Positions 1 to 64,000 of a DNA stretch of 64,000 nt are shown piece by piece. The DNA is from Thermococcus argininiproducens (lineage in GTDB: Archaea > Methanobacteriota_B > Thermococci > Thermococcales > Thermococcaceae), in contig NZ_CP080572.1 of assembly GCF_023746595.1 (NCBI RefSeq), positions 372,001 to 436,000 on the forward strand. Reading direction: 5' to 3'. Each line of letters begins with the position of its first letter. Positions within the stretch are counted from its first letter, which is position 1. The notes beneath the pieces were generated by a model. The model had not been told where the DNA came from. It worked only from the letters and a program-made list of their open reading frames with translations, and did not search any database. The position numbers were made by a program, and so were the translations under genes.

Positions 1-20
1 TTACCGATAGGTATTGTCAA

Positions 21-581
21 TTAACTCTTTTTAAGGTTTTCTTTTAACCATCTTGCAAATTCTGTCAATGCCCTACCCCTATGTGAAATCTTGTTTTTCT
101 CACTAGTGGTCATCTCAGCAAATGTTTTAGTACTTCCTTCTGGCAAAAAGATTGGATCAAACCCAAACCCATGCTCCCCTCGTTTTTGATCAATGATCCT
201 TCCATATACAATGCCCTTAAAGAGATGTAACTCTCCATCATAATATCCAATTACACTTTTAAAATAAGCTTTCCTATTTTCTAGCCCCACCATTAACTTT
301 AGTATCCCCTCATTTCCGAGAGTTCTATAAACGTATGCAGAATAAACTCCCGGAAAACCATGAAAAGCCTCAATAAAAAGGCCTGAATCGTCTATGAAAA
401 AAGGTTCATCAAAATAGTCCTTCAACCAATTAACCCCAAAAGCCACAACTTCTTCAAGAGTATTTGCTTGTATCTCTGGATATTCCACTTTTTTTTGTAT
501 AACTTCAATCCCAAGGGGGGAAAGATAGCTTCTAACCTCGTCTAATTTTCCTTTGTTAGATGTTACAAAAATCATCCTCAT
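21..581 (-). CDS. rdgB: XTP/dITP pyrophosphatase (Ham1/RdgB family)
   Basis: House-cleaning nucleotide pyrophosphatase that hydrolyses dITP, XTP and related deaminated purine triphosphates to the monophosphate and PPi. The N-terminal [12 protein letters not shown], the central [20 protein letters not shown] and the GFGFDPIF and SHRGRAL blocks are the family signature along the whole 186 residues, the normal family length. The reading frame is open to a GTG at 590, but AGGTGG lies 5-6 bases before the ATG at 581, so the protein should start MRMIFVTSN. It ends near the window edge, so its downstream context is not visible. Function is from family membership and is secure. Confidence 0.93.
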
Positions 582-657
582 GTTTTCCACCTACTCATCA
601 AAAGAATTAGAAAGTTAAAAAGATTGAGCTCAGTGCTCCTCATCTTAGTGAAGGATT

Positions 658-1146
658 TCAATCAATGGTATATCCTATCTTCTCCACTAATTCCCTCCTT
701 TCTTTCTTCTGTTCAGCAGTTTCAATCCTATTGGCAGCTTTTCCATCAACTATTCCAAGAACGGACCTACCAAGCTCAGTTTCAGCAACTATAACCTGCA
801 ATGGATTTTCACTAGCCCCATAAACCATCACAACTGCTGGATGATTCTTAACTGTGTTTAGCACATTTATTGGAAACGCATCTTTCATAACTATAACAAA
901 TACATGTCCAGCCCCAATTTTTAAAGCATTCTTTGCTGCCACTTCCTCTAGTTCTTTATCATTCCCAGTATATCTGGTTAACTGAGGCTTTGCCTCATTC
1001 ATAGCAATTCCAAACTTTATTCCTGGTACTGCAGTTAAAAGTGCTCGAGCTAAGTCATCAACAGTAAATATTGAGAAGTTCCCTTGACCAATTATACATT
1101 CAGCGCCTTCTGGTTTTTCCACATTAACAACTTCAATCTTGACCAT
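658..1146 (-). CDS. Adenosine-specific kinase family protein (DUF355)
   Basis: A small soluble protein of 162 residues belonging to the archaeal DUF355 / adenosine-specific kinase family, known mainly from structures; its exact substrate is uncertain. Recognisable blocks are EKPEGAECIIGQGNFS near the N-terminus, GIKFGIAMNEAKP, and HVFVIVMKDAFPINVLN followed by a hydrophobic VVMVYGASENPLQVIVAE strand. The frame is open to a GTG at 1155, but GGGGTGGGTGA sits just before the ATG at 1146, which is the better start. No membrane segments. It is read in the same direction as the ITPase gene, with about 75 bases between them, so co-transcription is possible but not shown. Confidence 0.85.
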   Translation of the reverse strand: MVKIEVVNVEKPEGAECIIGQGNFSIFTVDDLARALLTAVPGIKFGIAMNEAKPQLTRYTGNDKELEEVAAKNALKIGAGHVFVIVMKDAFPINVLNTVKNHPAVVMVYGASENPLQVIVAETELGRSVLGIVDGKAANRIETAEQKKERRELVEKIGYTID

Positions 1147-1202
1147 TTCACCCACCCCTTATTACATAACATTCTATACATAAAACTTTTTTGCACAATT
1201 AT

Positions 1203-1400
1203 GTGAACTACCCCACTCTTTTGGGGGCTTCCTGCTTCATCGGGAAGACTTGCCCCGTGACGACAGCCTGATAAGGCACGACACGGGGTAGAGGTCTTCC
1301 CTCCACAGGCAATCCAGGTCGTCCCAACCCTTCATCCAAGCCCTTCTTTAGAATATTGAACGAAGCGTTCAAATCCCTGTCCAGCTCAACCCCGCACTTC
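1203..1400 (-). ncRNA. Candidate omegaRNA of TnpB copy 1
   Basis: The 3' end of tnpB and the right end form a GC-rich block unlike its AT-rich surroundings, with inverted pieces such as the CCCCGTG...CACGGGG arms near 1255-1290 and a terminal hairpin at 1210-1225. By analogy with studied TnpB systems, the guide would be the host sequence just beyond the terminal GTAGTTCAC, that is, the minus strand reading out below 1203. Transcription is inferred only. Confidence 0.5.
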
Positions 1401-2419
1401 GGGCACGCGAAAACTCTATCAGAAAGCTTCAACTTCTCAACGACGAAACCACAGCGGGAGCAAGTCCTTGAAGTGTAGGCTGACTTGATGAAAACAACCC
1501 TCCGACCGGCTCTCCCAGCCTTGTCGGAAAGTATCTTAACGAACTCCTTCAAAGCCGAATCCAGAAAACGGCGTCTAAAACTCCGGGAAGAGTTGTTCTC
1601 CACGATGTTTTTAGCGCCCAAATCCTCAAGAACGATAATATCATAATTCCTTACATAATAGAGGGCAAGCTTGTGGAGGAAGTCCCTCCTCTGATTGTAG
1701 AGCTTTTCATAAGCTTTAGCCAGCTTTACCCTCGCCTTCTCCCAGTTCTTTGAACCCTTTTGCTTCTTTGAAAGTTGCCTCTGGAGTTTCTTAATCCTCT
1801 CAAGGGACTTCTCCAAGAAGAGCGGGTTTTCGAAGGCGTTCCCGTCGCTGTCCACGGCGAAGTGTTTAACTCCAAGGTCTATTCCCACGGCCCTTCCAGT
1901 TTTTGGAAGCGGTTCCGGTTCCTCCTCAACTTGAAAGATTGCGTACCACTTTCCGCTTCTCGTCCTCTTAATGATGACGCCCTTTACTTTCCCCTTAATC
2001 CTACGGTGGAGCTTGATGGGGATTTCCCCGATTTTTGATAGGTGCAGTCTCTTCCGCTTTTCATCGAGTTTGAAGCCGCTCTGGTTGTAGTTTAAAATCT
2101 TCCAGCTGTTTGGAGACGTTTTGTAGCGTAGTTTTCCAACTTTGTGGCCTTTTTTCTTGAGTTCTTTTAGAGCCGTTAAGTTCGACCAGAGTTGATGGTT
2201 CACCATCTGAAGAACCTTTGAATACACGCTGTTAAGCTTGGGGTTTTCCTTTTTCAGTTCGACGATGAGCCTTTGAGTATCATACTTCCGGAGATTTGGA
2301 TTCTCTCGTTTGGCTTTCAAGAGTTGGTTGTAGAGCCATCTGCATAGTTCCATATGCTGGAGCATTGTTTCCTGCTGGGTTTTTGATGGGTAAATGCGGA
2401 AGCGGTAGGCGAGCATCAC
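1208..2419 (-). CDS. tnpB: RNA-guided endonuclease TnpB (canonical catalytic triad)
   Basis: 403-residue TnpB, which in studied systems is a nuclease guided by an RNA made from the transposon right end and helps keep the element in the genome. The RuvC-like triad is complete: D181 in GIDLGVKHFA, E265 in IIVLEDLGAK, and an Asp near 349 in DRDLNASFNI. A zinc finger is formed by C320-x2-C323 (TCSRCG) and C339-x2-C342 (CPKCG). The N-terminal YRFRIYPSKTQQ is the usual start of the family. A GTG at 2419 is followed at once by ATG 2416; GGTGAG lies upstream of both. The gene looks intact. It overlaps the presumed guide-RNA region at its own 3' end. Confidence 0.93.
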   Translation of the reverse strand: MMLAYRFRIYPSKTQQETMLQHMELCRWLYNQLLKAKRENPNLRKYDTQRLIVELKKENPKLNSVYSKVLQMVNHQLWSNLTALKELKKKGHKVGKLRYKTSPNSWKILNYNQSGFKLDEKRKRLHLSKIGEIPIKLHRRIKGKVKGVIIKRTRSGKWYAIFQVEEEPEPLPKTGRAVGIDLGVKHFAVDSDGNAFENPLFLEKSLERIKKLQRQLSKKQKGSKNWEKARVKLAKAYEKLYNQRRDFLHKLALYYVRNYDIIVLEDLGAKNIVENNSSRSFRRRFLDSALKEFVKILSDKAGRAGRRVVFIKSAYTSRTCSRCGFVVEKLKLSDRVFACPKCGVELDRDLNASFNILKKGLDEGLGRPGLPVEGRPLPRVVPYQAVVTGQVFPMKQEAPKRVG

Positions 2420-2478
2420 TTTTTCTCACCTTGGCTCTCAACGTATGCTTTGAGAATGTCAAGCGTCATATGAAGTAT

Positions 2479-3456
2479 TTAAGGGTTTCGGGCTTTCATC
2501 CCCTCCCTTTCGGAAGAGGACTTCCCGCCCGAGGGGTTAAAAAATTCTCCATCAAGCGGACAATACTCAATTCCATAAATATCCCCAGATGCCCTATACT
2601 CCAAAGCCCGACAATCATGACATATAGAAGCAAATGGACACCCATTACATGCCTCTAAAGAGGCTTTTTTTAGTTTCCAGAATCTCTTAAGTTTGCGTTT
2701 TCTAAGCATTTGTTTGAGAGTCATCTGTTTTATATTCCCTCCGATAAAGTTCCTCAAAAGTGGACAGGGAAGAACAAACCCCTCTCCCGTAATCGCGAGA
2801 GTACCACTCAAACATGGGTGGTATTTAGGTGTAGGAGTATATACCCTTTTCACCTCCATGAGGTCGAAGTCAACTTTTCTTAGAGAACCTGGAAAGAGCA
2901 GATCTACATAAATTTCACCATAAAATGGAATATCAAAGGCCCTTTCTACATCTTTGCTTTGCACTATAAGAAGCAAAGCGTGAGCATCTTCCAGCATAAT
3001 AGCTTTTTCGACATTTTCCTTTGAATACTCTAACTCCACAATGGGCTTCACACCAGGAGAAAGAGAAATCTTGTTAAAATCCTCAAGCTTTACAACTGCA
3101 TATACATTCTTAATATCTAAGGAAGCCGCATAGTTGCTTATTTCCTCAAGAGTCCTTAGATCATCATAATTGGTAAGATACAAATCTCCACCTGAGATCA
3201 AAGAGAACTCATAGAGTATTTCCTTTATCCGATCCACTTCCACTGGATCTTCTCTTAGTATGAATCTATTATTACCAATACAGCCTATGGATCTTGGAAT
3301 TCCAGTTATTTCTGAAAATTTCCCTTTTCCTGCTCCAAGTTGCACTATGAGTCTCTCCAGCTTTCCTGTATGTTCTTTTTCAACCCATGGTGGTTTACCA
3401 AAGGCGGTGATATTCTTGGGCCTCGGCCACAAGATATTATTTCGAACTGTTTCCAT
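2479..3456 (-). CDS. SPASM-domain protein without a radical-SAM cysteine motif; 3' end altered by a transposon
   Basis: About 305 native residues plus a transposon-derived tail. The C-terminal half carries a SPASM-like cysteine set: CLSGTLAITGEGFVLPC, then CNGCPFASICHDC and a final YCPL. Such domains bind auxiliary Fe-S clusters in peptide-modifying radical SAM enzymes. The N-terminal half, however, has a single cysteine (SIGCIGNNRF) and no CX3CX2C, so normal S-adenosylmethionine cleavage is not expected. After EFF near 2540 the frame runs into the left end of the TnpB element, giving the tail NPSGGKSSSEREGMKARNP. GGTGGT precedes ATG 3456. Substrate unknown. Confidence 0.7.
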   Translation of the reverse strand: METVRNNILWPRPKNITAFGKPPWVEKEHTGKLERLIVQLGAGKGKFSEITGIPRSIGCIGNNRFILREDPVEVDRIKEILYEFSLISGGDLYLTNYDDLRTLEEISNYAASLDIKNVYAVVKLEDFNKISLSPGVKPIVELEYSKENVEKAIMLEDAHALLLIVQSKDVERAFDIPFYGEIYVDLLFPGSLRKVDFDLMEVKRVYTPTPKYHPCLSGTLAITGEGFVLPCPLLRNFIGGNIKQMTLKQMLRKRKLKRFWKLKKASLEACNGCPFASICHDCRALEYRASGDIYGIEYCPLDGEFFNPSGGKSSSEREGMKARNP

Positions 3457-3551
3457 TCAACCACCAAAAAAGAGAGAAAATAAGCTCCTTTATTAATCTT
3501 ACTATTTTAAGTTGTTTTTTATTTACGAGAATTTATGATTACATTATACGA

Positions 3552-3995
3552 CTAATGATTCCTCTTGTACATTACTGCCTTCTCCCCTTCAATCCAAAAC
3601 TCACCTTCATTGGTAACTTCCTTTTTCCATATAGGAACCCTCTTTTTTACCTCATCAACTGTCCACATACATGCTTCAAAGGCCTCTTTCCTGTGTTTTC
3701 CCACAGCAACTATTAATATTGTGTTCTCTCCTATATCCAGCTCACCATACCTGTGCCATATTAAAATATCAAGTATAGGGAAATTCCTTAATGCCTCTTC
3801 CCGTATTCGTTCCATTTCCTTAATAGCCATTTCCTCATAAGCCTCATAAATTAGTTTTTTCACGTGTCTCCCATGACTCTCATCCCTCACTTTCCCTAAG
3901 AAAATAGCTATTCCTCCTGCTTTGGATGATGATATAAGCTCTATTGCTTTGTCAATGTCGAAATCTTCCGGTTTCTTGAAAAGTTTAATCTTCAA
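3552..3995 (-). CDS. moaE: Molybdopterin synthase catalytic subunit MoaE
   Basis: 147-residue large subunit of molybdopterin (tungstopterin) synthase, which inserts dithiolene sulfur carried by MoaD into precursor Z. Family blocks in order: AIFLGKVRDESHG, KLIYEAYEEMA, IWHRYGELDIGE, VAVGKHRKEAFEAC and the catalytic-lysine region VPIWKKE. The start overlaps the end of the moeB-like gene by 11 bases, which fits translational coupling. In Thermococcales the product normally serves tungsten enzymes such as aldehyde ferredoxin oxidoreductases (knowledge of the group, not seen here). Confidence 0.95.
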   Translation of the reverse strand: MKIKLFKKPEDFDIDKAIELISSSKAGGIAIFLGKVRDESHGRHVKKLIYEAYEEMAIKEMERIREEALRNFPILDILIWHRYGELDIGENTILIVAVGKHRKEAFEACMWTVDEVKKRVPIWKKEVTNEGEFWIEGEKAVMYKRNH

Positions 3996-4698
3996 GATCT
4001 ATCACCTCAAAAGAGTTATGCAGTAAGTCAACTATAAGCAATTTATTGGCCAATACCTCTCCATACCCAGTAATAAGTTTAACAACCTCCATTGCCTGGA
4101 TTGTGCCAATAACCCCTGCAGTGGCACCTAAAATTGGAAACTTCTCTTTTTTCTTTGGAGGTATAGGGAAAATTTCTTTAAGACTTTTTGTTTTACCTGG
4201 AATTATTGTTGTTAGCTGACCATGAAGTCCTTCTACAGCACCATGTACAAAAGGAATACTCCTTCTCTGAGCAAAATCATCCAGAAGATACCTAGTCTCA
4301 AAGTTATCCAAACAGTCAACCATCACATCTACCTCTTTAATAATCTCATCGATATTTTCCCCAGTTAATTTTTCAGTAAAAGCCTCTACCTTTATATCAG
4401 GATTAAAGCGTTCAAGCTTCCACTTTGCAGAAACAGCCTTAGGGTTCTTTCCTAAATCCTCCTCCCAATGGAGAATCTGTCTATTTAGATTACTTAGTTC
4501 TGGAGTTTGTTCATCTATAAGGAGGAGTTCCCCAACTCCTGCAGCAGCTAGATAATAAGCAACAGGACTTCCTAATCCCCCTATTCCTATAATAGCAACT
4601 TTACTCTTCTTTAGTTTTTCCTGTCCCTCAACCCCAAATATCCTAATTTGTCTATCATACCTCTCAAGTTCTCTATTACTTAACATTTCATCCACCAC
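3985..4698 (-). CDS. moeB: MoeB/ThiF-family adenylyltransferase (E1-like)
   Basis: 237-residue E1-like enzyme that would adenylate the C-terminal glycine of the MoaD-type carrier next door. The ATP-binding GIGGLGSPVAYYLAAAGVG, the DEQTPELSNLNRQ block and the VDCLDNFETRYLLDD motif are clear. The protein lacks the two CxxC zinc pairs of E. coli MoeB and is short, as in several archaeal homologues. No obvious catalytic cysteine stands out. It overlaps moaD by 11 bases upstream and moaE by 11 bases downstream, making a tight moaD-moeB-moaE operon. It could also serve a ThiS-like carrier; pairing with moaE favours molybdopterin. Confidence 0.88.
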   Translation of the reverse strand: MVDEMLSNRELERYDRQIRIFGVEGQEKLKKSKVAIIGIGGLGSPVAYYLAAAGVGELLLIDEQTPELSNLNRQILHWEEDLGKNPKAVSAKWKLERFNPDIKVEAFTEKLTGENIDEIIKEVDVMVDCLDNFETRYLLDDFAQRRSIPFVHGAVEGLHGQLTTIIPGKTKSLKEIFPIPPKKKEKFPILGATAGVIGTIQAMEVVKLITGYGEVLANKLLIVDLLHNSFEVIDLED

Positions 4699-4957
4699 TT
4701 GTAGGAGGGAACAAAGCTATCACATCTCCATCTTCTAACATTTCATCAAAAGAAGCATAGCGACCATTCCTCGACACATTTACATCTGCTTCATCATTGT
4801 AATCTTCACCAAAAACCTCCTTTTCGAGCTCTGGATGAAGATTTTTTATATGTTCAATTAGATCACTTATTGTGCTACCCTCAGAAAGCTCGATAATTTC
4901 TTCGTTAACCCCGGAAAGCTCTCTAAAACGAGCAAAATATCTCACTTTTATCCTCAT
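4688..4957 (-). CDS. moaD: MoaD-type ubiquitin-fold sulfur carrier
   Basis: 89-residue beta-grasp sulfur carrier ending in the diagnostic Gly-Gly (ALFPPTSGG), the residue pair that is adenylated and thiocarboxylated. It begins MRIKVRYFARFRELSG, typical of MoaD. The frame is open further upstream to a TTG at 4969, but GGTGA is placed 5 bases before ATG 4957, so that start is preferred. First gene of the moaD-moeB-moaE operon, where it would act as the sulfur donor subunit of molybdopterin synthase. Length is normal for the family. Confidence 0.92.
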   Translation of the reverse strand: MRIKVRYFARFRELSGVNEEIIELSEGSTISDLIEHIKNLHPELEKEVFGEDYNDEADVNVSRNGRYASFDEMLEDGDVIALFPPTSGG

Positions 4958-5018
4958 AATTTTCACCAACTAAGTTAAGGTTCCTGAATTTATAAAAATT
5001 TATTATGAAACAAAGTGC

Positions 5019-5525
5019 TTACCACGGAACATTCTTCCATTTCATTTTATAAGCAAAGACATTAGCACTCCAGTGAATAAATGGAGTAACAACAAGTAAA
5101 AACAGTACTTGCTTAGTTGAAAGAGTTCTTACTGGGTAGGCAAAAATAAGAGCGGCGACAAGAAAACCCCATTGATCAAGACCAACTGCAGGATATCCTC
5201 TCTCCATCCCTACCCTTCTTTTTACGAAACTTCCCACCAAATCACCAAAAAGAGCTCCAAATGAGAGAGCAAATCCTAGCTCTAAGGCAGAATAGAATGA
5301 ACCATAGAAACTAGGAGTACAATAATACTGAATAAGTGATATTAAGACCCCAGCAAAAAGTCCACCAAAAAAGCCTCTCCACGTTTTTCCATCTCCAAGT
5401 ATTCTCCTGCCATCAATAAATCTTTTACCAAAGTCCATTGGAATCTTCCCCTTGAAAAGCACGGGAGAAGCATTTGCAAAGTATGCAGGAAGAATATACC
5501 AAAGGGCCTCGGCTATTTCATTCAT
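5019..5525 (-). CDS. carS: CDP-archaeol synthase CarS
   Basis: Integral membrane cytidylyltransferase that makes CDP-2,3-bis-O-(geranylgeranyl)-sn-glycerol, the activated precursor of archaeal phospholipids. The family motif PMDFGKRFIDGRRILGDGKT near residue 30 and DLVGSFVKRRVGMERG near residue 100 are both present, with about five hydrophobic segments across 168 residues. GGTGGTTAA precedes ATG 5525. It stands alone, between the moa operon and the regulator gene. Identification is secure from the motif. Confidence 0.93.
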   Translation of the reverse strand: MNEIAEALWYILPAYFANASPVLFKGKIPMDFGKRFIDGRRILGDGKTWRGFFGGLFAGVLISLIQYYCTPSFYGSFYSALELGFALSFGALFGDLVGSFVKRRVGMERGYPAVGLDQWGFLVAALIFAYPVRTLSTKQVLFLLVVTPFIHWSANVFAYKMKWKNVPW

Positions 5526-5558
5526 TTAACCACCGCCGTAATTAACTCTACTTTATTT

Positions 5559-6089
5559 TTAAGTCTTTGTACCATTTAATCTTTCCTCAAGACACTTTAG
5601 GAGCACCCTTAAAACCTCTTCCTCTTCATTTTTCAAAAAGATATGTATTATCCTTTCTGTAATGGCATTTCTTTGAAGGGCAAATTCTATCCTCTCCCTT
5701 AGTTTAATAGCTTCTTCACTATCTTCATCTTCTATAGCTTTAAGTGCCCTAAGGAGACTTTCTCTAGTTTGTCTGACATCTTCCTCAATTTTCTTATAAT
5801 ATGCTTCCTTTCTCCATTCTCTTATATTTTTTATCGCCGTGTAATATGCTCTCTTATCTCCTGGCTTTTTTATTCTCTTAACCAATCCTAAATTTTCAAG
5901 AAGCTTTAAAGCAGTGCTCACATGAGAAAGAGAATATCCAGTACGTTCTGCTATTTCCCCCAAACTTAACGGTTCATCTTCAAAGAAAAGAACCCCATAT
6001 ATGTACCCATAGAGCTCACTTAAGCCAAATCTTCGTGCTGTATTTGCAAAATGATCCATCATTATTTTTTTGGCCCTTTCCACACCCAA
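5559..6089 (-). CDS. MarR/GbsR-type winged-helix transcriptional regulator
   Basis: About 176-residue DNA-binding protein with a winged helix at residues 45-100 (EPLSLGEIAERTGYSLSHVS, then LENLGLVKRIKKPGDKRAYY) followed by a long charged helical part for dimerisation, as in the GbsR branch of the MarR superfamily. The start is uncertain: GGGGGGATC lies before a TTG at 6089, a GTG at 6083 is also possible, and the frame is open to 6119. It is divergent from the RND exporter gene, and a 22-bp palindrome sits in the 60-base gap between them, so it is the obvious candidate repressor of the exporter operon (inference). Confidence 0.85.
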   Translation of the reverse strand: MGVERAKKIMMDHFANTARRFGLSELYGYIYGVLFFEDEPLSLGEIAERTGYSLSHVSTALKLLENLGLVKRIKKPGDKRAYYTAIKNIREWRKEAYYKKIEEDVRQTRESLLRALKAIEDEDSEEAIKLRERIEFALQRNAITERIIHIFLKNEEEEVLRVLLKCLEERLNGTKT

Positions 6090-6146
6090 TATGATCCCCC
6101 CATTCACGTAACTTCCCAAAGGTTTTTAAGATTCTATTCATATAAA

Positions 6147-6168
6147 ACTTTCGGAAAATTCCAAAAGT
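6147..6168. promoter_or_regulatory. Palindromic operator in the regulator/RND exporter divergent promoter
   Basis: A 22-bp inverted repeat with 10-bp arms ACTTTCGGAA and TTCCAAAAGT around AA, one mismatch. It lies just downstream of a TATA-like CATATAAAAC (6139-6148) and upstream of the exporter RBS GAGGTGAG, so a bound protein would block polymerase. The divergent winged-helix gene is the likely source of the binder. Confidence 0.7.
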
Positions 6169-6182
6169 TTTGAGGTGAGAAA

Positions 6183-8438
6183 ATGCTCAAAAGATTAGCG
6201 AGAATCATAGTAGAATACAAAAGTGCTTTCTCCCTTATAGCAATATTTCTTCTCATAGTCTCATTTTATGGGATACAACAACTAAGGTTTGAAAGCGATA
6301 TAACAAAACAACTCCCAGAAGACTTACCTGCAGTAAAGGACTATTTAACACTTCAAAATGAGTTCCAAAGTGGGGATTCTGCTATCATAATTGTTAGAGT
6401 AAACTCTATTCAAGAGGGAGGGGTTTATGATATTAGAGATCCAGAAGTGATTAAAGCCATTTACAACCTAGAAGAGCGGTTAAGACAACATGAATATGTA
6501 ACGAGTACAATGAGTATTGCCGACATATGTATTCAAGTCTTAGGTAGACTACCCGAAAATGAAGAAGAGGTTAAATTCGTTTTGAGTATGCTTTCAGAGG
6601 ACATGAAACAGGGACTAATAAGTTCCGACTATAGAGCTACACTTGTTATGGCAACACTCACTGGTGTTTCTGGATCTACTGCAATAAAAAGAGTTCACAC
6701 AGACATCCAAGTTGATATAGAAGAAGCCGGTTTTCCAAAAAATGTTGAAGCCATACAAACAGGTATTCTTGGGATAACATATCGTATTCTCGTGATGCTT
6801 CAGAGCGATTTAACTAGAACCATGGCAATTGCATTCCTATTTGTTGTGCTGCTTCTAATATACTTTTATCGCTCTCCAATAAAGGCTCTTATCCCGCTAA
6901 TTCCATTAACTTTCGGAGTAACCATGACTCTTGGATTTATGGGATTACTAAATATCCCAATAGACATGGTTACCACAGTTATTGGAGCTATGATAATTGG
7001 AACGGGTATAGATTATGGAGTCCATGTGACAAATCGTTACTATGAGGAGAGAAAGAAGGGCCGTAGTATTGAGGAATCTGCAGAAGAAGCAATAGCTGAG
7101 ACTGGGAAAGCTCTATTAGGGGCTGCACTGACAACTATGGCTGGGTTTGCTGCATTAAGCTTTTCAGTTCTTCCAAGTCTCCAGAGATTAAGTTTTGTTT
7201 TAATAATGGGGCTGAGTCTAGCAGCCATAAATGCTGTGGTGATAACTCCAGCAGTCATAATGGTTGAAGAAGAGCTTATGAAAAAGTTCAAAGGACATTA
7301 TGAAACCCCTGAAATCAGGGCCCATTCTGGGTTTATTGCTAGGATATTTCATTGTATAGGTGGAAGAGTTAAAACGCACCCAAAGACCGTTCTTTGGGTT
7401 GTCTTTTTAATAACCATTGTATTCGGATATGGGCTAACTAAAGTCACCACAGAAGTAAGATTAGAAAAAATGATCCCGGAGGGGATACCAGAAATAGAGG
7501 TCATGAAAGATGTTCGTTATGAGTTTGGAGGCCAGGATGAAGTATACATGCTAATTAAAGCTGAGGATGTTAGAGATCCTACTATAGTTAGAGCAATGTA
7601 TCGCTTTGAAAAGAGCATAATGGCAGACTCTCATTACAACAACGTCTTCGAAGCTAATAGTATTGCGGATCTAATTCTTCAGGAATACGGATACATACCT
7701 GAAGACAAAGAAAAAATAAAAAATGTCTTGGCAAATGCTCAGGGGCAAAATTTAGTGAATGATGACTATTCCCTAGCAATAATTCAATTTAGAGGCAATT
7801 TTGGAGGTGTTAGACCAGATGACTTTAGAGAAATAATGCGATATTTTGAGAACCAAGCAAAAAGTGCAGATTTTCCACCAACTGTTGAGATTCGGCCAGC
7901 TGGAGATAACTACCTAAACTATGTCCTTGATTCACTTACAAACCAAGAGCTAGGTAAAATATCCACATATGGAACATTTCTGGTCATTTTCATAGTAGTA
8001 CTCCTGTTCAGAAACTTTAAAATCTCGTTAGCAATGATTTTGCCAATGTTTCTGGGAGCTTTATGGACAGTCGGATATATGGGTCTTGCTGGAATTCCAT
8101 TTACCCAAACTCTTGCTGGAGTGATCTCTATGATAGTAGGCCTTGGAGTTGATTATGGAATGCACCTAACACATCGCTTTCTAGAAGAATTTAAGGAAAA
8201 TAATCCTCATCCCATAATAACGGCCCTTGAGGGTGTAGGGCCAGGAATTCTAGTTGGAGCACTAACCACAGCTGGAGGATTTCTAGCACTTTTAGCGGGG
8301 GAACTCACTGCTATCCACGACTTTGGAAAAACTCTGGCAGTGGGAATATTTGCCTCAATGTTTGCTGCTTTTACTGTCACCCCTGCATTACTCCAGATAT
8401 TCTATGGAAGAGAGATAGAGAGAGGTGATAATAAATGA
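6183..8438 (+). CDS. RND-superfamily exporter, HAE3 type (MmpL-like)
   Basis: 751-residue membrane transporter of the largely archaeal hydrophobe/amphiphile efflux-3 group. Two homologous halves each have one N-terminal membrane helix, a large extracytoplasmic loop and a block of about five helices; the helix-4-type motif recurs as GTGIDYGVHVTNRYYEE near residue 272 and GLGVDYGMHLTHRFLEE near residue 655. Such pumps use the proton or sodium gradient to move lipids or other hydrophobic substrates. GAGGTGAG precedes the ATG. Its last codons overlap the next gene by ATGA, so it is co-translated with the surface protein that follows. The substrate is unknown. Confidence 0.9.
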   Translation: MLKRLARIIVEYKSAFSLIAIFLLIVSFYGIQQLRFESDITKQLPEDLPAVKDYLTLQNEFQSGDSAIIIVRVNSIQEGGVYDIRDPEVIKAIYNLEERLRQHEYVTSTMSIADICIQVLGRLPENEEEVKFVLSMLSEDMKQGLISSDYRATLVMATLTGVSGSTAIKRVHTDIQVDIEEAGFPKNVEAIQTGILGITYRILVMLQSDLTRTMAIAFLFVVLLLIYFYRSPIKALIPLIPLTFGVTMTLGFMGLLNIPIDMVTTVIGAMIIGTGIDYGVHVTNRYYEERKKGRSIEESAEEAIAETGKALLGAALTTMAGFAALSFSVLPSLQRLSFVLIMGLSLAAINAVVITPAVIMVEEELMKKFKGHYETPEIRAHSGFIARIFHCIGGRVKTHPKTVLWVVFLITIVFGYGLTKVTTEVRLEKMIPEGIPEIEVMKDVRYEFGGQDEVYMLIKAEDVRDPTIVRAMYRFEKSIMADSHYNNVFEANSIADLILQEYGYIPEDKEKIKNVLANAQGQNLVNDDYSLAIIQFRGNFGGVRPDDFREIMRYFENQAKSADFPPTVEIRPAGDNYLNYVLDSLTNQELGKISTYGTFLVIFIVVLLFRNFKISLAMILPMFLGALWTVGYMGLAGIPFTQTLAGVISMIVGLGVDYGMHLTHRFLEEFKENNPHPIITALEGVGPGILVGALTTAGGFLALLAGELTAIHDFGKTLAVGIFASMFAAFTVTPALLQIFYGREIERGDNK

Positions 8439-11128
8439 ATCGTAAGAGTATTGGGGTATTGATTGGTGTATTAGTACTTTTAAGTGGAATTAATGCTACC
8501 CTAGCCAAAGAAGAGCTTTTATTTGAGGGTTACCTCAATAAAGGAGACTCGATCTTAGTAGGACCACTTGTGATCATGCTTCAAGATGTACAAAAAGACT
8601 ATTCAGACAACCAGTATAAGGCAATGATTCTAATATTAAAAGATGGAAAGGTTCTCAACATGGAATATGCCTCAATTAAAGTCCCCAATGGAGAAAAAAT
8701 CCAAGAGCTTCTAACAAATACCACATTTTTGGCAGCCATGGCAGAAACCTTAGGGTATGATCCCCTAAACCCAATAGAATTTGCACAGTTTTTGGTATGG
8801 CTTGAGAACGCAAGTGAAGAAGAAATAATTGATGCTGTCTTTAAGACAATTGAGGAACATCCAGAACTTGGAATTAGCAAAGATGAGCTCTTAACGACTA
8901 TAACCTATCCAAACATAGAACTAGTAGGAGAGAATGAAACTATTGAAGTAGAGGTGGATGGGGAGAAAGTTCTCGTTACGGCCCTTCAGGTTTACCCTAA
9001 TGGAGCAAGAATAAGCATCAGCGGACCAGAAGAATGGAAGGCCTCAATGATATCGGCATATCTCACAAGCTGGGTTGAGACACCACAAAGGATTAGACCT
9101 GGAGATGAGATAACAATAAGAGTGCATCTCAAAAATGAAGGAGCTTTAAAGGCCAAGTACATTACGGTCGTTCTCTCACCAACACCCGTATCTCTAACTC
9201 CCTCTCCTAGTGGGAGTACTGACGTACTGGTTCAAGTAGCATCCCAAAGTGGGGTACTCCAAAGCGCCCTTCTCCCTGCAGACACTGCTGTAAAGTATGT
9301 GGAGTACTTAGATGGGAAAGAGGAGAGAGTTTTAGAGTTCAAGGTTAAAGTAAATGAAAATATTGATCCTGGAATCTATCCCCTCTATATATCAATGGCA
9401 TACTACATCCAAAGTGAAGGTACCATGCAGATGGTTCAGGGATTTAACTACTTTTCTATAACTGTAATTCGAGAAGGTGATGCAAGTTTTGAACTAGAAT
9501 ACGTAAAAAAGCCTGAGATTGTTCACCCTGGAGAAGATTTTGAGATCACAGTTAGACTTAGAAATATGGGATTCGAATCTGCGAAAAGTGTTCTCGTTGA
9601 GATGAATTCTCCAATTGAACTTACTAAGGAAGCAATATTAATAGATAACGCTACAAATCAGCACTTTACATATGTGATAAATAGTGATAAAACCGTAGAG
9701 TACAAATTCCGACTCCATGCAAGCGAAGATGCTAATACGGGGAGTTATCCACTTAGTCTGGAAGTCTCCTATTTCAGTGGAGATTCAAAAGAACAAAAAG
9801 AACAAACCTTTGAGTTTTCAATTCAGATAATAAAAAGAAATCAGGCTTTTATTGAGATTGAAAACATAGACCTTGAGCCAAGCACCATAGAACCAGGAGA
9901 TGAATTTATATTAAAGGTAAAGATAAAAAACGTCGGAGATGAAGCGGCAAAAGCGTTTTCTCTTAAAATTGAACCAAATAAAGTCACTATACCCGGAGAA
10001 GTTACAAAAATTGACTTATCATCTCTTCAAAACCTCCCCATACAAGGAAGCCAAGCTATAAGTGAAAATCTCCAAACTGCTTTAAACCAGATCATGGAAC
10101 AACTGGCAAAGGAGAATATAAATCCCTTCCTTCCCGTCGGAGAGGACAATACCAAATACGTAAATGAAATAAAACCAAATGAAGAAAAAGTTCTAGAATT
10201 CCGACTGAAATCCGATGAAAGACTCGAAAATGGAGTATACCCTCTTAAGATTTCAATAGAGTACTTAAGTACGCCAAATGATGAAAAATTAAGTGACGAA
10301 AGAATTATTGGAGTTAATATCCTCGGAAAAGAGCACATAATTGTATCTAAAATATCAACATCTCCAACTAGGGTTTTGCCTGGAACTAATAATGTAGAAG
10401 TTACCTTTGAAGTAGAGAATATTGGAAGTGGAAGTGCACGATATGTTATTTTAAAACCAATGCCAAATGATCCCTTTGAACTTAGTGAAACGAGTGAACA
10501 AATAATAAACTTGGGAACTCTAAGACAAGGCGACTCTGCAAAAACCAGTTTTAAAATAAATGTAAAAGAAAACACAAAAGGTGGGACTTATGAAATTCCT
10601 GTAAAAATAGAATACAAAGACGCTTCTGGGGAGAGCAAAGAAGAATTAATAAAAATCCCAGTAATAGTGAAAGAAAAGCCAAAAATCGAAATAGAGGGTG
10701 TAAGATTTGATAAGTCCCCAATACAAGGTGAAGACATCAGAGTTTACATAAGACTCAAAAATACTGGAGGAGAACAAGCGGAAAATGTAGTAATAGAAGG
10801 AGTTGTAAAAGCCGATCAGCCATTCACATTGCCAAAAAGATCGGATTATGTAGGCACATTAGATCCCGGGCAAGAAGGAGAAGGAGTTCTTGAGTTAGGC
10901 ATAGACAGAAATGCAATCCCTAAAGAGTATACAATACAGATAAGAATTAGAGCTGTTGGAGATAAAGAAAGTGGAGATGATAATGTATATGTCTTTGAAA
11001 AATCGATCACAATTCCAGTAGAAGAGAATATTAAAGCTAGAAATACTCTAAGAATAGCAGGAGTAATAGTTGGAATTTTGACCGCAATAGTAATCCTATG
11101 GACATACCGGAGAAGAAAAAAGAGCTAA
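8435..11128 (+). CDS. Membrane-anchored surface protein with five NEW3/CARDB-like repeats
   Basis: 897-residue exported protein: signal peptide at residues 1-24 (hydrophobic VLIGVLVLLSGINATLA), a large extracytoplasmic part, and a C-terminal anchor (IAGVIVGILTAIVILW) followed by RRRKK. At least five beta-sandwich repeats can be read from recurring 'PG(D/E)..E.......N.G...A' segments, for example RPGDEITIRVHLKNEGALKA, HPGEDFEITVRLRNMGFESA and EPGDEFILKVKIKNVGDEAA. This is the COG1361-like architecture often found beside archaeal RND exporters. ATGA overlap with the exporter implies a joint complex or shared role, perhaps substrate capture outside the membrane (inference). Confidence 0.85.
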   Translation: MNRKSIGVLIGVLVLLSGINATLAKEELLFEGYLNKGDSILVGPLVIMLQDVQKDYSDNQYKAMILILKDGKVLNMEYASIKVPNGEKIQELLTNTTFLAAMAETLGYDPLNPIEFAQFLVWLENASEEEIIDAVFKTIEEHPELGISKDELLTTITYPNIELVGENETIEVEVDGEKVLVTALQVYPNGARISISGPEEWKASMISAYLTSWVETPQRIRPGDEITIRVHLKNEGALKAKYITVVLSPTPVSLTPSPSGSTDVLVQVASQSGVLQSALLPADTAVKYVEYLDGKEERVLEFKVKVNENIDPGIYPLYISMAYYIQSEGTMQMVQGFNYFSITVIREGDASFELEYVKKPEIVHPGEDFEITVRLRNMGFESAKSVLVEMNSPIELTKEAILIDNATNQHFTYVINSDKTVEYKFRLHASEDANTGSYPLSLEVSYFSGDSKEQKEQTFEFSIQIIKRNQAFIEIENIDLEPSTIEPGDEFILKVKIKNVGDEAAKAFSLKIEPNKVTIPGEVTKIDLSSLQNLPIQGSQAISENLQTALNQIMEQLAKENINPFLPVGEDNTKYVNEIKPNEEKVLEFRLKSDERLENGVYPLKISIEYLSTPNDEKLSDERIIGVNILGKEHIIVSKISTSPTRVLPGTNNVEVTFEVENIGSGSARYVILKPMPNDPFELSETSEQIINLGTLRQGDSAKTSFKINVKENTKGGTYEIPVKIEYKDASGESKEELIKIPVIVKEKPKIEIEGVRFDKSPIQGEDIRVYIRLKNTGGEQAENVVIEGVVKADQPFTLPKRSDYVGTLDPGQEGEGVLELGIDRNAIPKEYTIQIRIRAVGDKESGDDNVYVFEKSITIPVEENIKARNTLRIAGVIVGILTAIVILWTYRRRKKS

Positions 11129-11179
11129 CTTGAAAAACCTTTTAAGCTTTTATTTCTTTCTTTTTGATAGGTGGTAGAA

Positions 11180-12073
11180 GTGGGAATTCTTGGAAAAGTA
11201 CTCGCAGTCATCAGTTTACTCATTGTTTTATGGGGTCTCTATTTAGGTTATGCCTTCCTCACCCTAACCCCCCAAATAAGCGGAGCATGGGGCTATGTAG
11301 ACGAAAAAAGTATTGAACTAGATATAAGCGTTTACTTTGGAAAACCTTTACCAATATCTGGAGGAATAGAGGAAGCAGAGCTATATTGGGCAGGCATAAA
11401 AGTTGGGACATTGAAAGACCTAAAAATAGGGTTCTTTAAGGATAGCGCCAGAGGTGTGCTCATTCTCAACAGTAAAGAAATTGTTGAAGCCCTAAAGCAA
11501 CACATTAAAAATGGGGAAAAAAGTGAAGTTGAGATAAGAGTACGTGGCTCAATATTTGGATTGCCATTCTTGAGAGGAAGCTTTTCCCAGCCTATAGAGA
11601 CGGACCTACTCTCATACATTAGCAATATAAGTATCGAAAGTAGCGGGGATCTGATAAAGACTCCTGCCGTGGAAGGCATGCCTTCTAAATGGGGAGAAAT
11701 CAGTGGGAACACCATTGAAATTTTAAGTGATGTGAAACTCTATAATCCAAATCCATTCCCACTCCCCCTATTTGGAATCAAGTATACAATAGACGCCAAT
11801 GATTATTCAGTGGCCCAAGGAGAACTTCTAGAGCATGTTACAATCCCAGCCAATGGTAGAGAAACTGCCAAGATAAGAACAGTGATCGACACAGATATCT
11901 TACCAAAAGTGATCGCAGAACATATAAAAAGAGGAGAAAGAAGCAAGTTAGCCCTAAAATTATCGTTAAATGTTAATGTATTTAGCAGAGAAATTACCCT
12001 TGATCTGCCAACAGTTGAAAAAACCGTTGAAACAAATATTGTAGAAGGGCTAAATTGGGCGCTTTCAGGATAA
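11180..12073 (+). CDS. LEA14-like (WHy-domain) membrane-anchored protein
   Basis: About 297 residues: one N-terminal membrane helix (VLAVISLLIVLWGLYLGYAF) and two beta-sandwich parts. The second contains the water-stress/hypersensitive (WHy) signature VKLYNPNPFPLPLFGIKYTI near residue 185. AGGTGG at 11169-11174 favours GTG 11180 over the earlier in-frame GTG 11171. About 50 bases separate it from the surface-protein gene, with CCTTTTAAGC there that could be its own TATA box. Position suggests a cell-envelope role together with the RND exporter. Function in archaea is not established. Confidence 0.78.
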   Translation: MGILGKVLAVISLLIVLWGLYLGYAFLTLTPQISGAWGYVDEKSIELDISVYFGKPLPISGGIEEAELYWAGIKVGTLKDLKIGFFKDSARGVLILNSKEIVEALKQHIKNGEKSEVEIRVRGSIFGLPFLRGSFSQPIETDLLSYISNISIESSGDLIKTPAVEGMPSKWGEISGNTIEILSDVKLYNPNPFPLPLFGIKYTIDANDYSVAQGELLEHVTIPANGRETAKIRTVIDTDILPKVIAEHIKRGERSKLALKLSLNVNVFSREITLDLPTVEKTVETNIVEGLNWALSG

Positions 12074-12116
12074 ACATTTAAACTTTCCTCTATATTTCTT
12101 TCTGGAGGTGATAACT

Positions 12117-12629
12117 ATGAATATGCTCGAAGTTCACAATCATCTAAATAAAATTTGGGGCGAGATTTTTAGATTGAATGAAGAACTCAGGGAGAAACTT
12201 CGTCCATTGGGATTCAAAGTAGAAAATGTTGAGGAAGTTTTCAATGCATACATTTATTTAGAGGGAGAATGGAGGGAGATGCTCTATCCCCACCCCGCAT
12301 TTGAAATAAAGCCACAAGGAGAAGTGGGGGCAACTATTCAAAGTTTTTACTTTGTTTTTGGTATTCCGAGAGAAAAGGTGAGTAAAGAGTTTATCTTCAA
12401 GTTCCTGAAAAAATTCCCCCAAAGCTATATTTACGGGACCGAAAACTTTTTAGAGGACATATACAATCACAACAACCCAAAACCTCCAGATGATATTTAT
12501 AAACACATTGTAAAGAGTGAAGAGAAGATACTCCAGTTTGAAATTGAGGGAAACGACGCGATAGAAATTGAGAAAAAACTTTTTGAATTTATAGAACTGG
12601 CAAAAGAGCACAAGGTTCTGGAAATCTAA
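12117..12629 (+). CDS. Conserved Thermococcales protein of unknown function
   Basis: 170-residue soluble protein; GGAGGTGA lies 6 bases before ATG 12117, although the frame is open to a GTG at 12108. It is mixed alpha/beta with an aromatic-rich middle (NAYIYLEGEWREMLYPHPAF) and a basic/acidic C-terminal helix. I do not recognise catalytic motifs. From memory it resembles the DUF3201-type family seen only in Thermococcales, which I cannot confirm. Only 9 bases separate it from the RNA methyltransferase gene, so the two are probably one transcript. Confidence 0.7.
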   Translation: MNMLEVHNHLNKIWGEIFRLNEELREKLRPLGFKVENVEEVFNAYIYLEGEWREMLYPHPAFEIKPQGEVGATIQSFYFVFGIPREKVSKEFIFKFLKKFPQSYIYGTENFLEDIYNHNNPKPPDDIYKHIVKSEEKILQFEIEGNDAIEIEKKLFEFIELAKEHKVLEI

Positions 12630-12638
12630 GGTGATCTC

Positions 12639-13790
12639 ATGTATAAAGAAGCATTCCCCGAAGAACTCCAAAGATATTACTATAAACTCTTTGGAAATGA
12701 AGCAGAGAGCCTCATGGAAAAATTAAGGGAGCCTGTGGAAAAGTATTACATAAGGACAAATACACTCAAGATCAGTAGAGACAAACTTATCCAAGAACTT
12801 CAAAAAGAGGGTCTTAAACCAAAACGAAGCCCATATCTAGAAGAAGGAATATATTTTGAGCGAAAAGGGCCTAATTTTCCAGATGATTATAACCCCAAGC
12901 TTCCCACTGTTGTTGCAAATAAATTTGCATCTGAAAGCGTTTATCAAGGAGCCCAGCTTTATGCCCCCGGAGTCCTAAAAGCAGATAAAAACATAAGAGA
13001 GGGAGATAAAGTCCAGATCAGAGACCCCAAAGGACTTTTAGTTGGGATAGGAGTTGCCAAAATGAATTCCAAGGAGATGATATTAGCAACTCGGGGAATT
13101 GCCGTTGAGGTCACTCTTCCAAAGTTCAAGCTCCCAAGCTTAAGTGAGTTAAAGTCCTATGAAAAGGGCTACTTCTATGCCCAAAGTTTGCCTTCAATGA
13201 TAGTTCCCCATGTTTTGGAGCCTAAAGAAGAAGAGTTAATAATAGATATGGCTGCTGCTCCTGGAGGAAAAACTTCTCACATAGCACAACTACTAGAAAA
13301 CAGAGGAGAAATCCTAGCTTTAGATAAGTCCAAAAACAGACTATCAAAGATGAAACTAGAACTAGAAAGGCTTGGAGTTAAGAATGTCAAATTAATACAT
13401 ATGGACTCAAGGAACTTGCCAGATCTCGGAATTCAGGCTGATAAGATCCTATTGGATGTCCCATGCACAGCCTTGGGAGTTAGACCAAAACTCTGGGAAA
13501 CAAAAACACCAAAAGATATAGAGGCAACCGCTAGGTATCAGAGACACTTTATAAATGCAGCCATAAAAAGCCTTAGAAGAGGTGGAGTATTGATATACTC
13601 AACCTGCACTCTGAGTTATGAGGAGAATGAAGAAAACGTCAAATACATGCTGAAGAAAGGCCTAAAGCTAGAGGAGCAGAAAATCTTTATTGGATCTCCC
13701 GGTATTGGAATCAAAGAAGTTCAACGTTTCTACCCTCACAAACACAAAACTCAGGGATTCTTTATAGCAAGGCTGAGGAAGGTGAACTAA
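12639..13790 (+). CDS. NSUN6-like tRNA (cytosine-5) methyltransferase with PUA domain
   Basis: 383 residues. An N-terminal part is followed by a PUA domain at about 95-165 (YAPGVLKADKNIREGDKVQI to ATRGIAVEV) and a Rossmann-type RsmB/NOP2/Sun domain. SAM-binding motif I is DMAAAPGGKTSHIA; the catalytic blocks are LDVPCTALGVRPKLW and YSTCTLSYEENEEN, with the two cysteines of m5C methyltransferases. Domain order matches the archaeal NSUN6 homologue that methylates C72 of certain tRNAs (family knowledge). The stop codon overlaps the next start (TAATG), so the flippase-like gene is coupled to it. Confidence 0.9.
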   Translation: MYKEAFPEELQRYYYKLFGNEAESLMEKLREPVEKYYIRTNTLKISRDKLIQELQKEGLKPKRSPYLEEGIYFERKGPNFPDDYNPKLPTVVANKFASESVYQGAQLYAPGVLKADKNIREGDKVQIRDPKGLLVGIGVAKMNSKEMILATRGIAVEVTLPKFKLPSLSELKSYEKGYFYAQSLPSMIVPHVLEPKEEELIIDMAAAPGGKTSHIAQLLENRGEILALDKSKNRLSKMKLELERLGVKNVKLIHMDSRNLPDLGIQADKILLDVPCTALGVRPKLWETKTPKDIEATARYQRHFINAAIKSLRRGGVLIYSTCTLSYEENEENVKYMLKKGLKLEEQKIFIGSPGIGIKEVQRFYPHKHKTQGFFIARLRKVN

Positions 13791-14809
13791 TGAAGGGGAG
13801 GGATTTCATTTTAATTGGAATAGGAATTATCGTGATCTTGCTCCTAATTTGGTGGGCAGGGGTAGAAAAAACCCTAGCTCTTATAATGCAAGCTAATTTG
13901 AGATATTTTCTCTTAGCTGTACTTATGCAGGCTTTTGCAACTATTGCTTGGACTCTTAGATGGAGAATTTTCTTAAAACGTGCTGATGTTTCTGTAAGAA
14001 TGAGGGACATCCTAATAGCAACTCTAATAGGTGTGTTTGCAAATAATCTAACTCCTGGAGCAAGAGCAGGTGGAGAACCAGCGAGAATGTATGTAATAAC
14101 CAAAAGATCAAAAAGTGGCTATGGACAGGTTTTTGCCACAATAATGGCCGATAGAATATTAGATGTAATACCCGTATTGCTATTCACCCTAATTGCCTTT
14201 AAATACGCTCTTTCATTAAAGATTAAACTATTACTCTCCGTTCTCTCCATATCAACTGCAGTACTCCTTATGATAGTCCTTATAAGTCTTTTAATCTCCC
14301 TAAATGAGAAACTCGCCTTTAAAGTATTGGATAAAATAACAAACCTTATCCGACGTATTTTCCCCGAAAAGTTTGTAGGAATAGAAGAGACACTAGAAGA
14401 AAAAATTAAAAAGTCTGTCCTAGAATTTAGAGAAACATTTTTGGAGCTCTCTAAAGATCCAGTCGTAATGGGAAAAACACTCTTTTATTCCTTAGCCTTG
14501 TGGGGATTCATGCTCCTCCGAGCCTATTTCATTTTTGAGAGCATTGGGTATACCCTTGAGCTTCACAAAATTCTTATGGTTCAAATGGCAGGTATTGCAC
14601 TGGGAATGATAAGTATCCTTCCAGGAGGGCTTGGAATAACTGAAGCTGTAAACTCTGCACTTTATTTAAGTTTAAGAATTGATAAGAGCCTCGCTGTTAC
14701 TGCAACAGTCTTAGATAGATTTATATCCTTCTGGCTCCCAACAATTATTGGCGGTGGGCTAAGCATATACTTAGGAGTAAAATTCAGTAAAGAGAGCGTG
14801 AGAAAATGA
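13790..14809 (+). CDS. Flippase-like integral membrane protein (UPF0104/LPG synthase TM family)
   Basis: 339-residue multi-pass membrane protein with about eight helices, of the family that includes bacterial lysyl-phosphatidylglycerol synthase membrane domains and archaeal AglD-associated proteins. Recognisable are the loop motif [20 protein letters not shown] near residue 85 and [20 protein letters not shown] near residue 275. Probably moves or binds a lipid-linked substrate; no substrate can be named. It overlaps the methyltransferase stop by one base and the NAD kinase start by four, so all three are translated in a chain although their functions differ. Confidence 0.82.
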
Positions 14810-15636
14810 AGTTTGGGATTGTGGCCCGAAGGGATCGTGAAGAAGCTCTAAAACTAGCATATAGAGTTTATGATTTTCTTAGGGTTAGTAATTATGGGGT
14901 TTATGTGGATAAAGATACTCACGAAAATTTCCCCCATTTCTCACCTAAGGATGTTCTACCCCTAGAAGAGATGGACGTTGACATGATCATTGTAATCGGG
15001 GGAGATGGAACGGTACTTAGAGTTGAACATAAAACCTCAAAAGATATCCCGATTCTAGCAGTAAACATGGGCACCTTGGGATTTCTGGCAGAGGTAGAAC
15101 CGGCCGAGACATTTTTTGCAATTTCTAGAGTGCTCGAAGGAGATTACTTTATCGATGAAAGGATGAAAATAAGGGTTTTTGTAGAGGGAATCACAGTGCC
15201 TGATGCGCTCAATGATGTGGTAATACTTTCTGGAGTTCCAGGGAAAGTTACACAGTTAAAATACTATATAGACGGAGAACTTGCTGAAGAAATTCGGGCG
15301 GATGGATTGATAATTTCGACACCTACAGGTTCAACTGCTTATGCTCTCTCTGCCGGAGGCCCATTAGTAGATCCAAGGCTCCATGCTATATTACTAGTCC
15401 CCCTAGCGCCTGTTGCTTTAACTGCTAGACCCCTTGTAGTACCTGATTCCTCCTCAATAGATATAGAAGTGTCAACAGAAAGAGAAATTATTCTCACAGT
15501 GGATGGCCAATTCTACACTCAACTCCTACCCAATTTAACAATAAGGATAGAAAAATCCCCACGAAAAACGAAGTTCGTAAGGTTCTCAAAAAGAATCTAT
15601 CCGAAATATACTCTAAAAATAAAGAAGAAATTCTAA
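14806..15636 (+). CDS. nadK: NAD(+) kinase
   Basis: 276-residue ATP- or polyphosphate-dependent NAD kinase making NADP+. The GGDGT motif ([14 protein letters not shown]) lies near residue 66, followed by [13 protein letters not shown] and the catalytic-domain signature [20 protein letters not shown]. Length is normal. It begins inside the stop region of the flippase-like gene (ATGA). The convergent kae1 gene ends 8 bases after its stop. Confidence 0.95.
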
Positions 15637-15643
15637 TAAAAAC

Positions 15644-16675
<1,032 letters not shown>

Positions 16676-16719
16676 TTAACAGGTTAAAGTTTTCCCATCC
16701 AATTCAAGTGATATAGAAG

Positions 16720-16754
16720 GTGAACTGCCCTGCCCTTTCAGAAGGAGGCCTCCT
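16720..16754 (-). repeat. Decayed right end of an IS605-type element beside the CRISPR trailer
   Basis: GTGAACTGCCCTGCCCTT at 16720-16737 differs at two positions from the GTGAACTACCCCGCCCTT that closes the TnpB element at 47167. It is followed by a 12-bp palindrome AGGAGGCCTCCT (16743-16754). No tnpB remains. It lies between the kae1 start and the trailer end of the CRISPR array. Confidence 0.6.
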
Positions 16755-16781
16755 ATCCAATAAAGATAATAGAGTTTTTCT

Positions 16782-18209
16782 ATTTCAATTCTATTATAGT
16801 CTTATTGGAACCGAGAGGAACTATAGTAGTTGATAGAGCTGGAATAGTCTTTCAATTCTATTATAGTCTTATTGGAATGACGAGAAGACAGCGAAAATGA
16901 TTAGAAAGCGCTATACTTTCAATTCTATTATAGTCTTATTGGAACCCGCTGTCAATGCATAGATGACCATCTCATCAAAACCTTTCAATTCTATTATAGT
17001 CTTATTGGAACTGCAACTATTGAGAACCTTATAAATCCTGAAAATTCTTTCAATTCTATTATAGTCTTATTGGAACCAGTATGACATGAGAATTGAGCCC
17101 GAAATAAAGACTACTTTCAATTCTATTATAGTCTTATTGGAACAAGGTCATCATAGTCATCAAGAATTTTAATTAAGTCACTTTCAATTCTATTATAGTC
17201 TTATTGGAACCGTGCTTGAGGATTTCCACAAGCTTTTCGATGTCAAAACTTTCAATTCTATTATAGTCTTATTGGAACATAATTCCAGCCCCGTTTGATC
17301 TGTTTCCTACGGCCACTTTCAATTCTATTATAGTCTTATTGGAACTGTCAGCGGCAAGTGCTATGATGAGCTTGGCAGGGAACTTTCAATTCTATTATAG
17401 TCTTATTGGAACTCCCACCAGTAGCTGTTTCCATAGCATCTTCCGAGCTTTCAATTCTATTATAGTCTTATTGGAACCTCCAAAGATGATAAGGCCTTGT
17501 GGCACGAGGTTTGACTTTCAATTCTATTATAGTCTTATTGGAACGGATATATGAATCAGAGCTTATGAACGGCAGGACAACTTTCAATTCTATTATAGTC
17601 TTATTGGAACATAACAATAGAGAAATTATCCTTAAGCGTAACTGAGCTTTCAATTCTATTATAGTCTTATTGGAACTACTGCATATAGTTCGCTAACATA
17701 TACAGCAGATTTCCTTTCAATTCTATTATAGTCTTATTGGAACTACTGCATATAGTTCGCTAACATATACAGCAGATTTCCTTTCAATTCTATTATAGTC
17801 TTATTGGAACTACTGCATATAGTTCGCTAACATATACAGCAGATTTCCTTTCAATTCTATTATAGTCTTATTGGAACATTAATGAATCCCTGTGTAAGCG
17901 TCAAGTAAGATGTCTTTCAATTCTATTATAGTCTTATTGGAACTCAAGATAGCCAGCCCGTCTGATGTCTTTGTATTCGTCTTTCAATTCTATTATAGTC
18001 TTATTGGAACAAAATGATTCCATGCGGTTCTTGCATTCCTATATCTCTTTCAATTCTATTATAGTCTTATTGGAACCTGAAAAGCAATTTTTCGTTGATT
18101 TTTTCTATCTCTCTTTCAATTCTATTATAGTCTTATTGGAACTAATCCTCAGCCTTTCAGCCCTTTTACTGTTTTACATCTTTCAATTCTATTATAGTCT
18201 TATTGGAAC
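16782..18209 (-). CRISPR. CRISPR array, 22 repeats and 21 spacers, read on the minus strand
   Basis: A 30-bp repeat recurs 22 times; on the minus strand it begins GTTCCAATAAGAC and ends AGAATTGAAAG, giving the ATTGAAAG 5' tag known for P. furiosus-type crRNAs, whose repeat it nearly equals. Spacers are 35-38 bp, mostly 37. Repeats start at 16782, 16849, 16916, 16982, 17047, 17114, 17181, 17249, 17316, 17383, 17448, 17515, 17581, 17647, 17714, 17781, 17848, 17914, 17981, 18047, 18113 and 18180. The leftmost repeat (plus-strand first base A for C) and the second (last base T for C) are degenerate, marking the trailer. The three spacers at 17677-17713, 17744-17780 and 17811-17847 are identical. 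No cas genes lie in the window. Confidence 0.98.
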
Positions 18210-18694
18210 AGGGGCGAATTTTCCTCTAAATCCCCTACAAAACTATTAGAGAGTTTAAAATTTATAACCCTTTCTCCAAAGGACTAATAACAAAACCCTC
18301 AAAAAGCTTCAATTCGAGACTCTGAAAAACTCAAAAGTACTGTTAAAAACCTCAAGAACCTCAAAATTTCCAATGCACAAACCCATGCATAAGACTTCCA
18401 ATGAGCAAACAAGAGAGTAAAGTAAAATTAAAGAACTCAAAAAGCCTTAAAAACAAAAAAGTCCAATTTCCACTAGGAGAAAGTATTAAAGAAGTCTCAA
18501 GAACCCTCCACTCAAAACTTCGAAAAAAATTCGTTACAAAAATCTAAAAACTTTGTAACAACTTAATCGATAATAACTTTTAGTTACTAAAAACTTCCAA
18601 ATTACCCAGAATACCTCAAATCCAAAAACAAACACTCAAAAAAGAGAAAACCAAAAAATAAGGCTTTTAAAAGAGTAACGAAAATTATTCGGTA
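18210..18694 (-). promoter_or_regulatory. CRISPR leader and promoter
   Basis: About 485 bases without a credible gene, strongly biased (A/C on plus, T/G on minus), between the array and the flavin reductase gene. Reading on the minus strand, a TATA-like TTATAAATTTTAAA (18254-18267) preceded by GGAGAAAGGG lies 45-58 bases from the first repeat, a good array promoter. CTCAAAA or CTCAAGA recurs about eight times (around 18296-18640). Inverted repeats GTTACAAA/TTTGTAAC (18533-18559) and TTTTAG/CTAAAA (18578-18592) are present. The far end (18620-18665) has minus-strand T-runs that can terminate the flavin reductase transcript. Confidence 0.8.
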
Positions 18695-20571
<1,877 letters not shown>

Positions 20572-20647
20572 ACCTTCACCTCCAAAAAGTTTTCAAACAG
20601 TGATAAAAAAATTTATTGGTATAGAATGAATAAGCCGAGTGATACAA

Positions 20648-21118
20648 ATGAAGAGATACAAAAAAGTTGTTGTGGGAGGAACGTTCGATAGGCTTCATTT
20701 AGGACACAAAGCTCTTCTTAGAAAAGCTTTTGAGGTAGGAAAATACGTTTATATTGGAGTAACTTCTGATGAAATGATAAAAACCAAGCCTTATGCTGAA
20801 AAGATACTCCCATATGAAGTTCGTTTAAGAGATCTCCTAAAGTTTTTTGAAGTGAACGAATATAAAGACTATCGGATAATAAAAATAAATACAGCCATAG
20901 GATTTACAGATAAAATAAGAGATTTAGAAGCTATAATCGTGAGTGAAGAAACATATAAAGGTGCACTACTTGTTAACAGGGCAAGAATGGAGAAAGGATT
21001 AAGGCCCCTTGAGATAGTCACCATAAAGCTAATTAAGAGTAAACTTGGGGGCAAAATAAGTTCCTCCCTAATAAGAGCTGGATTGATAGATCCTTTTGGT
21101 AATCCCAGGAGGCGATAA
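20648..21118 (+). CDS. coaD: Archaeal phosphopantetheine adenylyltransferase
   Basis: 156-residue nucleotidyltransferase-fold enzyme of coenzyme A synthesis, archaeal PPAT family. The nucleotide-binding VVVGGTFDRLHLGHKALL (HxGH motif) opens the protein, and KLGGKISSSLIRAG near residue 135 corresponds to the ISST(K/R)-type motif. The frame is open to GTG 20639; ATG 20648 with GAGTGAT just ahead is preferred. The following FAD-dependent enzyme starts two bases after its stop, and its RBS lies inside coaD. Confidence 0.93.
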   Translation: MKRYKKVVVGGTFDRLHLGHKALLRKAFEVGKYVYIGVTSDEMIKTKPYAEKILPYEVRLRDLLKFFEVNEYKDYRIIKINTAIGFTDKIRDLEAIIVSEETYKGALLVNRARMEKGLRPLEIVTIKLIKSKLGGKISSSLIRAGLIDPFGNPRRR

Positions 21119-21119
21119 A

Positions 21120-22382
21120 ATGAAGAAAGTAATAACAATAGGAGCAGGACTTGGAGGCCTCTTAACAAGTGCATTTTTAGCTAAAAAGGGTTATGATGTA
21201 ACAATTTTAGAAAAGGCCCCATTTGTAGGTGGTAGATTCACAAATTTAAACTACAAGGGATTTCAATTATCAACTGGAGCATTGCACATGATTCCACATG
21301 GTGAAGATGGTCCTCTTGCACATCTGTTAAGCCTTCTTAATGCAAACGTTAAGATCGTAAACTCAAACCCTAAAGGGAAGTTCTTTATAGATGGGAGAAT
21401 CCACCACTATAGAAAAGGATGGAAATATTTGGGTCTAAAGGAAAAAGCCAAGGCTATGAAACTCCTTGCAGAAATAAGAGCCAATAGACTACCAAAAGGT
21501 GAAGAGGCATCTCTTAATTCGTGGGATTGGCTGAAGGAGAAAGTAGGAGACAATGAGTTTGTCTATCTTTTCATAAAGAGCTTCCTTGGATGGGCAATCA
21601 GTTTGACCCCAGAAGAAGTTCCTGCAATAGAGTTAGCCAAAGAAATCAAAGCAACCCTTAAATGGGGTGGACCAGGCCTCATAAAGGGTGGTTGCAAGGC
21701 AGTTAGTGAAGAGCTAGCAAGAATAGTGAGAGAAAATGGAGGGAAAATAATTACCAGAAAGAAAGTTGTTGAAGCGGAAAAGGGGAGAATTATAACAGCT
21801 GATGGAACAGAGTATCCTTACGATATACTAATTTCAAACATTGGAATAAAGGAAACTGTGGAACTCTTTGGGAGGGAGAACTTTGATAGAGAGTACTTAA
21901 GGAGAGTTGATTCCTTAAAACCTGCAGAAGGCATTAAAATCAACATTGCCCTTAAAGGGAAGTCAAAAATTGGAAATACCGTGGTCTTTACGCTAGATAC
22001 AGAGAGGATAAACGGATACAATGAGCCCTCAGCTTTGAGTCCAGAACTTTCAAAAGAAGGTTACACTCTCATAATGACTCACCAAGCTATAAAAAGCAGA
22101 AACATAAAAAAGGAGCAACAACTTGGAATTGAGGATCTGTACTACTTATTCCCAGAGCTTGAAAGGAATGGAGAGATTTTAATGGTGCAAACATACCTTG
22201 ATAAAAACCCTGTTAATAGGGTTGCCTCAGGTAATCACGTGGACTTTCCGATGGAAAACGTTTACATTGTAGGAGATGCTAATAAAGGCCAAGGGGGCAT
22301 TGAGGTAGAAGGCATCGCCCTAGGAGTAATGAAAACTCTACAAAGTCTGGGAATTGGAAACTTTAGCGAGTGGTACCTTTGA
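21120..22382 (+). CDS. FAD-dependent oxidoreductase of the phytoene desaturase/carotenoid isomerase type
   Basis: 420-residue flavoprotein. The dinucleotide-binding motif GAGLGGLLTSAFLAKKGYDV is at the N-terminus with the ILEKAPFVGGRF extension typical of amine oxidase/phytoene desaturase relatives (COG1233). The C-terminal NVYIVGDANKGQGGIEVEGI closes the FAD site. GGAGG 7 bases before ATG 21120 fixes the start, so the in-frame GTG at 21096 inside coaD is rejected. The substrate is unknown; a polyprenyl or quinone-like compound is a guess from the family. Confidence 0.85.
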   Translation: MKKVITIGAGLGGLLTSAFLAKKGYDVTILEKAPFVGGRFTNLNYKGFQLSTGALHMIPHGEDGPLAHLLSLLNANVKIVNSNPKGKFFIDGRIHHYRKGWKYLGLKEKAKAMKLLAEIRANRLPKGEEASLNSWDWLKEKVGDNEFVYLFIKSFLGWAISLTPEEVPAIELAKEIKATLKWGGPGLIKGGCKAVSEELARIVRENGGKIITRKKVVEAEKGRIITADGTEYPYDILISNIGIKETVELFGRENFDREYLRRVDSLKPAEGIKINIALKGKSKIGNTVVFTLDTERINGYNEPSALSPELSKEGYTLIMTHQAIKSRNIKKEQQLGIEDLYYLFPELERNGEILMVQTYLDKNPVNRVASGNHVDFPMENVYIVGDANKGQGGIEVEGIALGVMKTLQSLGIGNFSEWYL

Positions 22383-22538
22383 AATCTTTTAGAAACTGAT
22401 TTGATGTATTTCCTTTACTTTTGCAAAATTATTGAAGCAATATTCAAAATTTTTTTCTATAAAATCCATTACGACACTAAGAAACCCTTTTAATTCTCTG
22501 ATGTCTAATCTTATGCACCAGTGACGGAGGGAATAAGA

Positions 22539-23486
22539 ATGAGGAAGAGAGTTGTCATAGCATTAGGTGGGAACGCTATTCTTCAAAGAGGCCAAAAGGG
22601 TACTTATAATGAACAAATGGAGAATGTTAAAAAGACTGCAAAGCAAATCGTCGATATTATCCTTGATAACGAGTATGAAGTTGTAATAACTCACGGTAAT
22701 GGACCCCAAGTGGGAGCACTTCTCCTCCAACAAGATGCTGGAGAGCACGTACATGGAATTCCAGCCCAGCCCATGGATGTTTGTGGAGGAATGAGTCAAG
22801 GTCAAATCGGTTACATGATTCAACAAGCAATAAAGAACGAATTAAGGAGAAGAGGTATCGATAAACCCGTTGCTACGATAGTCACTCAAACCCTTGTCGA
22901 CAAAAACGATCCAGCTTTTCAACACCCAAGCAAACCAGTCGGACCCTTCTATGATGAAGAAACTGCTAAAAAACTCGCTAAAGAAAAGGGATGGGTAGTA
23001 ATAGAGGACTCTGGAAGAGGATGGAGAAGAGTAGTACCATCACCAGATCCAATCAGCCATATTGAAGCCCCAATAATTCAAGATCTAGTTGATAAGGGAT
23101 TTATAGTAATAGCCTCAGGTGGCGGAGGAATCCCTGTTATAGAAGAAGATGGACAACTTAAGGGTGTCGAGGCTGTCATTGACAAGGATTTAGCTGGAGA
23201 GAAGCTTGCTGAAGAAGTTAATGCTGATATTTTTATGATCCTCACAGATGTTAATGGTGCAGCCATACACTATGGCAAGCCCGAAGAGAAATGGCTTGAG
23301 AAGGTTACCGTTAATGAGATGAAGAAGTATTATGAAGAAGGACACTTTAAGAAAGGAAGTATGGGGCCAAAAGTTCTAGCAGCGATAAGATTCATCGAGT
23401 GGGGAGGAGAAAGAGCAATAATAGCAGCTCTAGATAAAGCCGTTGAAGCTTTAGAAGGAAAAACAGGGACACAAGTTATAAAATAA
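22539..23486 (+). CDS. cpkA: Carbamate kinase (carbamoyl phosphate synthetase-like)
   Basis: 315-residue amino acid kinase-fold enzyme; in Pyrococcus the homologue makes carbamoyl phosphate from carbamate and ATP. Diagnostic stretches are [66 protein letters not shown] and [18 protein letters not shown] lies 7 bases before ATG 22539, so the frame extension to GTG 22521 is not used. The 156-base upstream gap has an AAACCCTTTTAATTC promoter-like stretch near 22485. Monocistronic as far as can be seen. Confidence 0.94.
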
Positions 23487-23553
23487 TCGTATCCTAACTT
23501 TATTTTCACTATTTTAGTTCAATCAAGCGAGATTTTCAATTTTCATTTACCAA

Positions 23554-23569
23554 AAGTTTTTAAAAACTT
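23554..23569 (+). promoter_or_regulatory. Symmetric BRE/TATA promoter of the ClpP-like protease gene
   Basis: AAGTTTTTAAAAACTT is a perfect 16-bp palindrome that contains a strong archaeal TATA core, 42-57 bases before the ATG at 23611. The symmetry may simply be a TATA box on both strands. Confidence 0.55.
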
Positions 23570-23610
23570 CAAGTTATAATAATCCACAAAAAGCTGAGTG
23601 AGGTGATTCT

Positions 23611-24453
23611 ATGGATCCATTCAGTGGATTCATAGGATCATTGATATGGTGGATATTATTCTTTTTCCTACTCATGGGGCCACAAATCCAGTACAGGCAA
23701 TTACAAGTAGCAAGAACAAAGCTACTAGAAAAACTAGCAAGAAAAAGAAATTCCACAATAATCACAATGATACACAGACAAGAAAGCATAGGTTTCTTCG
23801 GAATTCCAGTTTATAAGTTCATAAGCATAGAGGACAGCGAGGAGATACTTAGGGCTATTAGAATGGCACCAAAGGATAAACCCATAGACTTAATTCTTCA
23901 CACACCAGGAGGCCTAGTCTTGGCGGCAACACAAATAGCAAAAGCCCTAAAAGACCACCCAGCTGAGACGAGGGTGATAATACCTCACTATGCTATGAGC
24001 GGTGGAACTTTAATAGCCCTTGCCGCAGATAAGATTATAATGGATCCCCACGCCGTTTTAGGTCCTGTTGATCCCCAGTTAGGCCAATATCCTGCTCCAA
24101 GTATAATAAGAGCAGTAGAGCAAAAAGGAAAAGAAAAGGTAGAAGATCAAACTTTGATACTAGCGGATGTTGCTAAGAAGGCAATAACTCAAGTCCAAGA
24201 TTTCATATACAATCTCTTAAAAGATAAGTATGGAGAAGAAAAAGCTAAAAACTTAGCTCAGATTTTAACGGAAGGTAGATGGACCCATGATTATCCAATC
24301 ACTGTTGAACATGCCAAGGAACTAGGACTCGACATAGATACCAACGTCCCAGAAGAGGTTTACGCATTAATGGAGCTATATAAGCAGCCAGTTAAGCAAA
24401 GAGGGACTGTGGAATTCATGCCTTATCCAGTAAAACAACAAGGGAAAGAATAA
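23611..24453 (+). CDS. Membrane-anchored serine protease of the SDH/ClpP-crotonase type (DUF114)
   Basis: 280-residue protein with an N-terminal membrane helix (IGSLIWWILFFFLLMG) and a ClpP/crotonase-like domain of the serine dehydrogenase proteinase family (PF01972). The probable nucleophile lies in HYAMSGGTLIALAADKI near residue 133 and the oxyanion region in ILHTPGGLVLAATQIAKAL near residue 100, arranged as in signal peptide peptidase-type membrane proteases. A GAGGTGATTCT ribosome site precedes ATG. It likely degrades membrane peptides on the cytoplasmic side (inference). A T-rich stretch after the stop (24460-24476) may end the transcript. Confidence 0.86.
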   Translation: MDPFSGFIGSLIWWILFFFLLMGPQIQYRQLQVARTKLLEKLARKRNSTIITMIHRQESIGFFGIPVYKFISIEDSEEILRAIRMAPKDKPIDLILHTPGGLVLAATQIAKALKDHPAETRVIIPHYAMSGGTLIALAADKIIMDPHAVLGPVDPQLGQYPAPSIIRAVEQKGKEKVEDQTLILADVAKKAITQVQDFIYNLLKDKYGEEKAKNLAQILTEGRWTHDYPITVEHAKELGLDIDTNVPEEVYALMELYKQPVKQRGTVEFMPYPVKQQGKE

Positions 24454-24597
24454 GTGAGGGGTTTGTTTTTATTTCCTTCATCTTTTAGAAAAGTTAAACA
24501 AATATTCTCAATTTCATTGAATGATTTCCCATTTTAGCCAAAAAGTTTTTATTTGGTTTTTACTTCAACTTAGTGAGGCTTAAATCAGGGTGAGATT

Positions 24598-25536
24598 ATG
24601 ATTAACTATTCTAAAATGAAGGAAGGGGAAGAGACCATGCAAGTGAAAGTAGACCCAGAAGAAATTAAAAGGATAAAAGCCGAAATAGAGGCTTTAGAAA
24701 GAGAGAAAAAGGGAATTCAAGAGAGATTAGACCAGCTTCAAAAAGAGCTAAATATATGGATTCAAAAGAGAGATGAAAAGAATAACGAAGTAAGGCAACT
24801 AAGGGAAAAAGCCAGAGAATATAAGGGTAAGAGAGATGAGATTAACCAACAAATTCAAGAACTTAAAAAGAACAGGGAGGACATAAATGCCAAGCTTGAT
24901 CTTCTATATCAAGAGGCCATGGAATACAGAGCTAAGAGGGATGAATACAGACAACTTAGAAGACTTAAGATGCCAAAGGAGAAAATTGAAGAAAGGATAG
25001 AAAAGCTAGAATGGGAGTTGCAAACCAACCCAACCACCCCTGAAAGAGAGAAACAAATAGTTGATCAAATCCAAGTTTTAGCTACAGAGCTTGAGATTCT
25101 CCAACAAGCTGAAAGATTTCACAAAAAATTACAGGAGACAAGAAAAAAGATCGAAAGTCTAAAGAGAGCTAGACGGGCCATGGGTATGGAAATACAAAAA
25201 CTAGCAAACCAAAGCCAACAATTCCATGAACAAATGCTCAAGGCATACCAACAAGCAGACGAAATTAAAAAGGAGGCGGATGAATACCACCAGAAAGTCC
25301 TTGAACTAAGAGAAAAGATCATAGAAATCAGAAGGGAACTAAGAGAAGTAGAAAGGAAGATACTTGAGTTTGACCAGAAACACAAGGAGCTCATAGCATA
25401 TAAAATGGTAGCAAAAATGAGATCAAAGAAGGATGCTACCTTTGAAAGAGCTGTAGAAGCTCTCGAAAAGTTCAAACGCGGCGAAAAACTTACTCTCGAT
25501 GAGCTACTGCTCCTGCAGAGATACAACTTGGTGTGA
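24598..25536 (+). CDS. Long coiled-coil protein (COG1340-like)
   Basis: 312 residues made almost entirely of charged heptad-type helix (EIKRIKAEIEALEREKKGIQ and onward) with no catalytic domain; only the last 40 residues (AFERAVEALEKF, TLDELLLLQRYNLV) look different. Archaeal homologues of the COG1340 type are widespread and unassigned; SMC-like scaffolding is a guess. GGGTGA precedes ATG 24598. Only three bases separate its stop from the arcS start, so the two genes are probably co-transcribed and the association may be functional. Confidence 0.8.
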   Translation: MINYSKMKEGEETMQVKVDPEEIKRIKAEIEALEREKKGIQERLDQLQKELNIWIQKRDEKNNEVRQLREKAREYKGKRDEINQQIQELKKNREDINAKLDLLYQEAMEYRAKRDEYRQLRRLKMPKEKIEERIEKLEWELQTNPTTPEREKQIVDQIQVLATELEILQQAERFHKKLQETRKKIESLKRARRAMGMEIQKLANQSQQFHEQMLKAYQQADEIKKEADEYHQKVLELREKIIEIRRELREVERKILEFDQKHKELIAYKMVAKMRSKKDATFERAVEALEKFKRGEKLTLDELLLLQRYNLV

Positions 25537-25539
25537 AAT

Positions 25540-27255
25540 ATGGAAATCATAAAACACGAAGGCCCTGGAAGACTTGGCCTGGTTAGAGTTAAAGATAGAA
25601 GTTTTAAGACTCCTGCACTTGTTAATGTTGATTTTACACTCTCTCCTTTCAATTCATACTTCTACCCTAAGGAGTTTGAAGACTATGACTTTACCCTTGC
25701 ACCGTCGATTCCCCTCAGCTTTTACACTCCAAGAGAAATAATAGAGAAAGCTTTAAAAAGACTCTATAATGTTGATTATTCAAAATTTAATGCTATCTAC
25801 CTCCCTACAGTAAGAGATACAAGATACATGGAAGAATTTCTTGAAGAACTTTTCTCTCAAAAGAATTTTGATGCTCTTTACCTTGGGAATTCTAAAATTC
25901 TGATAAGGGAATATCGGAAATTTGTAGAAATAATTCGCCTAATCCGAGAAAAAGACCCAAATCTAATGATTATCGCTGATCTAGAACCCATCTTTTACCC
26001 CTTAGCCGTGTATTTAGGAATAGACGCCTTTGATACCCGTTCTCTAAAACTTTACGATTTTCGCAATATAGGTTTTACTCAATTTTCACCAATATTATGG
26101 AAAGATGGAGCAAATTCTCTAGAATTTGCAAAAGAAACAATAGAATTAGTTAGAAAAGCTCTTGAAGAAAATAAACTTCGCTATCTTGTTGAAAACTTTT
26201 TCTATACTCAATCTCACATGGGCATATTGAGGATAGCTGACAAAGAGCACGCAGATTATTTGGAAAAATACACACCAATCCAAAAAGAAACCGTGTACTT
26301 CATAAGTGATGCATCTCAGAATAGACCAGAGGTCATAAGATGGAGGGAAAGAGTAGTTGAGAGATTTACTCCTCCAGAAAATATAGAAGCACTCTTTTTA
26401 TTTCCTTGCTCGGCTAAAAAGCCATACTCGCACTCAAGGAGCCACATGTTGTATAGAAGAGCACTTAAAGAAACTCTTGGAAGCGGGATTTATAGAATAC
26501 ATGAGCTTATCCTAACGTCACCCTATGGCGTAGTGCCACGAGAATGGGAGTGGTTGGCTAAATATGACATTGTTGTTACTGGCCACTGGAGTGAGGAAGA
26601 AATAAGCAGTGCAGCAGAGTTATTAGCTAAAACCCTCGAAAAGTATCCAAAACACATTCCCATCATAGCACACCTGGATGAGGCCTATGTAGAAGTAGCA
26701 GAGAGAGCGAGCGAAATAAGTGGAAGAGAAATAGTTTTTACCAAAGTTAAAAATAGAACAACAAGCAAGGAAAGTTTAAGCTCCCTAAAGGAAACAATAA
26801 GAGAAATAACTCTCGAGCCAAAAGGCGGAAAAAAAGACAAAACTTATCGTTTCTATGAAAATATAAGAAAAGTATTTGACTTCTACTTTGGTATCGGAGC
26901 AGGAGATGCTGTTTTACCAGAAAGCGCCAGAATTATTGGATCTAAAATGCTTCGCCTCATGGTAGACAACAATCAAACTGGGACATATCAGGATGGAGTA
27001 ATAAGTGTGACTCCGTTTGGTATGCAGCTCATTTATGAAGCAACAAAAAGCTATTACGTAAAGATAGATTTCGATCTCAGGGGAGACGTTTTTGCTATCG
27101 GGGTGAACGAGGCTGATACCAAGATAAGGCCGGACGATATTGTTGGTGTTGTAAGAGACGAAAAAGTGGTTGGTGTCGGTAAAGCTGTTCTAAGTGGAGA
27201 AGAAATGATAAAAGCGAGAAGAGGAATTGCTGTTAAGGTTAGAAAGAAAGCATAG
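25540..27255 (+). CDS. arcS: Archaeosine synthase ArcS
   Basis: 571-residue enzyme of the TGT family acting after tRNA-guanine transglycosylase: it modifies preQ0 at position 15 of tRNA toward archaeosine. The catalytically important block FPCSAKKPYSHSRSHMLYRR, distinctive of ArcS, lies near residue 290, and a PUA domain forms the C-terminus (VNEADTKIRPDDIVGVVRDE to ARRGIAVKVRKKA). The TGT-like barrel in the N-terminal half lacks the classical TGT catalytic residues, as expected for ArcS. It is followed 14 bases later by a small conserved gene. Confidence 0.93.
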   Translation: MEIIKHEGPGRLGLVRVKDRSFKTPALVNVDFTLSPFNSYFYPKEFEDYDFTLAPSIPLSFYTPREIIEKALKRLYNVDYSKFNAIYLPTVRDTRYMEEFLEELFSQKNFDALYLGNSKILIREYRKFVEIIRLIREKDPNLMIIADLEPIFYPLAVYLGIDAFDTRSLKLYDFRNIGFTQFSPILWKDGANSLEFAKETIELVRKALEENKLRYLVENFFYTQSHMGILRIADKEHADYLEKYTPIQKETVYFISDASQNRPEVIRWRERVVERFTPPENIEALFLFPCSAKKPYSHSRSHMLYRRALKETLGSGIYRIHELILTSPYGVVPREWEWLAKYDIVVTGHWSEEEISSAAELLAKTLEKYPKHIPIIAHLDEAYVEVAERASEISGREIVFTKVKNRTTSKESLSSLKETIREITLEPKGGKKDKTYRFYENIRKVFDFYFGIGAGDAVLPESARIIGSKMLRLMVDNNQTGTYQDGVISVTPFGMQLIYEATKSYYVKIDFDLRGDVFAIGVNEADTKIRPDDIVGVVRDEKVVGVGKAVLSGEEMIKARRGIAVKVRKKA

Positions 27256-27269
27256 CTCCTGGTGAGAGC

Positions 27270-27569
27270 ATGCCAAAGTACTTCAAAAGAGGTGTTAAAC
27301 GAGAACACCATTTACTCAAGGGTATTGAGAAGGTTCTCGAGGAGATTTCAGCGTTAAAAGGAGTTAAAAAAGTCATTCCAGGGAGAATTTATTCGAGTGA
27401 CTCAAGAGGTTTTGAGATTAAAGTGGTTAGAGAAACGCTTACCGGCCTAAAGCTTCTAGCAAAGAGTGATGGAAGTGTTCAAGAAATATTTCTTATTGTA
27501 GACAAAGAAGACAGAGAGGACGTTAGCAGAGAGATAGCTCAAATTAGTGAGAAATGGAGAAAGAGTTGA
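27270..27569 (+). CDS. Small conserved archaeal protein (DUF2103-like)
   Basis: 99 residues, basic, starting MPKYFKRGVKREHHLLKGIE, with an alpha/beta pattern and the segment KVIPGRIYSSDSRGFEIKVV. From memory this fits the DUF2103 family of small archaeal proteins, sometimes called metal-binding; no cysteine cluster is visible here, so metal binding is doubtful. GGTGAGAGC precedes the ATG. It follows arcS closely and may be co-transcribed; a nucleic-acid role would fit the charge but is unproven. Confidence 0.7.
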   Translation: MPKYFKRGVKREHHLLKGIEKVLEEISALKGVKKVIPGRIYSSDSRGFEIKVVRETLTGLKLLAKSDGSVQEIFLIVDKEDREDVSREIAQISEKWRKS

Positions 27570-27679
27570 TTCCACTCATGAAAAGATAGTTGTGGGTAGA
27601 TATGAGGAACGAAGCAAGCCTTTTACGAGAGCAGTATTGGAAAATATTATATAGTTTTTAGGAATTCTAATTAACTGGG

Positions 27680-27832
27680 ATGAAGTCTGTGAACAAAAAG
27701 TTCAAAAAACTCCTGAAAGGCCTGATTAGGATAAATAATGGATTTGCGGTAGTAAGGATACGTTCGATCAATAAAGTCTGGCCTAAGAAAACAGAAGTTA
27801 ATATCTTGGAAAAGTTAGAAAAAAGGTTTTAA
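27680..27832 (+). CDS. Possible 50-residue basic protein, unrecognised
   Basis: An open frame of 50 codons (MKSVNKKFKKLLKGLIRINN...) fills most of the 260-base gap between the DUF2103-like gene and the convergent SPOUT gene, overlapping the latter's stop by four bases. It is rich in Lys/Arg. No good ribosome site precedes it, and the 100 bases before it show short broken frames, so it may be a remnant of a decayed gene. Treat as unproven. Confidence 0.25.
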   Translation: MKSVNKKFKKLLKGLIRINNGFAVVRIRSINKVWPKKTEVNILEKLEKRF

Positions 27833-28455
27833 AGCTCTATCTTCCCCTCAAAAAACTTTATTAGCTCTTCATCACCTATATCCTCATCAAATCCAAGCAT
27901 TTTCTTTTGTAGCTCAATTAATCCAGGTGTAAGCAAAAGCTTCCCATCAAGTTTTGGAACAGCATAGTGGAGGGTAATCTCACTAAATTCATCAAGCCTT
28001 ATTGTTGGGTTTTCTTCATATTCTATATCCTTCAAACATTTACCATCTGCTATTAATTTAGCGACAATTGAGGCACCGTCAATTGAATACTGGGGTTTCC
28101 CAATGTGTCTGACTTTAACACCCTCCATTCTCGATGTAATAAATTCTTTTGTCCTTCCTTTTGGAACAGCATCACCAAGAATCCCGCCGACTATTATTAT
28201 AGTGTCCTCCTCTATATCCTCAGGTTTTAATTCCTCCTCAGCTTGGAGATCGAGAACAATAATCTTTGAGCGGTCAAAAGGAAATCTTACAACACTCTCT
28301 GAGACAACGCTCCCAAGCTTTGCAAGTTTTTCCCTCTCATCTTCCCTTACATTTGTAAAAATAAGCTTGTTCCCCCACCACTTTGAAACGTGGGAGTATT
28401 CTAACCAAAGCCATTCGCTTATTTCCTCAAGATGCTCAATCACAAGGTAGGGCAT
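27829..28455 (-). CDS. SPOUT-class methyltransferase, Sfm1/PF04252-like
   Basis: 208-residue protein starting MPYLVIEHLEEISEWLWLEY, with the knot-type binding region IIIVGGILGDAVPKGRTKEF near residue 105 and HIGKPQYSIDGASIVAKLI near residue 138. This matches the predicted SAM-dependent methyltransferase family whose yeast member Sfm1 methylates an arginine of ribosomal protein uS3 (family knowledge; target in archaea unknown). The frame continues upstream to 28599, but that extension runs straight through the tRNA-Pro gene; GGGTGAGACC before ATG 28455 gives the real start. The tRNA lies only 20 bases upstream, so both may come from one transcript. Confidence 0.82.
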   Translation of the reverse strand: MPYLVIEHLEEISEWLWLEYSHVSKWWGNKLIFTNVREDEREKLAKLGSVVSESVVRFPFDRSKIIVLDLQAEEELKPEDIEEDTIIIVGGILGDAVPKGRTKEFITSRMEGVKVRHIGKPQYSIDGASIVAKLIADGKCLKDIEYEENPTIRLDEFSEITLHYAVPKLDGKLLLTPGLIELQKKMLGFDEDIGDEELIKFFEGKIEL

Positions 28456-28474
28456 GGTCTCACCCAGAAACCTT

Positions 28475-28552
28475 TGGTGGGGCCGCCGGGATTTGAACCC
28501 GGGTCCCCGGCTCCCGAAGCCGGAAGGATAGGCCAAGCTACCCCACGGCCCC
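28475..28552 (-). tRNA. tRNA-Pro (anticodon CGG)
   Basis: Cloverleaf on the minus strand: acceptor GGGGCCG pairs with CGGCCCC (28546-28552 with 28479-28485), anticodon stem CCGGC/GCCGG encloses loop TTCGGGA with anticodon CGG, and the T-arm reads CCGGGTTCAAATCCCGG. Discriminator A and an encoded CCA end the gene at 28475. No intron. Confidence 0.97.
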
Positions 28553-28576
28553 CCAGCGCTAACTTCCAAGAGCCAA

Positions 28577-28584
28577 GTTATAAA
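28577..28584 (-). promoter_or_regulatory. TATA box of tRNA-Pro
   Basis: On the minus strand AGATTTATAACTT is centred 28 bases upstream of the first tRNA nucleotide, the standard archaeal spacing. Confidence 0.75.
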
Positions 28585-28683
28585 TCTTTCTAAGAACAAA
28601 CAAATGGGATAGATCCTGCATTAAAGGGTGAAGTTTTCAAAAAACAATATAAAGGTATATTCGCATAAAATTGAGGGGTTTTT

Positions 28684-29739
28684 ATGATATCCATAATAAT
28701 ACCAACTTACAACGAGCGGGAAAACCTTGAGGAACTCTTTGAGAGAATTTCAAGAGCCCTAAGAGACCATGAATTCGAGATAATCGTGGTAGATGATGAT
28801 TCCCCCGATAAAACTTGGGAAAAAGCAAAAACTCTCGGAAAGATATATCCTGTGAAAGTTATACGGAGAACAAGAGAAAAAGGCCTATCTTCAGCAGTCA
28901 TACGAGGATTTAAAGAAGCCAAAGGAGATATATTTGTAGTTATGGACGCAGATCTTCAGCACCCCCCTGAAGTCATTCCCAAGCTTATTGAGGCTATTGA
29001 AAACGGAGCAGAGATCGCCATAGCGAGCAGGTATACAAAAGGAGGGAAAGTTGAAAATTGGTACTGGTGGAGAAAGCTCGTATCAAAAGGAGCCATAATG
29101 ATTGGGAGAGTTGCTCTACCGAAGATAAGAAACGTGAAAGATCCGGTAAGTGGATTCTTTGCCCTCAAAAAGGATGTCATTGCGAAAACTGATCTAACTC
29201 CAGTGGGATTCAAAATACTTCTTGAAATACTCATAAAAGGACAATATGAGAGAGTTGTTGAGATCCCGTTCACATTTGGCCTGCGACGAGCCGGAGAAAG
29301 CAAGCTAAGCCAAAAACAGATCATTAACTACCTGAGGCACATCTATCGCCTGATGAGATGGGAAGGGGAAATAGATCGATTGATTAAATTTTCTTTTGTG
29401 GGTTTAAGCGGGATTTTTGTAAATGAGGGAGCACTCCTAGGTTTCGTCGAGTTTCTAGGTTGGGACAAAAGACTGGCCGTTCTTCCAGCTACCGAGCTTT
29501 CAATACTCAACAATTTTATATGGAATGACATCTGGACGTTTAAAGACTTAAAAAGAAAACCTTTTCACTTAAGACTCCTAAACTTCCATCTTGCTGCTCT
29601 CACTGGAGCTCTAGTACAATGGGTTATTTACTTAATCCTCCTTTACATGGGACTCCACTATTTAATTGCAAACCTCATTGGTATCGGATTCTCCTTTATA
29701 GTTCGGTTTATCTTCAATCGAAACATTACATGGGGATGA
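28684..29739 (+). CDS. Dolichol-phosphate mannose synthase with GtrA-like membrane domain
   Basis: 351-residue GT-A glycosyltransferase (family GT2) fused to a four-helix GtrA-like membrane domain, the architecture of the structurally studied P. furiosus DPMS. It would transfer mannose from GDP-mannose to dolichyl phosphate for N-glycosylation and glycolipids. Key blocks are IIIPTYNERENLEELFERI, VVDDDSPDKTWEKA, the metal-binding VVMDADLQHPPEVIPKL (DAD), and the acceptor-loop region VSGFFALKKDVI. Membrane helices fill residues 230-351. GAGGGG precedes the ATG. Confidence 0.92.
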   Translation: MISIIIPTYNERENLEELFERISRALRDHEFEIIVVDDDSPDKTWEKAKTLGKIYPVKVIRRTREKGLSSAVIRGFKEAKGDIFVVMDADLQHPPEVIPKLIEAIENGAEIAIASRYTKGGKVENWYWWRKLVSKGAIMIGRVALPKIRNVKDPVSGFFALKKDVIAKTDLTPVGFKILLEILIKGQYERVVEIPFTFGLRRAGESKLSQKQIINYLRHIYRLMRWEGEIDRLIKFSFVGLSGIFVNEGALLGFVEFLGWDKRLAVLPATELSILNNFIWNDIWTFKDLKRKPFHLRLLNFHLAALTGALVQWVIYLILLYMGLHYLIANLIGIGFSFIVRFIFNRNITWG

Positions 29740-29807
29740 TCCGCCCTATCCTTAAGGAGAAAGAAAAGAATAAATATTTCCGTGCTGAAATATAAGTGGA
29801 GGAGAAC

Positions 29808-30521
29808 ATGATGGAAAATAAATCACTCCCAATATATACCCGTGTCTCTACTGGAGTAAAGGGGCTTGATAGTCTCATCGGAGGAGGACTTATCCCCGGC
29901 AGAGTCTACGTTGTTACTGGGCCCCCAGGTAGTGGTAAAACCACCTTGGGAATTCAGTTTTTAGTTGAAGGAGCTAAGAACGGGGAAAAGGGGATTTATA
30001 TTTCCCTAGTTGATGACCCCAAGACTATAATTCAGGACATGCTCTATTATAAGTTCAACCTTCTCTCCCACATTCGGAGCAAAAGAATTGTGATATATGA
30101 CTTAGGAGCTGTTTTAACCCAAGGAAGCAAAAAACCAACGTGGGCAGAGATTTTAGAGGAAATAAAAAGTATCATATTGCATGAAAATGCAAAAAGAGTT
30201 GTCATAGATTCCTTTACTCCATTAGAATTCATGGTAAAAGATCCTGAAAATAAAAGAAAAGAGGTTGTGAGGTTAATAAAACTGCTTTCTACCATGGAAA
30301 TAACTGCAATCATAATAACAGAGATGATGGAGTCTGAAAAATACACAGATGACTACTACGTGGCCAGTGGAGTGATAATGATGCATCATTTTATGCGACA
30401 ATATAACATGATAAGAGCGCTTCAAATACTAAAAATGAGAGGAACCTCACATGACAATAATTTGAAGAAAATAAAAATCACGGAAAATGGCATAGAGGTG
30501 TATAACGAAGCACCCTGGTGA
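29808..30521 (+). CDS. KaiC-like RecA-family ATPase
   Basis: About 237-residue single-domain KaiC/RadA-type ATPase. It opens TRVSTGVKGLDSLIGGGLIP, with Walker A GPPGSGKTTLGIQFL near residue 40 and a Walker B-like RVVIDSFTPLEFM near residue 133. GGAGGAG lies just before two adjacent ATGs (29808, 29811); the frame also reaches GTG 29796. These archaeal KaiC paralogues are often paired with signalling or motility genes, but the role is not established. It is tightly coupled with the next small helical gene. Confidence 0.87.
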   Translation: MMENKSLPIYTRVSTGVKGLDSLIGGGLIPGRVYVVTGPPGSGKTTLGIQFLVEGAKNGEKGIYISLVDDPKTIIQDMLYYKFNLLSHIRSKRIVIYDLGAVLTQGSKKPTWAEILEEIKSIILHENAKRVVIDSFTPLEFMVKDPENKRKEVVRLIKLLSTMEITAIIITEMMESEKYTDDYYVASGVIMMHHFMRQYNMIRALQILKMRGTSHDNNLKKIKITENGIEVYNEAPW

Positions 30522-30526
30522 CTGAG

Positions 30527-30958
30527 ATGAGTGAAAAAGCAACCAAAAAGCAAGAACTTATAAAAGAGGCTTATAGGTTTGGATACTTTGTTGGGTATAA
30601 GGGACATACAGAATGGGTCTCCTGGGTCTCCAAGAAAAAAGGAGAAATCTACGAAAAGGCAAAGCTCTTTGGTATATATAATGAAGTAAGAACAGCATAT
30701 GAAAAGGGGCTAGAAGATGGAAAGGCCAGAAGATTAAAAGAAATAGAACTTGGACTCAGTAAATTAGAATCTGAGATCATTCCTGAGAGTACAAAAGAAG
30801 CTGCCGAAACCAAAGAAAAAAAAGAAATTGAAGAAGAATACCAAGCATTTGCAAAAACACCAAAAATAATGGAACCTCCTGAGATACTCAAACTCATAAA
30901 GTCCATAGAAGCCCCAAAAATGCTCTCTTTCCCTAAGATGCTCGGTGGAGAAGAATGA
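30527..30958 (+). CDS. Small helical protein coupled to the KaiC-like ATPase, unrecognised
   Basis: 143 residues (144 codons) starting MSEKATKKQELIKEAYRFGY; the frame is open to a GTG at 30518 that overlaps the KaiC-like stop. A compact N-terminal part (YRFGYFVGYKGHTEWVSW) is followed by a charged coiled-coil-like middle and a C-terminal PP..EILKLIKSIEAPKMLSF tail. I recognise no family. Tight linkage (overlap or 5-base gap) suggests a partner of the ATPase. Confidence 0.65.
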   Translation: MSEKATKKQELIKEAYRFGYFVGYKGHTEWVSWVSKKKGEIYEKAKLFGIYNEVRTAYEKGLEDGKARRLKEIELGLSKLESEIIPESTKEAAETKEKKEIEEEYQAFAKTPKIMEPPEILKLIKSIEAPKMLSFPKMLGGEE

Positions 30959-31091
30959 TTTCTCCATCGCCCCAACAAGCATATCCTCAAATTGAATCTA
31001 TCTTTTACAAGGTCATTTCTCTAGAGCCAAGAAAAGAATCCGAATAGTAAACTTTATTGCTTTTTCTAACTCATTTTATCTGGTGTTGGGA

Positions 31092-32777
31092 ATGAGGGAG
31101 TTTTTGAAAGAAAGCGATGTTTTTGATGCAGAAAATGTCATAAATTATATTGGAGAAATCAGCAAATTTCACAGAATCCAGGGCTCTAAAGAGCTTGTTG
31201 AGGCTGCAAGATATATTTTGGAAGAACTCAGAATAAATGGTATTAAAGCTGAACTCTTAGAAGAAGTTTACGATGGGGAAAAATGGCATTTAACCTTAGC
31301 CTCCCCGATTCCATGGGATCTCGTTTATGGAGAGATAAAGATCGATAAAGAACAGATAACCACATCAAAAACCCCTCTGATCGTGATGGCTCATTCACCA
31401 CCAGGTGACGTTGAAGGCGAAGTTATAGCAGTCGATAAAGAAGAAGATTGGAAAGAAGTAAAAGGAAAAGTAGTCCTTATCGGAGAAAAATGGTACGAAA
31501 ATTATAAAAAAGCTAACGAAAATGGTGCCATAGGATTCATAGCATACAAAAAAGGGACCGGAAAAGCATTTCCATATATAGGGCTGTTTTTGACCAAAAA
31601 TGATTTAAAGTGGGCAAAAATCCCGGCAGTTACTCTCAGCGAAAAAATTGCAAACAAGATTATTCAAAAACTCAAAAAAGGGGAAAAAATAAAAGTGAAA
31701 CTCAAAGTTGAGAGTGTTATCTCAGAGAAACAAACCTTACCCCTTGTATATGCCAAAATAGGAAGTCCTCCTTACATTCTCTTTACGGCACATATGTGCC
31801 ATCCCAAACCCGGAGCAAATGATAATGCAAGTGGCGCGGCCATGTTAATAGAGCTAGCCAGAGTTCTCAAAGAGTTCTACAACAACTCCTTCAGATTTGG
31901 ATTTGCATTTCTCTGGATTCCAGAGCACTATGGCACTCAGGCTTTTATAGAAAATTGGGCTCGTCTTGAAGAGTATTATGCAGTGATAAATCTAGACATG
32001 GTTGGCGGTAGCGAAGACAGGTCTGGATCGACTATAATGATAATAAAAACCCCTCTTTCACGATTTTCTATAATATCAGGACTACTGGAATACTTCATTA
32101 ACTTGGCAAACTCCGAGGGAGAAAGTTTTGGGGGAAGTCCATTACCAAAGATGAAAGCGAAAAGCTATCCCTACGAGATGGGAAGTGATCATGATGTCTT
32201 CAACATTTTTGGGATTCCAAGTGTGATGCCTATAACATGGCCTGATAAGTTTTATCATTCAAGTGAAGACAGCATTGAGAAAATTAGTAAAGAGATCCTC
32301 GAAATTATCGGAAAAGCCGTTCTAGCAACTTCATTAGCACTTTCTAAAGGAGAGATCAACCAACTCAAACGGTTTGCAAGGGCATATACAATGAAGTACT
32401 TAGGAGAGCTGAATATGGAAAAAGATCTTGAAGTTGCCGAGAAACTCGTCATGAATGGATTAAACAGAGATTCGGACTTTTTAGGAATAAATTTAGGACA
32501 TGAATTGAAATCAACCCCCTGGCTAAAGTGGCAAAGAAAGGGGATAATCTCTACCCGTTCCATCCGACAGTTAGACGAAAAGAAAGGAACAGAATTGGCT
32601 AAAATACTCGAAGATAGAAAAATAGGAATCCTCCTCCACGAACTCTTAATGCTTGGTGAAATGCTATCAGAAGAGGAAACCTACAATGTGTTGAAAGAGG
32701 AATTTGGAGAAATAGACCGGGAAAAACTTGAGAAGGCTCTTGAGATATTGAAATCACTCGACATTGTCTCTTTTTAG
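31092..32777 (+). CDS. M28-type metallopeptidase with PA-domain insertion
   Basis: About 561-residue aminopeptidase-like protein. Zinc ligands of a di-zinc M28 site can be read: HMCHPKPGANDNASGAA near residue 237, the general-base region WIPEHYGTQAF near 280, INLDMVGGS near 304 and the final His in FYHSSEDSIEKI. A protease-associated domain seems inserted between about 100 and 210. No signal peptide, so it acts in the cytoplasm. GGTG before ATG 31092 is better than GTG 31083. The C-terminal 150 residues are helical and unassigned. Its stop overlaps the convergent regulator gene by 24 bases. Confidence 0.82.
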   Translation: MREFLKESDVFDAENVINYIGEISKFHRIQGSKELVEAARYILEELRINGIKAELLEEVYDGEKWHLTLASPIPWDLVYGEIKIDKEQITTSKTPLIVMAHSPPGDVEGEVIAVDKEEDWKEVKGKVVLIGEKWYENYKKANENGAIGFIAYKKGTGKAFPYIGLFLTKNDLKWAKIPAVTLSEKIANKIIQKLKKGEKIKVKLKVESVISEKQTLPLVYAKIGSPPYILFTAHMCHPKPGANDNASGAAMLIELARVLKEFYNNSFRFGFAFLWIPEHYGTQAFIENWARLEEYYAVINLDMVGGSEDRSGSTIMIIKTPLSRFSIISGLLEYFINLANSEGESFGGSPLPKMKAKSYPYEMGSDHDVFNIFGIPSVMPITWPDKFYHSSEDSIEKISKEILEIIGKAVLATSLALSKGEINQLKRFARAYTMKYLGELNMEKDLEVAEKLVMNGLNRDSDFLGINLGHELKSTPWLKWQRKGIISTRSIRQLDEKKGTELAKILEDRKIGILLHELLMLGEMLSEEETYNVLKEEFGEIDREKLEKALEILKSLDIVSF

Positions 32778-33089
32778 TTCCTTTTCAATTTCATTTATTT
32801 TCTTCACGACATTTTCCCTAAGTTTTGCCAAGAGTTCCGATGGAGAAACTGCGGAGTAAGCGTAACCAAGCCAACCCCTCTCTATAAGCTCTCTTTTAAG
32901 AACTCCACGCCTATAGAGATTAAGCACATGCTCCCTAACACTCCTTTCACTTATTCCCAGCTCTTCTTTTATTTCCGTAACTCTCATAGAACTGTTTTTC
33001 TCAAGAAGAAGACGATATATCCTAAGTTCATTCTTTTTAAAACCCAAGCTTCTTAGGAGCCCTTCCAGTTTATCATAAATCTCTCCCAT
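32754..33089 (-). CDS. TrmB/ArsR-like winged-helix regulator
   Basis: 111-residue DNA-binding protein: YDKLEGLLRSLGFKKNELRI leads into a winged helix (MRVTEIKEELGISERSVREH, LYRRGVLKRELIERGWLGYAY) and a short C-terminal helix. GAGG five bases before ATG 33089 supports this start over the upstream open codons to 33122. Lacking any effector domain, it may act constitutively or through a partner. It overlaps the 3' end of the peptidase gene and lies just downstream of the phosphoesterase gene on the same strand. Confidence 0.8.
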   Translation of the reverse strand: MGEIYDKLEGLLRSLGFKKNELRIYRLLLEKNSSMRVTEIKEELGISERSVREHVLNLYRRGVLKRELIERGWLGYAYSAVSPSELLAKLRENVVKKINEIEKELKRDNVE

Positions 33090-33128
33090 CTTTGCCTCAC
33101 ACCTATGAAAATTTATCTTCATAATATT

Positions 33129-33788
33129 TTAAGGTTTCGGGTCTAGTTCAATCACTCCGAGGTACGTGCCATCTGGAAGATAAGCCTCCCCCTCTGAAGA
33201 TCTCTTTAAAAAGGGCACCATTTTTATTCCTTCCCTTACATCAAACCCCTCTATGTATGGATTTACTGTAGGAAGAATTAAGAAGTTACCAATTTTAAAA
33301 AAACATTTGGCCTTTTTAGTCCTATTCCCAATCTTTACACTAACTGCAGGATGAATATGACCTAAAATCGCTCTTTTGAATTCAACTTTTGGAAGCGATT
33401 GGTGCCCATGAAGAAAAAGCATGTTATCCAAAATAAAATAATCCACAACTTTTATGTTCTCAAACTTTGCTGTTATTTCTTCTATCTTCCCATCGTGGTT
33501 TCCCTTTGTGATAACAATTCTAAACTCAGTAAGCTCAGAAAAGAACTCCATTAACAGCTTTTTAGTGAAAGTTCCCAATCCAATAGGCTCTTTAACATCT
33601 CCGAGAACAATAAGTAAATCCGGTCTTTTCGATTTTACAAACTCTGCAAGGGTCTTTTCAAACCAAGTTCTCACCCTTAAACCTCTAGAAAGCTCAAATG
33701 CTATGTGAGGATCACCCAAAACAAGAACTTTCCCAAAGGATGTGTTAAGTTCAAGAGAAAGCTCCTCATAAAGAGAAAATGGTTCCAT
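33129..33788 (-). CDS. Calcineurin-like metallophosphoesterase (COG1407 type)
   Basis: 219-residue phosphoesterase with all five metal motifs in order: VLVLGDPHIAFE, LIVLGDVKEP, ITKGNHDGKIEE, LFLHGHQSLP and ILGHIHPAV. It belongs to the small archaeal/bacterial group near Lhr-associated phosphoesterases, whose substrate is often nucleic acid, though that is not shown here. The start is taken at ATG 33788 (AAGTGA upstream); ATGs at 33794 and 33797 are also possible. The regulator gene follows on the same strand after about 40 bases. Confidence 0.85.
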   Translation of the reverse strand: MEPFSLYEELSLELNTSFGKVLVLGDPHIAFELSRGLRVRTWFEKTLAEFVKSKRPDLLIVLGDVKEPIGLGTFTKKLLMEFFSELTEFRIVITKGNHDGKIEEITAKFENIKVVDYFILDNMLFLHGHQSLPKVEFKRAILGHIHPAVSVKIGNRTKKAKCFFKIGNFLILPTVNPYIEGFDVREGIKMVPFLKRSSEGEAYLPDGTYLGVIELDPKP

Positions 33789-33832
33789 ACGCATCACTTA
33801 AAAATAGAAGTGATAAGGCAAAGGAAGAAAGA

Positions 33833-33946
33833 TCAGATCAGTCCTCTCTCCTTCTTTCTCTGCCTCTTGAGTCTCCTGATTCTCTTTTTAATCCATTTCC
33901 ACCTCATTCTTCCCTTCTTTTTCCATTTCCTTGGTCTCCTCTTCAT
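33833..33946 (-). CDS. rpl41e: Ribosomal protein eL41
   Basis: 37 codons giving an extremely basic single helix ([18 protein letters not shown]...). Its second half, [20 protein letters not shown], lines up directly with the 25-residue eukaryotic eL41 (MRAKWRKKRMRRLKRKRRK). GAGGTGATC lies 4 bases before the ATG, and a TATA-like CTTAAAAAC (33992-34001, minus) sits about 50 bases upstream. The longer frame running upstream to 34078 lacks an RBS and would read through this promoter. The gene is easily missed because of its size. Confidence 0.88.
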
Positions 33947-33989
33947 GATGATCACCTCTATGATCGTTCCAGAGTATCCTCGCTTTGCT

Positions 33990-34335
33990 TGGTTTTTAAG
34001 CTTTTCCATCAAAAGATACCAGAGTATAGCAAAAATAAAAAAGACAAAATAAAGGAGATAAATAACGATTTTGACCAATCAGAACTTTTCCCTTATTTTG
34101 AATATACCACAGCCACGAAAAGAGTTGATAATTGATAAATAGAAACAAAAACTCTCCTTAACATCTTTGTGATACCCACAATATCGATCTATACTTGTAA
34201 AGAGTTGTTAACTATGTTAAGGTCATTAAAAGATCTTAAAATTTTGTTTTTTCAATTATCCCCGCCTAGCCTCTCCTTGCACTCCCGATAAATTATTATA
34301 TTGTTTATTAAACCTAATAATTGTGGGGGAGAAAA
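33990..34335. other. Gene-free gap between eL41 and nitrilase
   Basis: Apart from the eL41 TATA box at its left edge and a TATTATATTGTTTATTAAAC promoter-like stretch (34290-34312) before the nitrilase gene, I see no gene, repeat or strong structure here. Confidence 0.6.
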
Positions 34336-35130
34336 ATGAAAGTTGGATTCATTCAGATGGAGCCAAAACTCTTAGACTTAGATGCCAACTTGAGCAAGGC
34401 AGAAAAACTGATTAAAGAAGCTGCAAAACAGGATGCTAAGCTTATTGTGCTACCTGAACTCTTTGACACAGGATATAACTTTGAGACAAAAGATGAGGTT
34501 ATAGAAATAGCTCAGGAAGTCCCGGATGGTGAAACAACCCAATTTTTAGTCGAACAGGCAAAAGAACATGAAATGTTCATCGTAGCCGGCACCGCAGAAA
34601 AAGATGAAAAGGGAAAACTTTACAATTCTGCCGTTATTGTAGGGCCCCTTGGAGGAGGCTACATTGGAAAATACAGAAAAATCCACCTTTTTTACAGAGA
34701 AAAACTCTTTTTTGAACCAGGCAATCTTGGATTTCATGTATTTAATATTGGAATTGCTAAAGTTGGAATAATGATTTGTTTTGATTGGATTTTCCCTGAG
34801 GCCATGAGGGCCCTCGCACTAAAAGGAGCTGACATTGTAGCACATCCAGCTAACCTTGTTCTCCCATATGCACCAAGGGCCATGCCAATAAGGAGCCTCG
34901 AGAACAGGGTATTCAGCATAACCGCAAACAGAATTGGACAAGAGAGAGGATTGAGATTCATAGGAATGAGTCAGGTAAACTCACCAAAAGCAGAAATCCT
35001 ACTTAGAGCAAGTGAAGATAAAGAAGAAGTTGGTGTCGTCGAAATAAATGTTGAAGAAGCCAGGAATAAAAAATTAAATGAATTTAACGATCTATTTAAA
35101 GATAGAAGACCCGAATATTATGCCCCTTAA
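34336..35130 (+). CDS. Nitrilase-family amidohydrolase
   Basis: 264-residue carbon-nitrogen hydrolase close to the thermostable Pyrococcus abyssi nitrilase. The Glu-Lys-Cys triad is visible: E in VVLPELFDTGYNFE-like IVLPELFDTGYNF, K in YIGKYRKIHLFYRE, C in VGIMICFDWIFPEAMR. GGGGGAG precedes ATG 34336, so the TTG 34321 extension is dropped. The family hydrolyses nitriles or amides; Pyrococcus enzymes act on aliphatic dinitriles in vitro, but the natural substrate is unknown. Confidence 0.92.
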   Translation: MKVGFIQMEPKLLDLDANLSKAEKLIKEAAKQDAKLIVLPELFDTGYNFETKDEVIEIAQEVPDGETTQFLVEQAKEHEMFIVAGTAEKDEKGKLYNSAVIVGPLGGGYIGKYRKIHLFYREKLFFEPGNLGFHVFNIGIAKVGIMICFDWIFPEAMRALALKGADIVAHPANLVLPYAPRAMPIRSLENRVFSITANRIGQERGLRFIGMSQVNSPKAEILLRASEDKEEVGVVEINVEEARNKKLNEFNDLFKDRRPEYYAP

Positions 35131-35147
35131 GTCCGAAGGGGTGTGGA

Positions 35148-36875
35148 ATGGGTGGGCTCTTCAAAAATGATTATGTAATAAAAGAACAGCCTTCACACAC
35201 TCAAGAAATTATTCAAAAAGGAGTGGACAAAGAGAGTCTAAATAAATTACTAGAGCGAATTAAAGAAGGAGATCTCCCCATAAAAATCAGAACACTTCAG
35301 ATATTGAATGAAAAGGTTAAACTTACTGATATAGAACAACGAAAGAGATTTTTAGAAGAAGGTTTGGAGACACTGCTAGAAAACCTCTTTGATGAAAATC
35401 AAAGAATCCAAGAACTAACCCTGAGAGTGCTGGAATCATTAATAAAGGGAATATCACTACCAGTTAACGCTTCCTTAAAAATTTTTGAAACAATTAGCAT
35501 TCCACGCATACTAGAGAATGATTTTGTATTCCTACAGCTTGCAAATACATTCAAAGCTTTGAAGTTCATAAAACCTCATCCGTCTATTTTAAACTACCTT
35601 ACTGAAATGACACTCTCAGGGGATGATAGAGTACGAGTCTTGGGAACATGGGGCCTCTGGAGGTTTTTGAATTCTACTAGAGATATCAGATCAACAGAGA
35701 TTCTGGAAGGGATTTTATCAAAGATCCCCAGTCTATTAGAGAGTGAGGATGAAACTGTGGTGGAAGTTACACTTGAACTTATCAAGGAGATTGCAACAAA
35801 ATACCAAGATTCAGGTGAGATTATCAAAAGATCCTTTGCATGGATAAAAGTCATGAAAGAAATTGAAAAATCTGGAAGCTGGCTTATAAGAAGCGAACTG
35901 AAAAGAACTATCAATTATCTCATTGAGCTTATCCGTGAATACTATCGTATGAGAATAAACGAATCATTTAGAGTACTGGAGGACTTAATTCAAGAAGAAA
36001 GGTATGAAGACGCCATGACTTTAGCTGGGATAATAGGCAATGAAGACATTATCAAATGGGTTTCTCAGAAGATAAAAGAAAACAAAAGAGAAAAAGAAAA
36101 AGGGATTGAAGGTCTCCCCAGATTAGTGAGTGGGCCCAAGTACCTTAATATCCCCTCCGACCTAACAGAAAAAACAATTTATATACCCAGTTTAAGCTCT
36201 CTAGCACTCAGAAAAAAGACAGTTGGAAATGATGGGAATGTAAATAGTAAATTTGAATTGAACAAAATGAAAAAAGATCTTTCAAACCTCATGACAAAAT
36301 TAAGGAGCAGTGATAGTGTAGAAATTATAGATGCTCTCTGGGAGCTTTATGAACTTTCTGATGAGATAAACTCCCAGAACGTAGAGGAGTTTAGACTTTT
36401 TGTTCCTGAACTGCTTAGAATTTTCTCTTCCACAAATAATGAATGGATGGTAGATAAAACTGCGAAAATTCTTGCAAAAATATTAGGTATCCTCCCAAAT
36501 TCACAAGAATATACAAATGATATCGCCAAATTCCTGTTTTTAGAAGATAAACACAAAATGAGAGCTCTAATTTTCTTTAAATATTATCTAAAAAACAAGT
36601 GGGACAAGAATGCATGGGAACTGATATTAAAATATTTGCCTAGATTACTCACAAAAAAGAAAACTGCAATATGGGCATTAGGAATCATAGAAATCATTAT
36701 CGATACCATCCCACCAGAGGAAACGGAAAGACTAAGGGAATTGATGGCGATTTTGGGGAGTCTAAACCCCAAAGTGCCAGAAATCATGGAAAGAAGAATA
36801 AAAATTTTGATTGAAGAAATAAACAAAAAATTAAAAGGCCAAAGAAACATAGAAAATTATGTAAAATCGGAATGA
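35148..36875 (+). CDS. HEAT/ARM-like helical repeat protein, unrecognised
   Basis: 575 residues, almost wholly alpha-helical, with repeated paired helices such as LTLRVLESLIKGISLPVNAS and VRVLGTWGLWRFLNST in the N-terminal half and LRIFSSTNNEWMVDKTAKIL in the C-terminal half, separated by a low-complexity linker (residues 310-385). This is the look of a HEAT/ARM scaffold; no catalytic motif. GGGGTGTGG precedes the ATG. Its TGA stop lies inside the C box of the sRNA that follows, and a coiled-coil gene comes next, suggesting a three-part unit. Confidence 0.7.
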   Translation: MGGLFKNDYVIKEQPSHTQEIIQKGVDKESLNKLLERIKEGDLPIKIRTLQILNEKVKLTDIEQRKRFLEEGLETLLENLFDENQRIQELTLRVLESLIKGISLPVNASLKIFETISIPRILENDFVFLQLANTFKALKFIKPHPSILNYLTEMTLSGDDRVRVLGTWGLWRFLNSTRDIRSTEILEGILSKIPSLLESEDETVVEVTLELIKEIATKYQDSGEIIKRSFAWIKVMKEIEKSGSWLIRSELKRTINYLIELIREYYRMRINESFRVLEDLIQEERYEDAMTLAGIIGNEDIIKWVSQKIKENKREKEKGIEGLPRLVSGPKYLNIPSDLTEKTIYIPSLSSLALRKKTVGNDGNVNSKFELNKMKKDLSNLMTKLRSSDSVEIIDALWELYELSDEINSQNVEEFRLFVPELLRIFSSTNNEWMVDKTAKILAKILGILPNSQEYTNDIAKFLFLEDKHKMRALIFFKYYLKNKWDKNAWELILKYLPRLLTKKKTAIWALGIIEIIIDTIPPEETERLRELMAILGSLNPKVPEIMERRIKILIEEINKKLKGQRNIENYVKSE

Positions 36876-36923
36876 TGAATCTGGAGCCCCCTGAGTGATG
36901 AGGAAGTTTCGCGGGGCTGACCG
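36868..36923 (+). ncRNA. C/D box sRNA (2'-O-methylation guide)
   Basis: Boxes in order: C ATGATGA (36872-36878), 12-nt guide, D' CTGA (36891-36894), C' GTGATGA (36895-36901), 15-nt guide, D CTGA (36917-36920). CGG before C and CCG after D form the terminal stem. The D' guide AUCUGGAGCCCC would target a GGGGCUCCAGAU-like site and the D guide a CCCCGCGAAACUUCC-like site, methylating the base opposite the fifth guide nucleotide. D' and C' are unusually close. The upstream ORF's stop codon lies within the C box. Confidence 0.8.
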
Positions 36924-36925
36924 TA

Positions 36926-37204
36926 ATGATAAAAAGAATCCTCTGTAAGGACCTCTATCAGGAAATAGAGAGACTTGAACGTTCTATTATTGAGCTTGAA
37001 GAAGAAATAATTGAGTTAAAAACCCAACTCAACATGAAAACAGAAGAAGCAACTAGTCTTTACATTGAGAACCAGAGCCTAAGGCACAAAATAGAAAGAC
37101 TAGAAAAGACACACAACCAGCTCATTGAAATGCTTAAGAAGATGAAAATACCATTTGTAGTAATTGATGAGGACGAATTCAAAGATATAGAAGTTGACAA
37201 ATAA
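36926..37204 (+). CDS. Small coiled-coil protein
   Basis: 92 residues forming one long heptad-type helix (ERLERSIIELEEEIIELKTQ, then ENQSLRHKIERLEKTHNQLI) and a short acidic tail ending DEDEFKDIEVDK. No recognised family. It starts three bases after the sRNA terminal stem and has only a poor RBS (GGGGCTGA, part of the sRNA D box), so translation may depend on the upstream HEAT-like gene. A partner role for that scaffold protein is plausible but unproven. Confidence 0.65.
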   Translation: MIKRILCKDLYQEIERLERSIIELEEEIIELKTQLNMKTEEATSLYIENQSLRHKIERLEKTHNQLIEMLKKMKIPFVVIDEDEFKDIEVDK

Positions 37205-37306
37205 CGTATTTTTCATCTCTACTCCAAAGTTATGAAGCCTCATTCAGACAAAGGCTTTTTAACATAAAGCACAACTTTTAGGTTAGAATTAGAAATGGTG
37301 ATAATC

Positions 37307-40033
37307 ATGGACATGAGTACTAGAATGTTCAAAGAGGAAGGATGGATAAGAAAAACGTGTAAAGTATGTGGGAAACCATTCTGGACTCTAGATCCGGATA
37401 GAGAGACATGTGGAGACCCACCCTGTGATGAGTACGAGTTCATTGGGAATCCAGGAATTCCAAAGAAATATACTCTAGACGAGATGAGAGAGGCATTTCT
37501 AGGTTTTTTTGAGAGAAACGGACATGGAAGAGTAAAACGCTATCCAGTACTCCCTAGATGGAGAGATGACGTTCTTCTAGTTGGTGCAAGCATTATGGAC
37601 TTCCAACCATGGGTTATAAGTGGAGAAGCCGAACCCCCAGCAAACCCCCTAACTATTTCGCAACCCTCAATTAGATTTACTGATATTGACAACGTGGGTA
37701 TTACCGGCAGACACTTCACAATCTTCGAAATGATGGCACATCACACTTTCAACTATCCTGGAAAACCAATATACTGGATGGATGAGACTGTTGAGTACGC
37801 TTATGAGTTCTTTACTAAAGATCTAGGTATGAAAGGAGAGGATATAACTTTCAAAGAAAACCCATGGGCTGGAGGAGGAAATGCCGGGCCCGCTTTCGAA
37901 GTGCTTTACCGCGGCCTAGAGGTGGCAACCCTCGTTTTCATGCAATATAAATTAGCCCCACCCGATGCAGATCCATCTCAAATAGTGGAGATAAAAGGAG
38001 ACAAATACATTCCCATGGATACGAGGGTAGTTGACACCGGTTACGGCCTAGAGAGGCTCGTATGGATGAGCCAAGGGACACCCACAGCCTATGATGCCGT
38101 TCTTGGATATGTCGTTGAGCCGCTCGAGAGACTGGCAGGAGTGGAGAAGATAGATGATAGAATCCTAATGGAGAACTCCCGCCTCGCTGGAATGTTTGAT
38201 ATAGAAGATATGGGCGATCTGAGAGTATTGAGAGAGACGGTTGCTAAAAAGGTTGAAATTGCTCCAGACGAACTTACAAGACTCGTTAGACCATACGAGC
38301 TCATCTATGCAATAGCAGACCATACAAAAGCTCTCACCTTCATGCTAGCCGATGGTGTTGTTCCATCAAATGTAAAAGCCGGTTATCTAGCAAGACTTCT
38401 CATAAGAAAGAGTATAAGACATCTCAGAGAGCTTGGTTTAGAGATCCCCCTTAGTGAAATAATGGCACTGCACATAAAAGAACTCCACAAGACATTCCCA
38501 GAATTCAAAGAGATGGAGGATGTCATCCTAGACATGGTAAATGTTGAGGAAAAGAAATATGCCGAAACTTTAGAAAGAGGAAGTGGACTTGTCAAGAGAG
38601 AAATAGACAAACTCAAAAAGCAGGACATTGGAGAACTTCCACTTGATAAACTCATGCTCTTCTATGAGAGCCATGGATTAACTCCCGAAATTGTAAAGGA
38701 AATAGCCGAAAAAGAGGGTATGAAGGTTCATGTTCCAGATAACTTCTACAGCCTAATTGCAAAAGAAGCCGAGAAGACTGCCAAAAAAGAAGAGGGAGAA
38801 CAAAAGATAGTAGACTTTGAGCTTGTTCAGGATTTACCAGATACAAGGACACTCTATTATGAAGACCCATTTATGAAAGAATTTGACGCAAAAGTCCTCA
38901 AAGTGATCGAGAATTGGATTGTCTTAGACGCTACAGCCTTCTATCCCGAAGGCGGTGGGCAACCGTGTGACTTAGGAGAGCTAAATGACGTTGAAGTGAT
39001 GGATGTCCAAAAAATAGGAAAGGTAATACTACACAAGGTCAAGAACCCAGAAAAATTCAAAGAAGGAGAAGTTGTCCACGGTAAAATTAACTGGCAAAGG
39101 AGAATACAACATATGAGACACCACACCGGAACCCACGTTCTTATGGGTGCCTTGGTTAGGGTTCTTGGGAAACATGTATGGCAGGCCGGTTCCCAGTTAA
39201 CCACTGAGTGGGCAAGATTAGACATAGCTCACTACAAGCGTATCAGCGAGGAGGAACTTAAGAAAATAGAACTTCTAGCAAACAAGATTGTTATGGAAGA
39301 TAGAGAGGTAAAATGGGAATGGCTTCCAAGAACAGAAGCAGAACAAAGATATGGCTTCAGACTCTACCAAGGTGGTGTTGTGCCTGGAAAGATAATCAGG
39401 GTGCTTAACATCAAAGACTGGGACGTTCAAGCATGTGGTGGTACACACTTATCAAGCACTGGCCTAATTGGGCCAATAAAAATCTTAAGAACAGAGAGAA
39501 TACAAGATGGTGTTGAGAGGATAATCTTTGCATGTGGTGAAGCGGCTATTAAACAATGGCAGAAAGAAAAGGAGATTTTGAGTAAAACTAGTGAAGTCTT
39601 TAGAGTACCGCCAGAGAAATTACCCGAGACCGCGGAGAGGTTCTTCGAAGAATGGAAACAGGCAAGAAAAGAAGTGGAAAAGCTTAACAAAGAACTTGCA
39701 AAGCTTTTAGTCTATGAGCTCGAGAGTAAAGTTGAGAAAATAGGCGAAATAGAGTTCATCGGTGCTGTGGTCGAAGGAGAGATAGATCACCTGAGAGAGG
39801 CAGCCCTTAAACTCAAGAAACCAAACCGCATTGTGGCGTTGATAAGCGAAGACAGCCGTGCGGTGGTGGTTACCGTAGGCGAAAATCTCGATTACAAAGC
39901 AGGTGATTTGATAAGAATACTCACAAAGGTCGCTGGCGGTGGTGGTGGAGGCAAGAAAGACTTAGCCCAAGGAAAGATAAAGAACATCCTAAAGGCCAAA
40001 GAAGCCCTTGAAGAGCTTAAAAAGGCTCTCTAA
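37307..40033 (+). CDS. alaS: Alanyl-tRNA synthetase
   Basis: 908-residue class II synthetase, archaeal type. N-terminal [13 protein letters not shown] begins with a zinc-like CxxC, characteristic of archaeal AlaRS. The aminoacylation core includes [20 protein letters not shown] and [19 protein letters not shown]; the editing domain has HHTGTHVL and [10 protein letters not shown] metal motifs; the C-terminal DHH-associated domain ends with the glycine-rich [27 protein letters not shown] precedes ATG 37307, so the 37295 start is less likely. Monocistronic promoter; a small nuclease-like gene overlaps or abuts its 3' end. Confidence 0.96.
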
Positions 40034-40046
40034 CTTTTTCAACTTT

Positions 40047-40433
40047 TTGGAGGGTTTTGAGATTAAGATAAAAGCTCTCACCAATGATATAATTGAAATC
40101 TCAGAAATGATGGGATTTAGAGCCATAAAGGAGCTCTCTACAAAAGATGGCGCCCGGATAGATTTGGCAATTTTGAGAGGGGATGAAAAAATTTTGGCGA
40201 TTGAGTTTGAGAACTCCTACAAGTGGATAAAGCAGAGAATTCTTTACAACGCAATAAAGGCTCATAGAGATGGGTTTAAGCACCTTTGGGTGGTGTATCC
40301 TTTCAGGGGCAGACCATTAAGAAATAGCTGGGTGACTGAGTATATCACTGAGCTTGGAGTGAAAGTTGAGGTTGTTCATCCTAAAGAGGTGGAAGACGAA
40401 TTAAGAACATTTTTAACTGTTATTGCTAAGTAG
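40047..40433 (+). CDS. Possible PD-(D/E)XK-type nuclease-like protein
   Basis: About 128 residues (the frame is open back to a TTG at 40008 inside alaS; a TTG at 40047 is the nearest usable codon and the true start is uncertain, since GGAGGG at 40050 would also suit a rare start further on). The pattern RIDLAILRGDEKILAIEFEN followed by a helix KQRILYNAIKAHRDGF and a hydrophobic strand HLWVVYPF resembles the core of restriction-type nucleases, with D and E...E as metal ligands, but the usual ExK lysine is replaced. Function therefore open. Confidence 0.55.
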   Translation: MEGFEIKIKALTNDIIEISEMMGFRAIKELSTKDGARIDLAILRGDEKILAIEFENSYKWIKQRILYNAIKAHRDGFKHLWVVYPFRGRPLRNSWVTEYITELGVKVEVVHPKEVEDELRTFLTVIAK

Positions 40434-40568
40434 CGTTTCCTTCTTTAACCAAGTGGTATTTTTCCAAACATCTCAATTGTCGTTGAGTTTTCTTGACGTT
40501 GTCTTAGAGTAATGTTTATATATTTTGTGTGTTTATTATTTGGTGAGTGTTCCTGTTTGGGGGGGCGA

Positions 40569-41960
40569 ATGCGAAGGTGGGTAGTGTTGTTTATGGTTGG
40601 AGTGTTGTTTTTGAGTAGTTTTGGTTTTGCTGGGCAGTTCCAGGAAGTCAAGGATTCTCGAGTTCCAGTTAGTTCTGGAACTTGTGGTGCTTGTAGTTTT
40701 TGTCAGGATTTTGATGTTGGGAAAGCTTTGGTTGAAGTGAACTTGAAAATTGAGAACTTAACAAGGATAATTAATCAAAAAGAGGCAGAATTACATAAGC
40801 TTTATGCCGAATTTAACAGGACTAAGAGCATTGAAACTCTTGAAGAGATCGTTAAGCTTGAAGATGAAATTCAACTTTTAAAAAGTAGAACGGAGTTTTA
40901 TCAAAGACAAAAGATTATAAGGAGAATTCTAAATAGATACTCGGGAAAAAATCTTTACACTATATATGATAGTAGGATCATTATTGATAATTATACCAAA
41001 GAGGTTCAAAAATTATTGCCCATGATGAATAAAACAATAGAAACCCCAAGCGAGTTAGCTGAGTTATATTGGGACTTGGCTCAAGATACTTTTAATGAAA
41101 TAATGACTTTAGAAACCAATCTTCAAACAATATTCAAAAAAATTAACGATAAACAAGATCTAAGTGGGCGTATTCCACAATTACTTAAAGAAAAAAGAAA
41201 ACTTTGGAATAAAATTTACCAATATTTAAGGAAAAGAGATGAACTGTATACCTATGCGGCATTGGAGAAAACCCGACGAGAACAAATACTTCGTATTGGC
41301 ATGTTTGGCATAGTGCCCTTAAGTTCTTCTCCATCCCCGTGGGAATGTTGGGTAACATCTGGAGGCGTATATGTTTGTAGAGAAATTGAAAAGGGGGAGG
41401 TAGTGAACTGTTGTCCGGATCCACTTGGACACCCATTAGGCGATGGAACTAATTTCGCAAATCTTAGACCTTCTGCAGTATGGATTGGAATGTACTCAGA
41501 TACCTACCCAAGTGGAGAGTCTCATGTTGCAGACTATTGTTTATATGAATTTCCTTCCAGTAATACTCCAAGCGCGATTTTCGAAACATATAAACCTTAT
41601 GTTGACTACATGAGCAGAGAATATAACCTTAATATAGGGTCAATTCAAATAAAGTTCTTTTATACTGCAACTGCATATAATCTAGAAGTTCATACATATC
41701 AACAAACTCATTTAATCTTCCAGTATAACTGCTATATGAGCACGGGGTATTGTCAACCATCAGCAAGTTGGCTTAGAGAACTGCCTACAAATCCACAAAA
41801 CCCACCGTATTCAATGGTAACTAATTTAATGGTATGGCCATATGTATTAGCATGTAAATATAAGGGAGATTGTGGCCTGGCGTGTGAATGGGCTAATGGA
41901 CACTGCAGGGGATGCTTTGCACCGGATGATACTGCCTCTCAGTATTTTGCAAAGAAGTAA
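40569..41960 (+). CDS. Exported cysteine-rich protein with coiled coil, unrecognised
   Basis: 463 residues. A signal peptide (WVVLFMVGVLFLSSFGFAG) precedes a CGACSFCQDF motif, then about 200 residues of charged coiled-coil helix, then a compact Cys-rich region with CWVTSGGVYVC, VNCCPDP, CLYEF, CYMSTGYC and a final CKYKGDCGLACEWANGHCRG. So many cysteines after a signal peptide suggests a disulfide-stabilised extracellular domain. GGGGGGGCGA before ATG 40569 sets the start. Codons are more T-rich than in neighbouring genes, suggesting recent acquisition. It is followed 12 bases later by a beta-propeller surface protein. Confidence 0.7.
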   Translation: MRRWVVLFMVGVLFLSSFGFAGQFQEVKDSRVPVSSGTCGACSFCQDFDVGKALVEVNLKIENLTRIINQKEAELHKLYAEFNRTKSIETLEEIVKLEDEIQLLKSRTEFYQRQKIIRRILNRYSGKNLYTIYDSRIIIDNYTKEVQKLLPMMNKTIETPSELAELYWDLAQDTFNEIMTLETNLQTIFKKINDKQDLSGRIPQLLKEKRKLWNKIYQYLRKRDELYTYAALEKTRREQILRIGMFGIVPLSSSPSPWECWVTSGGVYVCREIEKGEVVNCCPDPLGHPLGDGTNFANLRPSAVWIGMYSDTYPSGESHVADYCLYEFPSSNTPSAIFETYKPYVDYMSREYNLNIGSIQIKFFYTATAYNLEVHTYQQTHLIFQYNCYMSTGYCQPSASWLRELPTNPQNPPYSMVTNLMVWPYVLACKYKGDCGLACEWANGHCRGCFAPDDTASQYFAKK

Positions 41961-41972
41961 GGAGGTATTTGA

Positions 41973-43238
41973 GTGAAGATCCTCCCCTATTCCATTATTT
42001 TGTTTTTCGTTTTCATATCTCTAGTTCAGTTTGAGTCTCAATGGGTGTATAACACAGAGGACTTTATTAACGAGGTTGAAATATCTCCTAATAGTTCTTA
42101 CATAGCTGCAATTGGGACGTCTAATGGGGAAAGAGTTTATGTATTTAATACAAATGGGAGCTTGCTTTGGAAACGCGATGACGCATTTTCAATCTCTTTT
42201 TCAAAAAACAACTATATAGCTGTTGGCGGAAAAGGCATTGCATTACTCACTGGAAATGGGAACCTTTTGTGGGAGTATGATAATACGTCGAGGATAAATA
42301 GAATCTTCATTTCGAGATATGGAGAGAGAGTGATTGGAGTTGGGGAGAAGGAAGCCTATGTTTTAGATAGAAATGGAAAGTTAATTGCCCAGTTCAAGTT
42401 TAATGAATCAATTAGATTGTCAACATCTTCCTGTGGTAGCTACATCGCAATAGGCACGGAAAACGGAACTTTGTATTTCTTTGAAAATGAAAAATTAATA
42501 TGGACTCGGCGAGTTGGTGGAAGAATTTACCCTCTTTCGATTTCAGCTGATGGAAATTATATTGTTTTTGGAATAGGATCAAAGTTGCATGTTTTTGGAA
42601 GTAATGGGAAATTGCTGTGGAGTTATTCTGTAGATGGTAGTGTAGTAGATGTTAAACTCTCTGAGAACAATTATATAGCTGTTGAATCTGTCGAGATTGG
42701 GGAGATTTTAGGGAGTCCAACAGTTGGAACGACTCATATATATTTTCTTGACAAGAATGGGAATCTATTGTGGTCCAAGATTTTAAGTCCGACTTCATAC
42801 TACTCTTTCAGCAGTGCAATTAGTGATGCAAGCGGGGTGCTTTACTATTTTGAGGTGTCAATGTCTCAAGATGGCGAATTCATTATTACTGTTGTTGGAA
42901 ACAAAATTTATCTTTTTGATAGAGAAGGTAAAGCTCTTTGGGAGTCTGAAGTTGGGGAATGGTCAAGCGGTAAAATCTCAAGAGATGGAAAATTGATTGT
43001 AATTGGTTCACAAAGCGGCAAGATCGAGCTTCTATTTAATAGGTATGCAGAAACTCCTGAAAAAACTAAAATAGTAACCAAAACCATAACAGAGGTTCTG
43101 AACAAAACAGAAACGAGTACAATAATTGTAACTGAAACAAAAAACGATATAAAATCCGTATGCGGAAGTGGATTCATTATTTTGATCTCTTGTGGGGTGA
43201 TATTTTTAATGAAGGACAATGGGAGGATGAAAAAATGA
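41973..43238 (+). CDS. Membrane-anchored beta-propeller (PQQ/WD-like) surface protein
   Basis: 421 residues: signal peptide at 1-18, then about seven blade-like repeats with a recurring 'NGxLLWxxxxxxxI..S.DG.YI..G' pattern (TNGSLLWKRDD, GNGNLLWEYDN, SNGKLLWSYSV, KNGNLLWSKIL, REGKALWESEV), a Thr/Glu stalk (TKIVTKTITEVLNKTETSTI) and a C-terminal membrane helix with short basic tail. Start is GTG 41973, 6 bases after GGAGGT. It directly follows the exported Cys-rich protein and likely acts with it outside the cell. No ligand can be named. Confidence 0.75.
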   Translation: MKILPYSIILFFVFISLVQFESQWVYNTEDFINEVEISPNSSYIAAIGTSNGERVYVFNTNGSLLWKRDDAFSISFSKNNYIAVGGKGIALLTGNGNLLWEYDNTSRINRIFISRYGERVIGVGEKEAYVLDRNGKLIAQFKFNESIRLSTSSCGSYIAIGTENGTLYFFENEKLIWTRRVGGRIYPLSISADGNYIVFGIGSKLHVFGSNGKLLWSYSVDGSVVDVKLSENNYIAVESVEIGEILGSPTVGTTHIYFLDKNGNLLWSKILSPTSYYSFSSAISDASGVLYYFEVSMSQDGEFIITVVGNKIYLFDREGKALWESEVGEWSSGKISRDGKLIVIGSQSGKIELLFNRYAETPEKTKIVTKTITEVLNKTETSTIIVTETKNDIKSVCGSGFIILISCGVIFLMKDNGRMKK

Positions 43239-43286
43239 AATTTCCACCTGGACATTGAGGTGATTGAGGTGCCTTCATTACCTCGT

Positions 43287-43690
43287 GAAAGCCTCGTTCT
43301 TTAGGGCGGGGATGCAGGAATTCTAAAATTCGATCCTCAAGTAGAAACCTTTTTAAACTCTTGCAACGTAATAGGGTCTCGAAGAGGCCACTCCAAGGGC
43401 AACCTTTAGTGAGGGTTTCACTCGTGTCCCCCTGCATGGGGGAAGACGCCGTTAGGCGTCCCCTTAAAACCGCCTTCAAGTGGTTTAAAACTTTAAGGAG
43501 TGGCCTTTGGGGCGATAACCCCGAGCCAGCTCGGGCTGGTAGGGGTAACGGGCCGAAGACCCGGCCCTCGGGCCGAACCGAAACTCGCAAGAGGAATAGG
43601 TGATGGGCCCGCAAACCAATGAAAGCCTTGAAGGGTGAGGGTTATGACTCCCGAGAGGAGCCCTCGCCCTTCAGGGCGGGGAGGAGGTCA
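43287..43690 (+). mobile_element. Non-autonomous, TnpB-less IS605-type element (404 bp)
   Basis: The left end GAAAGCCTCG...GGGCGGGGATGCAG and the right end CAGGGCGGGGAGGAGGTCA match those of the intact element at 44509-45955. The tnpB-promoter-like CTTTTTAAAC (43349-43358) is kept, but the tnpB frame is gone. In its place lies a GC-rich RNA-like domain (see the ncRNA entry), then a part matching the 3' guide-RNA region of the intact copy (GATAACCCCGAGCC, GTAGGGGTAA, GAAGACCC). A MITE-like derivative that could be mobilised or guided by proteins in trans. Confidence 0.8.
43380..43690 (+). ncRNA. Structured GC-rich RNA with omegaRNA-like 3' half
   Basis: About 310 bases, far more GC-rich than the genome, starting about 25 bases after a TATA box. 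A closing stem GGCCACTC (43387-43394) with GAGTGGCC (43499-43506) encloses hairpins AGTGA/TCACT (43409-43423), CCCCC/GGGGG (43429-43443), GACGCC/GGCGTC with GTTA loop (43446-43461) and an AAACC/GGTTT or CTTAAA/TTTAAG arm (43464-43498). The 3' half has CCCGAG/CTCGGG and other stems and matches the right end of the intact TnpB element. It may correspond to one of the 'high-GC' archaeal RNAs, which I cannot check. Confidence 0.65.
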
Positions 43691-44017
43691 GAAACCATTC
43701 GAGTATTTGTCCTTGTACTTGGGCTTCTTTTAATTTTTGCTTCACTCCACTCTAACGAAAATAAAATTCCCTTAATGTACTATGGCATAGTAGCAACAGC
43801 TTCAGGAGCGCTCAGCATCCTCATTCATTTCATAAAAAGAAGGAGAGTTAGATAAACAAAATGAAGCTTCGGCTGAATCGTATACAAGAGGAAATGCTTA
43901 GCATATGGAATATGTCCCAGTTGTGTAGTCTCTTGGTGTCCATATTGTGCTCGGGATCATCGTGAAGAGGGGGACCATATTGCGAAGAGTTAGATCCCGG
44001 TCCATAATGTAGGGAAG

Positions 44018-44110
44018 ATGGGCATGAGAAAGATAGGGAGAATATTCCTCTTGCTCTCTTCAATATTTGTTTTGGTAGTGACAATACTCGATGGAGTCCC
44101 ACTTTGCTGA
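44018..44110 (+). CDS. Possible 30-residue membrane peptide
   Basis: ATG 44018 (or 44024, with AGGGAAG ahead) opens MGMRKIGRIFLLLSSIFVLV, one hydrophobic helix, and ends at a TGA that belongs to a palindromic mini-element. No homologue recognised; could be chance. Confidence 0.3.
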   Translation: MGMRKIGRIFLLLSSIFVLVVTILDGVPLC

Positions 44111-44146
44111 CCTCCTCCCCATCCCAAAAGGCGAGGCTTTCAAAAG
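44108..44146 (-). repeat. IS605-derived palindromic mini-element
   Basis: On the minus strand it reads CTTTTGAAAGCCTCG...GGGGAGGAGGTCA, that is, the left-end hairpin start joined to the last bases of the right end of the TnpB element at 44509-45955, with nothing between. It follows the TnpB relic on that strand. Confidence 0.7.
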
Positions 44147-44149
44147 TGT

Positions 44150-44320
44150 AACTCTTTACTCTTTTTTCTTTTTAATTCGTTAGAAGAAATCCCTCCAAGC
44201 TTCAGCATTTTTCTTGCTATTTGTTGAACTCTTGCCAAGCCAACTTCACGCCTGTAATTCTCGTAAGTATCGTAACAAAATCTCTAATACTTGAAATTAC
44301 CAGACTAGCCAAGTGGTACC
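44150..44320 (-). pseudogene. Decayed tnpB fragment
   Basis: On the minus strand 44265 down to 44150 aligns almost base for base with tnpB residues 57-95 of the copy at 44613: YENYRREVGLARVQQIARK against YEKYKREIGSATVQQVCRK, then, after a one-base deletion in an A-run near 44207, NAEAWRDFF. It continues with a stop codon and a KKKKSKEL-like end. Upstream the same frame holds more stops. No ends of its own except the adjacent mini-element. Confidence 0.75.
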
Positions 44321-44419
44321 TGCTTGTGTGGGTTATTCCTCTTTCAATAATCCACATATAATACTCAAGCTTAAGGTTTCAGAAAAAGAAAGCAGGGAAA
44401 ATAAAAAGTCTCTTACCTC

Positions 44420-44454
44420 TTGAAAGCCTCGTCCTTTAATGCAGGAGGAAGTCA
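44420..44454 (+). repeat. IS605-derived palindromic mini-element, degenerate
   Basis: TTGAAAGCCTCGTCCTTTAA followed by TGCAGGAGGAAGTCA: the same left-end plus right-end fusion as at 44108-44146 but on the plus strand and with several changes. It lies 55 bases before the left end of the intact element. Confidence 0.6.
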
Positions 44455-44612
44455 ACCTTCTAAGGTATGAGATCCTTAATTAGGAACAATGGTCTTACTT
44501 TTTCTCTCGAAAGCCTCGCCCCTTTAGGGCGGGGATGCAGAAATTTTAAAGCAAGCTTTTGAGCTGGAAAGCGTTACTTTTTTAAAGCCTAAGAATCATA
44601 CTACAAGTTGAC

Positions 44613-45914
44613 ATGAAGAGGACAGTAATAGTCAAACTACAACCTTCAAAACCCCAAGAAAAAGCACTCTTCGAGTTAGCTGATCTTGGAGCTAAAGTTT
44701 GGAATGAAGTGAATTACCTAAGAAGACAACAATTCTTTAACCATGAAATTGTGGATTTTAACAAAACTGAGAAAATCGTTTACGAAAAATACAAGCGTGA
44801 AATCGGCTCAGCAACAGTCCAACAAGTTTGCAGGAAGAATGCTGAAGCTTGGCGGGACTTCTTCTCGCAAATTAGAATGAAGAAGAGTAAAGAACTTCCC
44901 AAGTGGTTAAAACCAAACCCGCCGGGTTATAAAAGGGAGGAAAAGCGACTCATAATTCTCAGGAACACTCAATATAAAATTGAAGACAACAAACTGATTT
45001 TGAAAGGCCTTGGAAAATTTAAACGGTTGGAAGTTCAATTCAAGGGTAGGATTCACTTGAAGGGCAAGCAAGGGAAGTTAGAATTAATTTACAATCCCGT
45101 TAAACGCAAGTGGTACGCTCACGTCACCATTTCAAAAGTTGAAGAAAGATTGGATGGAAATGGTTGGGTTAAAATTCCAAGACAATCCTTGGGAAGTTTA
45201 ACTGCTGGCATTGACTTGGGAGTGAACAACTTAATGGCCGTTTACCTTGAGAATGGTGAATCATTCTTAGTTAATGGAAGACCGCTCAAGAGTATTGCCT
45301 TTTACTGGCAAAAGCGGATTGCGGAGTACCAGTCTAAAATCAATAAGAGTGGAGCAAATAAGAGTAGGAAACTCAAGAGAATGCATGAAAAGGCCAAACT
45401 TCAAGCGAGACACTACGTTAACACTTTAATAAGACAAACTGTCGAGAAACTTTACCAATTAGGCGTTAGCAGAATTGTGGTTGGTTATCCAAAGGGAATC
45501 ACTCGAAATTCTGAAAAGGGCAAAAAGCAGAATTTCATTCTTTCCCACGTTTGGCGGTTCAATAGCGTTATCAAACGCTTGAAGGAAGTCTCGGAAGAGT
45601 TTGGTATTCAAGTCTTGCTTGTTGATGAGGCTTTCACTTCAAAGCTTTGCCCCTTCTGCGGGAAGCCTCATGAAGGGGCTAGGTTTGTTCGTGGTTTGTT
45701 TAAGTGTCCCGCGGAAGGGTTTGTAATGAATGCTGACTTGGTTGGTGCCTTCAACATTTTAAAGAAGGTTGCTGAAAAGATAACCCCGAGCCTGCCGGGT
45801 TTAACGGCGGGTAGGGGTAATTGGGGGAAGACCCTCCCGGAGGGGTCGAAGACCCGCTTTATGCTGGGTTTGAATGAAACCCCTCAAACCTTCTCGTCAA
45901 TAGCGAGGGGTTAA
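44613..45914 (+). CDS. tnpB: TnpB with relocated RuvC-II glutamate
   Basis: 433 residues. RuvC-I Asp D201 (AGIDLGVNNL) and RuvC-III Asp near 375 (MNADLVGAFNI) are in place, but where canonical TnpB has E-D-L this protein has IVVGYPKG (G291). A glutamate 48 residues on, in LVDEAFTSKLCPFCG (E339), is the likely replacement; shifted RuvC-II glutamates are known in part of the family. The zinc finger has C346, C349 and C365, but the fourth cysteine is replaced (CPAE). The frame is intact and the C-terminus runs on through the guide-RNA region. Start ATG 44613 without a strong RBS. Confidence 0.9.
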   Translation: MKRTVIVKLQPSKPQEKALFELADLGAKVWNEVNYLRRQQFFNHEIVDFNKTEKIVYEKYKREIGSATVQQVCRKNAEAWRDFFSQIRMKKSKELPKWLKPNPPGYKREEKRLIILRNTQYKIEDNKLILKGLGKFKRLEVQFKGRIHLKGKQGKLELIYNPVKRKWYAHVTISKVEERLDGNGWVKIPRQSLGSLTAGIDLGVNNLMAVYLENGESFLVNGRPLKSIAFYWQKRIAEYQSKINKSGANKSRKLKRMHEKAKLQARHYVNTLIRQTVEKLYQLGVSRIVVGYPKGITRNSEKGKKQNFILSHVWRFNSVIKRLKEVSEEFGIQVLLVDEAFTSKLCPFCGKPHEGARFVRGLFKCPAEGFVMNADLVGAFNILKKVAEKITPSLPGLTAGRGNWGKTLPEGSKTRFMLGLNETPQTFSSIARG

Positions 45915-45955
45915 CTCGTCGGAACCCTCGCCGTTCACGGCGGGGAGGAGGTCAG
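45765..45955 (+). ncRNA. Candidate omegaRNA of TnpB copy 2
   Basis: The 3' end of tnpB turns GC-rich (GAGCCTGCCGGG, GTAGGGGTAATTGGGGGAAG) and ends in a hairpin at the right end; the same blocks recur in the TnpB-less element at 43515-43690, showing they are kept for their RNA or DNA structure. The guide would read CCCCGTGGGATTATC just past the end. Confidence 0.5.
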
Positions 45956-46710
45956 AACCCCGTGGGATTATCAATAAACACTGTTTTAACCCCAAATTTC
46001 TCTCTTAAGAGGGGCATAAGGGCCTTAACCCCAAGGGTTTCAGTTGCATAATGCCCAGCCGCAATAACACTGAGCCTTCCTTCTTTGGCCTTATGGTAGT
46101 CATCGTGTAAAAATTCACCTGTTATAAAAAGATCAACCCCCTTTTCTATAGCCTCAGGTATAGCAAAGCCTCCTCGACCACTCACAACGGCAAGGGTTTT
46201 TATTTCCTCAACTCCAAATTCATAAGCTTTCACGTAATCAGTCTTTAGCTTTTCCACAAGAATCTGGGCTATAAGCGGGAGAGGTTTTGGCTCCTCAAAC
46301 TCGGCCACATATCCAATGCTTAAACCATTATACTCTCCGAAGGGTTCTATAGGCTCTAACTCCAGAAGTTTCAAAAGTTGAGCATTATTGCCAACCTCTG
46401 GATGGACGTCTAAGGGCAAATGAGCTGCATATAAGTTGATCTCATTCTCAAGAAGGAATTTAAGCCTTCTTTGCACTAGCCCTCTAACGTACTCTATCCC
46501 ACCCCAGATAAGACCATGATGAACTATCACCATATCAGCTCCCAGAGCTTTAGCCTTCACAAAAGTATCCATGCATGCGTCAACTGCGAAGGCAATTTTT
46601 TCTATCTCTTCTTTGCCTTCCACTTGGAGCCCATTACGAGACTTGTCGGGGAAGGAGTTTACTCCCAGGTACTCATCGAGGAAAGCAATAATATCATTTC
46701 TAGTTACCAT
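45952..46710 (-). CDS. NIF3/DUF34 dinuclear-metal protein
   Basis: 252-residue member of the NIF3 (GTP cyclohydrolase I type 2 homologue) family, a hexameric di-metal protein of uncertain biochemical function. Metal-ligand regions are visible: MVIVHHGLIWGG near residue 65, YAAHLPLDVHPEVGNNAQLL near 105, ITGEFLHDDYHKA near 200 and IAAGHYATETLGVKAL near 220. GAGGTGA precedes ATG 46710. The last sense codons (NPTGF) are followed by a TGA that is supplied by the end of the TnpB element; one or a few original C-terminal residues may have been replaced. Confidence 0.9.
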   Translation of the reverse strand: MVTRNDIIAFLDEYLGVNSFPDKSRNGLQVEGKEEIEKIAFAVDACMDTFVKAKALGADMVIVHHGLIWGGIEYVRGLVQRRLKFLLENEINLYAAHLPLDVHPEVGNNAQLLKLLELEPIEPFGEYNGLSIGYVAEFEEPKPLPLIAQILVEKLKTDYVKAYEFGVEEIKTLAVVSGRGGFAIPEAIEKGVDLFITGEFLHDDYHKAKEGRLSVIAAGHYATETLGVKALMPLLREKFGVKTVFIDNPTGF

Positions 46711-46787
46711 TTTCTTCACCTCTTAATAGTTGCTTTTAACGTGTTTAAATGTTTTTCATAATACTCGACAATTATCTAAAAATTTAC

Positions 46788-46812
46788 CGGCTATAGCCGA
46801 AAATTTTAAATA
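46788..46812 (+). promoter_or_regulatory. Palindrome next to the promoter of the 84-residue membrane protein
   Basis: CGGCTATAGCCG (46788-46799), a perfect 12-bp palindrome, is immediately followed by the BRE/TATA-like GAAAATTTTAAATAC. Position upstream of TATA would suit an activator or operator site. Confidence 0.45.
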
Positions 46813-46847
46813 CAGAAATGTAAAAGCTGCTATTTGGTGAAACCACT

Positions 46848-47102
46848 ATGGACAAAGTGGGACAAAACCTATACGAAATTTTCGGAGAAGTTATAGCAGA
46901 ACACGACTTTCTAAAAGCATTTTTAATTACAAGCATGTTGGCATTTCTAATGTACTTCAGTGCCCCCCAGATAGTCAAAATGCTTGGAAGGGAGGACTTG
47001 TTAAACGCCTTGAGGGTTACTTTGAGTGCTCTTGGGGCATTTTTAGGTTTTATAATATCAACAGCAACCATTGAACCAAAACGGGTTGTGGAGGAGGAAT
47101 AA
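46848..47102 (+). CDS. Small two-helix membrane protein
   Basis: 84 residues with hydrophobic segments FLITSMLAFLMYFSAPQIV and VTLSALGAFLGFIISTATI and an acidic C-terminus. No family recognised. GGTGAAACC precedes the ATG. It is followed one base later by the start of the membrane-transport gene that has been split by TnpB copy 3, with that gene's strong RBS (GGAGGAGG) inside its own end, so the two formed an operon. Confidence 0.65.
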   Translation: MDKVGQNLYEIFGEVIAEHDFLKAFLITSMLAFLMYFSAPQIVKMLGREDLLNALRVTLSALGAFLGFIISTATIEPKRVVEEE

Positions 47103-47166
47103 AATGGAGATTGCAACCCTTTTAATCCAAGCTACCTTTCTAACAACATTCTCAGTTCTGCTATAC

Positions 47167-47330
47167 GTGAACTACCCCGCCCTTGCGGACGGGGTTTTGT
47201 GAGAGTTCATTCGGCGTCCCGTTGCCGGTAGCCTCACTCTCACGGGCCGGTTCACGCGGCCACTACCAGCTATCGCCCTGACGGGCGAATCGCCGACTAC
47301 TTTCCGCAAAATGTTCAAAGCACCATTCAC
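47167..47330 (-). ncRNA. Candidate omegaRNA of TnpB copy 3
   Basis: GC-rich tnpB 3' end plus right end with hairpin CCCCGTCCGCAAGGGCGGGG. The host sequence past the end, read on the minus strand, begins GTATAGCAGAACTGAG and would be the guide. Confidence 0.45.
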
Positions 47331-48463
47331 ATCAGCATTAATTAAAACTCCAGTGGAAGACTGAAAGAGGCCTCTCTTCACCCTCTTCCCCCAATACTTT
47401 TCCTTCTTTTCCAAAGGCTCTAAAGCCAAGGCATCAACCTTACTCGTGTAAGCTTCATCAACTTCAATGAAGTTAATCCCGTAACGCTCGCACTTTGCCT
47501 TTAATTTTCGCTTGAAGAGGCCGTAAGGAATGAATTGGAAGTTCTGATTATTCACTTTCCCCAAGGAGGCCCTCTGTTTCGCCTCCTCCAACTCTCCAAT
47601 AACTACATTCCCAATTTTATTCCCCAAGCAGTATTTTATTATGTAATTCACGGCTTGATTCATGAAGTTATTCATCACGTTTTTCCTCTTCCTCAAAAGC
47701 CGAGCCATCCTTTTGCCAAACTTTACTCCTTGCTTATCGTACTGACTCTGGAGTTTGGCTTTTTTCTTGTTCCACCACCGGTTGAAGCTTTTTAACCACC
47801 GGCCTTCAATGATGAAGGCCGTCCCGGTGGAGGAAACACAAGTGGCGAAGTTATCAACACCCAAGTCGATGGCCAAGTACTTTGAATAGTCCAATTCCTT
47901 CTTTTCAGGCTGAATCTCGTAAACGTACTCCACCTCAAACCAGAGAGCATTGTATCGTGGAATTATACGGACTTCCTTTATTCTATGGCCCTTAACATTC
48001 TTTGGGAGGGGAATTTCCAAGTACATTACGCCAAACTTTTTCGCAAAGTTTCGCCCGAGAGTGAGGATCACTCTATCCTCTTCCACCTTGAAGGACTGGT
48101 AGGGGAAAATTAACACAAAGTGTCCATCCTTGGGCAAAAACCTTGGCGGGTGAATTGGCCTATTGTAGTTCCTTTTTGCCTTTCTTTGAGGAGTTTAAAG
48201 AATGAGCGGTAGTTTCTTTCCACAATTTTCATGGTTTGTTGGGCAACTTGACTTGGCAATAATTTGTATGGGATGCTGTTTTTGAGCAAGTGGTAGGCTT
48301 TAACGAATGGTAGGAATGAACCGTTTAACTCGTAGTGTTGTCTAGTCACGTAGAGGGTGAGGTTGTAGAGATCCTTGGATAGGTGGGTTAGAGTACGAAG
48401 GTGTTTGTACGTTTTCTTGTCCACTCGCAAGTGATTCTTTTGCGTTAAGTACATTGACATCAC
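47172..48463 (-). pseudogene. tnpB: Frameshifted tnpB with relocated glutamate and no zinc finger
   Basis: Two frames make one TnpB: residues 1-~95 from 48463 (MMSMYLTQKNHLRVDKKTYK to FFKLLKERQK) and the rest from about 48170 on in the next frame (NYNRPIHPPRFLPKDGHFVL). One missing base, most simply a G from GGG near 48175, breaks it. The second part has RuvC-I Asp in YLAIDLGVDNFA, G-E at VVIGELEEAK instead of E-D-L, a glutamate 47 residues later in EVDEAYTSK, and the final Asp in LINADVNGALNI. The cysteines of the zinc finger are absent. Programmed frameshifting cannot be excluded. Confidence 0.85.
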
Positions 48464-49366
48464 TCATTACTATGCAGCAGAGTAAAAAGTATTTAAGTCT
48501 TTCGGTGTTTGCTTTTAGAGTGCTTGCACCCCCTCCCTCTCGGAAGGAGTCTTCACAAAAAGATAATCACCGTCTAAAGCGGGAGGATTACGCACGGATT
48601 AAACTCGTAAGGACTGGAAAGATCTCACTAAATCCACTCCACCATCTCACAAAGGCCGAAGTTACTCTTTCTTCAGTCTTAGCTGGATTAAGTGGCATCC
48701 TAGCAACTTTCATGAGCCCCGTTGGATTAACAGTTCTCTTTGGAGATCTCACAAAGGAAAGTCAAAAAGATGAGCTCAAGGGATCTCTCATGGCATACGC
48801 AGTGAGAGACGCTATAAAGAACGCCACTTACATTGGGGGAACCCTCATACCACTTATAGCACTGGGAGTGCCCACTGGTCCAATGTCTGCTGGTCCAGCA
48901 CATCCATTCTTTGCTGAACTCGCAGCATTTGGAGGATCTACACCAAGAGATGTCCTATTGCAGAGGTATTCAACTTCAACCATAATGCTCGTAACAATCT
49001 ACGCGACAGTATTTGCAGCATTCCTTGCATACTTCATATTGATCAAGTACTCAAAGCAATTAACCCGGTTTGTCTTCAAAAAAGTGCCCGCAGAAGCATT
49101 ATATGCCACATTCCTGGCAATAGTACTGGTGTTAGCATACAATGATGCAGGAATTGCAGGAATCTTTGGTTCAATATTAGTGGGTCTCATCTCAGCGACA
49201 TTTGTTAGAAACGGTGTCTCAATTGGAATACTCTTTATGGTGCTGGTTGCTGCACCGTATCTTGTAGGACTGCTCTTTTGAGACCTTTTTTCTTCTCATT
49301 TATTTCATTGTGCAAAAACTTTTAAGCTTCCTACTTTTTTCCTAAATGAACTGTAAGGTGAGAAGT

Positions 49367-51133
49367 ATGGAGAAAAAATATCAAAAAGCATGTGAGGATA
49401 TTGCAAAGGCAATAATAAGTGGTGAGATTAGAGATAGAAGAGAACTCAACAGATTTAAGGTTAAAATCGCGAGAAAATACCACTTAAGTAAGATTCCCAC
49501 TAATTCAGACATTCTCAGAGTAATGAATAAAGCGGATAGGGAGAAGTTCAAGGACTTCCTCAAAAAGAAACCAACCCGTACAATAAGTGGTGTGGCCGTT
49601 GTAGCTATGATGACTAAACCCTTTCCCTGCCCCCATGGTAGATGCATTTATTGTCCAGGAGGACCAAGTGAAGGCTCCCCCCAAAGTTATACTGGAAAAG
49701 AGCCATCCGCTCTTAGAGCCCTTCAAAATGTTTACCATCCATATCTTATAATGATAAATCGTCTTAAGCAGCTTTATGATATAGGCCATGATATTGACAA
49801 AGTAGAAGTCATAATTCAGGGAGGAACCTTCCCAGCAGTAGATTTGGATTACCAAGAATGGTTTATCAAAGAGGCCTTTAAGGCTATGAATGACTTTCCA
49901 CATTTCAAAGACATTGAAAATCTCGAGGAAAAGATAAGGAAGGCCGTGCTTTTTGGAGACATTGACGAGGATCCACTTTTTAGGGCAGCATGGAAGAAAA
50001 CACATAAAAAACGTTATTACTACCTCGAAGAAGAGCAGAGGAAAAATGAAAGGGCAAAGGTTAGAATGGTAGGATTAACCATTGAGACGAGACCGGATTG
50101 GGCCATGGAAAAGCAAATCGATAGGATGCTTAAACTCGGCACCACAAGAGTTGAACTTGGAGTTCAGACTGTTTTTAACTTCATCTATGAGAGAGTTAAG
50201 AGAGGCCACACCGTTGAGGACACAATTAGAGCAACTCAGCTGCTCAAAGACGCTGGCCTTAAAATCAACTACCATATGATGCCTGGCCTGCCGGGAAGTA
50301 ATTTTGAAAGAGACCTGGAGTCATTTAAGATTATATTTGAAGACGATCGGTTTAGGCCAGATATGCTCAAGATTTATCCTACTCTGGTTACAAGAGATAC
50401 TCTCCTCTATAAATGGTATAAAGAGGGCAAGTACAGGCCCTATACAACTGAAGAAGCCGTAGAACTCCTGGTTGAAGTTTATAAACTTCTTCCAAAGTGG
50501 GTTAGAATTATGAGAATTCAGAGGGATATACCTGTACAACTTGTGGAAGCCGGGGTAAAACATTCCAATTTGGGTCAGCTTGTATTCAATGAACTCGTTA
50601 AAAGAGGAATAAGACCCAGAGAGATTCGCTTTAGAGAGGTAGGGCATCAAATGCAGAAGTTCGGGGTGGAACCTGAAGTAGAACACATCAAACTTTTGAG
50701 AGAGGATTATGAGGCAAGTGAAGGGCACGAAATATTCCTAAGCTTTGAAGATGTGAAGAACGACATATTAATTGGTTTTATAAGACTTAGAATTCCAAGT
50801 GAAAAGGCCCATAGAAAGGAGATTAACTGCTGCCCATCTGCAATAGTTAGAGAACTCCATGTTTATGGACCGCTTGTGCCAATAGGAGGAAAACCAAAAT
50901 ATGAATGGCAGCACAGAGGGTATGGAAAGGAACTTTTAGCCGAGGCTGAGAGAATAGCCTTTGAAGAATTTGATAGAAAGAAAATGCTTATTATAAGCGG
51001 CGTTGGCGTTAGAGGATACTACAGAAAGTTCGGCTACCGTAAAGATGGACCGTACGTGAGTAAGAGGCTTGACAAGAAAGGATACGCCAACTTTGCCAAG
51101 AGCAGAGAGTTCGATGGACACTTAAACACATGA
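49367..51133 (+). CDS. elp3: Elp3, tRNA uridine-34 carboxymethylation enzyme
   Basis: 588-residue fusion of a radical SAM domain and a C-terminal GNAT acetyltransferase domain, the archaeal Elp3 that starts cm5U34-type tRNA modification without other Elongator subunits. The cluster-binding motif CPHGRCIYCPGG (CX4CX2C) lies near residue 88, followed by VIIQGGTFPAVD and RMVGLTIETRPDW; the acetyl-CoA site is in WQHRGYGKELLAEAERIAFE near residue 525. AAGGTGAG precedes ATG 49367; the frame's earlier ATG 49346 lacks an RBS. Confidence 0.96.
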   Translation: MEKKYQKACEDIAKAIISGEIRDRRELNRFKVKIARKYHLSKIPTNSDILRVMNKADREKFKDFLKKKPTRTISGVAVVAMMTKPFPCPHGRCIYCPGGPSEGSPQSYTGKEPSALRALQNVYHPYLIMINRLKQLYDIGHDIDKVEVIIQGGTFPAVDLDYQEWFIKEAFKAMNDFPHFKDIENLEEKIRKAVLFGDIDEDPLFRAAWKKTHKKRYYYLEEEQRKNERAKVRMVGLTIETRPDWAMEKQIDRMLKLGTTRVELGVQTVFNFIYERVKRGHTVEDTIRATQLLKDAGLKINYHMMPGLPGSNFERDLESFKIIFEDDRFRPDMLKIYPTLVTRDTLLYKWYKEGKYRPYTTEEAVELLVEVYKLLPKWVRIMRIQRDIPVQLVEAGVKHSNLGQLVFNELVKRGIRPREIRFREVGHQMQKFGVEPEVEHIKLLREDYEASEGHEIFLSFEDVKNDILIGFIRLRIPSEKAHRKEINCCPSAIVRELHVYGPLVPIGGKPKYEWQHRGYGKELLAEAERIAFEEFDRKKMLIISGVGVRGYYRKFGYRKDGPYVSKRLDKKGYANFAKSREFDGHLNT

Positions 51134-51134
51134 G

Positions 51135-52799
51135 TTAGTTCACAATTATTTTAACTCCATTAATTTCCCTTTCTTTTTTCTCAATTTTTTCAAATGTAAA
51201 CTTTTCCCAGTTAACCCTGTAAGAAGATCCGTTAATATTGGCAATCCAATCGTTTGGATCAAGAATTATCTTGAATGGCTGTTCTTTTAACTCAAGCCTT
51301 AAGATGACAGAACCATTAACAAAGATTCTCTTCGTGATGTTTTCGCTTAGAGTTACGACCTCCACTTCGAGAGGCATTGCAAAACCATTCTTATCAGTTA
51401 TGTTGAGCATTAGAGTGTAGTAGCTGTCATTTTGGGCTACTTTTAAGCTGGAGACAGTAAAGTTTGGATAATCTGCTGTATAAAACCACTCCCTGAAGAA
51501 CCACTCCAAATTCTGCTTAGTCAGATTTTCGTAGATCTCCTTGATCAGATTTAGTGTTTCTTCAGTATTGTTGCACTCCTTAACGTGGCAAATTGCAAGG
51601 AGCTCTCTAAGCCCTTGAAAGAATGTTTCATTTCCTACAACAAACTGAAGAGAGCGGAAGATAAAACCACCCCTGTGATAGAGATTGGTTTGGTGTCTTC
51701 TTGTAACTGCGTTAATCTCTACTACTGGAGTCCTATCCCTTGAGCTGAGGCATATTCCTTCCCAGTAGTCCAGCTGCACAGGTGTCATGTTATAAAAGGA
51801 GGAAGTATATGTTGCGAGAGATTCATCCAAAAGTCCAAGCTCCGCATACATTCCAAACCAGTTATGGGCGACTTCATGAGGGATAACGTTCTCAAATTGT
51901 GTCCCTACCGCCCCTCCATAGAGCCCAAATCCTTCAATTTCGCTTCTATGCCCTTTGATCCTGATGTAAATGAACTCGTCATATGGATACGGAGTTAAAT
52001 AGGAGGAATAAATTTTTAGGATTTTTGCAAGCTCATCTGTTGGATCTGACTCATCAGTGAGCGCTGTAATTTTCACGCTTTTCTCACCTATTTTTGTTGT
52101 TTTCTCATAAACCTTCCACTTTCCCAAAAGAACATAAAACCTCCCGCCATCTGTATGGAAAGTGTTTTCCTCTGGGAGGAACGGCTTGTATTTATTGTTT
52201 GGGAGTTTTAGAATACCAGCAAGAGCGTAATTAGAAGGATAAGAAGAAATTTTAATTATGAAATCTCCCTTCAGATTCGAAAGCAGCATATAAGCCTCAG
52301 GTGGAAGGTAGAAGTGCTCCTTGGTTGATTTCATATGCCACTCTATTATATCTCTCATATTAATATCAAAAAGAGGCTGATATTTTGAGGTATAGAAAAT
52401 TTTAATTCGCTGGACATTCTCAATAGGCGTTATATTAAGCAGAAGAAGGCCGTATTTGTCATCATAAAAAGCCGTTACATCAGCTCTTGCACCGTATACT
52501 TCAATTTTCTCAAGGTTAATGTTCAAAATGGATGAGTTCTCAAAGAGAAAAGGAATTGTAGCTGGAGAGTTTAGAGAAAGCTCAATCTCCTGAACTCCTT
52601 TAATTGTGACATTCCAACCATCAAAGGTTATATCTAAAGAAATACTGCTATTACCTCCAATAAATTCCCCACTTCTTTCAAAAAGGAGCTTAGCATTATC
52701 TGTTTTTGAGAATTGGAACTTATCGAATGTATATGAAGAACTGATGCACATAACTATGAAAGCTACTAACAATACTACTACAACAGAACGTGCTTTCAT
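51135..52799 (-). CDS. Exported M1-like gluzincin metallopeptidase
   Basis: 554 residues with an N-terminal signal sequence (VVVVLLVAFIVMCISSS) and the M1-type zinc site HEVAHNWFG (H308, E309, H312) plus E326 in LLDESLATY. The exopeptidase GxMEN motif is not obvious; GFGLYGGAVG occupies its place upstream, so substrate binding may differ from typical aminopeptidases. Beta-rich N- and C-terminal parts flank the catalytic domain. There is no good RBS at ATG 52799, but CTTTTAAATCTC lies about 30 bases upstream, fitting a leaderless transcript. Convergent with elp3, whose stop is one base away. Confidence 0.83.
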   Translation of the reverse strand: MKARSVVVVLLVAFIVMCISSSYTFDKFQFSKTDNAKLLFERSGEFIGGNSSISLDITFDGWNVTIKGVQEIELSLNSPATIPFLFENSSILNINLEKIEVYGARADVTAFYDDKYGLLLLNITPIENVQRIKIFYTSKYQPLFDINMRDIIEWHMKSTKEHFYLPPEAYMLLSNLKGDFIIKISSYPSNYALAGILKLPNNKYKPFLPEENTFHTDGGRFYVLLGKWKVYEKTTKIGEKSVKITALTDESDPTDELAKILKIYSSYLTPYPYDEFIYIRIKGHRSEIEGFGLYGGAVGTQFENVIPHEVAHNWFGMYAELGLLDESLATYTSSFYNMTPVQLDYWEGICLSSRDRTPVVEINAVTRRHQTNLYHRGGFIFRSLQFVVGNETFFQGLRELLAICHVKECNNTEETLNLIKEIYENLTKQNLEWFFREWFYTADYPNFTVSSLKVAQNDSYYTLMLNITDKNGFAMPLEVEVVTLSENITKRIFVNGSVILRLELKEQPFKIILDPNDWIANINGSSYRVNWEKFTFEKIEKKEREINGVKIIVN

Positions 52800-52862
52800 A
52801 TTTCTACTTTTATTCCGAGAGATTTAAAAGTTTCGAGGATAGCTTTTCATGAGGGTTAAAAA

Positions 52863-53384
52863 GTGCGGTTCAAACCAAGCCCATTAACAAAGGATGTAAA
52901 CTTTGAGTGTAAATTCTGCCTTGATTGTTGTCGGGGTAGATTTATCTATTTAACCCTTTCAGATATTGAGAAAATAATGAAACATAGCCACGACCCTCAA
53001 GACTTCACTCTTTTAACCGCAGAAGAGGGAAAAATCCGCTTCGTACTTGCATACAGAGAATGGGATCTAGGATGCATCTTTCACGATCCAGAAACAGGAA
53101 AATGCAAAGTCCACGATTACAACCCATTAATCTGCCAGATCTATCCGTTCATGGTTTCTCACCAACCTCTCGGCATTGAAGGAGAGAAACCGTTTGAGTA
53201 CAAAGGAGAAAAGCTCTGGATCTATTACGACAAAAACTGTCCTGGGGTTGGAGAGGGGCAAGAGATTATAACAAGAGAGAAAATAGCAGAACTCGGCATG
53301 GAGTTCCAAAAAGAGTTTGAGAAAACTGATTTAGATGGTTTAAACAAACTCTTAGACGGTGAAAGAGATGGAGCTTCAGTATAG
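52863..53384 (+). CDS. YkgJ-family cysteine-cluster protein
   Basis: 173 residues with the zinc/iron-chelating cluster [12 protein letters not shown] (CxxCxxCC) at residue 17 and further cysteines in [20 protein letters not shown] and LICQIYPF. Members bind a metal or an Fe-S cluster; role unknown. Start is GTG 52863 with GAGGG upstream. Its last codons overlap the next gene (Nip7-like), implying coupling. Confidence 0.85.
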
Positions 53385-53868
53385 AAGGGCATCCTCCCAA
53401 GAGCTTAAATTAATAACAAAAGAAGCAGAGAAGTTTGGGGAACTGAAGCATGAATTCTTTGGTGTGGTTGAAGGAAAATTCAGGGACATTTACGCTGTAA
53501 ACAAAGAAATTTGGAGGAAAATAGAAAGCTTAAAAGTGCACCCTTATTCTTTTGGAACATTTATTGGGACAATTAAAAAGGATAAAAATCTCGTTGAGAG
53601 ATTCTACCCCAATATTGAGTTCTTTTACTTCGTGGATATAAAGAAAAACTATGCAATTTTGAAGCCCAAACCAGCATTTCTCTTTACTACAGGAAAGGAT
53701 GTTCCAAAGAATGGGGTTAGAGAATACGTCTGGCAGGGCAGTAAAAAAATAGTCGTTATGAACGAAGAGGGCATAATTCTTGGGATAGGCCTAATAAACC
53801 CCCAAAGCGAAAGAAAATTTATCAAAAATATTACCGATATAGGAGAGTTTATTCGAAGACACCGGTGA
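53368..53868 (+). CDS. Nip7-like pre-PUA/PUA ribosome biogenesis protein
   Basis: 166-residue two-domain protein: an alpha/beta N-terminal domain and a C-terminal PUA domain ([20 protein letters not shown] to [12 protein letters not shown]). It matches the archaeal Nip7 homologue, an RNA-binding factor in large-subunit ribosome assembly. GGTGAAAGAG precedes ATG 53368; the frame is also open at GTG 53359. The start lies inside the YkgJ-like gene (17-base overlap). Its TGA stop is the first part of a decayed palindromic mini-element. Confidence 0.82.
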
Positions 53869-53926
53869 CCTACCAACAGACGCTGCTCTCGTTCCTCCTC
53901 TGAAGAGCAACCTTTCAAAAGAAAAA
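53866..53926 (-). repeat. Decayed IS605-derived mini-element after the Nip7-like gene
   Basis: Begins TGACCT at the stop codon and ends GAAGAGCAACCTTTCAAAAG plus an A-run, corresponding to the GCGAGGCTTTCAAAAG end of the better copies. The middle is poorly conserved. Confidence 0.4.
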
Positions 53927-53936
53927 ATAAAGGGAT

Positions 53937-54461
53937 TTATTCCTTCTTCAGCACTACGAACTCTTTGTAATCCATGACCTTTTTGAAACCCTTCTTTAGA
54001 TAGTAACTATAAGCTTCGAGATTTGGAAATGTTATTATATAGGGCTCTTTTTTCAATCCTCTTAAACGTTCCACAGCAAATTCAAGAAGCTGTGAACCGT
54101 AGCCTTTACCTTTGTATGCGGGATCCACCATGAAAAACTCTATAAGACCAGTCTCTTCACCTTTGATATCCTCTGGCACCCACCACACATCCTTGCCTTC
54201 AAGATTGTAAACGAGAGCTATGGTACCAATGACTTTCTCTTCTTCAGTTCCCAAATACAGTTCATCAAACTCTTTTCCTAGTCTAAACTCAAGGAATGGC
54301 TCATATACTCTCTTAAAACCCTCAAAATCATCTATGCTTGGCTTATCTTCCACCCATTCAAGGGCAGGATATGCTCCATTGGTCCCTTGATAGACGCGGA
54401 AAACAAACTTTATCAACTCATCTTTAAATTCTAATGGATTTCTAACCCTAGTTATTTTCAT
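53937..54461 (-). CDS. GNAT-family N-acetyltransferase
   Basis: 174 residues of the GNAT fold; the acetyl-CoA motif A is FFMVDPAYKGKGYGSQLLEF near residue 110, followed by the YIITFPNLEAYSYYLKKGFK motif B region. Substrate unknown: protein, amino acid or small molecule acetylation are all possible. GGTGAGAGC before ATG 54461. Stands alone. Confidence 0.87.
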   Translation of the reverse strand: MKITRVRNPLEFKDELIKFVFRVYQGTNGAYPALEWVEDKPSIDDFEGFKRVYEPFLEFRLGKEFDELYLGTEEEKVIGTIALVYNLEGKDVWWVPEDIKGEETGLIEFFMVDPAYKGKGYGSQLLEFAVERLRGLKKEPYIITFPNLEAYSYYLKKGFKKVMDYKEFVVLKKE

Positions 54462-54574
54462 GCTCTCACCATGTAAAAATTAAGAAAACTGGCTAATAAA
54501 TCCAACGGATGAAACAGAGAAGTTAGGTCAAAAAGTTAATTAGGAGATAAGATAGAATAAGAAAGGGTGGTATT

Positions 54575-55051
54575 ATGAACGAACTTGAAGCTTTAGCGAT
54601 AGCTTTAGAGGTTGAAAAAGCTGAATTAAAGTTTTATATTGAGATGGCCAAAAAAGCAAGTGATGAAAAGGCCAAAAAAATGTTTCTCTTCTTGGCACAT
54701 GAAGAAGCTGAACACTGGGATATTTTTGAGAAAAATTTGATCAATAAACTTGTAGAAAAGTGTGAACTTCCCTCCATTACCAAAGAGATGTTTGAAAAGT
54801 TAATCCCAAAATATGAAGGAGAATTAAGTGAAGTCAAGGCCGTGGAAATAGGAATGGAACAGGAAAAAAGGACTTGGGAATTTTATGAGAAAGCTGCAGA
54901 AGAAGCTAAGGATAAAAATGTGAGAAAAATATTCGATGAACTTGCAAAAGTTGAAAAATCTCATTATGAACTTCTTAAGGCTCAATACGATTCTGTTATG
55001 AAAACTGGCATCTGGATGGATTATCAGGACTTCAGTCTTGAGGTGGATTAG
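54575..55051 (+). CDS. Rubrerythrin-like ferritin-fold protein
   Basis: 158-residue four-helix di-iron protein. Two ExxH/E pairs are seen: EVEKAELKFYIEMAKKA and FLAHEEAEHWDIFEKN in the first half, GMEQEKRTWEFYEKAAEEA and LAKVEKSHYELLKAQ in the second. No rubredoxin domain, so it is a rubrerythrin/ferritin-like protein rather than classical rubrerythrin. Likely role in peroxide reduction or iron handling. GGGTGG precedes the ATG. It is convergent with the Fur-like gene, overlapping its stop by four bases. Confidence 0.87.
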   Translation: MNELEALAIALEVEKAELKFYIEMAKKASDEKAKKMFLFLAHEEAEHWDIFEKNLINKLVEKCELPSITKEMFEKLIPKYEGELSEVKAVEIGMEQEKRTWEFYEKAAEEAKDKNVRKIFDELAKVEKSHYELLKAQYDSVMKTGIWMDYQDFSLEVD

Positions 55052-55425
55052 TCCAAGAGGACGTTTACCAATTTTACATTTTTCTTAACCTTATTCTCTA
55101 TCATTATTATTATTTCAGGAGCATCAAGATCAACAATCATATCACCAAAGATCAGGTTTATATGAGGATTTATATTTAGCTCCACTCTTGTTTCACCATT
55201 TAGTGAGAATACCTCAATAAGTCCAAGTTTTTTAAGGGTGAGTACATTGGAGTAAAGTGTTGAAAAACTCATTGTAGGGAATTCTTTTCTGACTCTTCTA
55301 AGCACCTCTGTTAGAGCAGGATGCTCACTTCCAATATCTTCCAAGATCTCAATAAGTTTAAGCCTCTGAGGGGTTAACTTATACCCTGCCTTCCTAAGAG
55401 CCGTCACAGCTTTTTCTCTCCACAT
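55048..55425 (-). CDS. Fur/PerR-family regulator lacking structural zinc cysteines
   Basis: 125 residues with the Fur-type winged helix (YKLTPQRLKLIEILED, TMSFSTLYSNVLTLKKLGLI) and a short dimerisation domain. The CxxC pairs that hold structural zinc in Fur/PerR are absent, and of the regulatory ligands only the His in SEHPALTEV and PHINLI seem kept. So metal or peroxide sensing may work differently. No RBS, but TTTATAAAC (55446-55454, minus) lies 21-29 bases upstream of the ATG, fitting a leaderless mRNA. Divergent from the Dps-like gene across a 25-bp palindrome it probably binds. Confidence 0.85.
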   Translation of the reverse strand: MWREKAVTALRKAGYKLTPQRLKLIEILEDIGSEHPALTEVLRRVRKEFPTMSFSTLYSNVLTLKKLGLIEVFSLNGETRVELNINPHINLIFGDMIVDLDAPEIIIMIENKVKKNVKLVNVLLD

Positions 55426-55459
55426 GAATACTCGTAAGAAGAGAAGTTTATAAATTTTC

Positions 55460-55484
55460 CTATTTAGAAATAACTTCTAAATAG
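55460..55484. promoter_or_regulatory. 25-bp perfect palindrome between fur-like and dps-like genes
   Basis: Arms CTATTTAGAA and TTCTAAATAG around ATAAC, no mismatch. It lies upstream of the AGCTTTATTAGG TATA-like box of the dps-like gene and next to the TATA box of the fur-like gene, so it can control both. Confidence 0.8.
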
Positions 55485-55528
55485 AAAGCTTTATTAGGTA
55501 GGAAAACAATTTCCTCTGGTGAAAAAAT

Positions 55529-56080
55529 ATGTCTGAACACAATAGAAAACTTGTAGAGAGAGCCGGAATAGACGTGGAAAAACTTTTAGAAATGCTTCTT
55601 AAAGCTGCCGCCGCAGAATTTACGACCTACTATTATTATACAGTTTTAAGAAACCATACCACTGGACTTGAGGGAGAAGCCATAAAGGAAATCGTAGAAG
55701 ATGCCCGCATAGAAGATAGAAACCATTTTGAAGCACTAGTACCTAGGATATACGAGCTTGGAGGAGACCTCCCAAGAGACATAAAAGATTTTGCTGATAT
55801 GGCTTGGTGCCGTGATGCTTATCTCCCAGAGGATCCCACCATTGAAAATATCCTAAAAGTCCTACTTGAAGCAGAACGCTGTGCTGTAGGGGTTTACACG
55901 GAGATATGCAACTATACTATAGGTAAAGACCCAAGAACGTATGACTTGGCACTTGCAATACTCCATGAGGAAATAGAACACGAAGCATGGTTTGAGGAAC
56001 TCCTAACAGGCAAACCAAGCGGCCATTTTAGAAGGAGTAGACCTGGTGAAAGTCCCTATGTTTCAAAGTTTTTGAAATGA
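55529..56080 (+). CDS. Dps-like (DPSL) thioferritin
   Basis: 183-residue ferritin-superfamily protein closest to archaeal DPSL/thioferritin, a 12-mer that uses peroxide to oxidise and store iron. Features: [34 protein letters not shown], and the conserved cysteine pair in [12 protein letters not shown] and [14 protein letters not shown] that defines the bacterioferritin-like disulfide variant; [16 protein letters not shown] closes the di-iron site. GGTGAAAAAAT precedes ATG. A palindrome lies in the promoter. In P. furiosus the corresponding gene also neighbours the encapsulin gene. Confidence 0.92.
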
Positions 56081-56120
56081 GCTCTTTTCCTCTGAATCTT
56101 TTTGAATTCAGGGAAAGAAC

Positions 56121-56156
56121 GAGCTACCCCATTCTGAAAAGCGAGGTTTTCAAAGG
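56121..56156 (-). repeat. Decayed IS605-derived mini-element after the DPSL gene
   Basis: GAGCTACCCCATTCTGAAAA followed by GCGAGGTTTTCAAAGG resembles the mini-element of 44108-44146, with several changes. It lies about 40 bases after the DPSL stop, just before the encapsulin promoter. Confidence 0.45.
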
Positions 56157-56182
56157 AAAAATATAAATCTCCGAAGAAAAAC

Positions 56183-56206
56183 TTATTTAGTTTGAAAACT
56201 AAATAA
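56183..56206. promoter_or_regulatory. 24-bp perfect palindrome in the encapsulin promoter
   Basis: Arms TTATTTAGTTT and AAACTAAATAA around GA. A TATA-like AAATATAAATC (56158-56168) lies just upstream, so the palindrome covers the expected transcription start, a classic repressor position. It shares TATTTAG...CTAAATA with the palindrome at 55460-55484. Confidence 0.8.
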
Positions 56207-56220
56207 AATTGGTGATAAAT

Positions 56221-57261
56221 ATGTTGGGATTGAACCCCATTTCGATATCTCGTGAAAAATCCCTATCAAAAGAAGAAATTGCCCAGGCCCTAAGATGGGC
56301 TACTATTGCAGAACTAGATGCCATAACATTCTATGAACAATTTGCAAGATTAATAGAAGATGAAAACATAAAGAAAGTATTTTTAGATGTAGCAAAAGAA
56401 GAAAAAGCTCATGTAGGAGAGTTTATGGCCCTTCTACTTAATCTAGACTCTGAACAGCTTAGTGAACTTAAAGAGGGTTTTGAAGAAGTTGAAGAATTAA
56501 CGGGGATTAAAACAGAATTAAACCCCTCGGAGGAAAAAGAAGTGCGAAGTGGATATATTGAAGTGCTTAAAAAGGCTTTAATCGAAGTTATTAGCAAAGG
56601 CAGAATAATTGTAAGTTCCCTACCAAAAACAAAGATCATAGGTATGCAATCTTTTAGAGTGGACTTAATACGTTATGAAGATGGAGTAAAAGTCACAAAA
56701 CAGGAGTACAAACCTATCCCTATGCTCACAAAGAAGTTCTATATTGGACTAAGGGAACTTGATGATGGCACTTATGACCCCGCAATAGCAGTTAAAGCAG
56801 GAGAACTTCTGGTAAAAAATGAAGAAGAACTAATTATCAACGAACTCCTATCTACAGAAGGAATAAAGAGAGGAACATTAAGGTCTTGGGAGAACACTGA
56901 GGAAGCCTTGGATGACCTCATGAATGCCCTCCAAGAAGCTTCAAAAGCCTCAGCTGGACCTTTTGGAATAATCCTGAATCCAAAAAGATATGCAAAGTTG
57001 CTAAGAGTTCATGAAAAAGGAGGTAGAATACTAATAGAAGTCCTAAAAAATGTCTTCAAAGGAGGTATTTTAGTTACCCCCAATATTTCGGAAGATAAAG
57101 TTGTAGTATTTGCAAATACCCCCGCAGTTATGGACATTGTAATAGGTCAAGACGTTGAGTTAAAGGAGCTCGGACCTGAAGGAGATGCCGTTGCATTCTT
57201 GGTCGGTGAAGCTTTAGCTCTAAGAGTTAAGAGCCCTGAAGCTATTGTAATCTTGGAGTGA
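56221..57261 (+). CDS. Encapsulin shell protein with fused N-terminal ferritin-like domain
   Basis: 346-residue fusion like the P. furiosus virus-like particle protein. Residues 1-100 are a ferritin-like domain (WATIAELDAITFYEQFARLI and DVAKEEKAHVGEFMALLL, with Glu/His di-iron ligands); from about 105 the HK97-fold shell follows (FRVDLIRYEDGVKVTKQEYK, KKFYIGLRELDDGTYD, AGPFGIILNPKRYAKLLRVH and the C-terminal AVAFLVGEALALRVKSPEAI). The fused iron-oxidising domain would sit inside the compartment, making a self-contained iron store. GGTGATAAAT precedes ATG 56221; the frame also reaches 56209. Confidence 0.93.
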   Translation: MLGLNPISISREKSLSKEEIAQALRWATIAELDAITFYEQFARLIEDENIKKVFLDVAKEEKAHVGEFMALLLNLDSEQLSELKEGFEEVEELTGIKTELNPSEEKEVRSGYIEVLKKALIEVISKGRIIVSSLPKTKIIGMQSFRVDLIRYEDGVKVTKQEYKPIPMLTKKFYIGLRELDDGTYDPAIAVKAGELLVKNEEELIINELLSTEGIKRGTLRSWENTEEALDDLMNALQEASKASAGPFGIILNPKRYAKLLRVHEKGGRILIEVLKNVFKGGILVTPNISEDKVVVFANTPAVMDIVIGQDVELKELGPEGDAVAFLVGEALALRVKSPEAIVILE

Positions 57262-57437
57262 CTTTTTGTAATTTATTTTTTAATAGACGGGGCCTCGGCA
57301 TATGATAATATTCTCGAACTTGTTTAGAGAGTTTCTCAAACAACATTGGGTTTTTACATCGAGTTTTGAGCCTTCTTCATTCCACAATGAGAAAAATATA
57401 TAACTTTCAAATACAATAATATGAACTGGTGATTCCG

Positions 57438-57884
57438 ATGGTCGAACCTCTTGTAAAGAAAGCGGCTGATGTTGAGAATGAAGCTGCTAAAAGCTATACT
57501 GAAGGACTTGCGAAATTAAGAGGGCAAGGTTTAAAGTACACAGATGTTGAGGCGGTTGTAAGTAGGATAGCTGTTGACACAATTGTCCACAAACACTTAA
57601 TGAAAGCTATTCTAGAAGCACAAAAAGAGCTTGAAAAAGTGAGAAAAGGATATGAACAAGTTAAAGAACCCATGGAGATGGAGATGAGTAAAGAACAAGC
57701 CCTTCTTGTTAAAAGATTTGCTGAAATGCATCTTGAGATTGAGAAAGATATGATCGAAACATACCAAAAAATGGCCGAAAAAATGACCCATCCACTCTTT
57801 AAGGGGTTAGCAGAGGCCCTTGTTAAAAATGAAGAAGAGCACCACAGGCTTCTAAAACAACTTATAGAAAAACACAAAGAGTGA
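57438..57884 (+). CDS. Ferritin-like protein downstream of encapsulin
   Basis: 148 residues in two helical hairpins. The second has a convincing di-iron pattern (EMHLEIEKDMIETYQKMAEK and ALVKNEEEHHRLLKQLIEKH); the first (VENEAAKSYTEGLAKLRGQG, VDTIVHKHLMKAIL) is weaker. No classical encapsulin cargo peptide is seen at the C-terminus. GGTGATTCCG precedes ATG 57438. It has its own TATA-like AAATATATAAC near 57391 and an imperfect inverted repeat at 57320-57343. Its stop codon begins a mini-element. Confidence 0.75.
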   Translation: MVEPLVKKAADVENEAAKSYTEGLAKLRGQGLKYTDVEAVVSRIAVDTIVHKHLMKAILEAQKELEKVRKGYEQVKEPMEMEMSKEQALLVKRFAEMHLEIEKDMIETYQKMAEKMTHPLFKGLAEALVKNEEEHHRLLKQLIEKHKE

Positions 57885-57918
57885 CCTCATCCCCTTGAAT
57901 AGTGAGACTTTCAAAAGA
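57882..57918 (-). repeat. IS605-derived palindromic mini-element after the ferritin-like gene
   Basis: TGACCTCATCCCCTTGAATA followed by GTGAGACTTTCAAAAG aligns along its length with the copy at 44108-44146. Its first three bases are the stop codon of the ferritin-like gene. Confidence 0.6.
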
Positions 57919-58005
57919 AAAAATAAGAGAGTCTTCTAACTTATTTCTTGTTTTTTCTCTTAATTTTTCTTCAGTTTTCAAACGCATGTTACTCAGAAAA
58001 GAGCA

Positions 58006-58623
58006 TCATTCACTCCCAATTCCTTTTGGAGTTATCTTCTTTTCGACGTAAGAAAAGCTCACATCTATAAAAACCGCCATAAGAATAGCAGGAATAGAGC
58101 CTGCTAAAATTTTGTCTGTATTAAAGCTTGCCAAACCCTCAAAAACCAGCCTTCCAAGGCCTCCAGAACCAATTATAGCCGTTAAGATTGCTATTGAATT
58201 AGCCAAAACTGCCGCGAATTTTATCCCTGCAAACATTGCTGGATAGGCATGGGGAAAGCGAACATGGCGAATTATCTCCCATTCAGTTAGCCCTATACCC
58301 TCAGCAGCATCAATCATGGCTTCATCTACCTCACTAAGACCCACATAGGTGTTTTTAACTATTGGAAGCAGGGCCCTGAGAAATATTGCAAAGATTGCAG
58401 GAGTGAACCCTATGCCAAGAAGTGGCACTACTATTGCAACAACGGCAAAGCTGGGAATGGCCTGTACCAAGTTCGCAAATCCCATTATGATCGATGCAAG
58501 TCTTTTGCTTTTAAGTGCCAGTACTGCAAGAGGAATTCCAACCGAGATACTTACAAAGAGTGAGACGTACGTTAGAACAAGGTGTTCACTGAAAGCACTT
58601 AAAATTCTTTCAATCCCCACCAC
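58006..58623 (-). CDS. OpuC-type osmoprotectant ABC transporter permease (second)
   Basis: 205-residue permease with about five helices and the ProW/OpuCB-type loop MIDAAEGIGLTEWEIIRHVRFPH that contacts the ATPase. Starts with GTG 58623 (GGAGGCG upstream), overlapping the preceding permease gene by 14 bases. Last gene of a four-gene operon for glycine betaine, choline or a related compound. Confidence 0.9.
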   Translation of the reverse strand: MVGIERILSAFSEHLVLTYVSLFVSISVGIPLAVLALKSKRLASIIMGFANLVQAIPSFAVVAIVVPLLGIGFTPAIFAIFLRALLPIVKNTYVGLSEVDEAMIDAAEGIGLTEWEIIRHVRFPHAYPAMFAGIKFAAVLANSIAILTAIIGSGGLGRLVFEGLASFNTDKILAGSIPAILMAVFIDVSFSYVEKKITPKGIGSE

Positions 58624-59242
58624 GATAACGCCTCCTTAAGTACTTTTCAATCAAAGCTGCAATACCATCTAAGAGTAACGCAAGAATTCCTACCCACAAA
58701 CCCGCGACAATTATTATCTCTTTATCATAGAGGTGTATTCCTGTCTGAATTGGGGCCCCAAGACCTCCAGCAGCTATCAGGCCACCCAATGTCACTACAC
58801 CCATCGTAAAAACAACAGCTATCCTAACCCCAGCTGCAATTAAAGGTAAAGCCAATGGAAACCTTACCTTCACCAATATTTCCCTATCACTCAGACCTAT
58901 TGCTTCGGCAACCTCCAAGTAACTTCTCTCAACCGTTGTTAATCCAGTGTAAGTGTTTCTCGCTATAGGGAGGATAGAGTAGAGTACAGAAGCTGCTATA
59001 GTGGGTTTTTCCCCAATACCCAGGATAGGGAGGAACAACACGAGAAGAGCCAATGTTGGGATTGTTTCGACCACATTTAGTATGTTCAGAGTTAATGAGG
59101 CAAGTTTTGGTCTGCGATAAAGGAATAGACCTAAAGTAACACCTATGACTATAGCCAATAACAAAGATATACTAAACATTCTTAGGTGTTCTATCGTTCT
59201 CTGAGTTAGCTTTTGACTCTCCCACACCCACTGAACGTCCAT
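58610..59242 (-). CDS. OpuC-type osmoprotectant ABC transporter permease (first)
   Basis: 210-residue permease, paralogous to the next one, with the coupling loop YLEVAEAIGLSDREILVKVRFP near residue 120. Begins 9 bases after the ATPase stop. Two different permeases with one ATPase form the membrane part of the importer. Confidence 0.9.
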   Translation of the reverse strand: MDVQWVWESQKLTQRTIEHLRMFSISLLLAIVIGVTLGLFLYRRPKLASLTLNILNVVETIPTLALLVLFLPILGIGEKPTIAASVLYSILPIARNTYTGLTTVERSYLEVAEAIGLSDREILVKVRFPLALPLIAAGVRIAVVFTMGVVTLGGLIAAGGLGAPIQTGIHLYDKEIIIVAGLWVGILALLLDGIAALIEKYLRRRYRGGD

Positions 59243-59251
59243 TTCTTTCCC

Positions 59252-60346
59252 TCACAAAAGTTTTAGAAGCACTTCACTTGCAAGGAGTATCCCTACCGGT
59301 CTCTCTCTTTTCACTACAATACCTAAAAAGGTGTTTTTCATTTTCATCTCAGCGAGAGCAGAAGCTAGTGAGTCCTCTGGCGAAAACGTCATGGGCTCTT
59401 TAATTGCCTTCTCCAAATCTTCTGAGATCAAAAGTGTCTTAAGCTCTACGATACCTTTTAACACTCCCTTATCAACGAGAACAGCAAATTCAACATCCTT
59501 TTCTTTCATCCATTTTATTAATTGACTCTTCTCCTGAGCCTCTACCAAATAAGATTCAACAGGCATCATTAGATCCTTGACTTTTAGAGTATCAAGATGC
59601 TTAAATTTTTTATCAGCGTTTACAAGTCTGGCCACAAACTCATTGGCGGGATTTAAAACAAGTTCATCGGGGTATCCAACTTGAATAAGTTTACCTTTCC
59701 TCATTATAGCAATTCTATCCCCGAGTCTAAAGGCCTCTTCTATATCGTGTGTTACAAACACTATTGTTCTCCCGAGAGTCTCTTTTATCTTAGCAAACTC
59801 CTCTTGAAGCTGTTTCCTTAAGATGGGGTCCAAAGCACCAAATGGTTCATCCATTAGAAGTAAGGGCGGGTTTAAAGCTAAAGCCCTAGCAAGTCCAACA
59901 CGCTGTTGCTGCCCCCCACTTAGCTGATGAGGATAACGGTTAGCAAACTCTCTTGGGAGGGCAACAAGATCTAAAAGTTCATTCACTCTATTTTCAATTT
60001 CTTCCTCACTCCATCCTTCAAGCCTTGGAAGAAGGGCAATATTCTCTTTGACCGTCATATGTGGAAAAAGACCTATCTGTTGAATCACATAGCCTATACT
60101 TCTCCTAAGTTCCACTACATCAAATTCTTTCACATTTTTTCCATTTATGAAGATCTCACCCTCATCTGGCTCAACAAGCCTATTTATGGTTCTCAAAAGT
60201 GTTGTCTTCCCTGAACCGCTTGGTCCGATTAGTATAAGAAGCTCGCCTCCAATCACATCTAGATTAACGTTATCAACAGCTTTAAAATTCCCATAGCGTT
60301 TTGTGACATTTTTGAGTTTAACATTTTCTATTTTATCAAAGAGCAT
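59252..60346 (-). CDS. OpuC-type ABC transporter ATP-binding subunit with CBS domains
   Basis: 364-residue ATPase: Walker A GPSGSGKTTLLRTI near residue 40, signature LSGGQQQRVGLARAL, Walker B LLLMDEPFGALDP, and the H-loop TIVFVTHDIEEAF. The C-terminal 115 residues form a CBS-domain pair (KVKDLMMPVESYLVEAQEKS onward), which in related transporters senses ionic strength or nucleotides. GGTGGTGGAT precedes ATG 60346, better than the GTG at 60358. Confidence 0.93.
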   Translation of the reverse strand: MLFDKIENVKLKNVTKRYGNFKAVDNVNLDVIGGELLILIGPSGSGKTTLLRTINRLVEPDEGEIFINGKNVKEFDVVELRRSIGYVIQQIGLFPHMTVKENIALLPRLEGWSEEEIENRVNELLDLVALPREFANRYPHQLSGGQQQRVGLARALALNPPLLLMDEPFGALDPILRKQLQEEFAKIKETLGRTIVFVTHDIEEAFRLGDRIAIMRKGKLIQVGYPDELVLNPANEFVARLVNADKKFKHLDTLKVKDLMMPVESYLVEAQEKSQLIKWMKEKDVEFAVLVDKGVLKGIVELKTLLISEDLEKAIKEPMTFSPEDSLASALAEMKMKNTFLGIVVKRERPVGILLASEVLLKLL

Positions 60347-60373
60347 ATCCACCACCAAAAAGAAAAAGAAAAA

Positions 60374-61276
60374 TCAACCACTTATAAGGCCTTTTTCGAC
60401 TAAAAATTCTTTTGCTATCTCCCTAGCATCTTTTTTCTCTACATCGTATTTGTAGTTTAGTAATCTCATTGTGTTAGTATCGATAAGCCCCTCAAGTTTC
60501 TTAAGAATTTCAATAATTTCAGGATATTTGTCAGCAAAATCTTTCTTTACAAGTATAACCGCATCATAGGGAGGCAGAGCACCTTTATCGTCTTCAAGTA
60601 TCTTAAGATCAAAAAGATCAACACGGGCATCTGTTGTGTAAGCGGAAATTGCATCTACTTGGTCGTTCTTTATAGCTTCATACATTAATGTGGGCTCCAT
60701 TTGCTTAACATCTCCAAATGTGAAACCATATACCTCTTTAATCCTCGGCAACCCGTCTGGTCTCGTAGCAAACTCTGGATCTGTACCCAAAACCATCTTA
60801 GGGGCGTATGGGGCCAGATCACTCAACTTTTGAAGGCCATTTTTCTCAGCAAACTCTTTTTTCACAGCTATCGCGTAGTCGTCCCTAAAACCCAATTTTA
60901 CAACTGTTAAAATACCATCGCGACTGAGCATTTCCTCTTTACTCTTCTCATATACATAATCAGGATCCCAGTTTTCTGGAGGATCAAGTTTAAGGATATT
61001 ATTGTACGCTGTTCCAGTGTACTCAACATAAATATGAATTTGGCCTTTTTTTAATGCTTCATAATTTACCAGTGTCCCACCAAGTCCCTCTTTTACCTCA
61101 GCCTTATAGCCATTATTTTCTAAGAGGAGAGCTATCATATGGGCCAAAATGTACTGTTCATTGAATGGTTTAGAGCCAATAACTATCGTAGGGACTTCTT
61201 CTTTTTCACTTATGCAACCACTTAGAAAAGAAACCAAAACCAAGCTCCCTACAATCAAAGCAGCTACCTTGTGCAT
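60374..61276 (-). CDS. OpuC-type substrate-binding lipoprotein
   Basis: 300-residue exported solute-binding protein of the glycine betaine/choline (ProX/YehZ) class. The lipobox [10 protein letters not shown] marks a lipid-anchored mature Cys at residue 21. Ligand-binding family blocks include [40 protein letters not shown] and [11 protein letters not shown], the last with aromatic residues typical of quaternary-ammonium pockets. AAGGTG precedes the ATG. First gene of the operon, followed by the ATPase and both permeases. Confidence 0.92.
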
Positions 61277-61355
61277 TTTTATACACCTTTACTATATTGT
61301 TCGAGCATTTTAATAAACTTTTCGAAAAATTAAAAGTAAAAGTATAGAGTTCGAA

Positions 61356-62165
61356 CTAACCTAGCATAGAATCCAAGAAGAGCATTACATAGAAGCCAAT
61401 GAAGAATCCAAGGGTTACATAGAGCTCATTTTCTTCCCTTTTGTATATCTCTGGAATCATTTCTTTCACAGTTACGTAAAGCATTGCCCCTCCTGCTAAG
61501 CCCAAACCATAAGGAAGGAGACTACGAAATGCTGTAAAGAAGACCGCACCAACAAGCACCATGACCATCTCCGCTATACCACTTAAACTCCCCATCAGAA
61601 TTGGTTGGAGCCGTTTCTTTTGGAGAGTGGCAAGAGGAAGAGAAACCACAGCCCCCTCAGGAAAATCTTGAATGCCTATCGCTATAGCTGTGATAATACC
61701 AGTCCTCAGATCAAAGACTATTGAAGTGCCTACTGCAAGGCCTTCAGGAAGATTGTGAATTACAATAGCAAGAACTATGAGCCAAACCACTCTAAGCTTA
61801 TCCTTCAGCTCTTTTGGGCCTTCATATCCCTTAACCAGATGTTCATGAGGTATAAACCTGTCTATAGCATAGATAAGTAATATTCCCAAAAGTATTCCAA
61901 TTCCTGCTGGAGTAAAACTATTCGTAAATTCAATCGCTGGTAGTATTAAGCTGGTGAAACTAGCTACAATCATGACTCCAGCAGCAAAAGATAAACTTAC
62001 ATCAATTCCCCAGTCTGGCAGTTTATTAGAGAATATGGCCAATAAAGAACCCAATGTAGTCATTATTGCTACAAAGAGACCCGCATAGAAAGATACTACT
62101 ATGAGATTACCCCCAGATATGTTGAGTAGGTATTCTCCAAGCCTTGCGATAGAGTTCTCTAACAC
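61356..62165 (-). CDS. ZIP-family metal transporter (GufA type)
   Basis: 269-residue transporter with about eight helices; helix IV-V motifs VIHNLPEGLAVGTSIVFDLR and GIQDFPEGAVVSLPLA contain the His/Glu metal-site residues (HNxPEG and the QDxPEG variant). Imports zinc or iron. GTG 62165 is preceded by GGGTGGG. Its placement among iron-handling genes suggests iron supply (inference). Confidence 0.92.
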   Translation of the reverse strand: MLENSIARLGEYLLNISGGNLIVVSFYAGLFVAIMTTLGSLLAIFSNKLPDWGIDVSLSFAAGVMIVASFTSLILPAIEFTNSFTPAGIGILLGILLIYAIDRFIPHEHLVKGYEGPKELKDKLRVVWLIVLAIVIHNLPEGLAVGTSIVFDLRTGIITAIAIGIQDFPEGAVVSLPLATLQKKRLQPILMGSLSGIAEMVMVLVGAVFFTAFRSLLPYGLGLAGGAMLYVTVKEMIPEIYKREENELYVTLGFFIGFYVMLFLDSMLG

Positions 62166-62226
62166 TTTTAGCCCACCCTAATAAATAAAATGTTGAAATA
62201 TTATAAAAATTGCTAAAAACAAAGGA

Positions 62227-62748
62227 CTATGGACCGACATGCATCATTTGAGAGTACATCTCCCAGTCAAGAAGAACCTCGTATTCTGTCTTCAGGATGA
62301 AGTAGTGGGTATTTTCCATAGAAGCAAGATATCTAAGAAGGCCTTTTTTAGCATTGTCTTCCGTCATCTCTTCAAGCTTTGAGTAAAACTCTTTAGCTAT
62401 TCTTTCAGCCTCCATCGCCCAACGAATAAGCTCTAATATATCGTGAACATCTTTAACTTTCTCCAAAACCGGTTTCAATTCAGGCCCCACATGTTCTTTC
62501 GGAAATACAATATCCTCTCCTGGAAAAGACTGAGCATAAAGCTTTCTTAAAAACTCTTCATGCTTTTCCTCTTCACCCGCAAGGAACTCAAGCTTCTTTT
62601 TTAAGGTTTCTACACCCACATTCTCAGCCATGCTTCTATAAAACTCTTTTGCCCCAATCTCGGCCTTTATAGCCATTCCCAGAAGCTCCTTAAGGGAGAA
62701 TTCATTTACCCTCTCAAGAGGGATTCCCATATCTATATCAACTACCAT
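62227..62748 (-). CDS. Ferritin-like di-iron protein
   Basis: 173-residue four-helix protein with a duplicated di-iron pattern: GMAIKAEIGAKEFYRSMAEN and EFLAGEEEKHEEFLRKLYAQ, then WAMEAERIAKEFYSKLEEMT and YLASMENTHYFILKTEYEV. No rubredoxin domain. GAGGTGACGG precedes ATG 62748. Probably oxidative-stress or iron related, like its neighbours; distinct from the other three ferritin-like proteins in sequence. Confidence 0.83.
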   Translation of the reverse strand: MVVDIDMGIPLERVNEFSLKELLGMAIKAEIGAKEFYRSMAENVGVETLKKKLEFLAGEEEKHEEFLRKLYAQSFPGEDIVFPKEHVGPELKPVLEKVKDVHDILELIRWAMEAERIAKEFYSKLEEMTEDNAKKGLLRYLASMENTHYFILKTEYEVLLDWEMYSQMMHVGP

Positions 62749-62842
62749 TTCCGTCACCTCATTTCAAAAACCTGACATTATCTAATAGAACTCCCTAATA
62801 CTAAAACCTTTCCATTTAATGAGGGTTTTAAATAACAGAAAA

Positions 62843-63463
62843 CTATTCACGGAGATACTGAGATTCTATCTCGAGACTGTTAAATCGGATTCTAGCTACG
62901 TAGTGCAATCTCACCAGAGTATAAATCCAAATAACGAGCGACAATAAATAGACTACTGGAGCCATTGTTCTAGTAGATTGAAGTGCATTGAGCCAGATAA
63001 AGACCACAAATACCCAAGAGGAGATTTTTGCGAGTGTTTTGTAATTTTCTGGCGTTCTAATGTAGCCTGCAATTGCATTAATAAGTAGAATCAAAGAAAC
63101 TGAAGAACCCAATTCAATGACATAAAATCCCTTCTTTTCAACAAAAATGGTAGAGGCCATTATAAGCACTACTTGTAAGAGCATTGTCCAAGTCGCTTTC
63201 ACAAGCTTACTTTCGGAGAGGGAATAAGCTATCATGGCAGGTCCTAAGAGAATCGCAACACTTATGATGGCTTCATGAATCTCAAACATAGTAGCGATAA
63301 ATCCAAGTGACGTTAAAATTCCCCCAACAAGAATGTAGCGAGAGAGTCGCCTACCTCCAAGTCTTACTTTTTCTATTTGCTGTGATAAGTTCCATGTAAG
63401 AAAAATTCCCACAAGCACTAAAATACCACCAACACTCATGAAGATTTGATATTGGTCAACCAT
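62843..63463 (-). CDS. Seven-helix membrane protein, unrecognised
   Basis: 206 residues with about seven hydrophobic segments (for example FMSVGGILVLVGIFLTWNLS, YILVGGILTSLGFIATMFEI, WTMLLQVVLIMASTIFV) and an RIRFNSLEIESQYLRE tail. GATGAG lies before ATG 63463; the frame also reaches GTG 63478. No family recognised; a sensor-like 7TM domain without kinase is one possibility. Confidence 0.65.
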   Translation of the reverse strand: MVDQYQIFMSVGGILVLVGIFLTWNLSQQIEKVRLGGRRLSRYILVGGILTSLGFIATMFEIHEAIISVAILLGPAMIAYSLSESKLVKATWTMLLQVVLIMASTIFVEKKGFYVIELGSSVSLILLINAIAGYIRTPENYKTLAKISSWVFVVFIWLNALQSTRTMAPVVYLLSLVIWIYTLVRLHYVARIRFNSLEIESQYLRE

Positions 63464-63550
63464 GTTCTCATCATCCACATCTTTGACTATTATGTTTATA
63501 CAGAAAAGTAAATAAATCTTCCGTATATCTTGAAAAAAGTTTAAGAAAAA

Positions 63551-63910
63551 TCACTCAAGTGGGACTCTGTTCTCCCAAAGGCCATGAATATTACAGTAGC
63601 TTAGAGCATAAATTATCCCCTTTTTCTCTAGCTTAACTTTCAGTTTGGCAAAAGGCTCAACGAGTCCAGGTTCAAACTCAAATCTTCCTAGGCTTATTGG
63701 ATTGAACTGTCTTCCTTCCTCATAGAAGAAAACTTCAATCCATCTTATGGAGTGTTCGACGGTATTGGGGTGAGGACCAACCCAAACCTTAATTTTGTAG
63801 TAATCCTCTTCTTTCTTAACTTCAATCTTAGGCACGTGGCTTTCCCTTTTGCCTGCAGCTGGGCCTTCACTCACATCTGAAGTATAAATAATTTCCCCAA
63901 GTTTCTTCAT
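63551..63910 (-). CDS. sorA: Superoxide reductase (neelaredoxin type)
   Basis: 119-residue one-iron superoxide reductase. The iron ligands can be read as His in RESHVPKIEV, two His in VGPHPNTVEHSIRW, and Cys and His in LSYCNIHGLWEN; the Glu before the first His is also kept. No desulforedoxin domain, so it is class II. It reduces superoxide to peroxide using rubredoxin. GAGGTGG precedes ATG 63910 and overlaps the stop of the rubredoxin gene upstream, so they are one operon. Confidence 0.94.
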   Translation of the reverse strand: MKKLGEIIYTSDVSEGPAAGKRESHVPKIEVKKEEDYYKIKVWVGPHPNTVEHSIRWIEVFFYEEGRQFNPISLGRFEFEPGLVEPFAKLKVKLEKKGIIYALSYCNIHGLWENRVPLE

Positions 63911-63920
63911 AAAAACCACC

Positions 63921-64000
63921 TCAATCCTCTATCTTCTCAAACATATCTTTTGGTGCTCCACAGAGCGGGCATACCCAATCATCTGGGATTTCCTCAAACT
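63921..64000 (-). CDS. rub: Rubredoxin, C-terminal part (gene runs off the window)
   Basis: The last 26 codons, FEEIPDDWVCPLCGAPKDMF and on to EKIED, include the second iron-binding CxxC of rubredoxin. Electron donor to the superoxide reductase that follows 10 bases later. Confidence 0.92.
   Translation of the reverse strand, partial: FEEIPDDWVCPLCGAPKDMFEKIED

What the first reader, a model, noticed from the sequence alone, without database searches (positions are those of the whole stretch)
36868..36923. C/D box sRNA wedged between two protein genes, sharing the stop codon with one
All four boxes, a 12-nt D' guide and a CGG/CCG terminal stem are present. The C box contains the stop codon of the HEAT-like gene, and the next start codon is three bases past the stem. 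So the sRNA must be processed from, or compete with, the mRNA. Near-zero D'-C' spacing is unusual for an archaeal k-loop.
Basis: partly seen in the sequence, partly recalled or inferred. Interest (0 to 1): 0.55.

Follow-up and report, generated by a model that had tools for sequence, protein, structure and literature searches.

The report
Methylation-guide RNA inside a gene's leader
This is a real, already catalogued archaeal small RNA (sR23) that guides RNA methylation; it almost always sits at the start of the same small protein gene, so one transcript probably cannot make both the small RNA and the protein.

Summary
The C/D box sRNA is real. It is Rfam sR23 (RF01138, 70.3 bits, cutoff 45), over the cutoff in 83 of 94 Thermococcaceae genomes. 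Its T. kodakarensis ortholog is published as an abundant, partly circular 62-nt RNA (PMC9014305 Table 1). The stop codon in the C box is real too, but occurs in only 4 of 63 loci and is a described arrangement. Two details change: the family-conserved C' box is 36898-36904, giving an ordinary 3-nt D'-C' spacer; and the mature RNA probably runs to about 36929, past the next start codon. The more telling feature is downstream: in 74 of 84 genomes with both parts, a conserved 92-aa coiled-coil gene starts 3-11 nt after the sRNA, and the D box with the preceding GGGG resembles that gene's Shine-Dalgarno sequence. Two other T. kodakarensis sRNAs show the same fixed adjacency (60 of 60 loci taken). 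Most likely the sRNA is the mRNA leader, and sRNP assembly and processing exclude translation (inferred). The D guide fits 16S rRNA in the family majority; the invariant D' guide has no detectable rRNA target. The RNA is known; the conserved leader architecture is the modest novelty.

The parts
36868..36929 (+). predicted mature sR23 C/D box sRNA (Rfam match itself 36870-36922)
   Evidence: RF01138, 70.3 bits; ends transferred from circular junction 1371729-1371790 of the T. kodakarensis ortholog, stated there as +/-5 nt
36872..36878 (+). C box ATGATGA, containing the TGA stop (36873-36875) of the upstream gene
   Evidence: positions -1..+5 invariant in 38 of 38 loci with equal spacing
36879..36890 (+). 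D' guide ATCTGGAGCCCC (12 nt)
   Evidence: all positions but the first invariant in 38 of 38; longest rRNA Watson-Crick run 7, reached by 4214 of 5000 shuffles
36891..36894 (+). D' box CTGA
   Evidence: near-invariant
36895..36897 (+). 3-nt D'-C' spacer (k-loop)
   Evidence: family register of C'
36898..36904 (+). C' box ATGAGGA
   Evidence: RTGANGA conserved at +25..+31 in 38 loci
36905..36916 (+). D guide AGTTTCGCGGGG (12 nt)
   Evidence: family-majority form has a 12-pair Watson-Crick run to 16S 350-361, 12 of 5000 shuffles as long; window form 8
36917..36920 (+). D box CTGA
36913..36920 (+). GGGGCTGA, Shine-Dalgarno-like, overlapping the D box, 5 nt before the start codon
   Evidence: duplex with 16S 3' end -7.3 kcal/mol; 54 attached loci mean -7.17, background mean -2.95
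36926..37204 (+). 92-aa coiled-coil ORF for which the sRNA is the leader
35148..36875 (+). 575-aa HEAT-like ORF whose stop lies in the C box
   Evidence: only a weak Pfam HEAT signal, E 0.027
36831..36836 (+). TATA-like TTAAAA at -41 from the C box, inside the upstream ORF
   Evidence: the T. kodakarensis locus has TTTTTATT at about -42 and a published start site 9 nt before the sRNA

Best explanation
The element is sR23, a canonical archaeal C/D box 2'-O-methylation guide sRNA that forms the 5' leader of a conserved coiled-coil protein gene. Transcription starts just upstream of the C box and runs through the sRNA into the ORF. The D box with the preceding GGGG (GGGGCUGA) also acts as the ORF's Shine-Dalgarno sequence. 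If L7Ae and the other sRNP proteins bind the C/D k-turn, that sequence is buried; if the sRNA is then trimmed and circularised, the start codon leaves with it. One transcript can therefore yield the guide RNA or the protein, not both. Shown (here or in print): family identity, expression and circularity of an ortholog, fixed sRNA-to-start-codon spacing, protein-level selection on the ORF, a promoter-like element before the sRNA. Inferred: one joint transcript, the D box as Shine-Dalgarno sequence, mutual exclusion. The overlap with the upstream stop codon is a lineage-specific by-product of gene packing.
For: RF01138 70.3 bits; 83 of 94 Thermococcaceae genomes over the cutoff. T. kodakarensis ortholog sR46/Tko-sR50: 176,232 aligned small-RNA reads and 188 circular reads in wild type, junction 1371729-1371790, start site 1371720 (PMC9014305 Table 1); the same genome's ORF begins at 1371787, inside that junction; genome identity supported by 16S position. 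sRNA-to-ORF gap 3-11 nt in 74 of 84 genomes with both. ORF dN/dS 0.01-0.15 in the 10 of 17 pairs where dS was not saturated. TATA-like hexamers in -36..-24 in 35 of 63 loci against 1-16 of 63 in six control bins. Anti-SD duplex -7.3 here, mean -7.17 over 54 attached loci, background mean -2.95. In g3 the five attached loci give -6.9 to -8.3 (four read GGAGCTGA next to the ATG) and the three detached ones only -3.6 to -5.0. Where the two have come apart, four sRNAs are followed by T-runs (G030, G042, G068, G070), and 7 of 9 ORFs read have a GGGG- or GGAGG-type site of their own. T. kodakarensis sR52 and sR61, with CTGAGGTG at the D box, keep the start codon at 0/-1 and 1/2 nt in 30 of 30 and 30 of 30 loci.
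Against: In 8 of 84 genomes the ORF is detached and in 4 of 88 it was not found, so the sRNA does not need it. GGGGCTGA is kept in 4 of the 8 loci without an adjacent ORF, so it is not conserved for translation alone; in g5 the D-box duplex is weak (-4.4) with or without the ORF, and there GGTG after the D box is the likelier ribosome site. The attached energy is only near the 5th percentile of random 18-mers (-7.10). No joint transcript, translation or L7Ae effect was measured. Related loci share ancestry, so counts are not independent.
Confidence: 0.6

Rival explanations
1. sR23 is an ordinary housekeeping guide; it merely shares a transcription unit, and its place before the ORF is conserved only because separation would cost the ORF its promoter and ribosome site. 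There is no regulation.
For: The review says most archaeal C/D sRNAs lack own promoters and sit on gene edges; detached copies persist; two further sRNAs have the same layout, as packing would give.
Against: The spacing is nearly fixed across 6 genera despite large sequence divergence. The review reports that 5' overlap lowers downstream expression, so neutral retention is not obvious.
Confidence: 0.34
2. The element is mainly a cis-acting L7Ae-binding k-turn in the leader (like the l7ae leader), and the small RNA is a by-product.
For: L7Ae represses mRNAs with leader k-turns that mask the Shine-Dalgarno sequence (PMC5539422 passages); PMC4247193 suggests some predicted 5' snoRNAs may be cis elements; the D' guide has no rRNA target.
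Against: The T. kodakarensis RNA is abundant and circular; all four boxes and two 12-nt guides are kept; a 12-bp 16S complement is kept in the family majority; sRNAs without the ORF keep the boxes.
Confidence: 0.06

Closest known systems
Rfam RF01138 sR23 (C/D box sRNA)
   Same: Sequence, boxes and guide layout; 70.3 bits against a cutoff of 45.
   Different: Nothing structural; the D guide here has one mismatch to the 16S site that the family majority matches.
T. kodakarensis sR46 / Tko-sR50
   Same: Ortholog at the same distance before the same ORF.
   Different: No overlap with an upstream stop codon there.
C/D sRNAs overlapping ORF ends (Tripp 2017, seen only through the review PMC7994747)
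   Same: Stop codon in the C box; start codon after the D box.
   Different: The review describes 5' overlap as rare (7%) and costly; here the adjacency is kept in 74 of 84 genomes.
L7Ae autoregulatory leader k-turn (PMC5539422)
   Same: A k-turn adjoining the Shine-Dalgarno sequence in a leader.
   Different: That element is a simple k-turn, not a full two-guide sRNA that is excised and circularised.

Membership tests
Archaeal C/D box guide sRNA, sR23 (RF01138) | covariance-model score over curated cutoff | tested here: met
   70.3 bits, cutoff 45
Archaeal C/D box guide sRNA, sR23 (RF01138) | C, D', C', D boxes with about 12-nt guides and a terminal stem | tested here: met
   guides 12 and 12 nt, CGG/CCG stem
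Archaeal C/D box guide sRNA, sR23 (RF01138) | at least one guide with an rRNA or tRNA complement including the +5 position | tested here: inconclusive
   family-majority D guide meets the 9-bp rule of PMC4644070 at 16S G351; this genome's form reaches 8 bp. D' guide: no rRNA match better than shuffles; best tRNA duplex matched by 11 of 200 shuffles for the window form, 45 of 200 for the majority form. Orphan guides occur in accepted members
Archaeal C/D box guide sRNA, sR23 (RF01138) | accumulates as a small RNA | not testable with these tools
   not measured in this organism; published for the T. kodakarensis ortholog
L7Ae-regulated mRNA leader | k-turn overlapping or next to the Shine-Dalgarno sequence | tested here: met
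   by sequence only: D box lies inside GGGGCTGA, 5 nt before ATG
L7Ae-regulated mRNA leader | translation falls when L7Ae binds | not testable with these tools
   needs a reporter assay

The most novel reading that the evidence does not exclude
Thermococcales hold a class of dual leaders in which the D box of a C/D sRNA is the Shine-Dalgarno sequence of the next gene, so that guide-sRNP assembly is a switch: free sRNP proteins turn the transcript into a guide RNA, their shortage lets the ORF be translated, linking rRNA-modification capacity to several proteins. The invariant, rRNA-orphan D' guide of sR23 would then have a non-rRNA target tied to this regulation.
Probability: 0.17. Interest if true: 0.7.

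Novelty: new variant of a known kind. Interest (0 to 1): 0.45.

Why it matters
A guide RNA and a protein encoded by the same start region, in a fixed arrangement kept across an archaeal family, is a ready test of whether C/D sRNP assembly regulates translation in nature. It also shows a guide sequence (D') that is invariant yet has no rRNA target, the reverse of what drift of an orphan guide would give. The finding as first listed (stop codon shared with the C box) is by itself ordinary.

Tried and rejected
Rejected: near-zero D'-C' spacing (family register gives 3 nt). Rejected as a reason for D' conservation: internal pairing of AGCCCC (D' guide) with GGGGCT (before the D box); most g3 and all g5 loci break one or two of the six pairs without any change in D' (read), and the leader's MFE is no better than shuffles (z 0.42).

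No D' target found: 16S, 23S, pre-rRNA flanks, 45 tRNAs, SRP RNA, RNase P RNA, 5S with flanks; a genome pattern search with one mismatch gave 10 places, one of them sR23 itself, not followed up. Weak candidates not adopted: tRNA-Gln C32 (A-C mismatch at N4), tRNA-Leu (G-U at the +5 position), 16S C435. By duplex energy alone even the family-majority D guide is not exceptional (21 of 100 shuffles as good); its support is the 12-bp uninterrupted run (12 of 5000), of which 3 pairs use C' box letters, leaving 9 inside the guide.

Pfam/NCBIfam give the ORF only a YabA-like coiled-coil match (30.9 bits, cutoff 30; no NCBIfam cutoff reached), so no function is claimed. A genome-contig scan with the ORF profile returned 17 loci, all named Thermococcus, Thermococci or Thermococcaceae.

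A paper search on sR23 with Pyrococcus found none. The statement that the D box/Shine-Dalgarno overlap was not found in print rests on searches only; Tripp 2017 itself was not seen. Papers: PMC7994747 (passages and section 9), PMC9014305 (passages and section 15 with Table 1), PMC4247193, PMC4644070 (abstract too), PMC5539422, PMC5316973 (passages only).

Limits: stop-overlap and promoter counts used 63 loci out of 88 genomes with a strong match, the gap count used all 88; sR52 and sR61 controls used the 30 best-scoring loci of 83 and 68 genomes with a match, mostly one genus; one of 20 control sRNAs (sR58) was masked. In one search the script picked a wrong CTGA for L022.

Full report
What is there. 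The upstream 575-aa ORF ends with the TGA inside the C box, and a 92-aa ORF starts at 36926.

Corrections. Aligning 38 loci with equal spacing shows the conserved C' box three bases further on than the zero-spacing register: 36898-36904. That gives two 12-nt guides and a 3-nt D'-C' spacer, an ordinary layout. The sequenced T. kodakarensis ortholog has its circular junction at 1371729-1371790 (PMC9014305 Table 1, section 15 read). The genome carrying it in my searches, G024, has its 16S at 2022864-2024352, inside the 16S circular RNA 2022801-2024382 of that table, so the coordinates agree. In that genome the downstream ORF match begins at 1371787, inside the junction. Other circular sRNAs of that table end 6-10 nt after the D box where the script read the true D box, so this end is not unusual. 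Transferred here, the mature RNA is about 36868-36929 and holds both a stop codon and a start codon.

Distribution. A search of 94 Thermococcaceae genomes found RF01138 in 90, over the cutoff in 83. Leaving out the weak 20-25-bit matches, 88 genomes have a strong one. The stop codon of a long upstream frame falls exactly in the C box in 4 of 63 loci, all in this genus; one further locus of the genus has it in the C' box. A review (PMC7994747, section 9 read) reports stop codons within about 25% of archaeal C/D sRNA genes, almost half of them in the C box, so this part is known.

Downstream linkage. Searching the same 94 genomes with a profile of the 92-aa ORF found it in 85, and 84 have both. 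In 74 of 84 the ORF match starts 3-11 nt after the sRNA match, in 2 more at 19-20 nt; in 5 it lies 133-3482 nt further on, and in 3 elsewhere. Four of the 88 sRNA genomes gave no ORF match. The ORF is under protein-level selection: dN/dS 0.01-0.15 in 10 pairs; in 7 further pairs dS was saturated. A TATA-like hexamer lies 24-36 nt before the C box in 35 of 63 loci, against 1-16 of 63 in six control bins. The window and T. kodakarensis have theirs at about -41, and in T. kodakarensis the published start site is 9 nt before the sRNA. The sRNA therefore looks like the start of the ORF's transcript.

The D box as ribosome site. The 3' end of 16S reads GATCACCTCC(T). GGGGCTGA, that is the last four D-guide letters plus the D box, pairs with it at -7.3 kcal/mol, 5 nt before the ATG. 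Over 54 attached loci the mean is -7.17; 400 random 18-mers from the window average -2.95, with the 5th percentile at -7.10; the upstream ORF and alaS (ATG 37307) give -8.8. In genus g3, attached and detached copies differ: the five attached loci give -6.9 to -8.3, four of them reading GGAGCTGA next to the ATG, and the three detached ones -3.6 to -5.0. When ORF and sRNA have come apart, four sRNAs are followed directly by T-runs, and 7 of 9 ORFs read have a GGGG- or GGAGG-type stretch next to the ATG. Against this, GGGGCTGA is kept in 4 of 8 loci that lack an adjacent ORF, and in g5 the D-box duplex is weak in attached and unattached loci alike (-4.4), where a GGTG after the D box is the likelier site.

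A wider pattern. Of 19 other circular T. kodakarensis sRNAs that could be read (20 taken, one masked), three have an ATG-started ORF of at least 60 aa within 2 nt of the 3' end: sR29, sR52, sR61; five carry the stop of an upstream frame. For sR52 and sR61, whose D boxes read CTGAGGTG, the start codon keeps its distance in 30 of 30 and 30 of 30 of the best loci. PMC4247193 (passages) already counts 11 potential snoRNAs in 5'-UTRs and 12 in 5' coding regions of T. kodakarensis, so leader sRNAs as such are known.

Guides. With a 12-nt D guide, the family-majority form has nine Watson-Crick pairs including +5 to 16S around G351, and 12 if C' letters are counted; 12 of 5000 shuffles reach 12. The window form has one mismatch and an 8-bp run, which 2059 of 5000 shuffles reach. 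Several relatives have quite different D guides without a clear target. The D' guide is invariant over 11 of its 12 letters in 38 of 38 loci, yet its longest rRNA run is 7, which 4214 of 5000 shuffles reach. PMC4644070 (abstract and passages) reports about one third of sRNAs (163 of 489) without significant rRNA complement, so orphan guides are common; an invariant orphan guide is the odd part.

Mechanism. L7Ae binding to a leader k-turn is proposed to mask the Shine-Dalgarno sequence in the l7ae mRNA and lowers its translation (PMC5539422, passages). Here the D box, one strand of the k-turn, would itself be part of that sequence. I therefore infer that sRNP assembly blocks translation, and that excision and circularisation remove the start codon. 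No experiment here tests this. The plainest rival is dense packing with no regulation; I give it about one third.

Noticed in passing
window 16782-18209, - strand: CRISPR array: 22 RF01319 (CRISPR-DR6) repeat matches.
   Followed up: no
L138 and L022 (G076 contig 5): sR23 is joined to the inside of alaS at a shared GGGCTGAC, and the coiled-coil ORF lies 3.5 kb away with its end fused to another reading frame; rearrangement or assembly error.
   Followed up: partly
L065-L070: A second C/D-like RNA in g3 and g5 genomes, matching only positions 2-41 of RF01138 (20-24 bits), with a different, conserved D' guide (ATACGGGGCCACCTGA type).
   Followed up: no
L071 (G071): A copy of only the first half of sR23 with an upstream flank like that of L027, perhaps a partial duplication.
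   Followed up: no
T. kodakarensis loci L152, L154, L145: sR52, sR61 and sR29 also end at a start codon; CTGAGGTG at the D box of the first two reads as a Shine-Dalgarno sequence.
   Followed up: partly
L060 (G060): The downstream ORF keeps its place but the otherwise conserved Cys7 is Tyr, and the D-guide core is replaced while GGGGCT stays.
   Followed up: no
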